NCBI RefSeq assembly: GCF_004153455.1
Contig: NZ_SDQE01000010.1
Coordinates: 1-64,000, forward strand
Direction of reading: 5' to 3'
Length of the DNA stretch: 64,000 nt
DNA from: Allopusillimonas ginsengisoli
GTDB taxonomy: Bacteria > Pseudomonadota > Gammaproteobacteria > Burkholderiales > Burkholderiaceae_B
How positions within the stretch are numbered: the first letter of the stretch is position 1; every line of letters begins with the position of its first letter. Both the position numbers and the translations under genes were made by a program. The notes beneath the pieces were generated by a model. It worked only from the letters and a program-made list of their open reading frames with translations, was not told the DNA's origin and ran no database searches. Positions 1 to 64,000 of the stretch are shown here, piece after piece.

Positions 1-228
1 CTATCCTATACGAGGAGCGATTCACCGATGTATATCGTTATCGCGATCCTGAGTCTCAGGGAAAATAGGCAGACTAATGTTTAACACCAACTGCCTGAAC
101 ACAAAAAATCTGACATTCCCGCAGGGACCGCCGGAACATGCCCGGCCAGCCCTGTGCAGCACCGCCGCGCCTCAAGAAACCTGAACGTTCTCGTAAATAC
201 GGCGATGCAACAACGCAGCCGCCAACCC
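1..228. other. Non-coding left edge, downstream of the amino-acid receptor gene
   Basis: No convincing gene is visible here. Short open frames exist on both strands but have no protein-like composition or good start signals. In relatives, the receptor gene of this importer family is followed by its two permease genes and an ATPase gene. Those would lie on the minus strand to the left of the window, so this is probably the receptor-permease spacer. That placement is inference. Confidence 0.5.
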
Positions 229-1245
229 TTAACGTATCGGCAACCCGTACATCAACCCCCCATCCGTCCACTGCGCATTCAACCCGCGCTGGATCTTCAG
301 CGGACTATCCTGCCCAACCGTACGCTCAAAGCTCTCGCCATAATTGCCGACTTGCTTGATGATGTTATAGGCCCATTTCTCATCCAGCCCCATATTCTTG
401 CCGGCCCCCTCCGTCACCCCCAGCAACCGGCTGACATTCGGATTAGGACTCTTGAGCTGCTCATCCACATTCCTGGACGTCACGCCAAGCTCCTCCGCGC
501 CGATCATCGCCTGCAGCGACCACTTGACCACATTGAGCCAGCCATCATCGCCCTGCCGCACAAAGGGACCGAGCGGCTCTTTGGAAATAATTTCCGGCAA
601 CACCACATACTCGTCCGGATTGGACATCTTTGAGATCCGAATCGACGCCAGGCCCGAGGCGTCCGTCGTGAACACATCACAGCGGCCTGCCGCGAACGCA
701 TTCACCACCTCATTGAACTGCTCAATCACCACCGGCTTATAGTTGACATTATTGGCACGCGCCCAGTCAGCCATCGTGTTTTCATTCGACGTGCCCGTCT
801 GCATGCACACCGATGCGCCATCCAGCTCCTTGGCGCTCTTGACGCCCAGCGACTTGGGCACCAGAAAGCCCTGGCCATCGTAAAAGTTTATGCCCGCCGC
901 GATGGCGCCCAGCGCCGTATCACGCTGCTGAGTCACCGTTGTGTTGCGTGCAAGCAAATCGATCTCGCCCGACTGCAGCGCCGTGAACCGCTGCTGCGAA
1001 TTGAGCGGCACCGCCTTGAACTTGGTGGCGTCCCCAAACACGGCCGCTGCCACAGCCCGGCACATATCCACGTCCAGACCCTGCCACACGCCCTTGGCGT
1101 CAGGCGCCGAAAAACCGGCAAAACCCGTGGTAAAGCCACAGTTGACGACACCCCGCTCCTTGACCACATCAAGCGTGGCGGCCTGGGTTGTCTGCAGACC
1201 TGCCAGCAGCATGGCGGCACCCAGAGCGTATTTGAACTTGCGCAT
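229..1245 (-). CDS. General L-amino acid ABC transporter, periplasmic substrate-binding protein (AapJ/BztA type)
   Basis: Periplasmic receptor of a polar amino-acid ABC importer, 338 residues, matching the usual length of the AapJ/BztA family. The start is the ATG at 1245, because an AGGGGAAG ribosome site lies just upstream and the protein then begins with a clean signal peptide (residues 1-22, ending LQTTQA). The mature part opens with VKERGVVNCGFTTG and contains GLDVDMCRAVAAAVFG and LARNTTVTQQRD, all typical of this family. An in-frame upstream start would add 13 residues before the signal peptide and is unlikely. No permease or ATPase is in the window; they are expected to the left. Which amino acid is carried cannot be read from the sequence. 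Confidence 0.9.
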   Translation of the reverse strand: MRKFKYALGAAMLLAGLQTTQAATLDVVKERGVVNCGFTTGFAGFSAPDAKGVWQGLDVDMCRAVAAAVFGDATKFKAVPLNSQQRFTALQSGEIDLLARNTTVTQQRDTALGAIAAGINFYDGQGFLVPKSLGVKSAKELDGASVCMQTGTSNENTMADWARANNVNYKPVVIEQFNEVVNAFAAGRCDVFTTDASGLASIRISKMSNPDEYVVLPEIISKEPLGPFVRQGDDGWLNVVKWSLQAMIGAEELGVTSRNVDEQLKSPNPNVSRLLGVTEGAGKNMGLDEKWAYNIIKQVGNYGESFERTVGQDSPLKIQRGLNAQWTDGGLMYGLPIR

Positions 1246-1445
1246 AAGACTTCCCCTGTAAGAAACAAGATACTTTTTTGGCATCTTACTTCAATCCCGG
1301 CCACAGTCCGCGCCACGCACTTACATAAGCTTATGCCCCCGCGCCAGGCGCCACATCCCATCCGTTGTCAGGGATGGCGGCCCGCTGCGCATAGCGGGGC
1401 CCGGCGATGCCCGGCCAAAGCAAGGCATTGCCGGCCAGCACCGCT

Positions 1446-2720
1446 TCAATCGTAGCTGCGGATATCCTCGATCACCTTGCCGTCATTGGGCAGGCTGCCC
1501 GGCGCCACCGGTTCGATGTCCGCACGCAGCTTGGTCAGTTCGCGCACGGAGTCCGCCAGCCGCGACAGCGCTTCCTCGCTGGCTTGCTCGACCTCCGCCT
1601 TGAACACCATGACGTCGTGACCCATGCTGCCGCTCACAATCAACCTGGCCTTGCGCACTTCGGGATGCCGCTTGAGCACGCCGGCCACCTGGCCCGGATG
1701 CACAAACATGCCGCGCACCTTGGTCGTTTGATCCGCCCGACCCATCCATCCCTTGATGCGCATATTGCTGCGCCCGCAGGGCGACGCCCCTGACAGGATC
1801 GCAGACAAATCACCCGTGCCAAACCTGACCAGCGGGTAGTCCGGATTGAGCGTGGTGACGACGACTTCGCCCACCTCTCCGGGCGGTACAGACTGCCCCG
1901 TCCCCGGCCTGACAATCTCCATAATGATGTCTTCATTGACCACAAGCCCCTCGCGCGCCGGCGTTTCGTACGCCATCATGCCCAGATCGGCGCTGCCATA
2001 AGCCTGGTATCCGTCGATACCGTGTTCGGCAAACCAATCCCGCAGCGATGGCGGAAAAGCCTCTCCCGAAAACAGCGCTCGCGTCAGCGACGGCAAGGCA
2101 ACGCCCATCTGCCCGGCCTTTTCAACGATGATGCGCAAAAAACTTGGCGTGCCCACATAGCCTGCTGGCTGCAGGTCGGCAATCGCCTGTACTTGCTGCT
2201 CGGTCTGCCCCACGCCGCCCGGGAATACCGTGCACCCCATCGCGTGCGCAGCCGTTTCCATCATGGATCCGGCAGGCGTAAAGTGATACGAAAAGCAGTT
2301 GTAGACGAGATCGCCAGGCCGGAAACCCGCTGCATACAGCGAACGGGCGAAGCCCCAGTAGTCCGGCCGGCGGCTTTCAGGCTCATAGATGGGGCCAGGC
2401 GACGCAAATACACGCGCCGCTTCGCCCCAGCCTATCGCCGAGAACCCGCCGAAGATGCGACTGACGGCCGGCAGGTCGCTACCCCCCTGGCCCTGCCGCA
2501 TCGCAAGCTGCGCCTGCAACAGCTCGCTCTTGCGTATCACTGGTATCTGTTCCAGATCGGCGCGGCTGCGTATGTGCGCGGGCTCCACACCCTGCAATTG
2601 CTGCGCGATGGCAGGCGCCCGCTGGCGGGCCCTCTCCAGCGCGGCGGGCAGGCGCTCAAACAGGGCCTGTTCACGAGCATCTGGCGCGGCAGCCTCGCGT
2701 TCCTCGTAATAGTTTTCCAT
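1446..2720 (-). CDS. PaaK-like phenylacetate-CoA ligase family protein
   Basis: AMP-forming CoA ligase of the PaaK family (COG1541 type), 424 residues, close to the family's 400-440. It would adenylate a carboxylic acid, often aromatic, and transfer it to CoA in the cytoplasm. Landmarks are YGSADLGMMAYE near residue 241, RFGTGDLS near 299, and a C-terminal lid with KGWMGRADQTTKVRGMFVHP. The start has AAGGAA 6 nt upstream. It is the last gene of a minus-strand operon that also holds a LIV-type ABC importer and a second CoA ligase, so uptake and activation of the same class of organic acid is a sensible inference. The true substrate is unknown; phenylacetate itself is not implied because no paa catabolic genes are nearby. 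Confidence 0.85.
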   Translation of the reverse strand: MENYYEEREAAAPDAREQALFERLPAALERARQRAPAIAQQLQGVEPAHIRSRADLEQIPVIRKSELLQAQLAMRQGQGGSDLPAVSRIFGGFSAIGWGEAARVFASPGPIYEPESRRPDYWGFARSLYAAGFRPGDLVYNCFSYHFTPAGSMMETAAHAMGCTVFPGGVGQTEQQVQAIADLQPAGYVGTPSFLRIIVEKAGQMGVALPSLTRALFSGEAFPPSLRDWFAEHGIDGYQAYGSADLGMMAYETPAREGLVVNEDIIMEIVRPGTGQSVPPGEVGEVVVTTLNPDYPLVRFGTGDLSAILSGASPCGRSNMRIKGWMGRADQTTKVRGMFVHPGQVAGVLKRHPEVRKARLIVSGSMGHDVMVFKAEVEQASEEALSRLADSVRELTKLRADIEPVAPGSLPNDGKVIEDIRSYD

Positions 2721-2744
2721 GCTGTTTCCTTGCGGCTCGCCCAG

Positions 2745-3662
2745 CTAGGCGAGCCAGCGCTTGCGGCGCCGGTAGAATTTGGTGTCTCGGAAATTCTTGC
2801 GCTCGCCACTGGATACGCCCAGGTAAAACTCCTTGACGTCCTCATTCTCGGCCAGGGAGCTTGCTTCGCCGTCCATCATCACACGGCCATTTTCAAGAAT
2901 GTAGCCATAGTCGGCATAGCGCAACGCAATGTTGGTATTCTGTTCGGCAAGCAGAAAACTGACCCCCTCCCGCTGATTCAGATCGCGCACGATTTCGAAG
3001 ATTTCCTCGACAATTTGCGGCGCGAGCCCCATCGACGGCTCATCGAGCAAGATCATATTTGGACTTGCCATCAGCGCACGGCCAATCGCCGCCATCTGCT
3101 GTTCGCCGCCGGAGGTATAGCCTGCCTGGCTGCCGCGACGCTGCTTGAGTCGCGGAAAATACTGATACACCTTATCCAGCGACGCGCTGATTTCACCGCG
3201 GCTGACCTTGCGTGTATAGGCGCCGGTCAGCAGATTCTCTTCGATGGTCAGATGAGCAAAGCAGTGCCGGCCCTCCATGACCTGCACAACACCGCGTTTG
3301 ACCAGATCCGCAGGGGTCATCCTGTCGATACGCTCGCCTCGATAATCGATACTGCCTTTCGTCACCTCGCCGCGTTCGGCCCTGAGCAGATTCGAGACGG
3401 CGCGCAGCGTCGTCGTCTTGCCGGCGCCGTTAGCCCCCAGCAGGGCCACAATCCTGCCTTCGGGCACACAAAGCGATACGCCCTTGAGCACCAGAATGAC
3501 GTGGTTGTAGATGACTTCTATGCCGTTGACATTCAGAAGGATAGTGGACGCCAGCTCAGCAGGCGCTCCGGCGTCGGCCGCGCGCGCATCGGCAGCAGCG
3601 ACGCCTGTCTGCGTAGTGTCTGCGGCAGTGGCTTGCCGGGTTGACTGGACATTCGGGTTCAT
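2745..3662 (-). CDS. Branched-chain amino acid-type ABC transporter ATPase (LivF-like)
   Basis: ATPase subunit of a HAAT/LIV-type importer, 305 residues from the ATG at 3662 (AGGAAA upstream). Walker A is GANGAGKTTT, the signature is SGGEQQMAAIGRAL and Walker B is MILLDEPS, followed by the LivF-typical GLAPQIVEEIF. Before the ATPase core there is an unusual Ala/Thr-rich leader of about 40 residues (with AAADARAADAGAPAELAS), longer than in standard LivF (about 235 residues). The C-terminus is also extended past the usual end, ending FRDTKFYRRRKRWLA. This extended form is seen in operons carrying acyl-CoA ligases. It lies between the receptor gene and the PaaK-like gene. Confidence 0.88.
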   Translation of the reverse strand: MNPNVQSTRQATAADTTQTGVAAADARAADAGAPAELASTILLNVNGIEVIYNHVILVLKGVSLCVPEGRIVALLGANGAGKTTTLRAVSNLLRAERGEVTKGSIDYRGERIDRMTPADLVKRGVVQVMEGRHCFAHLTIEENLLTGAYTRKVSRGEISASLDKVYQYFPRLKQRRGSQAGYTSGGEQQMAAIGRALMASPNMILLDEPSMGLAPQIVEEIFEIVRDLNQREGVSFLLAEQNTNIALRYADYGYILENGRVMMDGEASSLAENEDVKEFYLGVSSGERKNFRDTKFYRRRKRWLA

Positions 3663-3799
3663 GTTTGTATTTCCTGCCTTGTCTTGTGGCCGATCGCCGC
3701 GAAACAGCGGCGGCCGGTCAAAGAGGCTTGACGCGCGACGTGGTTTCTCCATCCCGGTTACGCGGCTCAAACCACGCGACCGGGATGGCCACCGTCATG

Positions 3800-5131
3800 C
3801 TAGCCCTTGCTGCAATCGCGTTGTTCCAGCTTCTTTTCCTTCGCATACTTGGCGCCCAATTCCTTGATGAGCGGTTCGACGTATTTCTTGTCGGATTGAT
3901 ACCAGTCCGACACCACGTTGAACTTCTTCCCATCCCACTGAATCACACGCGCCCAGTCATCACCCATGTGATCGGCGCAACTGGTCTTGACCGGCCGCAT
4001 CAGCTTGGCAAAGCCCAGTTCTTCCAGTCGTTCCTGAGTAATGTTCAGGTTCTCCATACCCCACTGCGCCTGCTCGGGCGTCACATGCTTGCCCTTGCCG
4101 AATTTTTCCTGCGCCGTGCGAATAGCCTCGACCTGCAGCATGGAGATCATCATGCCGCGGGTATAGCCGATGGTGCCAAAATACTTGCCATCGGTATCGG
4201 AGCCCATCCCCTTGTCGTAGACGTATTTCTTCATGTCTTCGTGCACACGCCCGTGTTCGGCGCTGTTGTGGATGGTCAGGCCGTTATAGCCCTTGGCGAC
4301 ATCGCCAAGATCCTGCACGTCGTTTTCCGAACTGGCCCACCAGATGGCGTACATCTTGTCGCGGGGATAGCCAACCGCCTGAGCCTCGCGGATGGCGGTT
4401 GGCGTCATGATGCCGGCGCTCCAGAGCAGCACGTAATCAGGCCGGTTCTTGCGCACCTGCAGCCAGGTGGACTTCTGCTCCACCCCCGGCGCCGTGACCG
4501 GATACAGCAAGAGCTCAAAGCCATTGTCTTTGGCACGCGACTCGAGCAGCGGAATAGGCTCTTTGCCGAAGGGGGAGTCGTGATAGATCAGCGCAATCTT
4601 CTTGCCTTTGAGCTTATCTTCGCCGCCCAGCTTCTTGGCGATGTCCTGGATCATCACATCCGCGGCGGTCCAGTAGGTGCCCAGCAGCGGGAAATTCCAC
4701 TTGAACACGGAACCATCCGCCGACTGCGACAAGCCATAGCCCACCGTCAGCACAGAAACATGGTCGGTAAAGGCCTTGTCGGTTACTGCAAAGGTAATGC
4801 CCGTGGATTGCGTATCGAAGCTCGATGCGCCGCCGTTCTTGTTCTTGAGACGCTCATAGCATTCCACGCCTTTGTCCGTGGCGTAGGCGGTTTCGCATTC
4901 CTCGTAAACAATCTTGACGCCATTGATGCCGCCGTCGCGCTCATTGACCAGCTTGAGATAGTCCATTTTTCCGTCCGCCCAGGGTATGCCCAGCGGCGCG
5001 AAAGAGCCGGTGCGATAAGCCAGCAGCGGTATGAATTGAGTTTCGTCGGCGGCGGCGGCCGGCAGCGAAACCGTTGCCAGTGTCCCCCCTAACGCCAGTA
5101 GCGTAGCGGCCAGTTTGATACGTGTTTTCAT
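3800..5131 (-). CDS. LIV-type ABC transporter periplasmic substrate-binding protein
   Basis: Receptor of the importer encoded by this operon, 443 residues. The ATG at 5131 is chosen because AGGAGG lies 7 nt upstream and the protein then starts with a signal peptide (MKTRIKLAATLLALGG, cleavage near AAA|DETQF). The fold is periplasmic-binding-protein type I (leucine/isoleucine/valine-binding family). Recognisable pieces are GIPWADGKMDYLKLVNERDGG, GKKIALIYHDSPFGKE and a late ATPEQ-like helix. It is longer than LivJ/LivK (about 370), as in receptors for aromatic or dicarboxylic acids. It sits between the LivM-like and LivF-like genes. The ligand cannot be deduced; the two flanking CoA ligases favour an organic acid over an amino acid. 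Confidence 0.88.
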   Translation of the reverse strand: MKTRIKLAATLLALGGTLATVSLPAAAADETQFIPLLAYRTGSFAPLGIPWADGKMDYLKLVNERDGGINGVKIVYEECETAYATDKGVECYERLKNKNGGASSFDTQSTGITFAVTDKAFTDHVSVLTVGYGLSQSADGSVFKWNFPLLGTYWTAADVMIQDIAKKLGGEDKLKGKKIALIYHDSPFGKEPIPLLESRAKDNGFELLLYPVTAPGVEQKSTWLQVRKNRPDYVLLWSAGIMTPTAIREAQAVGYPRDKMYAIWWASSENDVQDLGDVAKGYNGLTIHNSAEHGRVHEDMKKYVYDKGMGSDTDGKYFGTIGYTRGMMISMLQVEAIRTAQEKFGKGKHVTPEQAQWGMENLNITQERLEELGFAKLMRPVKTSCADHMGDDWARVIQWDGKKFNVVSDWYQSDKKYVEPLIKELGAKYAKEKKLEQRDCSKG

Positions 5132-5306
5132 CTCCAGTCCTCCTGATGGTGTCTGTAGCACCGTTTGGATGTTGGCCGGACGAAACGCCGCGGCCAGTTT
5201 GCTGATTGACTGCGATGTGCAGTCGGGTCCAAAAATATTTTGCCGTGTTGATAATCCTTGGTTGATACCTGCATCTTCTGTCGCCGCGTCGTGAACGAAA
5301 AGCGCG

Positions 5307-6371
5307 TCAATGCGGGAACGGCCATAGCCGCAATTTCTCCTTGCCTATGCTCCAAAGCCTGGCCAGCCCATGCGGCTCGACGATCAGAAAGAACACGATC
5401 AATGCGCCAAATACCATGTGCTCGATATGCGAGGCCGTATCTACCGCCAGTGTGATGCCGAACAAGTGCGGCGCGTTGGTCAGAAAGACGGGCAGCAGCA
5501 CCATGAAAGCAGCGCCGAAAAAGCTGCCAACAATGGATCCCAGCCCGCCGATGATCACAATAAACAGCAACTGCAATGAACGGTTGAGATCGAAGGCCAG
5601 CGGCTCCCATGATCCAAGATGGATATAGGCCCACAGCGCCCCCGCCACGCCGATGATGAACGAGCTGACGGCGAAGGCGGTCAGCTTGGCATAGACAGGC
5701 CGGATACCGATGACCGAGGCCGCCACGTCCATATCGCGAATGGCCATCCACTGGCGCCCTATTGCGCCGCGCACCAGATTCTTGGCAAGCACGGCAAACA
5801 CCAGGACAAAGACAAGCACGAACAGATAGCGTTGCATGGGCGTCTGGATGGGCAGCCCAAACGCACTAAGCGCCGGCACAGAGACGTTGCCTGACGAGGA
5901 GTAATTGGTGAAGAACGGAATGCGCAGGAAAGCCCAGTCAACAAAGAACTGAGCCGCCAGCGTCGTTACCGCCAGGTACAGACCGCGTATCCGCAGGCTG
6001 GGCACGCCGAAGACCACGCCCACCAGCGTGGCAAACACGCCGCCCAGCAGAATCTGTGCCACCAGCGGCATGGCGGGCATGCGCACACCGAAGTTCCACG
6101 CAGCATAGGCGCCTACCGCCATGAAAGCGCCCGACCCGATCGATATCTGGCCGCAATAGCCGACCAGGATATTCAGACCGATGGCGGCCAGCGAGAGAAT
6201 CAGGAACGGCGTCAGGATCGCCTGCAAGAAGTAGTTGGACGCCAACAGCGGAACCAGCACGAAGGCAACGGCCAGCAGACCCAGCATGAAGACCCTGTCC
6301 TGCCGGATAGGAAAGATCTGCTGGTCGGCACGGTAGCTGCTTTTGAACTGGCCATTTTCACGGTAGAACAT
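5307..6371 (-). CDS. LIV-type ABC transporter permease (LivM-like)
   Basis: Inner-membrane permease subunit, 354 residues, with about ten hydrophobic segments. Typical LivM stretches are AAIGLNILVGYCGQISIGSG near residue 80 and GGLGSIVGSFFGAAFMV near 275. The conserved RQWMAIRDMDVAASVIGI, the cytoplasmic loop contacting the ATPase, is present near 210. The start at 6371 has AGGGAT upstream. It would pair with the LivH-like protein encoded just before it in the operon and use the LivG-like and LivF-like ATPases. The gap to the receptor gene is about 175 nt. Confidence 0.9.
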   Translation of the reverse strand: MFYRENGQFKSSYRADQQIFPIRQDRVFMLGLLAVAFVLVPLLASNYFLQAILTPFLILSLAAIGLNILVGYCGQISIGSGAFMAVGAYAAWNFGVRMPAMPLVAQILLGGVFATLVGVVFGVPSLRIRGLYLAVTTLAAQFFVDWAFLRIPFFTNYSSSGNVSVPALSAFGLPIQTPMQRYLFVLVFVLVFAVLAKNLVRGAIGRQWMAIRDMDVAASVIGIRPVYAKLTAFAVSSFIIGVAGALWAYIHLGSWEPLAFDLNRSLQLLFIVIIGGLGSIVGSFFGAAFMVLLPVFLTNAPHLFGITLAVDTASHIEHMVFGALIVFFLIVEPHGLARLWSIGKEKLRLWPFPH

Positions 6372-6485
6372 AATCGATCCCTGGTCCGCTTGCTACTGCC
6401 TGCCTGCTGATTCCCGCAGGGGACGGCCGTATGTTGCGTGTTTTCTGTTTATTGGAATACTGCATGTCGGGGTTTGAATACATCG

Positions 6486-7415
6486 TTAAACACGATCGAT
6501 GATTTTCTCGCCGAACAGGCCCTGTGGCCGGAACAGCAGGAAGACCAGCGCGAGCATGTAGGCAAACCAAATCTCAATACCCCCTCCCACGAAAGGCCCG
6601 AGATAGACTTCGGAAAGCTTCTCGCCCACGCCGATGATGAGTCCGCCGATAATGGCACCGGGCACAGACGTCAGCCCGCCCAGGATGACCACAGGCAGCG
6701 CGCGCAGGGCGGCGGTTGAAAGCGTGAACTGCACGCCGAATTTCGATCCCCACACAATGCCCGCCACCAGCGCCACCAGACCCGCGACCGTCCAGACCAC
6801 CACCCAGATTCGATTCAACGGAATACCAATGGACTGTGCCGCCTGATGATCATCCGCGACAGCGCGCAGCGCGCGGCCCACGGCGGTGTACTGAAAAAAG
6901 AAAGCCAGTATCGCCACCAGCGCGGCCGCCACCACGGCGGCTGTCAGATCCTCGAGGCTGATGAGCACCCCGCCTTCGAACATGGACTCCAGAACAAAGA
7001 TCGGGTCCTTGGGCATACCCACATCAATGGAATAAACGCTGCTGCCGAAGATGAGCTGACCCATGCCATCCAGAAAATAGGCAATGCCGATTGTCGCCAT
7101 GAGCAGGGTCGTGCCTTCCTGATTGACCAGATAGCGCAAGACCCAGCGTTCGATGACGATGGCGATCAGCCACATGAACACGGCCGTCACAATGAAGGCA
7201 AGAATATTGGCCAGCACCAGGCTTTCAATTCCCAGCCAATGCGGTATCCAGGCAGAGAAACGGGCCATGGACAGCGCAGCGATCAGCACCATGGCGCCCT
7301 GGGCAAAGTTGAATACACCTGATGCCTTGAAAATCAGAACAAAACCCAGCGCCACCAGCGCGTACAACATGCCGGACATCAGGCCGCCAAACAGGGTTTC
7401 CAGGAAAAATGCCAT
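6486..7415 (-). CDS. LIV-type ABC transporter permease (LivH-like)
   Basis: Second membrane permease of the importer, 309 residues, with hydrophobic segments throughout. The ATG at 7415 gives the canonical LivH beginning MAFFLETLFGGLMSGMLYAL, with AGGAAA upstream; a longer in-frame start would place soluble residues inside the upstream livG-like gene. The loop RALRAVADDHQAAQSIGIPL near residue 195 is the LivH coupling motif, and GGLTSVPGAIIGGLIIGVGE is typical of the family. It lies between the LivG-like and LivM-like genes in the usual G-H-M order. Confidence 0.9.
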   Translation of the reverse strand: MAFFLETLFGGLMSGMLYALVALGFVLIFKASGVFNFAQGAMVLIAALSMARFSAWIPHWLGIESLVLANILAFIVTAVFMWLIAIVIERWVLRYLVNQEGTTLLMATIGIAYFLDGMGQLIFGSSVYSIDVGMPKDPIFVLESMFEGGVLISLEDLTAAVVAAALVAILAFFFQYTAVGRALRAVADDHQAAQSIGIPLNRIWVVVWTVAGLVALVAGIVWGSKFGVQFTLSTAALRALPVVILGGLTSVPGAIIGGLIIGVGEKLSEVYLGPFVGGGIEIWFAYMLALVFLLFRPQGLFGEKIIDRV

Positions 7416-7431
7416 GACTGTATTTCCTTGC

Positions 7432-8232
7432 TCAGTGGCCGGCGCCAAGATAGGCGCGTATGACGTCGGGATTCTGGCGCACCTGGTCAGGCATGCCATC
7501 GCCGATCTTCTTGCCGTAATCCAGGACGACAACGCGATCCGAGATATCCATCACCACGCCCATATCGTGTTCGATCAGCACAATCGTCGTGCCGTACTCA
7601 TCATTGACGTCCAGGATGAAACGGCTCATGTCCTGCTTCTCTTCGATATTCATGCCGGCCATGGGCTCATCCAGGAGCAGCATGCGCGGCTCCATCGCCA
7701 GTGCGCGGCCAAGATCAACCCGTTTCTGCAGGCCGTAGGGAAGACGCCCGACCGGCGTCTTGCGGTAGGCCTGAATTTCCAGAAAATCGATGATGTTCTC
7801 AACGAACTCGCGATGCGCGATCTCTTCGCGTTCGGCTGAGCCCAGGCGAAAGGCCTGCGCCAGCACGCCGCTTTTCATGCGCAGATTGCGACCCGTCATG
7901 ATATTGTCGAGCACGCTCATGCCCTTGAACAACGCCAGGTTCTGGAACGTGCGCGCAATGCCCATCTCTGCGGCGCGGCGCGAACTCATCCGCGAAAACT
8001 TCACGCCTTCCAGCGTGATCTCGCCCTGCTGCGGTGTGTATACGCCATTGATGACATTGAGCATCGAGCTCTTGCCGGCGCCGTTGGGCCCGATGATCGC
8101 GCGTATTTCATGTTCGCGCACGTCAAAGGAAATATCCGTGAGCGCCTTCACCCCGCCGAAAGCCAGAGAAATATTATTCATGTCGAGGATGACATCCCCG
8201 ATGCGTTGACCCCGATCGCCTTCACTCATCAT
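7432..8232 (-). CDS. LIV-type ABC transporter ATPase (LivG-like)
   Basis: ATPase subunit of the importer, 266 residues. Walker A is GPNGAGKSS, the signature region reads LPYGLQKRVDLGRALA (a LivG-style variant of LSGGQ) and Walker B is MLLLDEPMAGMN. H-loop and D-loop regions follow (VLIEHDMGVVMDISDRV). The start codon overlaps the stop of the upstream acyl-CoA synthetase gene in an ATGA, suggesting translational coupling. The LivH-like gene follows after 16 nt. Confidence 0.9.
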   Translation of the reverse strand: MMSEGDRGQRIGDVILDMNNISLAFGGVKALTDISFDVREHEIRAIIGPNGAGKSSMLNVINGVYTPQQGEITLEGVKFSRMSSRRAAEMGIARTFQNLALFKGMSVLDNIMTGRNLRMKSGVLAQAFRLGSAEREEIAHREFVENIIDFLEIQAYRKTPVGRLPYGLQKRVDLGRALAMEPRMLLLDEPMAGMNIEEKQDMSRFILDVNDEYGTTIVLIEHDMGVVMDISDRVVVLDYGKKIGDGMPDQVRQNPDVIRAYLGAGH

Positions 8233-10199
8233 GCAGCCTTCTTGGTATTGGACGGGTAAACGGTGGCAGATGCAATCCGCAAATCCGCCGCAATTTTTCC
8301 CGACCGGCCATCTTCGAATTTCACCTCTGTCTCGATGTATTGCCTGTCCTTGCCTTCAAACAGGGCATCCACGAGCACGCTGTATTTCTGGGCGATGTAG
8401 CCGCGCCGCACTTTGCGCGTGCGGGTCAGCTCATCGTCATCGGGATCCAGCTCCTTGTGCAGGATCAGAAAGCGCGCCACTTGCGAGCCAGCCAGCTTGG
8501 GGTCCGTCGCAAGATCGGCGTTGACCTGATTGACGCAATCGCGGATCAGCGCATACACCTCGGGCTTGGCGGCCAGATCGGTGTAGCCGGCGTAGGGCAG
8601 GCCGCGACGTTCGGCCCAGTTTCCCACTGCCTCCAGATCGATATTGATGAAAGCGCATACCTCTTGCATCCCATTGCCAAAGGCCACGACTTCCTTGATG
8701 TGCTGGAAAAACTTGAGCTTGTTCTCGATATACTTGGGCGCAAACAAACTGCCATCTGCCAGCTTGCCCACGTCCTTGGCCCGATCGATGATCTTGAGCT
8801 GGCCATCGTCGTCCAGATAGCCGGCATCGCCGGTGTGATACCAGCCATCAGCGGTATAGGATTCCGCCGTGGCTTCGGGATTGCGGTAATAGCCGGTGAA
8901 CAGGCCCGGGCTGCGCACCTGGATCTCACCATTTTCGGCAACGCGTATCTCCACCCCCTTGACGGGTGGCCCCACCGTATCCGCCCGCACATGGCCATCG
9001 GCCTGCACACAGACAAAGACCGAGGTTTCTGTTGAGCCGTACAACTGCTTGAGATTGACCCCGATGGAACGATAGAACACAAACAGGTCAGGCCCGATCG
9101 CTTCGCCTGCGGTGTAGGCAACGCGCACGCGGCTCATGCCCAGCGCATTGCGCAGCGGGCCATAGACCATCAGGTTGCCCAAGGCATACTTGAAACGATC
9201 CCACAGGCCCACGGTCGCGTCCTTGTCCAGGATGCGCACACCTACACGGCGCGCCAGCCCCATAAAGGCGTGAAACAGCTTGCGCTTGATGGCGGACGCA
9301 TCCTCCATGCGGATCATCACATGCGTCAACAGGCCTTCGAGCACCCGCGGCGGCGCGAAGTAATACGTCGGTCCAATGTCGTGCATATCTATCGACACCG
9401 TCTCGGGCGACTCGGGATGATTGACCGTAAAGCCAGTGACCAGAAACTGGGTGTAGGAGAACATGTTCTGTCCTATCCATGCCGGCGGCAGATAGGCCAG
9501 CACATCTTCCTGGTCGGTCAGGTGCTCCAGTTCCTGGATGGCGATGGCGCGATCGATCAGGGCATTATGCGAAAGCACTACACCTTTGGGCTTGCCTGTC
9601 GTACCGGACGTATAGAACATGGCGGCCGCATCATCGGGCTTGATGGCGGCCATGGCCTCATCCACATACCGGGGCTGGGCCGCCGAAAACTCGCGGCCCA
9701 ATTCCTGCAGGCGCTCGAACGACAACAAGCGGCTCTCTGCGTAATTGCGCAGGCCGCGCGGATCGTCATACACCACCCATTTAAGCCCGGGACACCGGTC
9801 AGAAATCTCCAGCATTTTGTCCACTTGCTCTTGATCCTCGACCACCGCGACGTGGATTTCCGCATCCTGCATGACGTACTGCATTTCCTGCGCGACCGCG
9901 TCCTGGTACAAGGGCACAGGGATGGCCCCTATGCACTGCGTCGCCATCATCGAGAGATACAGACGCGGACGATTCTCGCCTACAATGGCGACGTGCTGGC
10001 CAGGCTGTATGCCCAGCGACGCCAGCCCATTCGCCAGCTCGCGCACCTGTTCGGCGAGCTCCGCCCACGTGATTGTTTGCCAGATACCCAGGTCTTTTTC
10101 CCGCATGGCCGGGCGCTGTCCGCGCACACTGGCATGATGCATCACCAAGGCTGGAAATGTGCGGGGCCCTGCGTGTGTCGTCGGCGAGGTTTGCACCAC
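8229..10199 (-). CDS. AMP-dependent long-chain acyl-CoA synthetase family protein
   Basis: First gene of the operon, 656 residues, an ANL-superfamily CoA ligase of the long-chain (FAA1-like) branch. The adenylation P-loop is MFYTSGTTGKPKGVVLSH near residue 193. YGSTETSVF follows near 395, WYHTGDAGYLDDDGQL near 450 and IIDRAKDVGKLADGSLFAPK near 475, the last two being the ATP-binding Asp and hinge. Translation starts at a GTG (10199) with AAGGAG 6 nt upstream. Its stop overlaps the LivG-like start. Together with the PaaK-like ligase at the operon's far end, it suggests that the imported compound is trapped as a CoA thioester. The substrate is unknown. Confidence 0.87.
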   Translation of the reverse strand: MVQTSPTTHAGPRTFPALVMHHASVRGQRPAMREKDLGIWQTITWAELAEQVRELANGLASLGIQPGQHVAIVGENRPRLYLSMMATQCIGAIPVPLYQDAVAQEMQYVMQDAEIHVAVVEDQEQVDKMLEISDRCPGLKWVVYDDPRGLRNYAESRLLSFERLQELGREFSAAQPRYVDEAMAAIKPDDAAAMFYTSGTTGKPKGVVLSHNALIDRAIAIQELEHLTDQEDVLAYLPPAWIGQNMFSYTQFLVTGFTVNHPESPETVSIDMHDIGPTYYFAPPRVLEGLLTHVMIRMEDASAIKRKLFHAFMGLARRVGVRILDKDATVGLWDRFKYALGNLMVYGPLRNALGMSRVRVAYTAGEAIGPDLFVFYRSIGVNLKQLYGSTETSVFVCVQADGHVRADTVGPPVKGVEIRVAENGEIQVRSPGLFTGYYRNPEATAESYTADGWYHTGDAGYLDDDGQLKIIDRAKDVGKLADGSLFAPKYIENKLKFFQHIKEVVAFGNGMQEVCAFINIDLEAVGNWAERRGLPYAGYTDLAAKPEVYALIRDCVNQVNADLATDPKLAGSQVARFLILHKELDPDDDELTRTRKVRRGYIAQKYSVLVDALFEGKDRQYIETEVKFEDGRSGKIAADLRIASATVYPSNTKKAA

Positions 10200-10317
10200 G
10201 TTGTCTCCTTCTGCCTTTACCTTGTCGTTATGACAGGACTCTAGCTGGTTTTTGTATCCAGTTGTTTTATTTTCAGATCAACCGCATGTAAAGTTATAAG
10301 TTGCACCGCACTTCAAC

Positions 10318-10333
10318 TGTCACGGATATGACA
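10318..10333. promoter_or_regulatory. Perfect inverted repeat, candidate Crp/Fnr-family operator
   Basis: TGTCA, six bases, then TGACA form a perfect 16-bp dyad in the divergent region between the Crp/Fnr gene (ATG 28 nt downstream) and the seven-gene acyl-CoA/ABC operon. Its 5-6-5 geometry matches that used by Crp/Fnr proteins, with half-sites that differ from both the CRP and the FNR consensus. A weaker, shorter dyad (TGTC, five bases, GACA) lies at 10223-10235, nearer the operon start. Binding is inferred from position and symmetry only. Confidence 0.45.
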
Positions 10334-10360
10334 TTCACGCTTTTTCTAGGGTAAATCCCC

Positions 10361-11038
10361 ATGCACCCGAAAGATTCACTGCAAGATACCGCTGCATGGT
10401 TCGGCCTGCTCGATCAGGAGCAACAAACGCGCGTTCGCCACGATGTCCAGTTCACCCACTACACGGCGGGCGCAATGATAGAGCGCAAGGGCGGCCAGGC
10501 ATATGCCTGGATCGGTGTGCACGCCGGCTTGGTGAAAGTATCCGTCGGCAACCCTGAAGGAAAAATGGCGTCGCTCACCGGCGTGCCGGTGGGAGGGTGG
10601 ATAGGAGAAGGTTCGCTGCTCAAGCACGAAGCGCGCAAATACGACGTCGTGGCGCTGCGCGACAGCGTCATCGCGCGCCTGCCCGAATCGACATTCAACT
10701 GGCTGCTGGACAGCAGCATTCCCTTCAACCGCTACTTGCTGCACCAACTCAACGAACGCGTGGGCCAGTTCATCGGCAAGGCCGAATACGATCGCCTGCT
10801 GGCGCCTGATGCGCGTGTGGCGCGCTGCCTCGCGGAGCTTTTTAATCCGCTGCTGTATCCAGGCAAAGGCGAAATGCGCCTGGACATCACCCAGGAAGAA
10901 ATCGGGTTTCTGGCGCGTACTTCACGCCAGCGCACCAACCAGGCCCTGCGGGCGCTGGAAGACGCGCAATTGCTCAAGGTCGAGTACGGCGCCGTCCAGG
11001 TGCTCAACCTGGACGGGCTCAAGAGCTATGGCCAGTAA
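10361..11038 (+). CDS. Crp/Fnr family transcriptional regulator
   Basis: DNA-binding regulator of 225 residues: an N-terminal cyclic-nucleotide-binding-like beta barrel (about residues 20-110), a dimerisation helix, and a C-terminal winged helix-turn-helix. The HTH segment is DITQEEIGFLARTSRQRTNQ, followed by ALRALEDAQLLKV. Only one cysteine is visible (in VARCLAEL), so there is no FNR-type iron-sulfur cluster and the effector is something else. It is divergent from the acyl-CoA ligase/ABC operon, across an intergenic region with a 5-6-5 dyad. Control of that operon and of itself is likely but inferred. Crp/Fnr proteins of aromatic-acid pathways such as AadR and HbaR are possible functional parallels. 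Confidence 0.88.
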   Translation: MHPKDSLQDTAAWFGLLDQEQQTRVRHDVQFTHYTAGAMIERKGGQAYAWIGVHAGLVKVSVGNPEGKMASLTGVPVGGWIGEGSLLKHEARKYDVVALRDSVIARLPESTFNWLLDSSIPFNRYLLHQLNERVGQFIGKAEYDRLLAPDARVARCLAELFNPLLYPGKGEMRLDITQEEIGFLARTSRQRTNQALRALEDAQLLKVEYGAVQVLNLDGLKSYGQ

Positions 11039-11053
11039 GAGGCCTGGCGATGC

Positions 11054-12025
11054 TTAGTCAAGCTTGATGCCGGCTTTGTCGATAACCTCGGCCCACTCCG
11101 TGCGCTGAGCATCGGCATACTGCTTGAAATCCTGGGCCGTCATGGGCAACGGCTCCACCCCCATTGCACGTATCTTGTCGGCGATTTCCGGTTGCTTGAG
11201 CGCGGCTTGCAAGTCGGCACTCAGCTTCTTGACGGCTTCGTCAGGCATGCCCGCAGGCCCAACCAGCCCTTGCCAGGCATAAGCATTGAAGTTTTCCACG
11301 CCAGCCTCGGCCATCGTAGGCACGTCGGGCAGCAGCGCAATGCGCTCGGGCGTGGCCACCGCCAGCACTCGCAATTTGCCAGCCTTGATGTTGGACAGCG
11401 CCGCAGCCGAATCGACAAAACCGATATCCACCTGGCCCCCGATCAGATCCTGCAACGCGGGCGCTGCGCCTTTGTAGGGAACGTGCAGAATGTTCACATC
11501 CGCCCGCTGCTTGAACATTTCGAGAGCGAGATGGTGGGGCGACCCGGCGCCCGCGGAGGCCGAGCTCAGGCTGCCTGGCTTTTCCCGCGCGGCCTTGATG
11601 ACATCCTGCACGGTCTTGAAAGGCGACGCTTCATTCACCGCAAGCATGAGCGGAAAGCGCGCCAGACCGCCAATATAGGTAAATTTCTCAGGATCATATT
11701 GCAGCTTGGAATACAGCGATGGGTTGTACGCGAGCGTGCCCGAGTCTGCCGTGCCCATCACATAGCCATCCGCCGCCGCATTCTGAACGAATGTGGCGCC
11801 GATAATCGTCGCCGCGCCAGGCTTGTTCTCAACCACCACCGTCTGCCCCAGCGATGTTTCCAGGCCGGTGGCCACCAGACGCGCGATCACATCCGAACCG
11901 CCCCCCGCCGGATAGGGCACCACCCATTGCACGGCGCGCTCCGGCCACGCTGCCTGCGCGCCTGCCGCCACGGTCACCAAAGCGACAGCCGCCAGCGTTT
12001 TAACGGAATTCATTAATTTGGACAT
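11054..12025 (-). CDS. Tripartite tricarboxylate transporter receptor (Bug/TctC family)
   Basis: Periplasmic solute receptor, 323 residues from the ATG at 12025 (AAGGAG upstream), giving a signal peptide ending AAGAQA. Family landmarks are WVVPYPAGGGSDVIAR near residue 33, VENKPGAATIIGATFV, DSGTLAYNPSLYSKLQYD and FNAYAWQGLVGPAGMPDEAV. Bug receptors feed TctAB-type permeases, but no tctA/tctB is present nearby, so this is one of the orphan receptors that are common in Alcaligenaceae. It is convergent with the Crp/Fnr gene (15-nt gap) and divergent from the glutamate dehydrogenase gene. The ligand is unknown. Confidence 0.9.
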   Translation of the reverse strand: MSKLMNSVKTLAAVALVTVAAGAQAAWPERAVQWVVPYPAGGGSDVIARLVATGLETSLGQTVVVENKPGAATIIGATFVQNAAADGYVMGTADSGTLAYNPSLYSKLQYDPEKFTYIGGLARFPLMLAVNEASPFKTVQDVIKAAREKPGSLSSASAGAGSPHHLALEMFKQRADVNILHVPYKGAAPALQDLIGGQVDIGFVDSAAALSNIKAGKLRVLAVATPERIALLPDVPTMAEAGVENFNAYAWQGLVGPAGMPDEAVKKLSADLQAALKQPEIADKIRAMGVEPLPMTAQDFKQYADAQRTEWAEVIDKAGIKLD

Positions 12026-12134
12026 AGACTTTGGCTCCTTGGACTGTTCAGGTTCACCAGTATGCAACGGGTTCGTCGATTTTGAAATAAGGACCGACCC
12101 CGAGACCATCATTCGGCGTAAAAACCACACGTGC

Positions 12135-12169
12135 GTCCCTATTTATTTTTATAGCGTTTTATCAGGGAC
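12135..12169. promoter_or_regulatory. Widely spaced inverted repeat between the Bug and gdhA genes
   Basis: GTCCCT (12135-12140) and AGGGAC (12164-12169) are perfect inverted copies separated by 23 AT-rich bases, in the divergent promoter region of the receptor gene and gdhA. The repeat could be a split operator or chance. No adjacent regulator gene points to a binding protein. Confidence 0.25.
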
Positions 12170-12252
12170 AGACACGCCCGTTGATTTAGAATAGTTGCAT
12201 CCTCGGTTTCTTTATCCCATTGTCCACTCCCATCCAAAGCAAGGTTGATGTC

Positions 12253-13542
12253 ATGTCAGAAAACCCCAAGCATTCTTTACCCTCTTACCTCGACGCCAAA
12301 CATTTGGGGCCGTGGGGCGTCTATCTTGAGCAGGTAGAGCGTGTAACGCCCTATCTGGGCAAGCTGAGCAAGTGGGTCGAGACGCTAAAGCGCCCCAAGC
12401 GCGCTTTGATCGTCGATGTACCCGTAGAACTGGACGACGGTACGATCGCACACTTCGAGGGGTATCGCGTCCAGCACAACACATCGCGCGGCCCCGGCAA
12501 AGGCGGTGTGCGCTTTCACCAGGATGTCACACTGTCCGAAGTCATGGCCCTGTCCGCCTGGATGTCGGTCAAGGCCGCAGCGGTGAACCTGCCATTCGGC
12601 GGCGCCAAGGGCGGCGTGCGGTTGGATCCGCACAACTACTCCAAAGCGGAACTGGAGCGCATCACCCGGCGCTACACCAGCGAAATCGGCGTCATCATCG
12701 GGCCCAACAAGGATATCCCCGCCCCCGACGTCAATACCAATGCGCAAACCATGGCATGGATGATGGACACCTATTCCATGAACGAAGGCGCCACTGCCAC
12801 GGGCGTCGTAACCGGCAAACCGATTTCACTGGGTGGCAGCCTCGGGCGTGTCGAGGCTACCGGCCGCGGCGTCTATGTCGTGGGCTGCGAGGCCGCGCGC
12901 GATGCGGGCATTCCCATCAATGGCGCCCGTATTGTCATCCAGGGTTTTGGCAATGTGGGCGGAACGGCCGCCCGCCTGTTCCATGATGCCGGCGCTAAAG
13001 TCATTGCGGTGCAAGACCACACGGGCAGCATCCACAATGCCAACGGGCTGGATATTCCGGCCGTCCAGGCCTACGCGCTGGAACACGATGGCATTGCCGG
13101 CGTTGCCAACGCGGAAGTCATCGCTCCCGAGGACTTCTGGACGCTGGAAACCGAATTGCTGATCCCGGCCGCACTCGAAAGCCAGATCAACAAAGACAAC
13201 GCCGATTCGATACGCGCCAAGGTCGTGATCGAAGGCGCCAATGGCCCGACCACGCCGGAAGCCGACGACATTTTGGTTTCCAAGGGCACGCTGGTCGTGC
13301 CCGATGTATTGGCCAACGCTGGCGGCGTGACGGTCAGCTATTTCGAATGGGTGCAGGATTTCTCCAGCTTCTTCTGGAATGAAGCAGAAATCAATCACCG
13401 CCTCGAAGCCATTATGCGCTCGGCGTATTCTTCGGTTTCCGCGGTTGCTGCGGAGCACAAGGTCAGTCAACGCACGGCTGCCTTCATCACCGCCTGCACG
13501 CGCATACTCGAAGCACGCGAAGTGCGCGGCCTTTATCCATAA
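12253..13542 (+). CDS. gdhA: Glutamate dehydrogenase (Glu/Leu/Phe/Val dehydrogenase family)
   Basis: Cytoplasmic enzyme interconverting glutamate and 2-oxoglutarate plus ammonium with NAD(P). It has 429 residues when started at the ATG at 12253, the length of proteobacterial relatives; an earlier in-frame ATG at 12220 adds 11 residues and is less likely. The catalytic region is [16 protein letters not shown] near residue 115, with [20 protein letters not shown] following. The Rossmann segment is [17 protein letters not shown] near 225. The late [18 protein letters not shown] is typical of this family. It stands alone and is convergent with treY 26 nt away. Cofactor preference cannot be decided by eye. 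Confidence 0.93.
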
Positions 13543-13568
13543 TCACGCTGGGGGCCCAGCACCAGACG

Positions 13569-16139
13569 CTAGGCCCCGCTCATGCTCGCTCGAAACACCG
13601 CCACGGGCAGCTGTTTCAATACGCTGGATAGCCCTAGCCGAGCCTGTGCATCGGCTGTCAGGTTTACGCCCGACAGCCCTTCCCTGAGCACCGCGCCTGC
13701 CAGCGACGGTGGCAATACCAATTGTGTTCCTTCCCAGAACGCAGGTGCTGCCATGGGCAGGCGTGTGTCTTGGCCGCTGTCGTCGTAATCACCATGCGCT
13801 TCGTGGCTCCCGCACACCGCTTCCGCACAGAGGCGCGGAACGATGACAATCAGCGCCTCGCCCGCCCAGGTCCGCATGAAGGCCAGCACATTGCCGTGGC
13901 AGGGGCCTTCCACCGCCAGCGGGTGGTACTCGCCCATCGAAAACAATGCCGGGGCTTCGCGCCGCATATGAAGCAATCGCGCAATCATGGCTTGCTTGAC
14001 ATGGCCTGTGCGCCATGTGGCGAGCAGGCCGGGCACGGTGGAATGGTCGTCTCCGATACGCGACAAGGCTTCGTTGCGCGCCTTGAAATCCACCTCGCTG
14101 CGATTATCCGGATCGACCAGGCTAAAGTCCCACCACTCAGTGCCCTGATAGAGATCGGGAACCCCCGGCACGGTCAGCCTCAATACGACTTGCGAGAAGC
14201 TGTTCAGCGCGCCCGCTGGCGCGATATAACGCGCAAATCTTCCAATATCGCGAATCAGTGCATGATTTTGATGTTCCAGCACCATGCTGATCAGGAAATC
14301 TTCCGCAAGCTGCTCGTACCAGTAATCGGGCGAAAACCAGCCGGAGCGGCGCTTGGCCTCACGCAAGGCTTTGGTCTGCCATTGCACCAGGCGGCGAACA
14401 TAATTGCGCAGGCTGGTGCCATCGTCACGCAATAAGTCCAGGTCCAGCGGCCAGGCTCCCACGATAGTCTGAAACAGCATATAGCGCTCGCCTGCCTGAA
14501 CGGGATCCGTCTGTGAATCGCTTATCCCGGGCCAATGCAGCCAGCGATGGCAGGCATGCAGCCATTTGGCCGGCAGTTCGCTCAGAACCGCGAGCCGGGC
14601 TCGCGCATCCTCGCCCCGCTTGTGATCATGCGTGGCCGTGCAAAGCATCGCCGCGGGTGCGCTGCGTGCGCGCCACGCATTGACATGGTGAAACGCCTGC
14701 GGCGTCATGGAAAACACACCCGGATCGGACCCCACCTCGTTACGCGAGAGCAGACGTCCGTAGCGATAGAAAACCGTATCCTCCTGCGATTTCGCGGCAA
14801 GTGGCGGGGTCAGTTGCTGGAATCGCTGTATCGATTCGCGCGTCGCACCAAAAGGCGCCCGCTGCGAATCCATATAGCTGCGGTACACCGGAAACGTGGA
14901 CAGCATGCCATCTATCATCTTGCCGGCCAGTGCGGGCGTCCAGTGCACCGCATCATCAGGGGTGGCTATCGACAGACAACGCAGCAAGGCAGCGCGCTCG
15001 GCCACAAAGTGACGGCGCAGCAGTTGCATGCGCGCATCGCGCACATGCTGCGACACGGTTCTATGATCTGCGCTGATCTTTTGCCAGGCCTCGGTCAGCG
15101 GAAGACGGCCTCCTTCATCGTGCAGCACCGCGCCGACCTGATCCATGAAATCGTAACCTGTCGTCCCATCGACATGCCATTCCGAACTCAGACGCTCGCC
15201 CGGCGCGAGGATTTTTTCAACAATGACCCATGGGGCTTGCTGGCGCAGCTCAGGCGGCCGCAGCCCACGCCTGTCTTCCAGCGCAGCGCGCAACGTCCGG
15301 CAATAGCCGGGCGGTTCGGCCAGACCATCGACATGATCGATACGCACCCCGTCGATGATGCCTTGCGCGTAAAGACGCAAGGTCATCGCATGAACGGCTT
15401 CAAAGACTTCGGCATCTTCCACGCGCACACCGATCAGATCATTGATCTCGAAAAAACGGCGCCAGTTGATGCAGCGCGCGGCGCAACGCCACCATGCCAG
15501 CCGATAATGCTGACGGGCCAGGAGGTCTTGAAGGCGCTTGCGCCCCTCGACATCCTCCGGGCCATGGCGCTTGAGCACATCCTGCTGACTCAAGCCCGAT
15601 TCAGGCAAGGAGCCCGGCGCCAGCGGGTAGCGGGCCTGGCCCGCCTTGATCTGAAACACGCCAGCCGCGCTGTCATGCACCAGCCTGATCTGCCCGTTCT
15701 TGAGGCTGTGTTGAAACGAGCCTGGCAGAAATGGAGCCAGAACGCGCCCCTTCAGGCTGGTAAGATCCGAATCCCAGTCGATGTCGAACCAACGCGCGTA
15801 CTTGCTGTCACGGCCATGGGTCAACACATCCCACCACCACGCATTACCCGCATGCGTGGCCATATGGTTTGGAACAATGTCAACGATCAGTCCCATCCCC
15901 CACTCTCGGGCATCCCTGGCCAACGCCAGCAACGCCGCCTCGCCACCCAGCTCCGGATTGACGACATTGTGATCGATCACGTCGTAGCCGTGCGACGACC
16001 CTGGTCGGGCGCGGGATATCGGAGACAAATAGAGATGGCTGATGCCCAGGCTGCTGAAATAGCCCAGATGTGCACGCGCGCCCTCCAGGTTGAATGCCTG
16101 ATTCAATTGCAACCGAATAGTGGCGCGTACGCTATTCAT
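13569..16139 (-). CDS. treY: Malto-oligosyltrehalose synthase
   Basis: GH13 enzyme, 856 residues, that turns the reducing-end alpha-1,4 bond of a malto-oligosaccharide into the alpha,alpha-1,1 bond of trehalose. GH13 landmarks are GLIVDIVPNHMATH near residue 83, GVRIDHVDGLAEPPGY near 255 (catalytic Asp in RIDH) and, late, VPGVPDLYQGTEWWDFSLVD. The N-terminus RATIRLQLNQAFNLEGARAH and YLSPISRARPGSSHGYDV match TreY. Its ATG overlaps the treZ stop (ATGA), so the two are translationally coupled. It is the last gene of glgA-treZ-treY and converges on gdhA. Confidence 0.94.
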   Translation of the reverse strand: MNSVRATIRLQLNQAFNLEGARAHLGYFSSLGISHLYLSPISRARPGSSHGYDVIDHNVVNPELGGEAALLALARDAREWGMGLIVDIVPNHMATHAGNAWWWDVLTHGRDSKYARWFDIDWDSDLTSLKGRVLAPFLPGSFQHSLKNGQIRLVHDSAAGVFQIKAGQARYPLAPGSLPESGLSQQDVLKRHGPEDVEGRKRLQDLLARQHYRLAWWRCAARCINWRRFFEINDLIGVRVEDAEVFEAVHAMTLRLYAQGIIDGVRIDHVDGLAEPPGYCRTLRAALEDRRGLRPPELRQQAPWVIVEKILAPGERLSSEWHVDGTTGYDFMDQVGAVLHDEGGRLPLTEAWQKISADHRTVSQHVRDARMQLLRRHFVAERAALLRCLSIATPDDAVHWTPALAGKMIDGMLSTFPVYRSYMDSQRAPFGATRESIQRFQQLTPPLAAKSQEDTVFYRYGRLLSRNEVGSDPGVFSMTPQAFHHVNAWRARSAPAAMLCTATHDHKRGEDARARLAVLSELPAKWLHACHRWLHWPGISDSQTDPVQAGERYMLFQTIVGAWPLDLDLLRDDGTSLRNYVRRLVQWQTKALREAKRRSGWFSPDYWYEQLAEDFLISMVLEHQNHALIRDIGRFARYIAPAGALNSFSQVVLRLTVPGVPDLYQGTEWWDFSLVDPDNRSEVDFKARNEALSRIGDDHSTVPGLLATWRTGHVKQAMIARLLHMRREAPALFSMGEYHPLAVEGPCHGNVLAFMRTWAGEALIVIVPRLCAEAVCGSHEAHGDYDDSGQDTRLPMAAPAFWEGTQLVLPPSLAGAVLREGLSGVNLTADAQARLGLSSVLKQLPVAVFRASMSGA

Positions 16140-17941
16140 GGAGACCCCGGCGTTATTGTGGCAAAGGTATCCTGCGGCAGGATGGTGTCCGGCCGGCTGG
16201 TTCTACCATGCATTTTTCTACCCGCGAAGATGATTCTCTCCCGCTCCAGGGCAGGCGCAGGCAGAGTCACCGTACTGCCTGACAGGTTGCAGTATAGGCA
16301 GAGCACACTGCCATTGCCCATACGCCATGAGGCGTGTATGGCGAGCGGCCCAAGCACCTGGGCATCAAGCGCCGAAGCACCATCAAGACAGGGCAGAATT
16401 TCTTCGCGACGTATGCGCAGCAAGTTCTGGTAAAAAACCCGCCACGCCTGGTTTCGCTGCTGTTGCAGCGCGGGTAGCGCGCGGGATGCCTCCCAGGTTT
16501 TTACGTCATTGGGATCGGGCACTGTGCCGGCCTCGTGAACGTGGCCCGCATCTACAAATTCATTGCGCCGTCCGTCGCGCACCGCCTGGGCCAGCGCCGG
16601 ATCGGAAAAACTGGTGAAATACAAAAATGGCGCGGTCGCTCCGTATTCCTCGCCCATAAAAATCAACGGAATCTGTGGCGACAGCAATTGCAGGGCGACC
16701 GCTGCGCGCAGTGCGGCGACGTTATCGGCACACAGCGTGGTAAGCCTTTCGCCAGAGGCCCGATTGCCGGTCTGGTCATGGTTCTGCAGAAAAAAAACAA
16801 AAGCAGATGGGGCAATGCCCTGGGTCGGCTCACCGCGCCGCTTGCCCTGCCGAAAGCGGCTGGGCTCGCCCTGATAATCGAAGCCCTGCATCAGGCATCG
16901 CGCGAGGCGCGCCTCCGGATGATCGGCGTAGTCAGCATAGTAGCTCTGCGATTCACCAGTCAGCATATGATGCAACACATGGTGGATATCATCGTTCCAT
17001 TGCGCCGCGAAACCCTCGCGCAGCAGGCTGGATGCGTTGTCGTCGTTTTCGATGATCAGATGCACATGACGATCCGGCGATAGATGCTGGCGGACATAGG
17101 CCGCCATCTCGCGCAGCCACGACTTATCGTCAATGGCATGCACCGCATCCAGCCTCAGCCCATCCATTCTGTATTCCCGCAGCCAATACAATGCATTCTC
17201 GGCAAAAAAGGCTCTTACCTGAGGCTGTCGAAAATCAATCGCGGAGCCCCATGGCGTCTGGATATCATCGCGAAAGAATTGCGGCGCATAGGCATGCAGA
17301 TAATTGCCATCCGGACCAAAATGGTTGTAGACCACGTCCAGGATCACTTGCAGACCCAGACTGTGCGCCGTATCAACCAGCTCCTTGAGCTCATCAGGGC
17401 AACCATAGGCGATGTCAGGCGCATAAGGCAGCACGCCGTCGTATCCCCAGTTGCGGGGCCCAGGAAAATCCGCGATGGGCATCAGCTCAATGGCGGTGAT
17501 GCCCAGCTCCGCCAGGTCGGGCAGGCGTTCCTGCACGCCGCGAAAACCACCCAGCAATCCGACATGAATCTCATACAACACCGTTTCTGTCCATGGGCGA
17601 CCGCGCCAGCCTGAGGTCTGCCAGCGATAGGCGGTATCCGGAACCTGGCTTTTGCCATGCACATCGCCAACCTGCTCGCGCGACGCGGGATCAGGCACAC
17701 GCAGAGCGCCGTCTATACAAAAGCAGTAAGACGCACCGGGTGCGCAACTGGCCACCGCCTGAAAGAAGCCGTCGCCGTCGTCCCGCATCGGAATCGGCGA
17801 GTCTGATGCAAGGACCAGGCTGACTTGGGCTGCGCCCGGCGCCCATAGCCGGAACCGCGTCTGGCCATCGGGCAGCGGATGTGGCCCGAACGTGTAGGCG
17901 TAGGGTTGGCTAAGCTCCTGTGCGTTCACGCGCGCACTCAT
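16136..17941 (-). CDS. treZ: Malto-oligosyltrehalose trehalohydrolase
   Basis: GH13 enzyme, 601 residues, releasing trehalose from the product of TreY. An N-terminal beta-sandwich domain (FGPHPLPDGQTRFRLWAPGA) precedes the barrel. Barrel motifs are VILDVVYNHFGPDGNYLH near residue 195, GLRLDAVHAIDD near 262 (nucleophile Asp), a catalytic Glu in HLIIENDDN near 298, and FFLQNHDQTGNRASGERL near 390. The C-terminal part contains the typical FMGEEYGATAPFLYFTSF. The start lies 30 nt after the glgA stop and the gene overlaps treY by four bases. Confidence 0.95.
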   Translation of the reverse strand: MSARVNAQELSQPYAYTFGPHPLPDGQTRFRLWAPGAAQVSLVLASDSPIPMRDDGDGFFQAVASCAPGASYCFCIDGALRVPDPASREQVGDVHGKSQVPDTAYRWQTSGWRGRPWTETVLYEIHVGLLGGFRGVQERLPDLAELGITAIELMPIADFPGPRNWGYDGVLPYAPDIAYGCPDELKELVDTAHSLGLQVILDVVYNHFGPDGNYLHAYAPQFFRDDIQTPWGSAIDFRQPQVRAFFAENALYWLREYRMDGLRLDAVHAIDDKSWLREMAAYVRQHLSPDRHVHLIIENDDNASSLLREGFAAQWNDDIHHVLHHMLTGESQSYYADYADHPEARLARCLMQGFDYQGEPSRFRQGKRRGEPTQGIAPSAFVFFLQNHDQTGNRASGERLTTLCADNVAALRAAVALQLLSPQIPLIFMGEEYGATAPFLYFTSFSDPALAQAVRDGRRNEFVDAGHVHEAGTVPDPNDVKTWEASRALPALQQQRNQAWRVFYQNLLRIRREEILPCLDGASALDAQVLGPLAIHASWRMGNGSVLCLYCNLSGSTVTLPAPALERERIIFAGRKMHGRTSRPDTILPQDTFATITPGSP

Positions 17942-17971
17942 GATGTAGACTCACCAAAAGGCCTAGGCATT

Positions 17972-19621
17972 TCAGACGGCAGAGATTTCTCGCCCGCCAA
18001 TCGTTCCGGAGTCCTGGCTGCTGCGCCGCCGCGTCATCGCATTGGCCACGCCCAGTGTTGCATTTGCGCCTGCGGGACCTGCAAGGGTTCTGCCCGGTTG
18101 CAGAATACGTGGGCCGAACAGCGTACGGCGCTGTTTCTCCGGGATGCGTCCCATGATCACGTCGGGGCGCAGGCTCTGATAGGCTGCCATGTAAGCAGGC
18201 GAGGCCGTCCGCCAGCTGAAGTCTGCGCGCATGCCATTGACTTGCATGGCGCGCCAGACATCGGGCAGCCGGTGCAACGACATGGCACGCGCAACAGCCC
18301 TGACCATGTCCTGCGCAGTCTCTCCACGGAACAGTACGCCAGTCGCCGTACGCATCGCGCCCGGCGGCACGCCCGGGCCAGGATCCAGTATTGTGTCCAC
18401 CATGCCGCCGACCCGCGAACCGATGGGTATGGTGCCATAGCGCATCGAATATAGCGGGGTAAGTCCGAACGGCTCGAATCTGCTGCCATGCAACAGGATG
18501 TCCGCGCCCGCATGCAACAGGTGGGAGCGTGCCTCATCAAACCCGATCCACACCGCGCAACGACCCGGGTAAGCTTGAGCCATCGTGCGCAGCGCGTGCT
18601 CCAGCCCTTTGTCCCCTTGTCCCATCACGCAAACCTGCAGCTCGGGGTGCGCCTCCAGGGCCTGGGGGATTGCCTCAGCCGCCAGATCCGCCATTTTTTG
18701 CGTGGTCAACCGGCTGCACATGACCATCAACGTGGCGTCCGCACGCGCCTGGAGTCCAAAGGCCCGCTGCAGCTCGTACTTGCAGACGGCCTTGTTGCCC
18801 AGCTGGAAGGCGTTGAAAGGATGCCCGCGCAGATAGCGATCGGCCTGAGGGTCCCATTCGGTTGTGTCGATGCCATTGGGGATGGACACGATGTCGTCAC
18901 GGCGGCTGCGCAGCAAATCCTGCAAGCCGCAGCCAAATTCCGGCGTCAGGATTTCACGCGCATAGTTATGGCTGACGACAGTGATCAGGTCTGCGCATCG
19001 TATTCCGGCTGACAGAAAATTGATCTGGTCATAGAGCTCAAGCGCGCTGCACGCGGCGGGCTCGTCTCCCATGCAGAGATCCTGCAAGCTGCCAAGCGGG
19101 AAATTGCCCTGAAAGGCAAGATTATGCAGCGTGAGCACCGTCTTGACATCGTCCAGCCCCTGTTGCCGTATCAACAGGGGTGCAAGTGCTGCATGCCAAT
19201 CGTGCGCGTGCACAATATGGGGGCGCGCAATGCCGTCGATACCGCCCGCGATACGCGCAGCGGCGTGCGACAAAGCCGCGAACCTGACATGGTTATCGCC
19301 GTACACATCGCCTTCGGGAGACAGGTACAGGCCAGTTCGGTTATACAGCGCGTCATTCTGGAGCAGCAGCACAGGCAGATCAATTTCCAGGCAATGCCCT
19401 CCGATCAAGCTGGCCCGGCCTCCCGGCAAGCCGTCCAGCACCGCCAGTTCCCGGGGCGCACGCAGCCGGGAAACTGTGCCCGGATACGCTGGCAGCAACA
19501 GCGTCACGCCGAGGCCTTCCGTACTCAATGCATGGGCCAGACCGCTGACCGCATCGCCCAACCCTCCCGTCTTTGCCAGGGGAAAGGCTTCCGCACTCAC
19601 AGCAAGTACATTTAACGTCAC
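17972..19621 (-). CDS. glgA: Glycogen synthase (ADP-glucose type, GT5)
   Basis: Cytoplasmic glucosyltransferase extending alpha-1,4-glucan, 549 residues. The sugar-nucleotide motif KTGGLGDAVSGL is at residues 18-29; IVHAHDWHAALAPLL, SIPNGIDTTEWDPQ and the acceptor/nucleotide region SRFEPFGLTPLYSMRYG follow. Translation starts at a GTG (19621) with GGAGAA 8 nt upstream. The C-terminus is about 70 residues longer than in typical GlgA (about 477), with a basic, low-complexity tail (ANAMTRRRSSQDSGTIGGRE). It is the first gene of glgA-treZ-treY, so its linear glucan probably feeds trehalose production. No glgB, glgC or glgX lies in the window. Confidence 0.93.
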   Translation of the reverse strand: MTLNVLAVSAEAFPLAKTGGLGDAVSGLAHALSTEGLGVTLLLPAYPGTVSRLRAPRELAVLDGLPGGRASLIGGHCLEIDLPVLLLQNDALYNRTGLYLSPEGDVYGDNHVRFAALSHAAARIAGGIDGIARPHIVHAHDWHAALAPLLIRQQGLDDVKTVLTLHNLAFQGNFPLGSLQDLCMGDEPAACSALELYDQINFLSAGIRCADLITVVSHNYAREILTPEFGCGLQDLLRSRRDDIVSIPNGIDTTEWDPQADRYLRGHPFNAFQLGNKAVCKYELQRAFGLQARADATLMVMCSRLTTQKMADLAAEAIPQALEAHPELQVCVMGQGDKGLEHALRTMAQAYPGRCAVWIGFDEARSHLLHAGADILLHGSRFEPFGLTPLYSMRYGTIPIGSRVGGMVDTILDPGPGVPPGAMRTATGVLFRGETAQDMVRAVARAMSLHRLPDVWRAMQVNGMRADFSWRTASPAYMAAYQSLRPDVIMGRIPEKQRRTLFGPRILQPGRTLAGPAGANATLGVANAMTRRRSSQDSGTIGGREISAV

Positions 19622-19947
19622 ATTTATTCTCCCGCCCCCGGCTCAGGGGCCGGGGAATTATCGCTGTCGCGCCGGAAATCCAGCGTCTGCATCCAGCCCG
19701 GCCAGCACATACGGTAAAAAATACCGGCGGTCGTAAAAGCTATACGAGGCGCTTGCGATGCCAAGGGCGGGACGTGTCCTTCATCCAAGATCGAAGCAAT
19801 ATCCATGCCAGTCGCCGTGCCCATCAAGGCAAACCATGGGGGACGCCGTTGCGCGCAGGCATGAGATTTGCAGGGAATGGGCAACAAGGCACGCGGCAAG
19901 CAGTTGCTATTGCGCGCTTCGTATCAGACCCGGAATGGAGACTCTTT
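19622..19947. other. Intergenic region upstream of glgA and of the proline-rich protein gene
   Basis: A 326-base region between the divergent glgA and small proline-rich genes. A minus-strand open frame of 91 codons (19624-19899) ends two bases before the glgA GTG, and the glgA ribosome site GGAGAA lies inside its last codons. That spacing is operon-like, but the frame has no recognisable domain and no clear start signal, so I do not call it a gene. No sigma-54 type -24/-12 element with correct spacing was found here. Confidence 0.4.
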
Positions 19948-20223
19948 ATGAAAACAATCACACAGACTGCACAGCCGTCCGCCGCCGATATACGGGGCGC
20001 CGCGCAGGGATGGATGTATGCGCATGTACCGGAGCCGCCAGAGCACGACCCGAATGTGCCGCCGGGACATGATCCGAACACGCCGCCGGAGCAACCTCCT
20101 GTCGAGGATCCAGACAGGGATATCGATCTGCCCCCGAGGGAGGCGCCCGAAGAAATTCGAGACCCCATGCCTCGGCCAGACAAGCAACCTCCGCAGCGAG
20201 GCGAGGGGCAATGGCACGCCTAG
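19948..20223 (+). CDS. Small proline-rich acidic protein of unknown function
   Basis: A 91-residue protein with GGAG 7 nt before its ATG. The middle and C-terminal parts are highly biased: PEPPEHDPNVPPGHDPN followed by TPPEQPPVEDPD, with a repeated PP-[EG]-HDPN unit and many Asp/Glu/Pro. It has no signal peptide, membrane segment or cysteine. Composition suggests an intrinsically disordered or extended polypeptide. Similar short Pro/Asp-rich proteins occur in related Alcaligenaceae genomes, to my recollection, without known function. It converges on the NtrC-type regulator gene, the two stops overlapping by four bases, and is divergent from glgA. A longer in-frame opening exists upstream but lacks a ribosome site. 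Confidence 0.6.
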   Translation: MKTITQTAQPSAADIRGAAQGWMYAHVPEPPEHDPNVPPGHDPNTPPEQPPVEDPDRDIDLPPREAPEEIRDPMPRPDKQPPQRGEGQWHA

Positions 20224-21569
20224 CGAAGGTCCTTGCCGGTCGGCGCGCTGTCGTCGCTTTCGCCGTATTCCTCAAGCCGGTTGTAAAGGGTTTTGAGACT
20301 GATGCCCAGCATCTTGGCGGCTGTCTTCTTGACGCCGCCGCATTGTTTGAGCGTGGCCAGGATGATTTGCCTGTTGGCATCGGCAAGGGATGCACCCACA
20401 GGCACCAGGACGTCGCTGTTCAGTTCGGGCGCGTGAGCGTTGAGTTCGAACGACTTGATATCGCCGTCGAGCACGTCATCTCCCAATATATAGCTACGGT
20501 ATACGTAATTGCGCAGCTCGCGGATGTTGCCCGGCCATGCATACTTTTGCATGGCGTCGCGTGCCGACTTGGAAAACGCCTTGCTGCTGCCATGCTCTTC
20601 GTTCAACTTGCCCAGGAAGAAATCAGCCAGAATGAAAATATCGTCGTCACGCTCGCGCAAGGGCGGCAGCTCCAGCGGGAAGACACTGAGTCGATGGTAG
20701 AGATCTTCACGCAGCATGCCATTGGCCACCGCCTGCTCGGGGTTTCGGTTCGTGGCGGCCACAACGCGGACATCCGCCTCGGTTTCCTCGTGGGTGCCCA
20801 CACGCATGAATTTCCCGCTCTCAAGCACGCGCAGCAAACGCACCTGCAAGTCCATGGACATCTCGGTGATTTCGTCGAGGAAGATCGTGCCGCCCCGCGC
20901 ACGTTCAAAATAACCCTTGTGCTGGCGGTCTGCACCCGTGAAACTGCCTTTTTCGTGGCCAAAGAGCTCGCTTTCGATGAGATGAGGCGAAATCGCGCCG
21001 CAATTGATGGGGATGAAAGGATGGTCGCGGCGCGTACTGGCCAAATGAATGGCTTCGGCAGCCAGCTCCTTGCCGGTTCCGCTTTCGCCCACCAGCAGCA
21101 CGGTGGCCTGCGTCGGCGCCACCTTTTCAATATGCGCACAGAGCAGCTGCATGGCGCGCGACTGGCCTATCATTTTGGCAAAACTGTCCGACGAGACAGG
21201 CGGCATGGCCTTGCCTGCCATCAACTTGATTTCGCCAAGAATCCCGCGCAGCCGTCGCAGGCTGACAGGCTTGAGCAGGTAATCGATGGCACCGCAGCGC
21301 AGCGCTTCGATGGCGCTGTCTACGCTGGAGTAACCTGTAATAAATGCAACGTGCGTGTCGGGAAGTTCCAGCTCCCGCCAGAACTCCATGCCATTTCCAT
21401 CCGGCAGATTCATGTCCAGAAAGACAACATCGGGTTTTTGTCGTTCTATCTGTATACGGGCCTGGCGGATGTCGGCGGCCTGTGCCGTTGTGTAACTTTC
21501 GTCCGCTGCGATATCAGCGATCAGCTCTCTGATTGCAGCATCGTCGTCGACGATCAAAAGATGCGGCAT
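20220..21569 (-). CDS. Sigma-54-dependent response regulator (NtrC type)
   Basis: Two-component activator of 449 residues with three domains. The receiver is residues 1-115 (acidic pocket DDD 8-10, phospho-acceptor Asp52 in FLDMN, Thr78, Lys100). The AAA+ sigma-54 interaction domain covers about 132-360, with Walker A GESGTGKE 161-168, sigma-54 loop GSFTGA 208-213 and Walker B IFLDE ending at 233. A Fis-type helix-turn-helix ends the protein (KTAAKMLGISLKTLYNRLEE). It would hydrolyse ATP to open promoters for sigma-54 polymerase when phosphorylated. No histidine kinase gene is adjacent, so its partner lies elsewhere. It is divergent from a second, paralogous activator and close to rpoN. Confidence 0.93.
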   Translation of the reverse strand: MPHLLIVDDDAAIRELIADIAADESYTTAQAADIRQARIQIERQKPDVVFLDMNLPDGNGMEFWRELELPDTHVAFITGYSSVDSAIEALRCGAIDYLLKPVSLRRLRGILGEIKLMAGKAMPPVSSDSFAKMIGQSRAMQLLCAHIEKVAPTQATVLLVGESGTGKELAAEAIHLASTRRDHPFIPINCGAISPHLIESELFGHEKGSFTGADRQHKGYFERARGGTIFLDEITEMSMDLQVRLLRVLESGKFMRVGTHEETEADVRVVAATNRNPEQAVANGMLREDLYHRLSVFPLELPPLRERDDDIFILADFFLGKLNEEHGSSKAFSKSARDAMQKYAWPGNIRELRNYVYRSYILGDDVLDGDIKSFELNAHAPELNSDVLVPVGASLADANRQIILATLKQCGGVKKTAAKMLGISLKTLYNRLEEYGESDDSAPTGKDLR

Positions 21570-21808
21570 ATGCGTTTGTTCAACAAGATACGTCGTCCCA
21601 ATCCCTGTTTCCGTCTGTGTGGGACACTGCTACGGGGGAGGTTTTATGGCAATGTGGACAGATACTGATGGCAGTTAGACCAGCAAATTTAACTTTCATT
21701 AACCAATCGTACGCGGTTTTCTCACTATCATTTGAAAACAAAAGCATCTAATGCAAGAAATTACTATTTTACCGAACCCCAGAGGCCTTCGTTATCAAAC
21801 TGCCAGCC

Positions 21809-22759
21809 ATGATCAAATCTTCTAAAATCCTGGGTCGCTCCGGGGCAGCCTTTGACTTGGCGCGCTCTATTGTCAAAGCTGCTCCTACAACTGCCTCGGT
21901 ACTGATTATCGGTGAAAGCGGCACCGGTAAGGAAATCGTCGCGCGCGCAATCCACAATCGCAGCGAACGGAAGAATGCGCCCTTCGTCGCCATCAACTGC
22001 GGCGCCATCACGCCATCGCTGGCCGAAAGCGAGCTCTTCGGTCACGAAAAAGGCAGTTTCACCGGCGCGTCGGCAACCACCATGGGCTGTTTCGAGCGCG
22101 CGCACCCCGGCACGCTCTTTCTGGACGAAGTCACCGAAATGCCGCTGGCGATGCAGGTGCTGTTGTTACGCGTGCTGGAAAGCAGCCGGTACAACCGGGT
22201 AGGCGGCACCGAACAAATCAATGTGGATCTGCGCATCATCGCCGCAACGAACCGCGATCCCAAGGAAGCCGTGATGGCCGGCACATTCAGGTCGGATCTG
22301 CTCTACCGGCTTGCGGTGTTTCCGATTCGCGTCCCCTCGTTGCGCGAACGCAAGTCTGATATCGCCTACCTGGCGCAGCGCTTTCTGGATGAACTCAATC
22401 AACAGGAAAAATCAAGCAAGCGCTTTTCCAAATCGTCGCTGGACAATCTTGAAGGCCACAGCTGGCCTGGCAATATCCGCGAACTCAAGAACATTATCAC
22501 CCGAGCCTTCATCCTGGCGGACAATGAGCTCGATATCCCACCCTTCAGCCCCACGCGCCGCCCCGGCAGCCTTGAAGTGAAGCAAGGCTTCCTGAAGATT
22601 CCGATCGGCACCCCGCTGACCAATGCCCAGCGAGCCATCATCATGGCCACCCTCGAGCATTTCGCGGGCGACAAGCAACGGGCCGCCCTGGCGCTTGGAA
22701 TCAGCCCCAAGACGCTCTATAACCGTCTCGAACGATTCGGGGATAGCCCAGACACCTGA
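21809..22759 (+). CDS. Sigma-54 enhancer-binding protein lacking a sensor domain
   Basis: A 316-residue AAA+ activator that begins directly with the ATPase domain: Walker A GESGTGKE 35-42, sigma-54 loop GSFTGA 82-87, Walker B LFLDE, then a Fis-type helix-turn-helix (QRAALALGISPKTLYNRLER). It has no receiver, GAF or PAS domain, like PspF or HrpR/S, so activity must be set by expression level or a partner protein. The AAA+ and DNA-binding parts clearly resemble those of the divergent NtrC-type regulator (shared ESELFGHEKGSFTGA and KTLYNRLE), so the pair looks like a duplication in which one copy lost its receiver. It is 214 nt upstream of rpoN on the same strand. Confidence 0.9.
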   Translation: MIKSSKILGRSGAAFDLARSIVKAAPTTASVLIIGESGTGKEIVARAIHNRSERKNAPFVAINCGAITPSLAESELFGHEKGSFTGASATTMGCFERAHPGTLFLDEVTEMPLAMQVLLLRVLESSRYNRVGGTEQINVDLRIIAATNRDPKEAVMAGTFRSDLLYRLAVFPIRVPSLRERKSDIAYLAQRFLDELNQQEKSSKRFSKSSLDNLEGHSWPGNIRELKNIITRAFILADNELDIPPFSPTRRPGSLEVKQGFLKIPIGTPLTNAQRAIIMATLEHFAGDKQRAALALGISPKTLYNRLERFGDSPDT

Positions 22760-22812
22760 ACAATCCCCTGACGCCGCCCCAATGGTCCTGACGCCCCTTG
22801 CTGTTTGCACAT

Positions 22813-22830
22813 CTTACACACATCGGTAAG
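22813..22830. promoter_or_regulatory. Inverted repeat upstream of the rpoN sigma-54 promoter, candidate enhancer site
   Basis: CTTAC, eight bases, then GTAAG form a perfect dyad centred about 75 bases upstream of the -24 GG of the promoter below, i.e. about 100 bases before the predicted transcription start. This is the normal distance for an upstream activating sequence bound by an enhancer-binding protein. The two such proteins encoded just upstream are the obvious candidates. Only one copy was seen. Confidence 0.45.
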
Positions 22831-22893
22831 TTTGCCCTTTGATGCGCGCAGGCACGCCATGTGCTTTCCCTGAGCAAACCCCTGAATCCAAAC

Positions 22894-22910
22894 TTGGCAT
22901 GGTTTTTGCT
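22894..22910 (+). promoter_or_regulatory. Sigma-54 (-24/-12) promoter of rpoN
   Basis: TTGGCATGGTTTTTGCT matches the sigma-54 consensus (YTGGCACGRNNNTTGCW) at every defined position except one (T for C in the -24 block). The GG (22896-22897) and GC (22908-22909) doublets have the required 10-base spacing. Transcription would begin near 22921, giving a leader of about 53 nt before the rpoN start. This implies that rpoN is transcribed by sigma-54 polymerase itself. Confidence 0.75.
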
Positions 22911-22973
22911 TGAATCCCTGGTAGAACACCGCTGGAATGCGGTCGCCAGACAAGTAAAAAAAGGGGATTCAAA

Positions 22974-24494
22974 TTGATACAACTCGTCTATGAGCTGCAG
23001 GCCAGGCAACAGACTACCCTGACACCCCGGCTGCAACAATCCGTTCGACTGCTGCAGATGTCCACCCTGGATTTCAAGCGCGAAGTCGCCGAAGCGCTTG
23101 CCAGCAACCCTTTTCTGGAGGATCAGGAAGAAGGAGGCGCCGGGCAGGATAGCGCGTCGGGCGCGGACAATGCGAAACTGGACGTCGAAGGCAGCCACGA
23201 CGCCTATGCCCACGCAGGCGATCTCCATGAGCCCGACCGCGACGCCGCCGCGACCAACGGTATGGGCGACGCGGACAGCTACGACGAGGCACCCGAAATC
23301 CAGCGTATCGCCTCAGCGCCTGTCGAATCGCGGGCCTACTCCGGCGACTATCCCGCCACGCGCCAGAACAGCGAACGCAACACCGATGTGGGGCAATGGG
23401 CGCGGGCCGAAACCAGCCTGCAGGATGCGCTGTACGCAAATCTGTGCGGCTTTTCATTGAGCGAGCGGGACAAATGCCTGGCATTTTTCATCATTGAAGC
23501 GATTGATGACGATGGCTATCTACGCGAACCGTTAACGGAACTGGCCGACCCGGCGCAGTTCTCGCCCGCACCAACGCAGGCGGAATGGGAGGTTGCACTG
23601 CGTCTGGTTCAGCATCTGGGCGCGCCAGGCATCGCCGCGCGTGATTTGTCTGAATGCCTTGCGCTGCAGATCGAAGCCATGCCTGAGGACACGCCTGCGC
23701 GTGCGGTCGCCTTGCGCATCGTCAAAGACCAGCTCGAGCGTCTGGGCCGCTGCGACTACCAGGGCATGGCCAAGGCCACGCTGTGCAGCGTCGAGGACGC
23801 ACGCACCGCAAGCCTGCTGATCCGCACGCTGACGCCGCGTCCGGGGCGCCGCTACGGCGCGGTGGATCCATCCAGCTACGTGATTCCGGATGCCTACGTC
23901 CGCAAGGTGGGCAAACTATGGATCGCCACGGCCAACAACGAGGCCATCCCGCAGGCACAGATCAACGACGCCTATGCGCGCCTGTTTCGCAAGACACGGT
24001 ACGACGAACGCGCCATGATGGCGCAGGCTCTGCAGGAGGCGCGCTGGCTGATTCGCAGCCTGGAACAACGCACTCAGACCATACAGCGGGTAGCCCAGGC
24101 GATTGTTGCGCGTCAGCAGACTTTCTTCGACTATGGCGAGGTGGCGCTTCGTCCATTGATGCTCAGCGAAATCGCCGAGGAATTGGATATGCATGAGTCG
24201 ACCGTCTCCAGGGCCACGAGCAGCAAGTACCTGGCGACGCCTCGGGGCATCTATGAGTTCAAGCATTTTTTCACGCGGGAGCTGGCCACCAAATCTGGCG
24301 GCAGCTGCTCGGCCGGGGCGGTGCGGGCACTCATCCAGGAAATGATCGACGACGAAAACCCCAAGGAGCCCTTGTCCGACGTCACACTTGCGGACAAGTT
24401 GGCGCAGGAAGGGATCATGGTCGCCCGCCGCACGGTGTCGAAGTACCGGGCCCAGATCAAATATCCACCTGCGGAATTGCGCCGCGCGCCATGA
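22974..24494 (+). CDS. rpoN: RNA polymerase sigma-54 factor
   Basis: Alternative sigma factor, 506 residues. Region I is glutamine/leucine-rich (ARQQTTLTPRLQQSVRLLQM, residues 9-28). An acidic region II follows (roughly 50-110, many Asp/Glu), then the core-binding domain, an HTH (AEELDMHESTVSRATSSKY) and, near the C-terminus, the RpoN box ARRTVSKYRA (484-493), which contacts the -24 element. Translation starts at a TTG with AAGGGG 8 nt upstream; no ATG fits. A sigma-54 promoter and a possible enhancer lie upstream. The usual rpoN neighbours (lptB before, hpf and ptsN after) are absent, so this may be a second rpoN copy. Confidence 0.93.
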   Translation: MIQLVYELQARQQTTLTPRLQQSVRLLQMSTLDFKREVAEALASNPFLEDQEEGGAGQDSASGADNAKLDVEGSHDAYAHAGDLHEPDRDAAATNGMGDADSYDEAPEIQRIASAPVESRAYSGDYPATRQNSERNTDVGQWARAETSLQDALYANLCGFSLSERDKCLAFFIIEAIDDDGYLREPLTELADPAQFSPAPTQAEWEVALRLVQHLGAPGIAARDLSECLALQIEAMPEDTPARAVALRIVKDQLERLGRCDYQGMAKATLCSVEDARTASLLIRTLTPRPGRRYGAVDPSSYVIPDAYVRKVGKLWIATANNEAIPQAQINDAYARLFRKTRYDERAMMAQALQEARWLIRSLEQRTQTIQRVAQAIVARQQTFFDYGEVALRPLMLSEIAEELDMHESTVSRATSSKYLATPRGIYEFKHFFTRELATKSGGSCSAGAVRALIQEMIDDENPKEPLSDVTLADKLAQEGIMVARRTVSKYRAQIKYPPAELRRAP

Positions 24495-24534
24495 TGGCTA
24501 AAATGGGCGGGCCCTCTGGTTTCTGGAATTGTCC

Positions 24535-25539
24535 ATGCCCCATTACCGCCCGCCCGTCATTGCCCTGCTCGGCACTGGCGGCACGATTGCCGCCACGGCG
24601 CCCAGCACAACCGCCGTCGCCGACTACACCGTCACGGAAGGCGTACAAGCCTTGCTTTCGGCCGTTCCCGAAATCAATGCGCTGGCTGAACTGCGGCCCC
24701 AGCAGGTCTTCAATGTAGATAGCCGCTGCATCGACAACGCCATGCTCTTGCAGCTTGGCACAGCCGTCGACAGCCTGCTGGCCGATGACGCCATCGATGG
24801 CATCGTGATCACGCACGGCACCGACACACTCGAGGAAACCGCTTATTTTCTCAATCTGGTCATCAAAAGCCACAAACCGGTTGTCGTGGTAGGCGCCATG
24901 CGGCCGGGTTCGGCCATGAGCGCCGATGGGCCGCTCAATCTCTATAACGCCGTCCTGCTGGCCACCTCGCCACACGCCCAGGGGCTCGGGGTGCTGGTGA
25001 CGCTCAATGATGCCGTGCATGCGGCACGCTATGTGCGCAAGGCCCACACCACGCATGTACAGGCCTTCAGTTCCGAAGATGCTGGCTGCATCGGCCGCAT
25101 CCACAACGGCCGCGTGATGCTCTCCCGCGGGCCGGCTCCATGCCATACCCGCGATACGGAATTCTCAATGCAAGGGCTTCAAGGGCAACATCAGCTGCCC
25201 TGGGTGGATGTGCTCTACGATCATCAAAATGCCGGACTGCATCTGTACCGGGCCGCCATCGAGGCAGGCGCGCGCGGCATTGTCGTTGCCGCATGCGGCA
25301 ACGGCAGCCTGTCTACGCAAGCTGAAGAAGGCTGCAGGCTAGCCGTGGCGCAAGGCATTGTCTGCGTGCGCAGCAGCCGCACCGGCGCCGGCCTGGTTTC
25401 CGCAAGCCAGCAGGATGCCGCGCGCCGCCTGGTGTCCAGCAACACACTCAATCCGCAAAAGGCGCGCATCCTGCTTATGCTCGCGCTGACGCGCAGCACC
25501 GACCCAGCCGCCATTCAAGCCTGCTTTGATCGCTATTGA
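24535..25539 (+). CDS. L-asparaginase (type I/II family)
   Basis: Amidohydrolase converting asparagine to aspartate and ammonia, 334 residues from the ATG at 24535 (a TTG two codons earlier is possible). The nucleophile motif GTGGTIAAT is at about residues 13-21. The second active-site motif HGTDTLEETAYF is near 94, VGAMRPGSAMSADGPLNLYN near 120, and the active-site lysine lies in RKAHTTHVQAFSS. No signal peptide is visible, so the enzyme is probably cytoplasmic. It follows rpoN by 40 nt on the same strand and may be read through from the sigma-54 promoter. Low glutaminase activity cannot be excluded. Confidence 0.9.
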   Translation: MPHYRPPVIALLGTGGTIAATAPSTTAVADYTVTEGVQALLSAVPEINALAELRPQQVFNVDSRCIDNAMLLQLGTAVDSLLADDAIDGIVITHGTDTLEETAYFLNLVIKSHKPVVVVGAMRPGSAMSADGPLNLYNAVLLATSPHAQGLGVLVTLNDAVHAARYVRKAHTTHVQAFSSEDAGCIGRIHNGRVMLSRGPAPCHTRDTEFSMQGLQGQHQLPWVDVLYDHQNAGLHLYRAAIEAGARGIVVAACGNGSLSTQAEEGCRLAVAQGIVCVRSSRTGAGLVSASQQDAARRLVSSNTLNPQKARILLMLALTRSTDPAAIQACFDRY

Positions 25540-25606
25540 CTGGCGTTTCACGCCGCGCATGAAAGCATGCACGCCACGCCCGGCCTGCATGCCGGCAAGC
25601 GGCGAC

Positions 25607-26581
25607 TCAACGCTGCAGCTGCCGCGCACTTTCGAATACCCGCTGCGCGCCCGTAAAAGGATCCTTGAACGCGACGCGGCGCGCCAGCAATTGCAGCGGC
25701 CGCGAAAAATCATCGTCCCGTAGATATGTTTTCAGCACAGGATAAAGCCTGTCGTTGACAATGGGCATGTCCAGCGCGCTCATATGCGCGCGTAGCTGGT
25801 GCTTGCGCCCCGTCAATGGCAACAGCCGGTACAGGCCCAGCCCGCCGCCCAGCGTTTCCATCAGCTCAATGCGCGTTTCGCTGTTGGGCATTTCCGACAG
25901 CCGCGATGTCACCACGAACGCCCCGGGTGCCGTATCGATGCGGCTTTGATACACGCAGGGCAGTGCCAGGCCCTGGTTCAACGCCGCGATCGCCTCGTAT
26001 TCCTTGTAAACAGCCCGCGCCTGGAACAGTGATTGATACGCGCCGCGTGCCTGCGGATCCAGGCAAAACACCAGTACGCCCGCGGTATCGCGATCCAGTC
26101 GATGCACAGGCGCAAGCAGTGGAAGGTCGAACTGCAATCGCAAGCGTGTCAGGGCGGTTTCGTGCAGGTGACGCCCACCGGGAATACTGGCCAGGAAATG
26201 CGGCTTGTCCACGACCAGCAGACGCTCATCGCGGAACAACACCGGCAGATCAAAAGGTACGGCAGGCTCGCGCGGCGCTTCGCGGTAATACCACAGCCAG
26301 ATGCGTGGACGGTATGCGGCGCCGGCATGCTGGGCGACACCGGTCTCATCCACAATGTCGCCACGCGCCAGCCGCTCAGCCAGGATATCCGCCGGAACAT
26401 GTGGAAACCGCTGCGAAAGATACTCGCCCATGGTCAGCCAAGGTCCGTCCGGCAAATAAACACGGCTGGCGGCCACGCCCTGCCGAGGCGGCAAGGGCGC
26501 AACGGCCGGCAGGCGGCCGCCCGACCCGGACTTGCGCCGTGCCGGACGTGGACCATTCAGCATGTCATCAAGAGCGCCCAA
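25607..26581 (-). CDS. RluA-family RNA pseudouridine synthase
   Basis: Enzyme of 324 residues that isomerises uridine in rRNA or tRNA. The catalytic Asp lies in the RluA signature HRLDRDTAG (about residue 160), preceded by VVDKPHFLASIPG and followed by GRKHQLRAHM. An N-terminal segment of about 60 residues (basic, Pro/Arg-rich, then an S4-like LSQRFPHVPADILAERLARG) precedes the core. The target nucleotide is not deducible. It is downstream of the TRAP permease gene by 19 nt on the same strand, probably by chance of gene order, and converges with the asparaginase gene. Confidence 0.88.
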   Translation of the reverse strand: MGALDDMLNGPRPARRKSGSGGRLPAVAPLPPRQGVAASRVYLPDGPWLTMGEYLSQRFPHVPADILAERLARGDIVDETGVAQHAGAAYRPRIWLWYYREAPREPAVPFDLPVLFRDERLLVVDKPHFLASIPGGRHLHETALTRLRLQFDLPLLAPVHRLDRDTAGVLVFCLDPQARGAYQSLFQARAVYKEYEAIAALNQGLALPCVYQSRIDTAPGAFVVTSRLSEMPNSETRIELMETLGGGLGLYRLLPLTGRKHQLRAHMSALDMPIVNDRLYPVLKTYLRDDDFSRPLQLLARRVAFKDPFTGAQRVFESARQLQR

Positions 26582-26600
26582 GCAAACCTAACCCACGCGT

Positions 26601-29237
26601 TCAAGCCGGAACAGGATCAGGCAAGCCCTTGCGGCGCATCCGCACGCCTTGCTTGAACCAGATCAGCGCAAGAATCAGCAGCGCAGGCAAATACACCCAG
26701 AACTCGGAAGGCCGATCCGGATTAGGCACCAACACCTGATCAATGTCCCAACCCTGCTCCCAGCCCGCCTTGCGGGCCTGACTGCCGAAACGCACCGACG
26801 CAATCTGGGCCTGGTCGCCCATCGCCATGACGGTGAGCCCCGCCGCCATCAGGCGCTGCTGACCGGCCGCATCGCCGGTCGCCGTATTGCCTTCGGGCAA
26901 GGCAGGCAAGGGAACAGCCACGGTTTTCTGCAGCTCATCGCCTTCCAGATTCATGCCTTTCAATACCGTGACCAAGCGTCCCTTGGCGGGCATGTCGGCG
27001 GTAATCTGCAGCAGTTGGGAGGGCGGATGCGCTTCGTACTTGGCATAAAGGTGATTCATGAACCAGTCTGGGCGGAACAGCATGAAGGTCACGACAAACA
27101 GCAGCGCCACTTCAATCCATGTTGCCTTGGTGCGCATCCAGAACATGGTGCCGGCGGCAAACGTCAGGGAAGCAAGCGTCGCGCCGCCAACCACCAGAAA
27201 CAGCTCCCACCAACCATTGATATCGATCAGCAAGAGCATGGGATTGAAGATGAACATAAAGGGCAAGACCGCCGTGCGCAGCGCATACGTCACACCCTGC
27301 ACGCCCGTCTTGATGGGATCTTCGCCCGAGATCGCCGCCGCCGCGAACGTTGCCAGCCCAACCGGTGGCGTGATGTCCGCCATGATGCCGTAATAAAAGA
27401 CAAACATATGCACGGCAATCAAGGGAATCACCAAGCCACTTTGCGCGCCCAGTTCAACGACAACAGGCGCCATCAAGGTCGCCATCAGGATGTAGTTGGC
27501 CGTAGTGGGCATGCCCAAACCCAGCACCAGGCACACACCGGCCGTGAAGAACAGCATGGCCAGCACGCTGCCCATGGAGACCAGTTCCACAAACGCGGTC
27601 ATGCGCAGCCCCAGACCCGTCAGCGTGATGGCGCCCACAATCAGCCCTGCGGTACCGCAGGCGATGGCAATGCCTATCATGTTGCGAGCGCCTTCCTGGA
27701 GGCCGGTAATGGCATCGGACAGACCTTGACGCAGGCGCGGCGCAATCGGTTCCTTGCGGAACAGCGCCATCAATGGCCACTGCGTCACCATTTGCGCCAG
27801 CATGGTCACCACCGCCCAGAAGGCGGACAGGCCAGCCGAGAACTGTTCTACGGTGAGACACCACACCAGCACGCCGATCGGAATAAGATAGTAAAGGCCT
27901 GCGCGCACGGTCGGCCATGGCTCGGGCCTGACCGGATTGGTAATGCTGATTTCGGTGGGCAGATCCGGATGCGACGCGGCGATCTTCACCAGCCACAGAT
28001 AAAGCAGCACCAACAGCCCCATCAATATCCAGATGGCTGCATCGCCGGCAACCCCCTGTACGCCCACGCCTATCCAGTAGACCAGGCCCATGACGATCAC
28101 GCTGCCCGCGATCCCCATGCCCCATCCCGCCATCTTCTGCAGCGCCGTGCGCGGCTTGCCAGCCGACATCATGGGCTCTATGCCCAGCTTGAGGGCTTCC
28201 AGGTGAACGATATAAAACAAGGCCACGTAGGAAATCGTTGCAGGCAGCAGGGCGTGGCGAATGATATCGGTATAGGGGATGCCCACATACTCGATCATCA
28301 GAAACGCTGCCGCCCCCATGACAGGCGGCATGATCTGGCCGTTGACGGACGACGCGGTCTCGATGGCGCCCGCGCGTATGCCGCCATACCCGGCCCGCTT
28401 CATGAGCGGAATCGTGAAAATCCCGCCTGTCACCACATTGGCCACCGAGGATGCGGAAACAATGCCATTAACCGCCGACGAGACCACCGCCACCTTGGCG
28501 GGGCCGCCCCGCAAGTGGCCCAGCAAGGCGAACGACACCTGCATCATGTAATTGCCCGCGCCGCATCTGTCCAGCAGCGATCCGAGCAAGACAAAAATAA
28601 AGATATAGGATACCGACACGCCCAATGCCACCCCGTAGACGCCTTCGGTGGTCAGCCACATGTGCGACACCAGCCGCTCGATGGAGGCGCCGCGGTGCGC
28701 CAGCGCGTCGGGCAGCCAGGGCCCGAGAAAGACGTAAGCGACAAAGATAATACCCAGGACCGCCATCGGCGCGCCCAGCGCGCGCCGCGTGACTTCGAGC
28801 AGCAGCAGCATGCCGATTGCCGCCGTCACGACGTCCATGGTCGTGGGGATGCCGGGCCGGGTCGCCAGTTCCTGATAGAAGAAAAACAGGTAGGCGCCGC
28901 AAAAGCCAGCCATCAGGGCCAGCACCCAGTCGAACCAGGGCATCTGGTCGCGCGGCGAGCTCTTGCGCGCCGGATAGGCCAGATAGCCAAGAAACATGGC
29001 GATGCCAAGATGCAGCGCGCGGGCTTCGGTATCGTTGAAAATCCCGAAATTGAATGTGAAGGGCAGCGGTGACGCCGTCCAGAGCTGGAACAGCGACCAG
29101 ATAATTGCGCCGCCAAATAGCACGGCACCCGTGATGCCGCCTACGTTGCGCCCGCCGCGATCCACGTCCGCGACCAGCTGTTCCAGGTGAGCATTCGTCT
29201 GCTGCGCGGCGGTAGCCGGCGATGGTGTCGTGCCCAT
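26601..29237 (-). CDS. TRAP transporter fused permease (4TM + 12TM) with C-terminal DUF3394 region
   Basis: Inner-membrane protein of 878 residues that fuses the small DctQ-like and large DctM-like subunits of a TRAP transporter. DctM landmarks are YMMQVSFALLGHLRGGPAKV, SSVNGQIMPPVMGAAAFLM, LGLGMPTTANYILMATLM and DITPPVGLATFAAAAISGED. After the last transport helices a soluble segment of roughly 100 residues (about 750-850: DGDELQKTV-like strand pattern, then AQIASVRFGSQARKAGWEQG and WDIDQVLVPNPDRP, PDZ-like) is followed by one final membrane helix; I match this to DUF3394. Its partner receptor is encoded 146 nt upstream. The driving force is an ion gradient, the substrate unknown. Confidence 0.9.
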   Translation of the reverse strand: MGTTPSPATAAQQTNAHLEQLVADVDRGGRNVGGITGAVLFGGAIIWSLFQLWTASPLPFTFNFGIFNDTEARALHLGIAMFLGYLAYPARKSSPRDQMPWFDWVLALMAGFCGAYLFFFYQELATRPGIPTTMDVVTAAIGMLLLLEVTRRALGAPMAVLGIIFVAYVFLGPWLPDALAHRGASIERLVSHMWLTTEGVYGVALGVSVSYIFIFVLLGSLLDRCGAGNYMMQVSFALLGHLRGGPAKVAVVSSAVNGIVSASSVANVVTGGIFTIPLMKRAGYGGIRAGAIETASSVNGQIMPPVMGAAAFLMIEYVGIPYTDIIRHALLPATISYVALFYIVHLEALKLGIEPMMSAGKPRTALQKMAGWGMGIAGSVIVMGLVYWIGVGVQGVAGDAAIWILMGLLVLLYLWLVKIAASHPDLPTEISITNPVRPEPWPTVRAGLYYLIPIGVLVWCLTVEQFSAGLSAFWAVVTMLAQMVTQWPLMALFRKEPIAPRLRQGLSDAITGLQEGARNMIGIAIACGTAGLIVGAITLTGLGLRMTAFVELVSMGSVLAMLFFTAGVCLVLGLGMPTTANYILMATLMAPVVVELGAQSGLVIPLIAVHMFVFYYGIMADITPPVGLATFAAAAISGEDPIKTGVQGVTYALRTAVLPFMFIFNPMLLLIDINGWWELFLVVGGATLASLTFAAGTMFWMRTKATWIEVALLFVVTFMLFRPDWFMNHLYAKYEAHPPSQLLQITADMPAKGRLVTVLKGMNLEGDELQKTVAVPLPALPEGNTATGDAAGQQRLMAAGLTVMAMGDQAQIASVRFGSQARKAGWEQGWDIDQVLVPNPDRPSEFWVYLPALLILALIWFKQGVRMRRKGLPDPVPA

Positions 29238-29383
29238 GAGCGTTTCCTATTGTGTTGCTATGTGAATCGCCTCGCCAAACAGCGCGTCGTGCTGGCCAGG
29301 ACAAACGTGCATGCCAGCTTGTGGCCACGGGCATACACACAACCGCGAGCATACCTCACAGGGTATGCCCGCAGCCCTGCCGC

Positions 29384-30382
29384 TTACAGCAGGCCTTTTT
29401 CCTTGAAGTACTTCTCGGCACCCGGGTGCAGTGGCGCGGACAAGCCGTTGGACACCATGTCCTTGGGCTCAAGATGTCCGAACGCGGGGTGCAGTTTCTT
29501 GAAATCCTCGAAGTTTTCGAACACGGCCTTGACGAGCGTGTATACCGTTTCTTCGGGTACATCGGCCGATGTCACGAACGTTGCCAGCACGCCATAGGTC
29601 TCGGTATCCTGGGGATTATTGGGATAGAGCCCCGCAGGAATCGTGGCCTTGGCATAGTAAGGGTACTGCTCAACCAGCTTGTCCACGGCCGGGCCCGTCA
29701 GCGAGACCAGTTGCGCACCGCAAGTCGTGGTTGGATCCTGGATGTTGGCGGAGGGATGGCCGACTGCATAGAAAAAGCCATCAATCTTGCCGTCGCACAG
29801 CGCTGAGCCATGCTCATCGGGCTTGAGCTCGGACGCGAGCGAGAAGAACGAGTAATCCTCGCCACGTGCCTGCAACAGCAGATCCATGGAGGCACGTGTG
29901 CCCGAACCAGGATTGCCGACATTGAAGCGCTTGCCCTTGAAGTCATCAAACGATTTGATGTTGGCTTCCTTGCGGGACACAACGGTAAAAGGCTCGGGAT
30001 GAATGGAGAAGACCGAACGCAGCTTATCGAACTTGCCGGCGTCCTTGAACTGGCCTTCTCCGTTATAGGCATTGAAGCCAACATCGGATTGCACCACGCC
30101 CAGATCCAGCTCCCCGGCCTTGATCGTGTTGATGTTGAAGACAGACCCGCCCGTGGACTCGACCGAACAGCGGATACCGTGGGACGAGCGGTCTTTGTTG
30201 ACCAGACGGCAGATCGCGCCGCCAGCGGCATAATAGACGCCGGTTACGCCGCCCGTACCGATACTGACGAATTTTTGCTGGGCTGCGGCGGGCAGCGGTG
30301 CCGCCACCGCAGCGACCATGGCTGCCGCACTGGCGGTCAGCGCCAGTCGCTTGCCGAGTGAAGACGTAAAGAATTTACGCAT
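29384..30382 (-). CDS. TAXI family TRAP transporter solute-binding protein
   Basis: Periplasmic receptor of 332 residues. The ATG at 30382 (AGGGAG upstream) gives a signal peptide ending LPAAAQ. The TAXI signature region reads [20 protein letters not shown] with CRLVN following (about 37-60); [19 protein letters not shown] and [18 protein letters not shown] are further family hallmarks. Two distant cysteines (CRLVNK and IRCSVEST) could pair as in relatives. It works with the fused permease downstream. Ligands of TAXI receptors are mostly undetermined; glutamate and related acids are known for some. Confidence 0.92.
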
Positions 30383-30735
30383 TGACGATCTCCCTGATGA
30401 CATACTGGAAAGAAGCCGGCTCGTAGCCGGCAGAGTGTGTACGCCTGCGGTCTTGGCGCAAGCGACTGCGAGAACAATACACGGCCTGAGATTGCGCGAA
30501 TGCACGTAAGAAAACCGCCTTGGCAATTTAACCTTGGATATTTAAATTTGGCGGTGCGGTTCAGTCTCCGAGGCTGACCACAGACCTGTTGCACGAACGA
30601 ATATGATCCCAACGCCGAAGTATCAAGTCTTAACAGGCGATATGCTACATCGGCTCGCCACACTGTAAGCAACTATTGCGTCGGGGTTTTTCCTAATATT
30701 CAGTCAAGCAAGGTAAAAAATGCCGGGTTCGCGAA
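30383..30735. other. Intergenic region upstream of the TRAP-TAXI genes
   Basis: 353 bases between the TAXI gene start and the ZIP transporter stop, both on the minus strand. A short stem-loop (GCCGGCT, 3-base loop, AGCCGGC; 30415-30431) would lie in the leader of the TAXI transcript, about 33 nt before the start codon. The rest is AT-richer than the flanking genes around 30520-30560 and 30690-30725, as expected for a promoter and for the end of the ZIP transcript. No gene is visible. Confidence 0.45.
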
Positions 30736-31626
30736 TCACCCAAGCGCCGTATCCAGCAGCATCATCAGGACAAACCCCGCCATCAAACCGATTGTGGCCG
30801 CGGTTTCATGGCCCTGGCGGTGTGATTCGGGGATGATTTCGTGGCTGATGACAAAGAGCATGGCGCCAGCGGCCATCGCCAGGCCCCAGGGCAGCAGCGT
30901 GGCCGACAGGCCGATCACCACCACGCCCACAATGGCAGCCAGAGGTTCGATCAACCCCGACAATACGGCTACGCCAACAGCCATGCCTCGCGAATAGCCT
31001 ACCCCTGTCAGGGCCAGGGCAACGACCAATCCTTCGGGGATGTCCTGAATGGAGATACCGGTTGCCAAGGCCTGGCCGCCTATCATATCCGGCCCTGCAA
31101 ACCCTACCCCGATCGACAGCCCTTCAGGAAAATTGTGCAGACAGATCGCCAGCACAAACATCCATACGCGCTTGAGCTTGCGCGCGCCCCCGCCCTCCAC
31201 GCCTTTGATGAAATGCTCGTGCGGCACAGCTTTGTCTATCCATAGCAGCAGCCCGGCCCCCAGCAAAATGCCGGCGCCAACAATGCTGCTGGATCCCCAA
31301 CTGCCGGCCCCCTGATCCTGCGCCACCTGCAAGGCAGGAATAACCAATGAAAACGAACTGGCCGCAAGCATCACGCCAGCGCCAAATCCCAGCATGGCAT
31401 CATGCGCGCGCTGAGAAAACCGGAACGACAGGACGACTGGCAAGGTGCCCAGCGAGGTGGCCGCCGCCGCGACACAGCCCCAGGCAAGCGCATTGAGCAA
31501 GGTGTCGTTGCCGGGAACCATAACGCCGTATACGCCCACCATCGCGAGCACCAGCGTGATCGCGCCGATAAGGATGCTTACGGCATAGAGCGGCCGCAAG
31601 GCCGGGGTGTGGTCAAGCGCTGTCAT
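30736..31626 (-). CDS. ZIP family metal transporter
   Basis: Inner-membrane transporter of 296 residues with about eight hydrophobic segments, a likely importer of Zn(II) or other divalent metals. The metal-site helices are recognisable: HNFPEGLSIGVGF near residue 165 and SIQDIPEGLVVALAL near 193. A third conserved site is ISHEIIPESHRQGHE near 262. A cytosolic loop before TM4 contains VPHEHFIKGVEG, less histidine-rich than in eukaryotic ZIPs. It is a stand-alone gene on the minus strand between rmuC and the TRAP operon. Confidence 0.9.
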   Translation of the reverse strand: MTALDHTPALRPLYAVSILIGAITLVLAMVGVYGVMVPGNDTLLNALAWGCVAAAATSLGTLPVVLSFRFSQRAHDAMLGFGAGVMLAASSFSLVIPALQVAQDQGAGSWGSSSIVGAGILLGAGLLLWIDKAVPHEHFIKGVEGGGARKLKRVWMFVLAICLHNFPEGLSIGVGFAGPDMIGGQALATGISIQDIPEGLVVALALTGVGYSRGMAVGVAVLSGLIEPLAAIVGVVVIGLSATLLPWGLAMAAGAMLFVISHEIIPESHRQGHETAATIGLMAGFVLMMLLDTALG

Positions 31627-31693
31627 GAAACGATCCAGTCGTACGAAAGGTTACTAGCTTACTCCCGCTGGGCCAGGCCGTGAGCGCCCTGGC

Positions 31694-33247
31694 TCACGTG
31701 CTACATCCTGATTGCGCCTGATCGCCTGTGGAAGGCGCTGCATCGTCGTCAGCACGGGCTTCGGTAACGATCAGGGTTAGCCTTTCGCCCTCGACATCGA
31801 CGTTCAGCGGTTCGAGCGCGGGCAGCGTCTTGTTGGCCCGGGAGGAAAGCTCGCTGAACCGGGAAGCCTTGCCGTAGAGCCCTTGCTGGCCAGCCACGGC
31901 AATGACGGTGCTGTTGTAGTGCCGGCTGACGGTTTCCAGCGTATCGCCCAGTTTTTTCAGGCGCTCGGCCACCAGCACCACCTGATTATAGAGATCGCCG
32001 GCGCGCGCGCTCAGCTCATGCGCCTGCTCATTGCTGCGTGCAGTCATCCACAGATTGGCGACAGTCTTGAGAATGGGCATCAAGGTAGTGTGCGACACCA
32101 TGACGACATTGCGCTGATAGCCATAATTGAACAGGTCGCGATTATGCTTGAGCGCCTCGATGTAGGCGGGTTCTATGGGCATGAACATCAACACGAAGCT
32201 TGGGCTGCGCATGCCCACCAAATTGCTGTAGTCCTTGCGCGCCAAGTCGTCAATATGGTTGCGCACGGCGCGCACATGCGCATCGAGCGCTGTTTGCATC
32301 TCTTCTTCGGTTTGGGCTGCCACGGCACGGTCGTAGTCCACCAGCGACACTTTGCTGTCGATGATCATGTGTTTGCCATCAGGCAGTTTGATGACGAAGT
32401 CGGGCTGGCGGCTGTTGCCCTGCGCGTCCCTGAAGCGGGGCTGGGGTGTGTAGTGGTCTTGCTTGACCAGGCCGGCCAGCTCAAGGGTACGTTCGAGCTG
32501 CATTTCACCCCAATTGCCTGTGGTTTTCTTTTCGCCCTTGAGCGCCAGCGCCAATGTGCTGGCCTCCGCCCCGATGCGCAGCCCCATGTCCATCACGCGC
32601 CGGATTTCCACGCTCAGCGAGGTATTCCCGCGCACGGTTTCGTCGTGTACCTGATTGATACGATTCTGGAACCTGTCGATCTGATCGCGCAACGGCTTGA
32701 GCAAGGCATCGAGCGAACTCTGGCTGTTTTGCGTGAGATTGCGCCCTTTCTCTTCCAGAATCTGATTGGCCAAATTCTGGAACTCGATCTTGAGCTGGGC
32801 GCGCGACTGCTCGAAGCCCGCTTTCATTTCCTGGAAACTGGCCAGTTTTTCCGCATGAATGGCCTGCAGCTCGATCAGGTCTTTATCGACCGAACCCAGA
32901 CGCTCCTGCAGCGACTGGCGCGCCGCCTCGCCCGCCTGCAGGTCGTGACGCGCCTCGGCCAGCCGCTCCTGCAGGCTCTGAATGGTTGATTCGCTATGCG
33001 CCAACTGGCGATCCAGCCGCGCGCGCGCGGCCTCTGTGGCGACCAATTGGGTACGGCTCTGCTCCAGCGTGTCGCGCACTTCTTCAAGCTGCTCTCCGTG
33101 GTGCCGCGCCATCGACTGGGCCTGAAAATATTCGGCGCGCAGCAGCGCGAGACGGCGCCCCATCACGAGCACGGCCAATAAAATACCCGCTGCCACACCC
33201 GCCGCAATCAACCATATTTCAACGGGTCCGATGGACAGATGAGTCAT
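31694..33247 (-). CDS. rmuC: DNA recombination protein RmuC
   Basis: 517-residue protein thought to limit inversions at short inverted repeats. It has one N-terminal membrane anchor (IWLIAAGVAAGILLAVLVMG), a long coiled coil rich in Gln, Glu, Ala and Arg (about residues 30-200), and a C-terminal PD-(D/E)XK nuclease-like domain. That domain holds TGNWGEMQLERTLELAGL, PDFVIKLPDGKHMIIDSKVS and MFMPIEPAYIEA. The ATG at 33247 has AGGGA upstream; an earlier start adds seven residues before the membrane helix. The gene is divergent from a Bug receptor gene. No LexA box was seen in the 128-base promoter region. Confidence 0.92.
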   Translation of the reverse strand: MTHLSIGPVEIWLIAAGVAAGILLAVLVMGRRLALLRAEYFQAQSMARHHGEQLEEVRDTLEQSRTQLVATEAARARLDRQLAHSESTIQSLQERLAEARHDLQAGEAARQSLQERLGSVDKDLIELQAIHAEKLASFQEMKAGFEQSRAQLKIEFQNLANQILEEKGRNLTQNSQSSLDALLKPLRDQIDRFQNRINQVHDETVRGNTSLSVEIRRVMDMGLRIGAEASTLALALKGEKKTTGNWGEMQLERTLELAGLVKQDHYTPQPRFRDAQGNSRQPDFVIKLPDGKHMIIDSKVSLVDYDRAVAAQTEEEMQTALDAHVRAVRNHIDDLARKDYSNLVGMRSPSFVLMFMPIEPAYIEALKHNRDLFNYGYQRNVVMVSHTTLMPILKTVANLWMTARSNEQAHELSARAGDLYNQVVLVAERLKKLGDTLETVSRHYNSTVIAVAGQQGLYGKASRFSELSSRANKTLPALEPLNVDVEGERLTLIVTEARADDDAAPSTGDQAQSGCST

Positions 33248-33375
33248 GCGTGATTCCCTTGTGACCATGCAGTTTCTGCAGGCATGATAAATTACACTCG
33301 CTAACCATCATAGTATTCCAGGCAGGGCTGCAGCGCCTAGCGCGCACGGCCCGCACAGACGCAACGGACAGCATC

Positions 33376-34356
33376 ATGCGCAACCCCTTTGCCCATGTGG
33401 TCGGATTGGCAGTGTGGGCGCTGATCGGCATCGCCCCTGCCGTTGGGGCTGACTGGCCTCCCGAAAACAGGGCGATACAGATTATCGTGCCTACCCCCGG
33501 CGATGCCGGCATTGGCGTGGCCGTCGCCAGGCTACTGGCCACGCAGCTTGAGGCCCAGCTTGGCGGCCACTTTTCCGTATCGACCTACCCCGCCAACCAT
33601 GGGCCGGGCAGCACTGCATTCCTGGACAACGAACCCGCTGATGGCACCACGCTGCTGCTGTGCAATACCACGCTGCCCGGCTCAGGCTTTACGTATGCCC
33701 GCATTCTTTCAGGCCCTGAACAGCGCCTGGACGCCATCGGCCTGGTCGCGCAGCTGCCCAATGTGCTGGTCGTCAATAACGAACTGCCCGCTACTACCCT
33801 GGCGCAGTTCACTTCCTATGTGGCCCGCCATCCCGGCGTGATCAATTTCGGGTCTACCGGCAACGGCAGCGCCATGCACCTCGCGGGTCAGTTATACATG
33901 ACAGAGACAGACAGCAATATGGTTCATGTGGCGTACAGCTCGGCGGGCATGGCCACCAACAATCTGATTTCGGGCCAGATCCAGTCGATGTTTCACCTGA
34001 TGCCCAGCATTTTGCCGCAAATACAGAACCGTCAGGTCAGGCCGCTGGGCGTCATGAGCGCGCAGCGTCTGGCGGTGCTGCCCGATGTTCCCACCATGGC
34101 AGAACAAGGCTATCCAACGCTGCAGTTCGGCGCGTGGATGGTGCTGATGGCCCCCAGCGGGACGCCTCGCTCAGTGATTGATCAGGCCAATCGGGCCCTG
34201 AACCATATTCTCCAAGCCCCATCAGCGCAACAAAGGCTTGCCGACATGGGCGCCATCCCGGTCGGGGGCTCGCCCGAAGCCGCCCAGGTACGTCTGGCGA
34301 TAGAACACGAAAAATGGCAGTCCATTATGTCGCAGGTTGTGCAGCCCGTGCACTAG
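33376..34356 (+). CDS. Tripartite tricarboxylate transporter receptor (Bug/TctC family)
   Basis: Second orphan Bug receptor of the window, 326 residues, with a signal peptide ending APAVGA. The family positions are QIIVPTPGDAGIGVAVARLL (diverged from the usual PFPAGG loop), NFGSTGNGSAMHLAGQLY, HVAYSSAGMATNNLISGQIQ, and LPDVPTMAEQGYPTLQFGAW. Divergence in the first ligand loop suggests a ligand different from that of the other receptor. No TctAB permease is adjacent. It lies between rmuC (divergent) and panB (convergent, 19-nt gap). Confidence 0.87.
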   Translation: MRNPFAHVVGLAVWALIGIAPAVGADWPPENRAIQIIVPTPGDAGIGVAVARLLATQLEAQLGGHFSVSTYPANHGPGSTAFLDNEPADGTTLLLCNTTLPGSGFTYARILSGPEQRLDAIGLVAQLPNVLVVNNELPATTLAQFTSYVARHPGVINFGSTGNGSAMHLAGQLYMTETDSNMVHVAYSSAGMATNNLISGQIQSMFHLMPSILPQIQNRQVRPLGVMSAQRLAVLPDVPTMAEQGYPTLQFGAWMVLMAPSGTPRSVIDQANRALNHILQAPSAQQRLADMGAIPVGGSPEAAQVRLAIEHEKWQSIMSQVVQPVH

Positions 34357-34375
34357 CCTGCCAGGCTGCCGCTGT

Positions 34376-35200
34376 TCAGGTTTTCTTTACGCCAAAGCAG
34401 TTCTCCAGCCCGGGAAACTGACCGTCACGCACCTCGCTGGCGTATTGTTCGACCGCCGTCTTGATCACCGCGCCCACATCGGCAAATTGCCGGGCGAATT
34501 TCGGAATGCGGCTGCCGCTCAGCCCGAGAATATCCTCGGTGACCAGTATCTGCCCATCGCAGGCTGGCGACGCGCCTATCCCTATGGTGGGAATCGTTAA
34601 TGTCTCGGTGATTTCCCGGCCCAGGCGCTCCGCCACGCCTTCAAGCACGACACCAAAAGCGCCCGCCTCCTGGTGCGCCCGGGCATCGCGCAGAATGCGC
34701 TGGGCGGATTCGTCTGTCATGCCCTGCGCCTTGAAGCCGCCCATTGTGTTGACATACTGCGGCATCAGGCCCACATGGGCGAGCACGGGGATGCCGCGCT
34801 CGACCAGAAAACGGGTGGTTTCTGCCATGACCTCACCGCCTTCGAGCTTGACGCCGTCGGCGCCGCTGGCCGCGAGTATTCGCGCCGCATTGTTGAAGGC
34901 CTGGGCAGGCGACTCCTGATAACTGCCAAATGGCATGTCGGCAATCACGCATGCGTGAGACGTCGAGCGCACAACGGCGGCGGCATGCGCAGCCATCTGC
35001 TCGACCGTGAACGACAGCGTGTCCGGCAGGCCGTAGCCGACCATGGCGGTGGAGTCGCCAATCAGGATAAAGTCCAGGGCGTCGTCCAGCAGCCGCGCAA
35101 AGGGCGCACTGTAAGCGGTGAGCGCCGCGATCTTGCGCTCTCCCTTGCAGGCCATTAACTGGGGCACGCTGATACGCTGCGCCTGCCGATGCACACTCAT
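34376..35200 (-). CDS. panB: 3-methyl-2-oxobutanoate hydroxymethyltransferase (ketopantoate hydroxymethyltransferase)
   Basis: First committed enzyme of pantothenate synthesis, adding a hydroxymethyl group from methylene-tetrahydrofolate to 2-oxoisovalerate. It has 274 residues, the usual length. Motifs are [33 protein letters not shown] (metal-binding Asp), [29 protein letters not shown], and [19 protein letters not shown]. The start has AAGGAG upstream. The usual partner panC is not adjacent. The gene is divergent from an aldo/keto reductase. Confidence 0.95.
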
Positions 35201-35370
35201 TCTGTTCTCCTTGCTGTCTCATTAGCGAAATTCGGCGCGGGATACGATTTGAATCTCTCCCGCACTGCACAAACCGTATAATCGACCAGAATCACAACGA
35301 AAACAAATCAAACAGACATTCATCGGCGCCGGGCATATTGCTTTATCGGCGCCACGCAGGGAGAACCAGC

Positions 35371-36210
35371 ATGGCCGAAGTCACTAACACCGTATTGTTT
35401 CACGATGGTCGCAGCGCGCCCCGCCTGGGGTTCGGCACCTGGCAGGTCGATGACGACACCGCTGCCACCGCCGTCCGCACCGCACTGGCAACCGGCTACC
35501 GGTCCATCGACACCGCAGCCTTCTATGGCAACGAAGCAGGCGTGGGCAAAGGCATCGCCGAATCAGGCGTCCCTCGAGATCAAATCTTTGTGGCCACCAA
35601 GCTCTGGAATGATCAGCATGGCCACGACATCTCACGGGCCGCGTTCAACGAAAGCCTGGAGAAACTGGGCATGGACTACGTGGACCTGTACCTCATCCAT
35701 TGGCCCGTGCCCAAGAACGATCTGTATGTCGAAGCCTGGGAAACCCTCATTCAATTGCGAGACGAAGGTGTTGCCAAGTCCATCGGCGTCTGCAACTTCA
35801 ATATCAATCACCTGGAACGCCTGCTGGACGAAACCGGCGTGCTGCCGGTGGTCAATCAGGTCGAGCTCCACCCACTTTTTCAGCAGGCAGCGCTGCGCCA
35901 ATACCATGCGGAGCAGGACATCATCACCGAAGCCTGGAGCCCGCTGGGCCGCGGCCAGCTCTGGGAACATCCCACCCTGGTCAGCATTGCCGACAAACAC
36001 AAGCGCTCGGTCGCGCAGGTCATCTTGTGCTGGCACATGCAACTGGGCAATATGGTGATTCCAAAGTCGGTCACGCCATCGCGTATCCGCGAGAATTTCG
36101 GCAGCTTCGACTTTACGCTGGACGAACAGGACATCGCCGCCATTGCCGAACTGGACAGCCCCGACGGCCGGCAAGGGCCTGATCCCGAGCTGTTCCGCCT
36201 GCCCAAATAA
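35371..36210 (+). CDS. Aldo/keto reductase (2,5-diketo-D-gluconate reductase type)
   Basis: NADPH-dependent reductase of 279 residues started at the ATG at 35371, preceded by AGGGAG. The catalytic tetrad positions are recognisable: Asp and Tyr in SIDTAAFYGNEAGVGKG, Lys in FVATKLWNDQHG, and His in LYLIHWPVP. The cofactor-binding end contains VIPKSVTPSRIRENFGSFDF. This matches the AKR3/AKR5 group (DkgA/DkgB-like). The natural substrate is probably a small reactive aldehyde or keto sugar but cannot be set from sequence. SlyX is convergent 23 nt downstream. Confidence 0.9.
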   Translation: MAEVTNTVLFHDGRSAPRLGFGTWQVDDDTAATAVRTALATGYRSIDTAAFYGNEAGVGKGIAESGVPRDQIFVATKLWNDQHGHDISRAAFNESLEKLGMDYVDLYLIHWPVPKNDLYVEAWETLIQLRDEGVAKSIGVCNFNINHLERLLDETGVLPVVNQVELHPLFQQAALRQYHAEQDIITEAWSPLGRGQLWEHPTLVSIADKHKRSVAQVILCWHMQLGNMVIPKSVTPSRIRENFGSFDFTLDEQDIAAIAELDSPDGRQGPDPELFRLPK

Positions 36211-36233
36211 AATTAAGGCCCGCCGCAGGCCAG

Positions 36234-36446
36234 TTAGTAATGAGGGGGCTTCTCGACGGTGTAGGCGTCTGCGCCGCCCGCGTCGCTGGCCGCCTCGCTC
36301 AGACGCTTGACGAGCGCCGCGCACAAAGCCTTCAGCTCGGTGATCTGTTTCTGTTGCTCGTACACTTGCTGATTAAGGGCCTGAAGCAGGTCTTCCTGCG
36401 CCGTCAGCTTGATTTCGATCTCGATCATGCGCGCTTCTGTCGTCAT
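36234..36446 (-). CDS. slyX: SlyX family coiled-coil protein
   Basis: 70-residue protein of unknown function, matching the short SlyX family. It starts MTTEARMIEIEIKLTAQEDL, continues as a heptad-patterned coiled coil (QQVYEQQKQITELKALCAAL), and ends with the family's KPPHY. The ATG at 36446 is chosen; AGGCTGG lies upstream, and an in-frame earlier ATG would add 16 residues before the coiled coil. It is a single gene, downstream of the acnA terminator. Confidence 0.85.
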   Translation of the reverse strand: MTTEARMIEIEIKLTAQEDLLQALNQQVYEQQKQITELKALCAALVKRLSEAASDAGGADAYTVEKPPHY

Positions 36447-36570
36447 GCCAGCCTGCCTGAAAAAGTTTATTTTAATCCCGGCTGAGTGCAGCAATCAGCG
36501 GTGTGCCCGTGTGGGGATCCGGCACCAGCACGCAGCGCACCCCATAGCACGCGGCCGCCGCGTCAAGACC

Positions 36571-36620
36571 CAAAAACAAGAATCCCCTTGAGCCGGCGCA
36601 CGACAAGCCGGGCCAAGGGG
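36571..36620 (-). terminator. Rho-independent terminator of acnA
   Basis: A 14-base arm at 36584-36597 pairs with 36607-36620 (12 of 14 positions) around a nine-base loop. On the minus strand the stem is followed by CTTGTTTTTG (36571-36580), a U-rich tail. It lies 27 nt past the acnA stop. Confidence 0.75.
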
Positions 36621-36646
36621 GATAAACGTACGGCGTGTAGGCCGGC

Positions 36647-39460
36647 TCAGTCGCGGTTCAGGAGATTGCGCAAAACAAACTGCATGATGCCGCCATGACG
36701 GTAGTAATCCGCCTCGCTGGGGGTATCAATGCGCAGCAAGGCATCGAATTCGATACTGCCGGCCCTGACCTTGACGGTGGCCGGCGTCTTGCCTTCGTTG
36801 AGCGCCACCACACCCTCGATATCAAACACTTCCTCGCCCGTGATACCCAGCGATTCAGCGTTCTGACCTTCGGGAAACTGCAGCGGCAACACGCCCATGC
36901 CCAACAGATTGGATCGATGGATGCGTTCGTAGGATTCAGCAAGGACTGCGCGCACGCCCAGCAGCACCGTACCCTTGGCTGCCCAGTCACGGGACGACCC
37001 CGAGCCATATTCCTTTCCGGCGATGATGACCAGCGGAATCCCAGCATCGATATAGGCGCGTGATGCGTCGTAAATGGTCGTGACCGGCCCTTCGGGCTTG
37101 GTGAAATCCCGGGTGTAACCGCCTTCGGTGCCGGGCGCCAGTTGATTTCGCAGCCTGACGTTGGCAAAAGTGCCGCGTATCATGACCTCGTGATTGCCGC
37201 GGCGTGAACCATAGGAATTGAAGTCCGTGGGCTCGACACCGTGATCCATCAGATATTTTGCCGCGGGTGAATTCCTGGCAATGGAGCCCGCCGGACTGAT
37301 GTGATCGGTGGTAACGGAATCCGCCAGCTTGGCCAGCACGCGCGCGCCGCGTATATCCCGTACCGGATCAGGTGTGCGCGGCATGTTCTCGAAATAGGGC
37401 GGATGTCGCACATAGGTGGACTGGTCGTCCCACTGAAAGATGTCGCCTTTTGGTGTGGGAAGATTCTGCCAGCGCTCGTCGCCTGCAAACACGTCGGCAT
37501 AGCCGCTTTTGTACATGTTCGAGGCAATGGCGCCGTCGATCGTCTGCGCGACCTCGTCCGCCGAGGGCCAGATGTCCTTCAAATAAACGGGCTTGCCATC
37601 CTTGCCCGTGCCAAGTGGATCGTTGAACATGTCGATGTCCATCGTGCCGGCCAGCGCATACGCGACGACCAGTGGCGGCGACATCAGGTAGTTCATCTTG
37701 ACCTCGGCATGAATGCGGCCTTCGAAGTTGCGATTGCCCGACAACACCGACACCACGGACAAGTCGTTGCTGGTGACCGCCTGGCTGACTTCAGGAATGA
37801 GCGGCCCGGAGTTGCCGATGCAGGTGGTACATCCATAGCCCACCAGGTTGAAACCCAGCGCCTCGAGATAGGGCGTGAGCCCTGCCTTGAGAAAATAATC
37901 GGTCACCACGCGCGACCCGGGCGCCAGGCTGGTCTTGACCCAAGGCTTGCGTGTCAGCCCGGCTTCAACCGCTTTGCGCGCCAACAGGCCGGCCGCCATC
38001 ATCACGGCAGGGTTGGACGTGTTGGTACAAGAGGTAATGGCGGCAATCACGACTGATCCATGGCTGACTTCGCCCTGCGCGCCGTCGGCAAGCGTGATCG
38101 GCACGGCATTGGCGACAGGCGCAGGGATCGCAGGGGCATCCTTGACATGGTCCGTCGGCGCATCATTGCGCGGCTGCTTGGCATCCTGAGCCGGAGGATC
38201 CGAGGCGGGAAAGGACTCGGCCACGGCTTTGTCGTAACCCTTGGGCTTGCCCGAGGTGGCCGTCAGCATGGCCAACGCCCCATGGAAAGCCTCTTTGGCG
38301 TCGGCCAGGGCAATGCGGTCCTGTGGCCGCTTGGGCCCGGCAATGGACGGCTGCACCGTCGAGAGATCCAGCTCCAGCGTTTCCGAGTAATGCGGCTCCG
38401 CATCGGGGTTGTGCCACATCCCCTGAGCCTTGGCATAGGCCTCGACCAGCGCGATCTGCTCGTCGCTGCGGCCCGTCAGCTTGAGATAGGCGAGCGTGAC
38501 GTCGTCGATGGGGAAGATGGAGATCGTGGAGCCATATTCCGGACTCATGTTGCCGATGGTGGCGCGGTTGGCAAGCGGGACGGCCGCCACCCCGGGCCCG
38601 TAGAATTCCACAAACTTGCCCACCACGCCATGCTGGCGCAGACGCTCGGTGATGGTCAGCACCAGGTCTGTGGCGGTTGTGCCTTCGGACAGGGCGCCGG
38701 TGAGCTTGAAGCCGACGACACGCGGAATCAGCATGGAGATCGGCTGGCCCAGCATGGCGGCTTCGGCCTCTATACCCCCGACGCCCCAGGCAACCACCCC
38801 CAGGCCATTGACCATGGGCGTGTGCGAATCTGTGCCCACACAGGTATCGGGATAGGCAGACACGGTGCCGCTGTCGTCGCGGGTGAACACCACGCGCGAG
38901 AGATGCTCCAGGTTGACCTGGTGCACAATGCCAGTGCCGGGCGGCACCACGCGAAAGTCATCAAAGGCGCTTTGGCCCCATCGCAGGAACTGATAACGCT
39001 CCATGTTCCGGCCGTATTCGATCTCTACGTTCTGATCGAAAGCGGTCTTGTTGCCAAAGACATCGACGATCACGGAGTGATCGATCACCAGCTCCACCGG
39101 CGCCAGGGGGTTGATGCGCGAAGCGCTGCCACCCAGGGCCTTCATGGCCTCGCGCATGGCCGCCAGATCCACCACGGCAGGCACGCCGGTGAAGTCCTGC
39201 AACACCACGCGGGCCGGCGTGAACGCGATTTCTTTGCTGGGCTGCGCATTGGGATCCCAGGACGCAAGCGCCCGGATATCATCGGCGGTGACATCACCGC
39301 CCTCATTGCGCAGCAAATTCTCAAGGAGAATCTTGAGCCCGTACGGCAATCGCGCAATATCCAGACCATGTTCCTTGAGCGCATCGAGCCGGTAAATCTG
39401 ATAAGACTTGCCGTTGACGTCCAATGCGCTCCGGGCGCCAAAACTGTTCGGGTGAGCCAT
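36647..39460 (-). CDS. acnA: Aconitate hydratase A
   Basis: TCA-cycle iron-sulfur enzyme isomerising citrate and isocitrate, 937 residues, with AGGAGG upstream of the ATG. [4Fe-4S] ligands are in [14 protein letters not shown] and [14 protein letters not shown]. Substrate-site segments are [20 protein letters not shown] and the late [17 protein letters not shown]. Between domains 1-3 and the cluster region there is an insert of about 50 residues of low complexity ([20 protein letters not shown]), which is why it exceeds the usual 890-900 residues; similar inserts occur in Bordetella-type AcnA. It is monocistronic with a strong terminator and is divergent from a sensor kinase gene. Confidence 0.95.
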
Positions 39461-39788
39461 CGCGTATCCTCCTACATAAGTGTCCGCTGCAGGTCAGCAA
39501 TAGATTTCATCTTACACGCAATGGCGGGCATCTCTCCAGCATGCCCCGCAGCCTTCAGGGGCCATGTCCTGCAAATCGGCATGCCATCTGGTTCAGACGA
39601 CTTTACGCACACCATCATCCGCGGCGCGGGAACGCACGACGGCGGCAAACGAATTGACGATTTTTGACGGACACAGCAGGAACTGAAACGTAGAATGCAT
39701 TGTCAAATGTTTTGCAAAGTATATTTACAAATTTGGAAACTCCCTTTCCAAGCGCAGCCCCAGTCATCATCACGTTGGGCGCCACAAC
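39461..39788. other. Divergent promoter region between acnA and the sensor kinase gene
   Basis: 328 bases with no gene. The acnA-proximal half contains a weak stem (GGGCAT / ATGCCC). The kinase-proximal half is AT-rich (about 39685-39740), as expected for a promoter, and carries the stem-loop listed separately. No recognisable regulator-binding consensus was found. Confidence 0.45.
39733..39751 (+). promoter_or_regulatory. Perfect 7-bp stem-loop in the leader of the sensor kinase gene
   Basis: TTGGAAA, five bases, then TTTCCAA, 37 nt before the kinase ATG. It could be a protein-binding dyad or an RNA hairpin near the translation start. The start itself lacks a strong ribosome site, so a translational role is possible but unproven. 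Confidence 0.3.
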
Positions 39789-42143
39789 ATGAAGCTTCAC
39801 ATTATGATCATTCTGTCCCGGCTACTCATGATAGCCGCGGCCTGGCTGGCCCTTCCTTTTGCGCACGCCGCCGATCACATCGCTGTCGCCAGGGCCGGCC
39901 AACAAGCCTTGATCCAGCCCGGGACAATCGACGTAGACAGATCGACGCAATGGCCGTATGCCGTCGCAAACCATCTGCTGATACACGAGGATGCTTCCCT
40001 GAGGCAAGACCTCGGCGCCGTGCTGGCGCTGCCGGTCGGACCGGGAGGCTGGCAGGCCGTCCCCCACGCAGCGAAGCCTTTCCAGTCAACATCCGCATGG
40101 TGGGTGAGACTGCAGGTTCGCAATTCGGGGCACGCACCCCTCAAGCTGCGATTCGCCTTTGACACCGGCAACTTCGGCCTCCTGGATTTCCACCTGAAAC
40201 AGAATACCCATTGGTCGCATTATCAAACCGGCGAAATCACCCCCAGGCCCGCCCTCATCGATACCGGGCTTCGACGCATGGCCTATCCGTTTGTACTCGA
40301 GCCCGGCGCTCATGCCGATATCGTGGCGCGCATCCGCAGCGATAAGCGCATCGTGCTTCAGCCACGCCTGTACTCAGAACAGGCGTTCAGCGTGAACAAT
40401 GGTCGCCAGATGATCTGGCAGGGCATTCTGGCGGGCGGTCTTGCCGCGCTGACCATCAGCACGCTTTTCATTGCGCTGTTCAGTCGCAGCCGGGTCTTTT
40501 TTCTGCTCAGCGTGCTTGCACTGACTGTTACGCTGTATGAGGTCACCGTCAGTGACTACGCCCGGTTTTACATCTGGCCAGACGCGCTCTGGTGGATTCC
40601 CCGTGCGTCCTTCACGCTAGGCCTGGCTTGCCTGGCACTGTTTCTCTGTTTCGTGATGGAGATGGCCAAGGCGGCCGACGTGCGATGGCCGGCCAGGCGG
40701 TGGTTCCAGACACTGATGTGGCTGCAGGTCGCGCTGGCCGCTATGGCATTGTTCGGCCAGATATACTGGGTTTCGTCCCTGATCGGCTTTGACATCTTTT
40801 TGTTTGGGCTGAGCATTATCGCTGCGGCCGGCCTGTTGCTCAGGCAAGCCCTGCCGGGCGGGCGAGCCATGTTGCTGGTCAGCGTGTATTTTCTGGTGCA
40901 GGCCATGCTGACCTACAGCGGCTCGACCGACATACTGCCACGCTGGGCGGCAGAGCTCACCATGAACAACGGCAGCAATAATCCCTTGACCGACCTGGTG
41001 GGTTTTTACATCAATCTCGCCGTACTGATGGCCTGGCTGGTGCTGGTGGGCCGACAACGCTCCCAGGCACAGGCGGACCTGGCCCGCTTGCAGCACGAAG
41101 AGCAGGATAGACTTGGCGCCGAGGTGGCGCGCCAGACAGAAGCCCTGAACAAAGCCTTGCTTTATGCCAAAGAGAAAAATCAGCAGAAGACTGAAATGCT
41201 GGGCTACATCAGCCACGATCTGCGCGCACCCCTGGCCACCATTATCAGCTATTCGCAGTTGTTGCTGCAGCGTGACCAGGCGCCCGAGCAGCGTGACCAC
41301 ATACAGGTGATCAAACGCAGCGCCAGCTACCAATTGAGCCTGATCAAAGAATTGCTTGAGTATGCCCGCCATGAGCTGCAGCCGCTCGATCTCAGGGCCG
41401 AGGCATTGCCGCTGGGATGCTTTCTGGACGACATGGTGCGTTATGCGCAAGCCTTGAGCGCGCAGCAAGGCAATCAGTTCGAGTGTTTTGCAACGACGCC
41501 GCTACCCACCTGTATACGAGCTGATGCCAAACGCCTGCAACAGGTATTGCTGAATCTGCTGAGCAATGCCGCCAAGTTCACCAAAGGAGGAAAAATCGAA
41601 TTATCGATCGGGGCTGAACCGCAAGAGGAAGACGCATGGAGACTGCATTTTGCCGTACGGGATACGGGCACGGGCATCGATGCAGCCAACCAGGCAACCA
41701 TATTTTCAGCCTACTCCCAGGTACGGCGCGATCAAGGGGGCACGGGTCTGGGGCTGTTCATCGCACAACGTATCGTGGCCAATATGGACGGAACCCTGAC
41801 CGTCAGCAGCACGCCGGGTGAAGGCAGCGAATTCAGCTTTTCCATCCGTATCGCTGTCGTCGATGCAACGCCGCTCCATTGGCAGGCACAGGCTTTTGAA
41901 CCGGAGCCTGCGCTACCCGTTACCGCTGACGACGCCGAGATTGCCTTGCCCCCGGCGCATGCGCGCATGGAGTTGGCCGAACTGGCCAGGGACGGACGTC
42001 TGTCCGACATCGAGGACTGGCTCACACGCATGCTCGACACGCAGCCAGCGTACCGCGCGTTTGTCGAAAAAGTTCAGGCCGCGTTGCATATTCTGGATCT
42101 CGAGCATATTGAATCTCTGGCGCTGTCACCTGACCGCCAATGA
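39789..42143 (+). CDS. 7TM-DISM sensor histidine kinase without receiver domain
   Basis: Inner-membrane sensor kinase of 784 residues. The order is: signal peptide (to about 27, ending FAHAA), a periplasmic beta-rich DISMED2-like domain (about 40-210, with WWVRLQVRNSGHAPLKLRFA), seven hydrophobic segments (about 215-430), and a short coiled coil. The HisKA domain follows with SHDLRAPLATIISYS (His476), then a HATPase domain (N box near 585, DTGTG at 625, GGTGLGLF near 650). The last 85 residues are a helical extension (LAELARDGRLSDIEDWLTRM) of unknown role seen in some Burkholderiales kinases. No response regulator gene is adjacent, so it is an orphan. DISM proteins are thought to bind small, possibly sugar, ligands. 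Confidence 0.88.
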   Translation: MKLHIMIILSRLLMIAAAWLALPFAHAADHIAVARAGQQALIQPGTIDVDRSTQWPYAVANHLLIHEDASLRQDLGAVLALPVGPGGWQAVPHAAKPFQSTSAWWVRLQVRNSGHAPLKLRFAFDTGNFGLLDFHLKQNTHWSHYQTGEITPRPALIDTGLRRMAYPFVLEPGAHADIVARIRSDKRIVLQPRLYSEQAFSVNNGRQMIWQGILAGGLAALTISTLFIALFSRSRVFFLLSVLALTVTLYEVTVSDYARFYIWPDALWWIPRASFTLGLACLALFLCFVMEMAKAADVRWPARRWFQTLMWLQVALAAMALFGQIYWVSSLIGFDIFLFGLSIIAAAGLLLRQALPGGRAMLLVSVYFLVQAMLTYSGSTDILPRWAAELTMNNGSNNPLTDLVGFYINLAVLMAWLVLVGRQRSQAQADLARLQHEEQDRLGAEVARQTEALNKALLYAKEKNQQKTEMLGYISHDLRAPLATIISYSQLLLQRDQAPEQRDHIQVIKRSASYQLSLIKELLEYARHELQPLDLRAEALPLGCFLDDMVRYAQALSAQQGNQFECFATTPLPTCIRADAKRLQQVLLNLLSNAAKFTKGGKIELSIGAEPQEEDAWRLHFAVRDTGTGIDAANQATIFSAYSQVRRDQGGTGLGLFIAQRIVANMDGTLTVSSTPGEGSEFSFSIRIAVVDATPLHWQAQAFEPEPALPVTADDAEIALPPAHARMELAELARDGRLSDIEDWLTRMLDTQPAYRAFVEKVQAALHILDLEHIESLALSPDRQ

Positions 42144-42152
42144 GTTGACACC

Positions 42153-43037
42153 TTACAGCGCAAGCATGCTGGCATCAGGGCCGCACCAGTGGCCACTGAC
42201 CAGCGGCTCTGGCCTTGCCCGCGCAATCACGCGCGCGGCATCGGCCCAGGCATCGAGCCGCACACGCAGCCCGGCGTAAACGCCATGGCCTTGCCCCGGA
42301 AGAATATCGCCCGCAGCGGCCAGCCCTTCGCCCGCACGAATAGCGCCATCGGCAACGATATCGCTGCCCGACAGCATGCCCCAACCGGCTTCAAGATGAT
42401 TGCCCGCGATAATGGCATCGCCCGCCTGAATGCCGCGTTCCACCCGGATGTCATGGCCGGCCTCGACCTTGCCCGCCACTTTCATCCCCTGCCCGCACAC
42501 AATCGAACCCCCGGCGGTCAAGCTCTGGCCGGCACGCAAGTCACCTGACACGGCGATCCCCTGGCCCGCGCTGATATCCCAGCCGGCACGTAGTTGACCG
42601 CCGCATTCCAGCCGCGATGTCGCGGCGATCCCCCACTCTGCGCTGATATCACCCTCCGCCCGGATATGGCCGCCACAAATGATGCCGCCCTTGGCATCGA
42701 TATCCGCCCCCGAAACGATCTCTGTTCCCGCCCGGATACCGGCCCCGCTGCGTATGCCGCCGCCAGCGCGCACCACGGTGTCCACATTGATGTCCTGCCG
42801 CACAATCAGCGTACCGGCAAAGACGATCGCGGCCGCATCGATCACATCCACCGACATGCGCGCATCAGTTGGGCCAAACTGATCGAGCAACCAGCAGGCG
42901 TCATCCACCCGGCCGGCCGCCACCAGCGCATCCAGAATAGCCTGGTAGTCCCCGTGGCCATTCTGATCCCGCAGAAACCATTTATATCCCGAAGCGCAAG
43001 GGTTCTTGGCCTTGACGAAGTTTTTTGATAATTGCAT
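42153..43037 (-). CDS. Hexapeptide-repeat beta-helical protein of unknown function
   Basis: 294 residues from the ATG at 43037; the ribosome site is weak. The N-terminal domain (1-73) includes CASGYKWFLRDQNGHGDYQA and DDACWLLDQFGPTDARMSVD, a conserved but uncharacterised module as far as I recall. Residues 74-247 are 29 consecutive hexapeptides with no insertion, consensus G-x-x-[ILVM]-x-[ASC] (examples GAGIRA, GTEIVS, GADIDA, GGHIRA). The last 47 residues (LDAWADAARVIARARPE) look globular. Such a pattern predicts a beta-helix of nearly ten three-strand turns, either bactofilin-like or left-handed. No signal peptide, so cytoplasmic. It converges on the sensor kinase gene (9-nt gap). Confidence 0.75.
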   Translation of the reverse strand: MQLSKNFVKAKNPCASGYKWFLRDQNGHGDYQAILDALVAAGRVDDACWLLDQFGPTDARMSVDVIDAAAIVFAGTLIVRQDINVDTVVRAGGGIRSGAGIRAGTEIVSGADIDAKGGIICGGHIRAEGDISAEWGIAATSRLECGGQLRAGWDISAGQGIAVSGDLRAGQSLTAGGSIVCGQGMKVAGKVEAGHDIRVERGIQAGDAIIAGNHLEAGWGMLSGSDIVADGAIRAGEGLAAAGDILPGQGHGVYAGLRVRLDAWADAARVIARARPEPLVSGHWCGPDASMLAL

Positions 43038-43422
43038 GACAGTGATTTGCTTTCGCAAGAATAAATGCTGCGCACAGGCGGCTGCCGACGTTACGAATGC
43101 GGGAAGCGGGTTTTGTGCACATGCGCAAGCACGGCCCGCCCGAGAGCGGTACCGCGAACAGAAGACGCAAGAATAGCGGGGAGCGCCCGCCATGCGGCAG
43201 GCATCCGCAGGCGTTTAGCCGGGCTTGGCGCGCGCGTAGGCTTCGCGCACAGCGACATCCTGAGAGGCCAGGAAGATGGCGCGCAGGGCGTGAGAGCATG
43301 CCACGCGGGTGGCGTGCTCTCGCAGCAATTCAAATTGACGCATGAAAGTCAGCATACCGGGATTTTAATCCAGGCGGGCATACGCGCCTATGCCCGCCGG
43401 GCACATATCAGGCAATCTGTTC
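43038..43422. other. Intergenic region upstream of the hexapeptide-repeat gene
   Basis: 385 bases between two minus-strand genes. It holds a possible tiny minus-strand frame of 42 codons (43215-43343, beginning MRQFELLREHATRV), helical in character but without a ribosome site, so not called as a gene. The pagL terminator-like hairpin (43373-43398) is also here. The remainder shows nothing I can name. Confidence 0.35.
43373..43398 (-). terminator. Hairpin downstream of pagL
   Basis: GGCGGGCAT, eight-base loop, ATGCCCGCC: a perfect 9-bp GC-rich stem 25 nt past the pagL stop. On the minus strand it is followed by TGGATTAAAAT, which is only weakly U-rich, so termination may be partial or assisted. 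Confidence 0.5.
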
Positions 43423-43980
43423 TCAGTATTGATAGGAATACAACAACTGCAATGCATTCAGCCCGGCATTGGGCCGCTTGATGTCGGCATTGGAAAAATG
43501 AGAGAACCGCAACCCAATACGGCTATTGCCGGACAAATACACGCCACCGCCAATGTGGTCGCCAAACTGAAACGCCGTGCTGAGCGTCTTGTTGGCAAAG
43601 CGTGTCCGGCTTATCAGCGTGGGCCCTGCGCCGGCCTCAAGATAGTAGCCATTCCCGAATGACCACCTAAGCATCGGGATGGCGCTGAACTGCCAGAGAT
43701 TGGCGGGCGAATCGCGGCCTGACGCATGCCAATAGGCTGCGCCCAATTCCGCAACCAGATCGAGCCGGCTGCCGTTGCCGGTAAAACGGTGTGACCACAG
43801 TGAAGGGGATTCCCAGGCCAGTTCAACGCGATGGTAGTGATCTGCGCCGCCCGCCCGAATGCTCACGGCTGGCTTTTCTTGCGCTTGAACCTGCATGGGA
43901 CAGGTAATCAAAATAGCGAAGGCTGACAGTACTGCTAACAGATGTTTTTGTTTGGATGACTTGCTCACACTCTTCATCAT
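43423..43980 (-). CDS. pagL: Lipid A 3-O-deacylase (PagL family)
   Basis: Outer-membrane beta-barrel enzyme removing the 3-O acyl chain of lipid A, 185 residues including a signal peptide (to about 34, ending VQAQ). The family C-terminus reads RFSHFSNADIKRPNAG, with catalytic His161 and Ser163, and the protein ends in the aromatic YSYQY expected for barrel insertion. In P. aeruginosa PagL the third catalytic residue is a Glu 14 positions after the His; here that position (175) is Asn and no Glu is next to it. Activity is therefore less certain. It is downstream of the sox gene run but separated by a strong hairpin. Confidence 0.85.
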   Translation of the reverse strand: MMKSVSKSSKQKHLLAVLSAFAILITCPMQVQAQEKPAVSIRAGGADHYHRVELAWESPSLWSHRFTGNGSRLDLVAELGAAYWHASGRDSPANLWQFSAIPMLRWSFGNGYYLEAGAGPTLISRTRFANKTLSTAFQFGDHIGGGVYLSGNSRIGLRFSHFSNADIKRPNAGLNALQLLYSYQY

Positions 43981-44056
43981 GCAGTTCCTTGTTCTGCTTT
44001 GTGGAAAGTGTAGCAGGAAGCATGCCCGCCTCCGCTTGGGCGCGTGAGGGGCGCAT

Positions 44057-44085
44057 GCCTGAAGCAGCCCGAGGCTGCTTCAGGC
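44057..44085 (-). terminator. Strong hairpin at the end of the sox gene run
   Basis: GCCTGAAGCAGCC, three-base loop, GGCTGCTTCAGGC: a perfect 13-bp stem 15 nt beyond the dsrE stop. There is no U-tract after it on either strand, so it may act as a stabiliser or partial terminator separating the sox transcript from pagL. Confidence 0.6.
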
Positions 44086-44099
44086 GGGGGTGGCCGGAC

Positions 44100-44549
44100 T
44101 CAGGGCTTGACGTAGGCGTACCCTTCCTTGTTCTGAAGCTCTGTGATCCGCACCACGCCGGACGGCACAAACTGGGCTTCCATCACAAAATCATCTTTTG
44201 TGAGTTCCTTGCGCTTCATGGTGATTTCGCAGACTTCGAACTGCACGCCACGCGAGGCCAATCCCGAGATCAGGGGGCCCACCGTATCGGCATCGTCGTA
44301 GTCGTTTTCAAGAAACTCAATGCCATCCGCATGGGCAACCGCAATAATCTTGGCCTTGGGGTCGGTGTCCAGCTGGTTGCGCATATTGCGCAGTGCGGAC
44401 AGCGCCTGACCCTTGGAATCGTTAATGTGATAGATGACCTTGGCTTGTTCGCTGCTCGCCTCCGTCGTTGTATTCTGAGCCGATGCCGGCAACGTGGCGC
44501 CTGCCAGGGCAATGCCCAGGGCGAGCGTAAGCGTGGCAAATTTATTCAT
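44100..44549 (-). CDS. Periplasmic DsrE family protein
   Basis: 149 residues with a signal peptide ending LPASAQ. The DsrE/DsrF-like fold is recognised from KVIYHINDSKGQALSALRNM at the start and VAHADGIEFL in the middle. A single conserved-type cysteine lies in GVQFEVCEITMKRKEL, the position used for persulfide transfer in sulfur-relay members of the family. It is the last gene of the sox run, 39 nt after soxB, so a sulfur-binding or sulfur-carrying role in the periplasm is likely but inferred. Confidence 0.85.
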   Translation of the reverse strand: MNKFATLTLALGIALAGATLPASAQNTTTEASSEQAKVIYHINDSKGQALSALRNMRNQLDTDPKAKIIAVAHADGIEFLENDYDDADTVGPLISGLASRGVQFEVCEITMKRKELTKDDFVMEAQFVPSGVVRITELQNKEGYAYVKP

Positions 44550-44588
44550 GATGCATCTCCTGAAAAATGAACAGTACCAGACAATGCA

Positions 44589-46301
44589 TTACACAATGCC
44601 GTGATTTCCGTCCACCCCTTTGATTCGGGGCTCGTTCAACTTGACCGCAGTGATGGTCTTCTTGTCGCGCAGGTAGCGTGAAACCACCTCCCACACAGGT
44701 TCGCCTTCCGCCCCTTCGGCCACCGGCGCCCAGCCCGCCACCTTGTATGTCTTGTCGGCCTCGATCGGCTTGCCATCCAGCATCATGTCGCTGATGCGCT
44801 GGCCGGCATCCTTGAGCGGATCAATGGTGTACTGCATGCCGCCCACGCGCACCATATCCCCCCCTTGCTGGTAATACGGGTCCGGATTGAACAGGTTGTC
44901 GGCAACGTCCTCGAGTATCACCTTGATCTGACTGCCCGGAATGTCGCTCAGCGTCGTATAGGGATAGGTAATGGCCGTCTGATCCATCAGATGTTCCATC
45001 GTGATGTCCGATCCAGGCAGCAGGCTGGTGCCCCAGCGGAAGCCGGGCGAGAATGCGATCTGGGCCTCTTTTTGAGTGATCAGCGCATCGAGGATGAGCT
45101 GGTCAAATGTGCCGTTGAAGTTGCCGCGGCGATACAGCATATCGTCTGTGGTCGCCAGCGTTTCGGCCAGTTGCTCGGCAAAGGGCGAGCGAATCTTTTC
45201 GATGAGCGCGGCCATGTCCGGATCAGCATCCAGGAAGTTGGCAAATACCGGCATCAGCTTGTAGCGAAAATCGGAAACCTTGCCGTCCCGGACATCAAAA
45301 TCCAGCACGCCCAGGAACTTGCCGTTGCTGCCTGCATTGGTCACCAGCGTTTTGCCGCCACTGTTTTCAACCACTACGGGCGCGGGCATGCCATCGTGTG
45401 TGTGTCCGCCCAGAATCGCGTCCAGGCCACGCACGCGGGAGGCCAGCTTCAGGTCGACATCCATGCCGTTGTGCGAGAGCAGCACCACGGCCTTGGCTCC
45501 CTTGCCGCGTACCTCGTCTATCACTTGCTGGAGCTGGCTTTCCTGAATCCCGAAAGTCCAGTCTGGCACCAGGTAGCCCGGATTGGCGATAGGGGTGTAG
45601 GGAAATGCCTGGCCAATGACGGCCACTTGAACGCCGTTCATTTCGCGCAAGGTATAAGACGGAAATACAGGGTCGCCGAAATCGGACGTCTGGACGTTCT
45701 GCGCAATGAAATCAATTTTGTCCTTGAGATCCTTGGCGATGATTTCCTCGACTCGCTCCGACCCCAGGGTGAATTCCCAGTGGGCCGTCATGATATCCAC
45801 GCCCAGCGCCAGGCAGGCATCCACCATGTCCTGGCCTTTGGTCCACAGCGCCGTCGCCGACCCCTGCCACGTATCTCCGCCATCGAGCAGCAGCGCGCCG
45901 GGTCGACTGGCCTTCATTTGCTTGACCAGCGTCGCCATGTGCGCGAACCCGCCCACTTTTCCGTACTGACGCGCGGCATTTTCGAAATTCAGACAGGTGA
46001 AGGCATGGGCCTGCGCGGTGTCCGGTTTTATGCCGTAATGCGCCAGAAAATGCTCACCGACCAGATGAGGCGGGCGATTCAGCGCCGATCCAAGTCCGAT
46101 ATTGACACTGGGTTCGCGAAAATAAATGGGCTGCAACTGCGCGTGACAGTCCGTGAAGTGCAGAAAATGCACATTACCGAAGCGCGGCAGATCATAAAAC
46201 TTGGCGGCAGCCTCTTCGGCAGCACGAGCGGAATGGGAAAACGTCATTCCACCGGCGGCGGCAATACCCAGCACTTGTAGGAACTCGCGGCGACTAATCA
46301 T
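44589..46301 (-). CDS. soxB: Thiosulfohydrolase SoxB
   Basis: Dimanganese enzyme that hydrolyses the sulfone group from SoxYZ-bound thiosulfonate to release sulfate. It has 570 residues from the ATG at 46301 (AGGAAG upstream); the twin-arginine leader MISRREFLQVLGIAAAGGM then sits at the N-terminus. Metallophosphatase-type metal motifs are FLHFTDCHAQLQP, LLDGGDTWQGSATALW, TAHWEFTLG (the SoxB version of GNHE), LLSHNGMDVDLKLASRV and LGGHTHDGMP. It is encoded between soxW and dsrE. Confidence 0.96.
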   Translation of the reverse strand: MISRREFLQVLGIAAAGGMTFSHSARAAEEAAAKFYDLPRFGNVHFLHFTDCHAQLQPIYFREPSVNIGLGSALNRPPHLVGEHFLAHYGIKPDTAQAHAFTCLNFENAARQYGKVGGFAHMATLVKQMKASRPGALLLDGGDTWQGSATALWTKGQDMVDACLALGVDIMTAHWEFTLGSERVEEIIAKDLKDKIDFIAQNVQTSDFGDPVFPSYTLREMNGVQVAVIGQAFPYTPIANPGYLVPDWTFGIQESQLQQVIDEVRGKGAKAVVLLSHNGMDVDLKLASRVRGLDAILGGHTHDGMPAPVVVENSGGKTLVTNAGSNGKFLGVLDFDVRDGKVSDFRYKLMPVFANFLDADPDMAALIEKIRSPFAEQLAETLATTDDMLYRRGNFNGTFDQLILDALITQKEAQIAFSPGFRWGTSLLPGSDITMEHLMDQTAITYPYTTLSDIPGSQIKVILEDVADNLFNPDPYYQQGGDMVRVGGMQYTIDPLKDAGQRISDMMLDGKPIEADKTYKVAGWAPVAEGAEGEPVWEVVSRYLRDKKTITAVKLNEPRIKGVDGNHGIV

Positions 46302-46358
46302 AAAAACGGCTTCCTGCTGATCAATAAAATAAAAAAACAGACGAAACAAACGTCCAAA

Positions 46359-46877
46359 TCAGGGCTGATCGGTTGCGGCGGGCGCATACTTGATCAGACC
46401 CAGTACATCTTCCTCGAACATTTCACCGGGGATGACTTCAGCCACCTGGCCATCCGCCTTGATGACAATAATATTGGGTACGACTTTTCTTTTGCCCAGA
46501 ACATCGCGCAGGGCCTGGGTCTCCATGGCAACCGGAAACGTATAGCCATGCTTCTTCATGTAATCGGCGGCAAGCGTGTCCGTACGGTCTATGCTGACGG
46601 TCAGTATCTCCAGCCCCGAGCCCTGCGCTTCGTGCCAGAGTTTCTGGACGTAGGGATTTTGGCGCGCGCAAAATGGGCACCAGGTGGCCCAATATTCAAT
46701 GATGACCGGCTTGCCATTGAAATGCCCCTCTGCAAGGGTTTCTCCATCCAGAAGGTGGATTTCAGGAAGCGACACATGATCGCCAACCTCGACAACGGCC
46801 TGCGCCGGCGGCGCAAACGCGACGCCGGCTGCCAGCCCGACTCCCACCAACAGCGCGGCGAGTCCTGAATTCCACAT
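46359..46877 (-). CDS. soxW: Periplasmic thioredoxin-like protein SoxW
   Basis: 172 residues from the ATG at 46877, with a signal peptide ending PPAQA. The thioredoxin fold carries WATWCPFCARQNPY (Cys67, Cys70) and the cis-proline region KVVPNIIVI. It resembles TlpA/ResA-type reductases and, from its place between soxX and soxB, SoxW, which keeps the SoxY cysteine reduced. It would need electrons from a CcdA/SoxV-type membrane protein, which is not encoded in the window. Confidence 0.82.
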   Translation of the reverse strand: MWNSGLAALLVGVGLAAGVAFAPPAQAVVEVGDHVSLPEIHLLDGETLAEGHFNGKPVIIEYWATWCPFCARQNPYVQKLWHEAQGSGLEILTVSIDRTDTLAADYMKKHGYTFPVAMETQALRDVLGKRKVVPNIIVIKADGQVAEVIPGEMFEEDVLGLIKYAPAATDQP

Positions 46878-46896
46878 ACCTGCCCCTTCTGCCTGC

Positions 46897-47550
46897 TTAT
46901 TGCGCAACGTCATCCTTGTTGACCGGCGACTCCGGATCAAACAGCAGCGCCATGACGTCTTTCAGTTGCGCTTCGGTCAGAATGCCCGCCGCGCCAAAAC
47001 GCGGCATCGCAGAACAGGCCGCATAGGCATGCGAATCATAGATCTTGGCCCAGGTGTATTCCATGATCTCTTTGGAAGATCCGCGCTGCTTGCCATAATG
47101 CAGCAAAGAGGGCCCGATGTTGCCGAAAGAGATTTCAGCCTTGGTCATCTGGTGGCAGGCATAGCAGTTTCCGCCATTGACCGCCCCCTCTTTGTCGCTG
47201 AACTGCAGTCCGCGTCCGTTCTGAGCCACTTTCTCGCCAGCCTTCCAGTCGCCCAGAAACTGGCCCTCAGCGGGGTATTTGATGGACGCCAGGGCTTCCT
47301 TGGCGATCATCGCCGCGTCTTCCTTGGACAAAGGCTTGCCCGTCAAATCGGCCTGCGAGCACGCCTTTTGCATGGGCGATTGCTCAAGACGATCCAGTTT
47401 TGCAATACCTTTGGGCTCGAACGAAGCCTTGAGTACCGCCTGCACATCTTCGGGGCTGGTGCCTGTCACGGGTTCGTCCGCCTGGGCGCCGGCAGTCATC
47501 AGCAACAGCCCTGCCAGCACAGCGAGCGGCGCGATAGTAGATTTTTTCAT
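46897..47550 (-). CDS. soxX: Sulfur oxidation c-type cytochrome SoxX
   Basis: Electron-accepting subunit of SoxXA, 217 residues from the ATG at 47550 (GGAG upstream), with a signal peptide ending AGAQA. One haem site, CYACH (Cys129, Cys132, His133), and a likely Met ligand in SAMPRFGAAGILTEAQ. The roughly 100-residue segment before the haem domain marks the longer SoxX type. It follows soxA by 12 nt. Confidence 0.93.
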   Translation of the reverse strand: MKKSTIAPLAVLAGLLLMTAGAQADEPVTGTSPEDVQAVLKASFEPKGIAKLDRLEQSPMQKACSQADLTGKPLSKEDAAMIAKEALASIKYPAEGQFLGDWKAGEKVAQNGRGLQFSDKEGAVNGGNCYACHQMTKAEISFGNIGPSLLHYGKQRGSSKEIMEYTWAKIYDSHAYAACSAMPRFGAAGILTEAQLKDVMALLFDPESPVNKDDVAQ

Positions 47551-47562
47551 GAGCATCTCCGC

Positions 47563-48387
47563 TTACCGTTTAAGACCAGGGGCGTCCATTTCGCCGCCAT
47601 TGGCATTGACCGCCAGGAACACTGACAGATCGACCGATGCCTGCGAGCCGTACTTGAGGTAAGGCATGCGCTGCTGGCGGAAGCAGTCGTTCAGTCGCCA
47701 CTGCATGGAACGCAGCGCGCCCTGGGAGACACGATAGGCGGGCCAGGAGGTATAGGCCTCTCGCGCTGGACCGGATTCGGTCAGATTGGGAAGATCCTGC
47801 AACCGGATGCGTTGACCGTCCACGCTGTGGCAGGACGCACAGGCAAAGTCATAGGGGCCGCCACGGAAAAAGAAAATCTGCTTGCCGCGTTCGAACGCGG
47901 CCTTTTCCTGTGGATGGTCCTGCGGCACCGCGAGCGGCGTGCCGCGCGACTGGCCCACCACATATCCCACCAGTGCTTCCAGGTCTGTTGAATAATCGCC
48001 GCTGCCCGAGAAGGGTTTCTTGGTCACTTCTTTTTCGTCCATGCCCTGCAGATTGACCATGCAGTACACAAGACGGGATTCCAGATCCATCACCCGCCCG
48101 GCATCTTCAAAAAAGCGCGGCATATGCGCGTAGGCGTCTTTGACCACGCCCGGGCCCTGCCCCAGATCGCACTGCTCAAGCGACGCGCTCTTGGGGCCGC
48201 GCTTCTCCGCCCACAGCTCCTCGCCCGTCATCTCGATCAACTCGGCCGGATTGCCGCCTTCGCCCAACATCTCACGATATTCCGCGATACCGTCGGATGT
48301 ACTCTCTTGCGCGACGACCGCCGACGCTGCAAACATCGCGCCGGCCGCGAGCGCCAGTGCCGCGGCGCCACTCAGTTTTTTCTTCAT
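47563..48387 (-). CDS. soxA: L-cysteine S-thiosulfotransferase subunit SoxA (single-haem type)
   Basis: Catalytic subunit of SoxXA, joining thiosulfate to the SoxY cysteine. It has 274 residues from the ATG at 48387 (AGGAGA upstream) and a signal peptide ending AVVA. Only one haem motif is visible, CASCH (183-187). The active-site cysteine haem ligand is Cys235 in RLNDCFRQQRMP. Cys73 and Cys109 stand where di-haem SoxA proteins have their first haem and would form the disulfide known in mono-haem SoxA. It lies between soxZ and soxX. Confidence 0.95.
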   Translation of the reverse strand: MKKKLSGAAALALAAGAMFAASAVVAQESTSDGIAEYREMLGEGGNPAELIEMTGEELWAEKRGPKSASLEQCDLGQGPGVVKDAYAHMPRFFEDAGRVMDLESRLVYCMVNLQGMDEKEVTKKPFSGSGDYSTDLEALVGYVVGQSRGTPLAVPQDHPQEKAAFERGKQIFFFRGGPYDFACASCHSVDGQRIRLQDLPNLTESGPAREAYTSWPAYRVSQGALRSMQWRLNDCFRQQRMPYLKYGSQASVDLSVFLAVNANGGEMDAPGLKR

Positions 48388-48449
48388 GTCTCCTACCTCC
48401 CTGGTGGATACGTATGACCTACCTCTTGCTTTTTTACGCAACAAAAAAC

Positions 48450-48764
48450 CTAGCGGATCTCTGTCGTGTCGGTGCGGCTCTCACCTTTGTTGTCCTTCCA
48501 GGTGATTTCAACCTTGTCGCCCTTGTTGCCGCCCTTGAACTTGAACGACAGGAAGGGATCGCGCGATACCGCCGGACCCCACTGAGCCGACAGTACTGTC
48601 TTGTCGTTGCACTTGGCTTCGACCAGGTCGATGAAGTGGGCGGGAACGAGGTTGCCCTCGCTATCCTTGCGCTGGCCTGTTTCCATGATGTGGCTCATCA
48701 AAGCCTTGACTTCGGTGACATCGTCTTTCTGTACAGCGCGAATGCGCATTGGTCTGGTTGCCAT
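48450..48764 (-). CDS. soxZ: Thiosulfate oxidation carrier complex protein SoxZ
   Basis: Immunoglobulin-like partner of SoxY, 104 residues, no signal peptide (co-exported with SoxY in known systems). Family segments are TEVKALMSHIMETGQRKD, PAHFIDLVEAKCNDK and PFLSFKFKGGNKGDKVEITW. The start has AGGAAT upstream. It lies 52 nt after soxY. Confidence 0.95.
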   Translation of the reverse strand: MATRPMRIRAVQKDDVTEVKALMSHIMETGQRKDSEGNLVPAHFIDLVEAKCNDKTVLSAQWGPAVSRDPFLSFKFKGGNKGDKVEITWKDNKGESRTDTTEIR

Positions 48765-48816
48765 GATTATTCCTCGTGTATCGTTGATGCGGGATGGTGT
48801 TCGGCGTGTCAGGCGA

Positions 48817-49284
48817 TCAACCGCCGCAGCCGCCCAGCGTTACCTTGATTTCTTTGTGTACGGTATAGAACTTGTCGTCGGCCTTGACCAGCGCATAGAC
48901 GTCTGACGTTCCGCCCATCTTGATGCGTGTCGCCACATCAGGCATCGTACCTTCAGCGATATCGAAATGCGCTGTCAGGGTACTCGGGTTGTTCGGCACA
49001 AGAATCGAGATCTGCGTCGTGTTGGGCAAATCACTTGTTACGCCAACCGGCACCACGGCGCCATTCTCGGCAATATCCGGTGCAACCAGCTTGATCTTGT
49101 CACTTTCGGCAGCCTGGTCGCCGCCAAAGGCCTTGATCACGTCATCGACCGAAGTGGCCGAAAAGGCGCCCTCGTTCCACTCTTGCTGAACGGCCCATGC
49201 CTGCTCTGGCCGCAATATACCGGCGGTAACCGCCAGACTCAGCACGGTACCCAGCTTGAGCACGTTTCTACGCTGCTTGTTCAT
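48817..49284 (-). CDS. soxY: Thiosulfate oxidation carrier protein SoxY
   Basis: Carrier of the sulfur intermediates, 155 residues. The twin-arginine leader is MNKQRRNVLKLGTVLSLAVT. The mature protein ends with the mobile arm VTLGGCGG, whose cysteine holds the thiosulfate-derived sulfur chain. The core has FNP-like SoxY segments (QISILVPNNPSTLTAHFDIA). It is encoded between soxD and soxZ. Confidence 0.96.
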   Translation of the reverse strand: MNKQRRNVLKLGTVLSLAVTAGILRPEQAWAVQQEWNEGAFSATSVDDVIKAFGGDQAAESDKIKLVAPDIAENGAVVPVGVTSDLPNTTQISILVPNNPSTLTAHFDIAEGTMPDVATRIKMGGTSDVYALVKADDKFYTVHKEIKVTLGGCGG

Positions 49285-49329
49285 TTCCTGCTCCTCTGAC
49301 TAATCGGATTTGATTGTTGAAAACTGTGT

Positions 49330-50469
49330 TTACTGCCCAGTTTCGGCGAGCATCAGCTCGACCATAGCCTTGGCATCATCGTCGGATAATGCGGGATGCG
49401 GAGGCATTGGAATTGCTCCCCATGCACCCGAACCGCCCTTCTGCACCTTTGCGATCAACTTGCCGACCGCATCGTCCTGACCCTTGTATTTGTCGGCGAC
49501 ATCCGCGAATGAAGGTCCAAGCACTTTTTTGTCCCGCGCGTGGCAGGCCATACAGCCACTGTCGGTCATCTGGGCCAGGGTCTGCTGCGCCGATGCGTCC
49601 TGCGCGCCGTCTTTGGCCTCGCCCTGAGGCTTGGCGGCGGGAGCCGCCGCGGCGACCAGCGTGCTGCGGGCATGTTCCTTGACCTTCTCCACGTTGTCGG
49701 CCACTGTGCCGGACAGGGCAGGTTCGCCAGTGTTCACACCGCGCACCCCGCCAACAAGACGCATCTGTGCGGCAAGATCGCCGTGGGCATCGCGCGCATG
49801 CGGTGGCAGTGTCGACGACGGCTTGCCTGAGGTTTCGCAATCGCTCATGCAGGCCACATTATCCGTATCCGGCTTGCCATCCACCTTCCACAAGCCATCC
49901 CAGAACTTCATGCCGTTGCGGTTGGGCATCTTGTCCTGCACTTGCGCGATGTTCTCATCGGACAAGGTAAAGTCCGAAGGCACGATTTCCGCCAGATTGA
50001 GCAGATAGGCCAGCACGGCATAGACGTCGTCGGGCTCAAGCGATTTGGGATTATCCCAGGGCATGGCCCGGTGGATGTAATCCCATAGCGTGGAGACCGT
50101 GGCCACTTTCATGAAGGTGGTGCGCGAAGGCTGCCCGCCCCCCGTCAGCGCGGCCACGTGGCCGGTTTCGATGTCGTCCAGCGTGGTGCCACCCACCAAT
50201 GGCGCAAAGACGGAATTGCTCTCGCCAAAGGCGCCGTGGCAGGTCGCACAGGAGGTATCCCATATGTCCGCGCCCTGGTCGACGGTGCCGCTGCCCTTGG
50301 GCAATCCCTTGAAATCCGGCCGCACATCAATATCCCACGCCTTGAGTTCAGCCTCGGTCGCGGGCCGGCCAATATCGTACGACCTGGCGGTATCGTCGGC
50401 GAAAACGGGTGTACAGAACACAGCGCCCAGCGCGCACGACAACAGAGCGCGCTTAGTCCATCTGAACAT
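49330..50469 (-). CDS. soxD: Sulfane dehydrogenase cytochrome subunit SoxD
   Basis: Di-haem c-type cytochrome partner of SoxC, 379 residues from the ATG at 50469 (GGGAGG upstream) with a signal peptide ending PVFA. Haem sites are CATCH (74-78) and CMACH in the C-terminal domain. An alanine-rich linker separates the two domains (AAAAPAAKPQGEAKDGAQDA). The start overlaps the end of soxC by 17 nt. With SoxC it withdraws six electrons from the SoxY-bound sulfane sulfur. Confidence 0.93.
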   Translation of the reverse strand: MFRWTKRALLSCALGAVFCTPVFADDTARSYDIGRPATEAELKAWDIDVRPDFKGLPKGSGTVDQGADIWDTSCATCHGAFGESNSVFAPLVGGTTLDDIETGHVAALTGGGQPSRTTFMKVATVSTLWDYIHRAMPWDNPKSLEPDDVYAVLAYLLNLAEIVPSDFTLSDENIAQVQDKMPNRNGMKFWDGLWKVDGKPDTDNVACMSDCETSGKPSSTLPPHARDAHGDLAAQMRLVGGVRGVNTGEPALSGTVADNVEKVKEHARSTLVAAAAPAAKPQGEAKDGAQDASAQQTLAQMTDSGCMACHARDKKVLGPSFADVADKYKGQDDAVGKLIAKVQKGGSGAWGAIPMPPHPALSDDDAKAMVELMLAETGQ

Positions 50470-51823
50470 TGAAAACCTCCCCGCTTTGCGCGATCTGCCA
50501 GGACTGGATCGCGTTATTGTGATACGTAGATCGCGTACCACGCACCTCGCGCAACTGGCGATAGCGTGGCTGAACAAAACCGGTGCTGTCGATGGCACGG
50601 CTTTGCAGAATGACGGGCGAACCGTCCCATACCCAATCAATGTTGAAACGCGTCAGGCATTTGTCCAGCACGGGGGTTTCGAGGCGCGCGGTCTTCCAGC
50701 GCTTGCCGCCATCGAATGACACATCGACCTGCTTGATCTTTCCGCGACCGGACCATGCCAAGCCGCTGACGTTATAAAAACCCTTGCCCATCAAGGCCTG
50801 GCCACCCGACGGCGAGGTGATCACTGACTTGCATTCCTGGATGGAGGTGTACTGGCGATGGATGCCATCGGGCATCATGTCGATGTAGTGAGAGGCTTCA
50901 TCCTTTGCTCCCCAGGGCTGATCGCCCACCTCGATGCGCCGCAGCCACTTCACCCATGACACGCCCTGCACGCCCGGCACAACCAGACGCAGGGGATAGC
51001 CATTTTCGGGGCGCAACATCTCGCCGTTCATGCCCCAGGCCACCAGCGCGTCGTCCAGCGCGGATTCCATGGAGATCGTGCGCGTCATGCTCGACCCATC
51101 ATTACCCTCAGCCAGAACAAACTTGGCATTCTTGAAGTCGGCGCCGCAGTCGTCCAGCAGCACCTTGAGCGGCACGCCCGTGTATTCGCAACAGGACAGC
51201 ATGCCGTGTGTATATTGGACCGTCGGCACGGCGGCATTGCCCCATTCCATGCCGGTATTGGCGCCGCATTCGATAAAGTGGATGCGCGATACCGAGGGCA
51301 GGCGCATCAAGTCATCCATGGTATAGACCTTGGCCTCTTTGACCATGCCGTTGATCATCAGTCGATGCTGCTCGGGATCAACATCGACCCAGCCCTGGTG
51401 ATGGCGCTCGAAATGCAGGCCGGATGGCGTAATGATCCCGAAAAACCCTTGCAACGGCGCAAACGCTACCGACGCCTGGGCAGTTTGCGTCAGCCCGGGC
51501 GACTGCCGGCGCTGCAAATTGGCTTCAAAAGGCGAGGGCTGGCCGTATGGTTTGAACGCCACGGGATTGCCCAGCTTGGTGCTCCAGGGACGCGGCTCGA
51601 GAATCATTGGATCCCCGGCGGCCTGTTTCACCGATTCGGCCAAGGCAGGGCCAGCCGTCAGCGTCGCCGCCGCGGCCAGAAAACTCCGCTTCAGAAAGCC
51701 CCGCCGCTCCTCACTCAAACCGCTGGCATTGATTTCGTTCGCCAATGTTGGCGGCACGAAATTTTCGGGCGCCTTTTTCAGGCGACCAATGGGTATTGAT
51801 CGCTGGTCCCTGCTACGACTCAC
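50453..51823 (-). CDS. soxC: Sulfane dehydrogenase molybdopterin subunit SoxC
   Basis: Molybdenum subunit of Sox(CD)2, 456 residues, sulfite-oxidase family. A twin-arginine signal (RRGFLKRSFLAAAATLTAG, about 40-58) follows an unusually long N-terminal lead. The molybdenum-coordinating Cys186 is in HFIECGANTGMEWGN. The dimerisation domain includes NVSGLAWSGRGKIKQVDVSF. It is the first of the tightly packed soxCDYZAXWB genes. Inverted repeats lie in its upstream region. Presence of SoxCD means thiosulfate can go fully to sulfate without sulfur globules. Confidence 0.95.
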   Translation of the reverse strand: MSRSRDQRSIPIGRLKKAPENFVPPTLANEINASGLSEERRGFLKRSFLAAAATLTAGPALAESVKQAAGDPMILEPRPWSTKLGNPVAFKPYGQPSPFEANLQRRQSPGLTQTAQASVAFAPLQGFFGIITPSGLHFERHHQGWVDVDPEQHRLMINGMVKEAKVYTMDDLMRLPSVSRIHFIECGANTGMEWGNAAVPTVQYTHGMLSCCEYTGVPLKVLLDDCGADFKNAKFVLAEGNDGSSMTRTISMESALDDALVAWGMNGEMLRPENGYPLRLVVPGVQGVSWVKWLRRIEVGDQPWGAKDEASHYIDMMPDGIHRQYTSIQECKSVITSPSGGQALMGKGFYNVSGLAWSGRGKIKQVDVSFDGGKRWKTARLETPVLDKCLTRFNIDWVWDGSPVILQSRAIDSTGFVQPRYRQLREVRGTRSTYHNNAIQSWQIAQSGEVFNVQMD

Positions 51824-51872
51824 ACTTATTCTCCTGGGATGATCCGGTACTCTGTAAGTATACTATTTAATA

Positions 51873-51892
51873 TAAGCTCATAGCTTAAAGCT
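51873..51892. promoter_or_regulatory. Overlapping AT-rich inverted repeats just upstream of soxC
   Basis: TAAGCT, CAT, AGCTTA (51873-51887) is a perfect dyad, and AGCTT-A-AAGCT (51882-51892) is a second one sharing an arm. They lie 50-70 bases before the soxC start, where a promoter is expected. A repressor such as the ArsR-type SoxR of other sulfur oxidisers could bind here, but no such gene is in the window. Confidence 0.4.
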
Positions 51893-51932
51893 ATAAACAA
51901 GGGAAATCACCCCTCTGAAGATTCTTGACAAA

Positions 51933-51963
51933 TTCAAATATGCCAAGAAATTTCATATTTCAA
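51933..51963. promoter_or_regulatory. Long inverted repeat between soxF and soxC
   Basis: AAATATG (51936-51942) and CATATTT (51954-51960) are perfect inverted copies 11 bases apart; including flanking TT and AA the arms pair at nine of ten positions. It lies 110-140 bases before the soxC start and 40 bases after the soxF stop. It may be an activator or repressor site for the sox genes, or the base of a terminator-like structure after soxF. Confidence 0.4.
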
Positions 51964-52002
51964 TGAATAAGTGCTGCAAACCGCCTGTTTCGCAGCTGTG
52001 GC

Positions 52003-53271
52003 TCAGGTCAGCATGTCGGCCCAGATCGCATGCGCCCAATCCAGCGCCATTTGGCCTTCATCTGCCGTGGCATGCTCAGACACGCCTCCCCCGCCCTTGA
52101 CAGGCAGCATCGTGCCTTCTTCCTGGCTATAGCGGTGCACGCTGGCCACGTGCATGGCATCCTGGGCATTCACAAAGCTGTAACAAATGCTGGCATAAAG
52201 CGGATCCTGGTTCACTTCCTGACCCAGCAGCAGGGCCGCGACCGCCGCGGCACAGGTTTTGCCATGCTGGCTTGCCATGTGCCCGGCCTTGGGCATGACC
52301 GGTGCGATCTGCACGGAATCGCCCAGCACATGAATGCGATCGTCGACGATGGAAGAAAACGTCAGAAAATCCACCTCGCACCAGCGATCATTGGCCGTGG
52401 CCAGCTCCGCCTGTCGTGCGATATTGCCGGCCCGCATTGGCGGTATCACATTGACCACGTCGCCCTGCTCCTCTTCGCCCAGTTCAAAGATGACAGTGCG
52501 CGTGTCGGCATCGACATCCACCGCCTTGAAGGCGGGGTTGTACTCAATCATGCCGGGATACCGTTCTTCCCAGGCCTGATGGAACTGTTCGGCTTCTGAC
52601 GTCACCTCGGCGTTGGCGTCGAAGATATGCACCGTTGCGCGCGGCTTGTGCTGCTTGAAATAAGCCGCCACCAGGCAAGCTCGCTCGTAGGGGGCCGGCG
52701 GACAGCGGTAGGGCGTCTCGGGAATGGTCATGATGAAACGGCCGCCATCGGGCATGGCCTCCAATTGCTGCCGGAGCAATTGCGTCTGGGGCCCGGCCTT
52801 CCAGGCATGCGGCATGGCATTGCGCGCATCCTCGGTCTTCAGCCCCGGGATACGCTCCCACATGAAATCAATCCCTGGCGAGAGTATCAACCTGTCCCAG
52901 GACAGCGGATCACCCTGCCTGAGCTCAAGCGTGCGCCGCGTGGCATCCACCCGCACAGCCTCATCACGCACGTGGCGCACGCCGTATTGCGCCAGCCCCT
53001 CATAGCTGCGTGAGATATCCCGCATCGACAGCCTGCCCTCCAGCACCAGATTGGACAGAGGCGTGGAGACAAACTCGGCGCGCGGCTCGACGAGGGTAAC
53101 CCGTATGCGCCCGCCACTGAACAGATGCAGATACTTTGCCGCCGTTGCACCGCCAAAGCCACCGCCAACGACCACGACATGCGGCGAGGCTGAAGACCGG
53201 GCCCCGGCCAGCACCGGACAGGACACCGCCGCCAGGCCCGCGAGCGACTTGATGAAGGAGCGACGCTTCAT
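52003..53271 (-). CDS. soxF: Flavocytochrome c sulfide dehydrogenase flavoprotein subunit (SoxF/FccB)
   Basis: Periplasmic FAD protein oxidising sulfide, 422 residues from the ATG at 53271. A twin-arginine leader (MKRRSFIKSLAGLAAVSCPV) precedes the FAD-binding VVVVGGGFGGATAAKYL. Candidate redox cysteines are in YRCPPAPYERACL and HGKTCAAAVAALLLG. A second nucleotide-type segment is IHVLGDSVQIAPVMPKAGHM. The start overlaps the stop of the cytochrome gene (ATGA). Family members also act as sulfide-quinone-like enzymes, but the adjacent cytochrome supports the flavocytochrome c form. Confidence 0.9.
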   Translation of the reverse strand: MKRRSFIKSLAGLAAVSCPVLAGARSSASPHVVVVGGGFGGATAAKYLHLFSGGRIRVTLVEPRAEFVSTPLSNLVLEGRLSMRDISRSYEGLAQYGVRHVRDEAVRVDATRRTLELRQGDPLSWDRLILSPGIDFMWERIPGLKTEDARNAMPHAWKAGPQTQLLRQQLEAMPDGGRFIMTIPETPYRCPPAPYERACLVAAYFKQHKPRATVHIFDANAEVTSEAEQFHQAWEERYPGMIEYNPAFKAVDVDADTRTVIFELGEEEQGDVVNVIPPMRAGNIARQAELATANDRWCEVDFLTFSSIVDDRIHVLGDSVQIAPVMPKAGHMASQHGKTCAAAVAALLLGQEVNQDPLYASICYSFVNAQDAMHVASVHRYSQEEGTMLPVKGGGGVSEHATADEGQMALDWAHAIWADMLT

Positions 53272-53633
53272 GACTGTGCTTCTTTGTCGCGGGGTTGGCT
53301 TTCGTACCACGCGCCGATCCGCCGCAGCACGGCTTCATCATAGCCGCGTGCCATCTGCTGCTTGAGCAGTCCGGGACGTTCGCCGCTCGCATAGGCCTGC
53401 ATGGCTTTGACGATGTCGTCCGCCGGCATGCCTGCCAGCGTGGGGATATTCTTGACCGCACTGTGCCCGATGCCATGGCAAGTTGCACAGGAATACGCCC
53501 AATCCCTGGCCTGAAGGTCGCCTGTGGTCTGCGCGATACAGGCTGGACTCACACCCAGCGCCACGCAAATCGCCAGACCCACAGGCCAGCGTTTCAGCGT
53601 AATGATTGCACCCTTCCAGCGCATGACCAACAT
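53268..53633 (-). CDS. Mono-haem c-type cytochrome, flavocytochrome c subunit (SoxE/FccA-like)
   Basis: 121 residues from the ATG at 53633, which has a strong AGGGAGGAG site; longer in-frame starts run into the promoter region. A signal peptide ends near SPACIAQ. One haem motif, SCATCHGIGHS (Cys49, Cys52, His53), a Met-ligand region TLAGMPADDIVKAM, and a short helical tail. Overlap with soxF indicates a two-subunit flavocytochrome c. It has one haem, as in green-sulfur FccA and unlike the di-haem Allochromatium type. Confidence 0.88.
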   Translation of the reverse strand: MLVMRWKGAIITLKRWPVGLAICVALGVSPACIAQTTGDLQARDWAYSCATCHGIGHSAVKNIPTLAGMPADDIVKAMQAYASGERPGLLKQQMARGYDEAVLRRIGAWYESQPRDKEAQS

Positions 53634-53742
53634 GGCGCTCCTCCCTTGTGATGGCAATGCATTCCGCTCGCCGGAGCGGATATGCGCGTGACAAGGTAAG
53701 GGATGATGGCCCAGCATCTGCGCCGCGTCAAACGCAGCGGCA

Positions 53743-54756
53743 TTACGGTCGAGAATTGAATGCCGCGCAGGGATTAGGGCGCTGGGCGGGCGGCACGACC
53801 ACATCGCGGTCGTACAGACCGGCGGACGCCGGCGTTTCGGTAAAGCCTACCGCCAGCGCATCATCGAACCAGCGGGGTACGCCAAGGTCCTTGCGAACGT
53901 GGCCATTACCCGCCAGCAACACGACGGGCGGGCGCTGGCCGGGGCTGCCATGGCCAGCGGCACGCTGGATGGTCAGCGCCATCGTGGCGTCGCGGGCGAT
54001 TTGCGCAGTCGCCATGCCCGTGTGCAGGTGCTCGGGCAGCATGCCGCAGTGGCCTTGGTCCACTTGTTGCGCCTGCGCCCGCAACAGTTCCGGCTCGGGC
54101 CCATGCTGCAGGCCAAGTTGGGCCAGCGCATCGGGCGAGAAAACGGCTTTCAGCCCGTGCTTCACCACCCGGCTGGCCTGCGGCCGCGAGAGATTGGCAG
54201 CCACCACAGGCAGGCGATAACGCATCGCCAGCTCAATAACAGGACGGTAGTAGTCCCAATCCCATCCCTTGGCGTTGATCGACGTGTGCTCGATCACGCA
54301 GCTGGCGTTGTGGCAGGTGGCGAGCGCCTGGTCCAGCGCAGTCTGCTGATCGCTGTCGAACTGCTCCATCGCCAGCACTGGCCGCCATCCGGCCGCCAGC
54401 GCCGCGGCGAGCGCTTCGCGCCTGAGCGTGTGACCCACCGCATTGTCATGCACCTCGCCCAACACGACGATGGGGTATTGCGGCATCAATGCTGCCAGTG
54501 CCGCCATCCCCGCAGGACTGGCGTCGATCACACTCGAGGCAGCTTGCGGCCTTGGTGATTCTTGCGCGCTTTGCCCGGCCGCCGCCTGAGAAGTAGCCTG
54601 TTGGCTTGCGCTCACCCCAACCATTTCGCCAGTCGTGCCGGTAAGCACGCGTTCGCCGTGCTCGCTACACGCCGTCAAGGCCACCAGCAGGCTGGCCATC
54701 ACAGCACGGCGAAACACAAGACAACCCATTACAGAATAAGCAGCAATCACACGCAT
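53743..54756 (-). CDS. ChaN family lipoprotein
   Basis: 337 residues. The leader ends in a lipobox LTAC, so it is a lipoprotein. A low-complexity linker (QQATSQAAAGQSAQ) precedes the ChaN/Tiki-like domain, recognised by IVVLGEVHDNAVGHTLRREA and VLAMEQFDSDQQTALDQAL, and late by VVLLAGNGHVRKDLGVPRW. ChaN of Campylobacter binds haem and aids iron uptake. Here it heads the minus-strand run leading into cytochrome and sox genes, 109 nt before the soxE-like gene, which hints at a haem-related role for cytochrome maturation; this is inference. Start uncertain (GTG one codon earlier or ATG 27 nt later). Confidence 0.82.
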   Translation of the reverse strand: MRVIAAYSVMGCLVFRRAVMASLLVALTACSEHGERVLTGTTGEMVGVSASQQATSQAAAGQSAQESPRPQAASSVIDASPAGMAALAALMPQYPIVVLGEVHDNAVGHTLRREALAAALAAGWRPVLAMEQFDSDQQTALDQALATCHNASCVIEHTSINAKGWDWDYYRPVIELAMRYRLPVVAANLSRPQASRVVKHGLKAVFSPDALAQLGLQHGPEPELLRAQAQQVDQGHCGMLPEHLHTGMATAQIARDATMALTIQRAAGHGSPGQRPPVVLLAGNGHVRKDLGVPRWFDDALAVGFTETPASAGLYDRDVVVPPAQRPNPCAAFNSRP

Positions 54757-55000
54757 CACCGGAGACAGATTATGGCTGGATTATAGGTGTGCATCTGGCG
54801 TGGCATTATCGTTACCAATTGCAAATACAGCAGGGTAAACCCTCGTTTTCAACGAAATTTAAACACCGCAGGTTATATACTTATAAACACAAACGCTACA
54901 TTGCTTAAGCTCGGTGAGCGTTGTTTTTAATCCCGGTGCAGCATCCCTTCTCCTTCCTCCGGTTGTCCCTTAGGCCCGCTGCACTCAGCAGGAGGCATTC

Positions 55001-55714
55001 ATGGCAAAAGCCATTTCATCCCGCCCATCTCTTGCGCCAGTCTGTATCACCTTCTGCCTGGCCCTTGCCGGTGCCGGGCCTGCCCTGGCCGACCCTATCG
55101 CAGACGGACAGGCGCTGGCCACCTCCGGCGCGGCAGGCGTCGTTGCCTGTGCAACCTGTCATGGGGCCCAAGGCGAAGGCATGGCGGCGGCCGGCTTTCC
55201 CTACCTGGCCGGCCAGAACGCCGCCTACCTGGCGCTGCAACTGAAAGATCTGGCGTCTGGCAAGCGTGAGAACGCCGCCATGGCCCCCATTGCCAAGGCC
55301 ATGAACGATGCCCAGATCCAGGCTGCGGCCGCTTATTTCGCGCAGTTGCCCGCCCCTTTCGACAGCCAGGCCCTGGCTGACCATGAAGACAGTTATCCTG
55401 CCAAGGACGACATCGGCGCGTGGCTGGCCAACCGTGGCGACTGGGACCACAATCTTCCCGCCTGTGTCCAGTGCCATGGACCTGGCGGCGTGGGCGTCGG
55501 CGAGCATTTTCCGGCGCTGGCCGGCCAGCCTGCCAAATATATCCGGGATCAATTGCTTGCCTGGAAAGAAGGAAAGCGCGATCCCGGGCCCCAGTCGCTG
55601 ATGGGTGATATCGCCAGCCGTATGAATGATGCGCAGATGACTGCCGTCGCCGATTACTTTTCAGCGCTGCCCACCTCGATTCAGGCCGCCACCGACAAGG
55701 GAGGCAAACAATGA
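55001..55714 (+). CDS. tsdB: Di-haem cytochrome c4, electron partner of thiosulfate dehydrogenase (TsdB)
   Basis: 237 residues with AGGAGG 6 nt before the ATG and a signal peptide ending GPALA. Two cytochrome c4-type halves each carry a haem: CATCH (50-54) and CVQCH (155-159), each followed by FPYLAGQNAAYLALQL or FPALAGQPAKYIRDQL. The stop overlaps the start of the next gene (ATGA), which encodes TsdA, so this is the TsdB-type partner that carries electrons towards terminal oxidases. It is divergent from the chaN/sox run. Confidence 0.88.
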   Translation: MAKAISSRPSLAPVCITFCLALAGAGPALADPIADGQALATSGAAGVVACATCHGAQGEGMAAAGFPYLAGQNAAYLALQLKDLASGKRENAAMAPIAKAMNDAQIQAAAAYFAQLPAPFDSQALADHEDSYPAKDDIGAWLANRGDWDHNLPACVQCHGPGGVGVGEHFPALAGQPAKYIRDQLLAWKEGKRDPGPQSLMGDIASRMNDAQMTAVADYFSALPTSIQAATDKGGKQ

Positions 55715-56703
55715 AACCGTTATTCACACCCTCCGCCGCGGCGCTGTTTCGTGCCGCCATCGGGTTGGCGCTGTGCTGTGCCGCCTCGCCTGCAGCGTTC
55801 GCCCAGCAGGCAGCCGCAACTGCCGACCCATCCGCAACCGCCAAAGACAGCGCGCCAGCCAAGCCCGCCGCGCCTGCATTTACGCCGGTTGACGCCGATG
55901 CCATCCCCGACGGTCCATTCGGCGAGACCGTCAGACAGGGACAGAATATCTTTCTGCATACCAGCAAGTACGCCAAAGAGTATGTTGGCAACGCGCTGAA
56001 TTGCGCGAGCTGCCACCTGGATGCCGGACGCCAGAAGAACTCCGCCCCCCTTTGGGCGGCCTACGTGCTTTATCCTGCCTATCGGGACAAGAACAAACAC
56101 GTAAACACGCTGGCCGAACGCCTGCAGGGCTGCTTCCAGTACAGCATGAATGGCGCCATGCCACCCGCCGACAGCGAAACCATTGTCGCGCTCGAAAGCT
56201 ATATGTATTGGTTGGCCCAAGGCGCGCCAACTGGCGTCAAACTTGAAGGGCAAGGCTATCCTGAACTGGACAAGCCCGCCAGCAAGCCCGACTATACGCG
56301 CGGCAAGGCCGTCTTCGCGCAGCATTGCGCGCTATGCCACGGTGCGGATGGCGCCGGGCAAAAGGCCAACGGAAAGATGGTATTCCCGGCGCTCTGGGGC
56401 GATGAATCCTTTAACTGGGGCGCCGGCATGCACAGCGTAGCCAACGCGGCATCCTTCATCAAACACAACATGCCGCTGGGACAAGGCAACACGCTGACCG
56501 ACCAGCAGGCGTGGGATGTTGCGTATTACATGAACAGCCATGACCGCCCGCAGGATCCCCGCTTCAATGGATCCGTCGAAGAAACCCGCAAGGCGTTTCA
56601 CGACACGCCGAACAGTCTGTACGGCCAAACAGTGAATGGGAAGGTCTTAGGCGAAAATGCTACGCCGCCGGGCGGCGTGCTGCGGGACAAAAAGCAGGGC
56701 TGA
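55711..56703 (+). CDS. tsdA: Thiosulfate dehydrogenase (tetrathionate-forming) TsdA
   Basis: Periplasmic di-haem enzyme joining two thiosulfates to tetrathionate, 330 residues. Signal peptide to about residue 30, then an Ala/Pro/Lys-rich linker. Haem 1 is CASCH (98-102) with the expected axial Cys141 in AERLQGCFQYSMNG; haem 2 is CALCH (206-210). The pattern, including the MNGAMPPADSETIVALESYM segment, is that of TsdA rather than a generic cytochrome. Translationally coupled to tsdB. Depending on potential, TsdA can also run as a tetrathionate reductase. Confidence 0.9.
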   Translation: MKPLFTPSAAALFRAAIGLALCCAASPAAFAQQAAATADPSATAKDSAPAKPAAPAFTPVDADAIPDGPFGETVRQGQNIFLHTSKYAKEYVGNALNCASCHLDAGRQKNSAPLWAAYVLYPAYRDKNKHVNTLAERLQGCFQYSMNGAMPPADSETIVALESYMYWLAQGAPTGVKLEGQGYPELDKPASKPDYTRGKAVFAQHCALCHGADGAGQKANGKMVFPALWGDESFNWGAGMHSVANAASFIKHNMPLGQGNTLTDQQAWDVAYYMNSHDRPQDPRFNGSVEETRKAFHDTPNSLYGQTVNGKVLGENATPPGGVLRDKKQG

Positions 56704-56709
56704 CCCTGC

Positions 56710-56749
56710 AAAAACGCGGCGCACCGACTGACATCACCGGTGCGCCGCG
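56710..56749 (-). terminator. Bidirectional terminator between tsdA and the DUF4148 gene
   Basis: CGCGGCGCACCG (56715-56726) and CGGTGCGCCGCG (56738-56749) form a perfect 12-bp stem with an 11-base loop. On the minus strand it is followed by TTTTT (56710-56714), a proper Rho-independent terminator for the DUF4148 gene. Being 11 nt past the tsdA stop, it probably also ends the tsdBA transcript. Confidence 0.8.
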
Positions 56750-56782
56750 CTCGTGTCAGGGGCAAGACATGGCCCCGGTCAA

Positions 56783-57139
56783 TCAGGCACCCACAAAACT
56801 GGCATGGCTGGAAGCGTAGTGATTCAGCTCCGCCTTCACTTGGGCGCGGCTCTTGTCAGACTGCTGCGCAATCACTGGGTATTGCAGGTCTTCACCCACC
56901 GTGACATAGCCGGCTGCCTCAGCTGCCTGCAATTCTGCCAGCACTTCAGCACGACGCAGGGTGGATGACGCACGCTCAACGGGATAGGCTTGCTCGCCGA
57001 GCGTGACCAGGCCCTGGGCCTGAGCTTCGTGCAGTTCGGCCACGACCTGGGCGCGTGTTTTAGGGGTATCGGCAGCAGCGTGGGCAACGCCCGCGACAGT
57101 TGAAAAAGCAAGCATGGCTGCGATAGTAAGGGCTTTCAT
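56783..57139 (-). CDS. DUF4148 domain-containing small exported protein
   Basis: 118 residues from the ATG at 57139 (GGAG upstream) with a signal peptide ending AHAA. The mature part holds three copies of a [ST]-RAQV-x-AEL-like motif (KTRAQVVAELHEAQ, LRRAEVLAELQAAE, KSRAQVKAELNHYA), the first two followed by G-x-VT-x-GE and YPV. DUF4148 proteins are abundant in Burkholderiales and of unknown role; envelope stress or metal response has been suggested for some. Single gene with its own terminator. Confidence 0.88.
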   Translation of the reverse strand: MKALTIAAMLAFSTVAGVAHAAADTPKTRAQVVAELHEAQAQGLVTLGEQAYPVERASSTLRRAEVLAELQAAEAAGYVTVGEDLQYPVIAQQSDKSRAQVKAELNHYASSHASFVGA

Positions 57140-57472
57140 AATAAGAACTCCGTTCAAAAATAAACCAGGCGGCTAATGCGTTCTGGATCAAGACTTTGTT
57201 TTGACGGGTTCAGTATGTGACAGACGGATGAAGAGATAAATATGGCAAAAATGAATTCATTATTCCAAATTTCATAGTAATCGCTAATAATTAAAGCGCG
57301 CCACATCCATCCGCCTCGCAACGACGGCCACCGCCATCCGTTCAATCCGTGCGCGAGCGATGGTCAGTTGGCCGGAAATGCTGGCCTGCTGTGGAGACTT
57401 CGTATACTGGCGATGTCGTACTGCTTGCGCATGTGCACGCCGGGCCTATTCACCACATCATAAAGGAGCAGC
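57140..57472. other. Divergent promoter region between the DUF4148 and glutamate-synthase-like genes
   Basis: 333 bases without a credible gene. The DUF4148 side (about 57230-57300) is distinctly AT-rich and contains the palindrome ATGAATTCAT at 57251-57260, plausible for a promoter. The other side is GC-richer and ends in AAGGAG before the glutamate-synthase-like gene. Nothing else is recognisable. Confidence 0.4.
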
Positions 57473-59161
57473 ATGCAACACTTGTTGACACGCCACTCAG
57501 CTTTCTATGCAGTCGTATCCGGAACAATATTGTTCCTGATTCTGGGCCTGGCGTTCAGCCCCTGGTGGCTGCTGCCCGCCTGTATTTTTGGCGCATTGAT
57601 GCTGCTGGGCATCTACGACATGCGCCAGACGCGCCATGCTGTGCGCAGAAACTACCCCGTCATCGGCAATCTGCGCTATTTCTTCGAGATGATTCGACCG
57701 GAAATGCGCCAATACTTCTTTGAGAACGATACCGACAAAGCGCCATTTTCCCGCGTGGACCGCTCGCTCGTTTATCAACGCGCAAAGCAGCAGATCGACA
57801 AGCGCCCCTTCGGCACTCAGGGCGATGTCTACCAGACCGACTTCGAATGGATCAACCATTCCATGGAGCCGACACATCCCGAGAACAGCGATTTTCGTAT
57901 CAATGTGGGCGGGCCCGACTGCACGCGCCCCTGTTCGCTGTCGGTGTTCAACATTTCGGCCATGAGCTTCGGCGCGCTGTCGGCCAATGCCGTCAAGGCA
58001 CTGAACAAGGGTGCTGCAATGGGGAATTTTGCGCATGACACCGGCGAGGGCGGCGTCAGCCGTCACCACCTTGAGCATCATGGCGCGCTCATCTGGAATA
58101 TCGGTTCCGGCTATTTCGGCTGCAATGACAGCAAGGGTCATTTTTCCGAAGAGGCCTTTGCGCAACGCGCCAACCTGGACAACATCAAGATGATCGAAAT
58201 CAAGCTGTCGCAAGGCGCCAAGCCAGGTCACGGCGGCATTCTTCCTGGCGCCAAGGTAAGTCAGGAGATCGCTGACGCGCGCAGCGTTCCCGTGGGCGTG
58301 GATTGCGTTTCACCCGCCAGCCACAGCGCCTTCAGCACCCCCATTGAGCTCATGCATTTCATCGCCAAGCTGCGCGCGCTCTCCGGCGGAAAACCCGTGG
58401 GATTCAAGTTGTGCATCGGCCATCCGTGGGAATGGTTTGCCATCGCCAAAGCCATGCTCAAGACAGGCATCACGCCCGACTTCATTGTGGTCGATGGCGC
58501 CGAGGGCGGTACGGGCGCTGCGCCCATCGAATTCGTGGACCATGTCGGTACGCCGCTGCGCGAAGGGTTGCGCCTGGTGCACAATACGCTGGTCGGCATA
58601 AATCTGCGCGACAAGATCAAGCTGGGCGCCTCCGGCAAAATCATTACCGCCTTCGACATGGTGCGCGCCTTCGCGCTGGGCGCCGACTGGTGCAACAGCG
58701 CACGCGGTTTTATGTTTTCGGTAGGATGCATACAGGCGCAAGCCTGTCATACCGACAAGTGCCCCACCGGCGTGACCACACAGGATCCGGAGCGCCAGAA
58801 AGGGCTTGACGTGACGGACAAGTCCGTGCGGGTACGGAACTATCATGCCAATACCCTGAACGCCCTGGCTGAGCTGCTGGGCGCGGCTGGCCTGAAGCAT
58901 CCGGGCGATCTGCGGCCCCACCACATCGCCAAGCGGCTTGCCAATGGCGAAGTTCGCGTGCTGTCGGCCCTTTTTCCCGACCTGGAAAAGGGCGAACTGC
59001 TAACCGGAAAATTCCGCCATACGATTTTCCGGACCGCCTGGCCCATGGCGCAGGCCGAGTCGTTCGCCCCCCTCTACAGCCTGAGCGCGGCGCTGTCCGG
59101 CAATGCAGCCGACATGCCGCCCAACAGCACTTCAGCGCAACGCGCTGCGACGCATCAGTAG
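57473..59161 (+). CDS. Membrane-anchored FMN-binding glutamate synthase-like protein
   Basis: 562 residues with AAGGAG upstream. Two N-terminal membrane segments (about 10-50) anchor a glutamate-synthase alpha-subunit-like FMN barrel. FMN/substrate segments include ISAMSFGALSANAVKAL, HDTGEGGVSRHHLEH, SQGAKPGHGGILPGAKVS and VDGAEGGTGAAPIEFVDH. A three-cysteine set in GCIQAQACHTDKCPTG matches the [3Fe-4S] pattern of GltB (C-x5-C-x4-C). It lacks the glutaminase domain and the GltD partner, so it does not make glutamate by the usual route; its reaction is unknown. The last 30 bases overlap the convergent NCS1 gene. Confidence 0.85.
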   Translation: MQHLLTRHSAFYAVVSGTILFLILGLAFSPWWLLPACIFGALMLLGIYDMRQTRHAVRRNYPVIGNLRYFFEMIRPEMRQYFFENDTDKAPFSRVDRSLVYQRAKQQIDKRPFGTQGDVYQTDFEWINHSMEPTHPENSDFRINVGGPDCTRPCSLSVFNISAMSFGALSANAVKALNKGAAMGNFAHDTGEGGVSRHHLEHHGALIWNIGSGYFGCNDSKGHFSEEAFAQRANLDNIKMIEIKLSQGAKPGHGGILPGAKVSQEIADARSVPVGVDCVSPASHSAFSTPIELMHFIAKLRALSGGKPVGFKLCIGHPWEWFAIAKAMLKTGITPDFIVVDGAEGGTGAAPIEFVDHVGTPLREGLRLVHNTLVGINLRDKIKLGASGKIITAFDMVRAFALGADWCNSARGFMFSVGCIQAQACHTDKCPTGVTTQDPERQKGLDVTDKSVRVRNYHANTLNALAELLGAAGLKHPGDLRPHHIAKRLANGEVRVLSALFPDLEKGELLTGKFRHTIFRTAWPMAQAESFAPLYSLSAALSGNAADMPPNSTSAQRAATHQ

Positions 59162-60571
59162 ATAATGCAGCGCCCCGCCCAGCAGCGCGCCAAAGATCCA
59201 GGAAAATCCTGACAGGGCCTGCAGGGCAGGCGTCCAGACGGACGCCACGGAAAATAGGGCTGCGATGGCGAAAGCCACCAGCGCCTTCCTGTTCCAGCCC
59301 TTGGTGTAGTAATAAGCACCGGCCGGATCTGCCGAAAACAGGGCCTGCACATCCAGGGTTTGGCGCCTGATCAGGTAATAGTCCACGACCAGTATGCCGT
59401 ACAGCGGCGCCAGCAATGCGCCCAGCGTGTCCACGAACCCGGCAATCCCCATCTGACTGATCACCGATACCCAAAGCCCACCGATAAAGAACGCAATGAC
59501 GGCGGCAATAAGGCCGCCAGTGCGCGCGCTGATATGCTTGGGCGCCAGATTCGCCAGGTCGTAAGACGGTGGAATGAAGTTTGCGACCAGGTTGATGCCC
59601 ACCGTCGCGACAAAAAAGGTCAGCGCAGCGATGACCGTCAGCAGCAGGTTGTCCACCTTGCCGACGATATCGGTGGGATTGGTGAGCGTTTCGCCGAACA
59701 GCACGGCAGTGCCCGCCGTGATGAACAGCGCCAGGAAAGAAAAGAAGGCAAGGCTTATTGGCAGGCCCAAGAAGTTGCCCAGCCGCATGTGCCCCTCGGA
59801 TTTGACGAAGCGCGAGAAGTCGCCATAGTTAATGATAACGGCCGCGAAATAGGCCACCATGGTGCCCACCACCGCCGCGAACGCGGCCACCGGCCCCCCC
59901 GCGTAATCGCCCTTGCCCTGGAAGATGCGATCAACTTCTGCCGGCAGGCCGCTGCCGGCCTTGATCCAGATAATGGCCAGCAAAATGACCATGACCACAT
60001 ACACCAGAGGCCCTGCCCAGTTCAGAAAACGGGCAATCCAGTCTATCCCGCGCACAAAAAGCCCGATCTGGAACAAGGCCACGAAGGTATACGAGATCCA
60101 ATCGATCCCGGTCATGCCGAGGAAGGTCGCCCCGCCCGATGTGCCCAACAGTGAATTGAGCAGCAGCGCAACTGCGGTAGACGCGAAATACGTTTGTACG
60201 CCATACCAGAAGATCGCCACAATGCCGCGAATCAGCGCAGGAAAATTGGCGCCGCGCACGCCCATGCTGGCGCGCGCCATCACAGGATAAGGGATGCCAT
60301 ACCTGACGCTGGGCTTGCCGGTTAAATTGACCAGCACCATCACGATAAAACCCGCGAGAATGATGCCCGCAAATACCGCCGTACCGCTCAGCCCGTAAGA
60401 GATAAACAGCGTTGCCGCAAGCGTATAGCCGAACAGGCTCTGGATATCGTTGGACCAGACGTTGAATATTTCGAACCACGTCCATTTGCGCCGCGCATGC
60501 GGCAAGGGCGCAAGGTCCTGGTTGTGCAGCGATTGATCGATGTTCCTGATTTCAAGATCGTCGGTAGTCAT
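59132..60571 (-). CDS. NCS1 family nucleobase/vitamin permease
   Basis: Inner-membrane symporter of 479 residues with about twelve hydrophobic segments, from the ATG at 60571 (AGGGGG upstream; a GTG two codons earlier is possible). NCS1 landmarks are an N-terminal HARRKWTWFEIFNVWSNDIQ, YPVMARASMGVRGANFPAL and INYGDFSRFVKSEGHMRLGN. Family members carry cytosine, uracil, allantoin, hydantoins or thiamine; no catabolic genes adjoin to tell which. A perfect 16-bp palindrome lies in its upstream region. Confidence 0.9.
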   Translation of the reverse strand: MTTDDLEIRNIDQSLHNQDLAPLPHARRKWTWFEIFNVWSNDIQSLFGYTLAATLFISYGLSGTAVFAGIILAGFIVMVLVNLTGKPSVRYGIPYPVMARASMGVRGANFPALIRGIVAIFWYGVQTYFASTAVALLLNSLLGTSGGATFLGMTGIDWISYTFVALFQIGLFVRGIDWIARFLNWAGPLVYVVMVILLAIIWIKAGSGLPAEVDRIFQGKGDYAGGPVAAFAAVVGTMVAYFAAVIINYGDFSRFVKSEGHMRLGNFLGLPISLAFFSFLALFITAGTAVLFGETLTNPTDIVGKVDNLLLTVIAALTFFVATVGINLVANFIPPSYDLANLAPKHISARTGGLIAAVIAFFIGGLWVSVISQMGIAGFVDTLGALLAPLYGILVVDYYLIRRQTLDVQALFSADPAGAYYYTKGWNRKALVAFAIAALFSVASVWTPALQALSGFSWIFGALLGGALHYLLMRRSALR

Positions 60572-60672
60572 CCACACCCCCTTTTTCGCCTTTTAGTGAT
60601 CACTGCCAGGTTGCTGCCGGGTATTGCCTCGCAACTGTATATCCATTATGAAAAATGTGGAACGCTTTTTTT

Positions 60673-60688
60673 CAAGGGTTAACCCTTG
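60673..60688. promoter_or_regulatory. Perfect 16-bp palindrome upstream of the NCS1 permease gene
   Basis: CAAGGGTTAACCCTTG is a perfect gapless palindrome 102-117 bases before the permease start. On the minus strand it overlaps a TTGAAA hexamer with CATAAT 19 bases further on, a mediocre -35/-10 pair, so it would be well placed for a repressor. The cognate regulator is not in the window. Alternatively it is part of the end of the radical SAM transcript. Confidence 0.45.
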
Positions 60689-60773
60689 TTTCAGGTGGGG
60701 AGGACAAGGCGGCGCAACCCGGTTCTGTCCATATCGATCACAGGCTCGAGATGAGAAACCGCGCGTTTTTGCC

Positions 60774-61844
60774 TTAGAACAAACTGAGCTGAGGCGCGAC
60801 CGGCACGGGACATTGAAAGCGGGAAATATCCAGCGGCCTGCGTTCCCGGTTTAAGCCAGCCTTGACGCATGCGCGGCGAAACCGTTGTTCTATGAGCTCG
60901 GCAAAAATACCCGTGCCTTTCATCCGCGTTGCGAAATCCGCGTCGTAAAGCTTGCCACCGCGCATCTGCCTGATCAGATTCGTGACGTGAGCGGCCTTCA
61001 GCGGATAATGCGTCTGCAGCCATTCCTGAAACAAGCCAGCGACTTCGGACGGCAGGCGCAGCAGTACGTACCAGGCATCCACCGCGCCCGCCTCCTTTGC
61101 CTCAAACAGGATTTTTTCCATATCGTGATCATTCAACGATGGGATGACAGGCGCAACAATCACGCCGGTTGGAATCCCCGCCCCGCATAATCTGCGGATG
61201 GCCTGCATGCGCGCATGGGGGGCGCTGGCCCGCGGCTCCAGCGTGCGCGCCAGCTCGCCATCCAGCGTGCCGATTGAAAGGCTGACACGCACCAGGTTTT
61301 TGCTGGCCATGCGGGCCAGCAGCGCCAGATCCTGCGTGATCGAGGCCGACTTGGTCGTGATGGCAACGGGATGGTTGAATTCATCCAGCACACGCAGAAT
61401 GGATTCAGTAATGCGCAGGCGCCGCTCTATAGGTTGATAGGGGTCGGTATTGGCGCCGAGCACAATGAACCGCGGCGTGTAAGAAGGATGCGACAAGGTC
61501 TTGCGCAACACCTCGGCCGCGTTGTGCTTGGCGTATAGCCGGGTCTCGAAATCAAGCCCTGGAGAATGATCCAGATAAGCATGTGTTGGCCGCGCATAAC
61601 AATAGATGCAGCCATGCTCGCAGCCCCGATAGGGATTGATGGACTGATCAAAATAGATGTCGGGCGACTGATTGCGCGAAATAATCGACCTGGCCGTTTC
61701 GGCATACACCGTGGTCGCAGGCCTGGCCGGCGCCTCCGCGTCATTGCCGGGCCATTCGTCGTCAACCGCCTCGCGCTGGAATGCCTGATAGCGCGGGGTG
61801 TGGTTAGAGATGCTGCCCCGGCCTTTTATCGGAGAGATTTTCAT
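60774..61844 (-). CDS. PA0069-type radical SAM protein (SplB-like superfamily)
   Basis: 356 residues. The radical SAM cluster motif is GCEHGCIYCYAR (Cys75, Cys79, Cys82). RSIISRNQSPDIYFDQSINP before it, and RLPSEVAGLFQEWLQTHYPL late, match the PA0069 family, whose sequence relates to spore photoproduct lyase but whose reaction is unknown. A canonical LexA box sits immediately upstream, so it is probably part of the SOS response, consistent with DNA repair. The ribosome site is weak. KdsA is encoded upstream on the same strand but too far away for an operon. Confidence 0.88.
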   Translation of the reverse strand: MKISPIKGRGSISNHTPRYQAFQREAVDDEWPGNDAEAPARPATTVYAETARSIISRNQSPDIYFDQSINPYRGCEHGCIYCYARPTHAYLDHSPGLDFETRLYAKHNAAEVLRKTLSHPSYTPRFIVLGANTDPYQPIERRLRITESILRVLDEFNHPVAITTKSASITQDLALLARMASKNLVRVSLSIGTLDGELARTLEPRASAPHARMQAIRRLCGAGIPTGVIVAPVIPSLNDHDMEKILFEAKEAGAVDAWYVLLRLPSEVAGLFQEWLQTHYPLKAAHVTNLIRQMRGGKLYDADFATRMKGTGIFAELIEQRFRRACVKAGLNRERRPLDISRFQCPVPVAPQLSLF

Positions 61845-61859
61845 GGGAAGCTCTGTTTA

Positions 61860-61879
61860 TACTGTTCATATAAACAGTA
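61860..61879 (-). promoter_or_regulatory. LexA (SOS) box upstream of the radical SAM gene
   Basis: TACTGTTCATATAAACAGTA contains the perfect core CTGT-N8-ACAG with matching flanking TA on both sides, as in strong E. coli-type SOS boxes used by Betaproteobacteria. It is 16-35 bases before the start codon at 61844, where LexA would block the promoter or initiation. Direct reading of sequence; binding is inferred. Confidence 0.8.
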
Positions 61880-62003
61880 TATTCCAGAACGGCGGCGCCT
61901 GAACCCCGCGTCGGCCTGATTTTTTAAAGGGCAAACTAAGCCCACGCCCGCCTGGACGCACCGACCAGGCCCGCGCACTACAACCCGCGCTGCGCCGCCT
62001 TGC

Positions 62004-62879
<876 letters not shown>

Positions 62880-62993
62880 TTATGTGAATGATACCTTGTG
62901 TATTTGGCGCCAAGTGCCGACACCGCCCGCTGCGCCGACTGTCAGGGTGCCGTCACTGAAACCGAATAAACTGGTATCTTTTTTTGAGTACGC

Positions 62994-63848
62994 ATGATTA
63001 CCCCCTTTGAGGCGCTCGCCTGTCCTTTGGACGGCAAGCCACTGGCGCGCCATGGCGCAATCTGGCGTTGCGAAGCGGGCCACAGCTTCGATGTCGCAAG
63101 CCAGGGCTATACCCATCTGCTTCCCGTGCAGATGAAGCGCTCGCGCGACCCCGGCGACAGCAAAGACATGGTGGCGGCCCGGCGGCGCTTTCTGAATGCC
63201 GGGGGATACCAGCCCATTGCGGCGGACATGGCTCAAGCAACGCTGGAAGCGCTGCCGCCGAATACCATCGCCTCGTGCATGGATGCCGGCTGCGGCGAAG
63301 GCTATTATCTGCGTCAGCTCGCCAGGGCGGCGGGCGATCGACAACCCATCGCCATGCTGGGCCTGGATATCTCCAAATGGGCGGTCCAGGCAGCCGCCAG
63401 GCAGGACAAACGCCCTGGCTGGGTCGTGGGCAGCAATGCCTGTCTGCCTGTATGCAACGCAACACTTGACCGTGTGCTGTGCGTGTTTGGTTTTCCCGTT
63501 TACCCGGAGTTTGCACGAGTGCTCAAACCGGGCGGCCTGCTGATCAAGGTCGATGCCGGCCCCGATCATCTGCGCGAACTGCGGGAAATCATCTATCCCA
63601 CGCTCAAGGCGGGGCGACGCCTGACGGCAGCGGCGCCAGAAGGCTTCACGCAGCAAACCGTCACCACAACGCGCTATCGTCTCGATCTCGCCAGCAAGGA
63701 ACAAATCATTGACTTGCTGGCCATGACCCCGCATCTCTATCGCGCCAGTACCGAAGGCCGGGCCAAGGCCATGGCATTGACCTCGTTGTCGGTAACCGTG
63801 GATGTACAGATCGCTTGCTGGCGCCGCAATGCGGCGGCCTCGCCGTGA
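62994..63848 (+). CDS. RlmA-like 23S rRNA (guanine-N1)-methyltransferase
   Basis: 284 residues, SAM-dependent. The N-terminal zinc-finger region resembles E. coli RlmA but reads CPLD instead of C-x2-C, so ligands Cys10, Cys26 and His30 remain and Asp13 replaces the second cysteine. Family segments are GYTHLLPVQMKRSRDPGDS and RRRFLNAGGYQPIAADM. The SAM-binding motif is CMDAGCGEGYYLRQLA, followed by LGLDISKWAVQAAA. RlmA methylates G745 in helix 35 of 23S rRNA; that target is inferred from the family. The stop overlaps the next gene's GTG. Confidence 0.87.
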   Translation: MITPFEALACPLDGKPLARHGAIWRCEAGHSFDVASQGYTHLLPVQMKRSRDPGDSKDMVAARRRFLNAGGYQPIAADMAQATLEALPPNTIASCMDAGCGEGYYLRQLARAAGDRQPIAMLGLDISKWAVQAAARQDKRPGWVVGSNACLPVCNATLDRVLCVFGFPVYPEFARVLKPGGLLIKVDAGPDHLRELREIIYPTLKAGRRLTAAAPEGFTQQTVTTTRYRLDLASKEQIIDLLAMTPHLYRASTEGRAKAMALTSLSVTVDVQIACWRRNAAASP

Positions 63849-64000
63849 CGGCGACAACGGCGAGCCATATCCTGCGTGCGTGGCGCGATCGTGCCACGCA
63901 CGCCAAAGTGTGGGCCTTGGCGCTGCCCATGATCCTCTCCAACCTGACGGTACCGCTTGTCGCGCTGGTGGACAGCGCGGTCGTGGGGCATCTGCCCCAT
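63845..64000 (+). CDS. MATE family transporter (N-terminal part, cut by window end)
   Basis: A GTG at 63845 overlaps the methyltransferase stop (GTGA). The 52 codons in the window read through to the edge. After a basic lead comes ALALPMILSNLTVPLVALVD and SAVVGHLPH, the first helix and the D-[ST]-x3-G-[HR] motif of MATE/DinF-type drug or organic-cation exporters. Substrate unknown. Confidence 0.82.
   Translation, partial: MTATTASHILRAWRDRATHAKVWALALPMILSNLTVPLVALVDSAVVGHLPH

Follow-up and report, generated by a model that had tools for sequence, protein, structure and literature searches.

It is not settled why some bacteria carry a pair of sigma-54 factors, and the locus described here raises it in a concrete form, as the second rpoN gene of an environmental betaproteobacterium is preceded by what looks like a sigma-54 promoter of its own. 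The genome (4.52 Mb in 33 contigs) holds two rpoN genes, one at C1:22974, within the window (the whole 64,000-nucleotide stretch of DNA that was analyzed), and another on contig C2. The answer proposed here, that the rpoN2 copy would act as a conditional amplifier for a single channel of enhancer-binding protein (EBP), is testable, and it may reach across a large group that takes in the Alcaligenaceae, Ralstonia and perhaps Burkholderia.

The rpoN2 Locus and Its Sigma-54 Factor

The rpoN2 gene occupies 22974-24494 on the forward strand, with a TTG start preceded by AAGGGGA, and its intact reading frame encodes a sigma-54 factor of 506 amino acids. Pfam finds the activator-interacting (Sigma54_AID), core-binding (CBD) and DNA-binding (DBD) domains in this protein, TIGR02395 matches it with 438.9 bits, and the RpoN box is present. 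In a tree computed by a quick method from 66 of 139 RpoN proteins, it groups with RpoN2 and apart from RpoN1, the RpoN1 side being split off by a branch of 0.92 with an SH-aLRT value of 100; a few rows, including those from Burkholderia, lie on long branches and are of unsure placement.

The two groups of factors differ at fixed positions of region I. Residue 19 (window numbering) is R in 84/84 RpoN2 proteins versus Q in 49 of the 52 on the RpoN1 side, and residue 34 is F in 84/84 versus L in 50/52, after three proteins (L230, L244 and L186) with long branches or a doubtful place had been dropped from the counts. The RpoN box reads ARRTV[S/T/A]KYR in all 84 RpoN2 proteins and ARRTVAKYR in all 52 on the RpoN1 side, and a regular expression for the sigma-54 helix-turn-helix (HTH) gave no match among the RpoN proteins compared. 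Since the core of the RpoN box is shared, promoter reading is probably common to RpoN1 and RpoN2; by the same comparison, the fixed differences in region I suggest that the activator contact of RpoN2 may differ from that of RpoN1.

Directly upstream of rpoN2 and on the same strand lies the gene for EBP2 (21809-22759), a sigma-54 activator that lacks a receiver domain, and divergent from it is the gene for a response-regulator EBP (20220-21569, reverse strand) with receiver, AAA+ and HTH domains. Both proteins have the AAA+ sigma-54 interaction domain and a Fis-type HTH, both carry the GSFTGA variant of the GAFTGA loop, and they are 53% identical over 312 amino acids. Beyond the EBP genes are glgA, treZ and treY, and behind rpoN2 is an asparaginase gene. 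Two further sites were seen on the glgA side. A perfect match to TGGCAYN5TTGCTT, TGGCATGGATATTGCTT at 19794-19810 on the reverse strand, lies upstream of glgA at 172 nt from the ORF start used for that gene, and a weak -24/-12-like site with two mismatches, AGGCATGAGATTTGCA at 19857-19872 on the forward strand, points away from glgA. A sigma-54-driven glycogen/trehalose operon was considered and dropped, as none of the three congeners whose retrieved DNA includes glgA (L099, L101 and L103) shows the strict pattern TGGCAY-N5-[TC]TGC near that gene.

The Sigma-54 Element before rpoN2

The -24/-12 element assigned to rpoN2 from sequence and conservation is TGGCATGGTTTTTGCTT, at 22895-22911 on the forward strand. 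Its GG (22896-22897) and GC (22908-22909) doublets are separated by exactly 10 bases, giving GG-N10-GC within TGGCAY...TTGC, and it departs from the consensus TGGCACGNNNNTTGCW only at base 6 (T for C). An earlier description of a 17-mer with one mismatch and a 10-base GG-GC spacing is borne out by these coordinates, as is its position before the rpoN start, with the trivial correction that 62 nt, rather than 64 nt, lie between the end of the element and the TTG codon. With the GC doublet taken as -13/-12, the transcript is predicted to begin near 22921, 12 nt after the doublet, with a leader of about 53 nt (22921-22973, forward strand). The stretch 22600-23100 yielded no sigma-70-like site.

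The motif match on its own is not significant and proves little. Sites with at most two mismatches to the consensus number 17 in the window as against 19.3 expected, and the exact TGGCAYN5TTGC occurs twice in the window when both strands are counted. For the longer pattern TGGCAYN5TTGCTT, the counts are 6 in the organism's own genome and 29 across five genomes of the genus, versus 3 in each case for the pattern read backwards. Within the same genome, sites with at most one mismatch to this pattern are also found where sigma-54-type promoters are expected, before ORFs whose translations were read as glutamine synthetase (L062), PII protein (L064), an aldehyde dehydrogenase (L048, with EBP L294 nearby) and methylisocitrate lyase (L049, with EBP L289 nearby). 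Perfect copies also precede each of two neighboring genes (C11:910436-910452 and 912456-912472; L046 and L047) whose products are related to each other, resemble lipoproteins and contain repeats rich in Asp, Pro and Asn.

Conservation of the Element

What takes the element beyond chance is its conservation at one place. The preliminary description had made retention in close relatives a test of its own claim, and the element passes it: all five genomes of the genus have it, 73-82 nt upstream of where the rpoN2 match begins, and so do most of the family genomes and named loci. The family sample comprises 121 genomes, of which 56 have an rpoN2 orthologue; 55 of these were examined, with G067 left out as its rpoN2 sits at a contig start with no sequence upstream. 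Of the 55, 51 have a perfect TGGCAY-N5-TTGC before rpoN2 (41/41 distinct regions, 5/6 and 5/8 in batches of 41, 6 and 8 genomes), a copy with one mismatch stands at the usual place in G099 and G048, and G070 and G094 have no element there. Among 80 named loci, taken as the best 80 of 259 relatives in a scan with an N-terminal alignment and overlapping in many cases with the family genomes, the element is perfect in 76, has one mismatch in one and is absent from its usual place in three; an earlier scan with a single protein as the query had found no relatives. The three exceptions (L231, L235 and L237) come from two Bordetella ansorpii and B. genomosp. 13, and in these the EBP2 match ends only about 90-100 nt before rpoN2.

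The controls behave differently. None of 39 rpoN1 regions has the element, all of them showing at least two mismatches (two of the 41 rpoN1 loci, L149 and L176, had no anchor and were left out), shuffled rpoN2 regions give a perfect copy in 0.02% of cases, and the regions before the neighboring EBP genes give one in 125 (61 from EBP2, 64 from the response-regulator EBP). One-mismatch sites occur in 11 of the 64 response-regulator EBP regions, 10 of them being a conserved TGGAA-type site of Ralstonia-type loci. When 68 non-redundant loci are aligned on the element, the columns of which are preselected by this procedure, the information in the flanks is about 0.1 bit per column. Kept in orthologous regions and, at the rates given, absent from controls, 22895-22911 is in all likelihood a functional sigma-54 promoter, and the comparisons indicate that the promoter of rpoN2 is real, old and conserved. 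Farther afield, the rpoN gene of the Burkholderia third replicon has a one-mismatch element at the same place in 5/5 records fetched (of six), and no element was found before the rpoN gene of a Comamonadaceae plasmid.

Linkage to a Pair of Activators

The association of rpoN2 with its neighbors extends well past this genome. In 60 of the 80 named loci, the DNA upstream of rpoN2 has EBP matches on both strands; among the 73 loci with at least 5 kb of upstream DNA, the count is 58. With the response-regulator EBP called present at E of at most 1e-120, its presence agrees with that of rpoN2 in 117 of 121 genomes: 53 have both, 64 have neither, one has the EBP alone, and the three with rpoN2 alone are draft assemblies of 130 to 280 contigs (Fisher p 2e-29, not corrected for relatedness). 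In two Bordetella-type genomes, G055 and G082, both genes persist even though they are about 38 and 40 kb apart.

The loop motif, read in the best match per strand of the named loci, is GSFTGA in 115 of 127 cases and GAFTGA in 9, and was not found in 3. In the genome of the window, GSFTGA occurs in the two EBPs of the window and in one paralogue on C22, and four other EBPs have GAFTGA, L289 being outside this count. This paralogue (L297, C22:462938-464263) is 63% identical to the response-regulator EBP and adjoins neither of the two rpoN genes; a similar one is present in the congener G003. The motif is not exclusive to the EBPs of this locus, as AcoR of Ralstonia solanacearum is also listed with GSFTGA (Lundgren et al. 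2015, PMC4676750).

A Candidate Activator Site

An inverted repeat, CTTAC-N8-GTAAG at 22813-22830 (forward strand), lies 64 bp upstream of the -24/-12 element and is a candidate upstream activator site. It is an imperfect copy, as the strict form TTCTTAC-N8-GTAA is absent from the genome of the window; in relatives the repeat takes the form TTCTTAC-N8/9-GTAAGAA, mostly 70-190 bp upstream, and five Bordetella loci and Allopusillimonas soli have it in full. TTAC-N8-GTAA is found in 22 and TTAC-N9-GTAA in 19 of the 80 upstream regions, with 0-4 for every other spacer from 4 to 13, and the N8 form appears in 0.24% of shuffled regions. When both arms are scored, at least 11 of 14 positions agree in 52 of the 80 loci versus 2.1% of shuffles. 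Before the rpoN2 genes of Ralstonia, Pigmentiphaga and Verticiella the repeat is unrecognizable, and there the promoter and mostly the EBPs are kept. The IHF consensus occurs in just 2 of the 80 upstream regions, so that IHF sites receive no support. Across 12 genomes, the strict repeat gives 22 rows versus 20 for the reversed control, which is no enrichment; 14 of the 22 stand before rpoN2, and only this placement is special. On these counts, the idea of a wide regulon marked out by the repeat by itself was dropped.

Repeat and element were also sought as a pair. The locus DNA scanned came to about 2.25 Mb (40 family, 80 named and two Burkholderia loci, overlapping); 62 pairs were assigned to rpoN2 by the script's test and 39 were not, versus none in the reversed sequences. 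Of those 39, 23 in fact belong to rpoN2 genes with a variant N terminus (one lies inside the gene). The other 16, all with a one-mismatch element, stand before the response-regulator EBP gene of Ralstonia-type loci (9), before a glycosyltransferase gene divergent from rpoN2 in Bordetella-type loci (5, from three distinct loci, in one of which the identity of the gene was checked by Pfam) and before a small ORF in Yanghanlia (2, from one locus). In G082, a further palindrome is found with a perfect element, TGGCACAGCGTTTGC, before a gene for a BON-domain protein, which lies on the far side of the response-regulator EBP gene at a distance of about 6 kb.

Two arrangements among these loci deserve separate description. 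In five Bordetella-type loci (L134, L135, L223, L229 and L266), one palindrome lies between divergent -24/-12 elements, one facing rpoN2 and the other the glycosyltransferase gene. In ten Ralstonia-type loci (L226, L248, L250, L254, L256, L257, L258, L260, L263 and L264), the one-mismatch TGGAA-type site precedes the response-regulator EBP gene, accompanied in all but L264 by a TTCTTGC...GTAA repeat. As judged from these sites, self-activation of the response-regulator EBP is possible in Ralstonia-type loci.

The repeat is assigned to the local EBPs because a related repeat is also found ahead of the EBP gene in Ralstonia, and ahead of a gene close to the EBP. It is likely to be their site; a protein other than the EBPs could also bind it. 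The suggestion made at the outset, that the activator is encoded locally, is supported as likely by the linkage, the co-occurrence and the conserved repeat upstream, and the repeat offers a handle for finding more targets near EBPs.

A Proposed Circuit and Its Alternatives

The genes, the element, the repeat and their conservation are direct observations. The circuit that, with good probability, they compose consists of a sigma-54 promoter and a local EBP acting at the inverted repeat, with RpoN1 starting rpoN2. One of the two neighboring GSFTGA EBPs would bind the repeat at 22813-22830 and, looping to the closed sigma-54 polymerase at 22895-22911, would open it. The first sigma-54 at this promoter would be RpoN1, whose own gene has no such element, and RpoN2 would therefore be made only while the EBP is active. 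Once made, RpoN2 would add to the supply of sigma-54 for the targets of the EBP. We infer the binding of the EBP, the start by RpoN1 and the effect on targets from this arrangement. The circuit is at least a cascade from RpoN1 to RpoN2, because the rpoN1 region lacks the element and R. solanacearum rpoN2 needs rpoN1; the cascade and the local activator are both well supported by the comparisons. Self-activation by RpoN2 would be an additional step, and it is possible that RpoN2 serves its own promoter too, giving a positive loop.

How large a part that step might play is the point on which the nearest alternative turns. If RpoN2 were the main sigma-54 at its own promoter, which is the positive feedback put forward in the preliminary description, the circuit would, with the EBP active, behave as a self-sustaining or bistable switch. 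Conservation of the RpoN box makes it plausible that RpoN2 reads the same promoter, and R. solanacearum RpoN2 is evidently active, as an E. coli strain deleted for rpoN regains several sigma-54 functions when supplied with it (PMC4676750). However, in R. solanacearum grown in minimal medium, expression of rpoN2 is completely abolished without rpoN1 (PMC4371752), so that RpoN2 in that organism is unable to start its own gene; moreover, the fixed changes of region I (R19 and F34) could alter the activators to which RpoN2 answers. Such a switch is accordingly considered a possibility on the doubtful side. The same transcriptional competence in E. coli (PMC4676750) bears against a quite different reading, in which RpoN2, when induced, competes for core polymerase and -24/-12 sites and lowers the expression of RpoN1-dependent genes, its own included, as a negative feedback. 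An antagonistic role has been suggested for Ralstonia RpoN2 (PMC4676750), but the co-occurrence of RpoN2 with the EBP suggests a positive partner, and a competitor appears unlikely.

The activator might also be the general nitrogen regulator NtrC instead of the local EBPs, which would make rpoN2 a nitrogen-starvation gene. The NtrC site is GCAC-N5-GGTGC, and TTCTTAC-N8/9-GTAAGAA does not resemble it. Ralstonia-type loci have a related repeat before the gene for the local response-regulator EBP, and from genome to genome the presence of rpoN2 tracks that of this EBP. These observations leave NtrC as the least probable of the alternatives, notwithstanding that R. solanacearum rpoN2 is listed as a possible NtrC target in Table 3 of PMC4676750 and is induced in minimal medium (PMC4371752).

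The preferred circuit, in which RpoN1 and a local EBP switch on rpoN2, may be tentatively generalized, at rather less than even confidence, to a dedicated second sigma-54 channel of the Burkholderiales that would run from Ralstonia to Bordetella and Achromobacter. Its parts would be an RpoN2 with fixed changes in the region that contacts the activator, a matched pair of mostly GSFTGA EBPs and their own enhancer TTCTTAC-N8/9-GTAAGAA. The EBP would first use RpoN1 to make RpoN2, and RpoN2 would then amplify the small regulon of the EBP (rpoN2, the EBP gene, envelope glycan and stress genes) in a feed-forward loop with positive feedback.

Comparison with Known Systems

For the Alcaligenaceae, no literature on this wiring was found in the part of the published work that was searched. 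The preliminary description had placed autogenous control of rpoN in only a few bacteria with two copies, such as the Rhizobiales; this leaves out Ralstonia, the nearest precedent found (PMC4371752). In Mesorhizobium loti and Rhizobium etli, the prxS-rpoN2 system likewise joins a second rpoN to a sigma-54 promoter activated by an EBP, and the M. loti rpoN2 promoter is of the NifA type and can be served by RpoN1 (PMC3538637, available text). There, prxS precedes rpoN2 in one operon under the control of NifA; in the present locus no gene stands between the promoter and rpoN2, and activation is likely to come from a response-regulator EBP and an EBP that lacks a receiver. In Cereibacter sphaeroides, RpoN3 and AprX similarly pair one RpoN copy with its own response-regulator EBP, and the EBP, the target promoter and rpoN co-occur; this organism is an alphaproteobacterium, and the evidence in the available text concerns the target gene xrpA rather than the promoter of an rpoN copy (PMC11999139).

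The third-replicon rpoN island of Burkholderia has an EBP pair of the same build, with the rpoN of B. multivorans about 20 kb away. It differs in the separation of rpoN from the EBP pair, in a single base of the element, and in the long branch of unsure placement on which its rpoN sits. The B. multivorans third-replicon stretch (L181) contains, along with the EBP pair and rpoN, genes for glycosyltransferases and genes of a stress type, among them those for Ku/LigD and for DUF892, BON and CBS proteins.

The closest counterpart is that of R. solanacearum, whose rpoN2 needs rpoN1 for its expression and carries a predicted sigma-54 promoter (Ray et al. 2015, PMC4371752, available text). As here, rpoN2 of strain GMI1000 (RSp1671) is a second rpoN with a predicted -24/-12 element, 63 nt upstream, and two GSFTGA EBPs have adjacent locus numbers, RSp1667 and RSp1668, for both of which rpoN2 is listed as a potential target (PMC4676750, available text). 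The R. pickettii and other Ralstonia loci fetched show the same gene order and fall on the RpoN2 side of the tree, and the element before rpoN2 in Ralstonia soli, TGGCATAGCCTTTGCA, is nearly the same string as that given for R. solanacearum in the text available. The upstream repeat differs: a recognizable TTCTTAC repeat precedes rpoN2 in most Alcaligenaceae loci but not in the Ralstonia loci compared (R. pickettii and others), in which the related TTCTTGC...GTAA stands before the response-regulator EBP gene instead. Similar wiring is already on record for Ralstonia, and the present comparisons supply its breadth and the likely activator site; by sequence comparison, the wiring of the rpoN2 promoter is much more widely spread than PMC4371752 and PMC4676750 describe.
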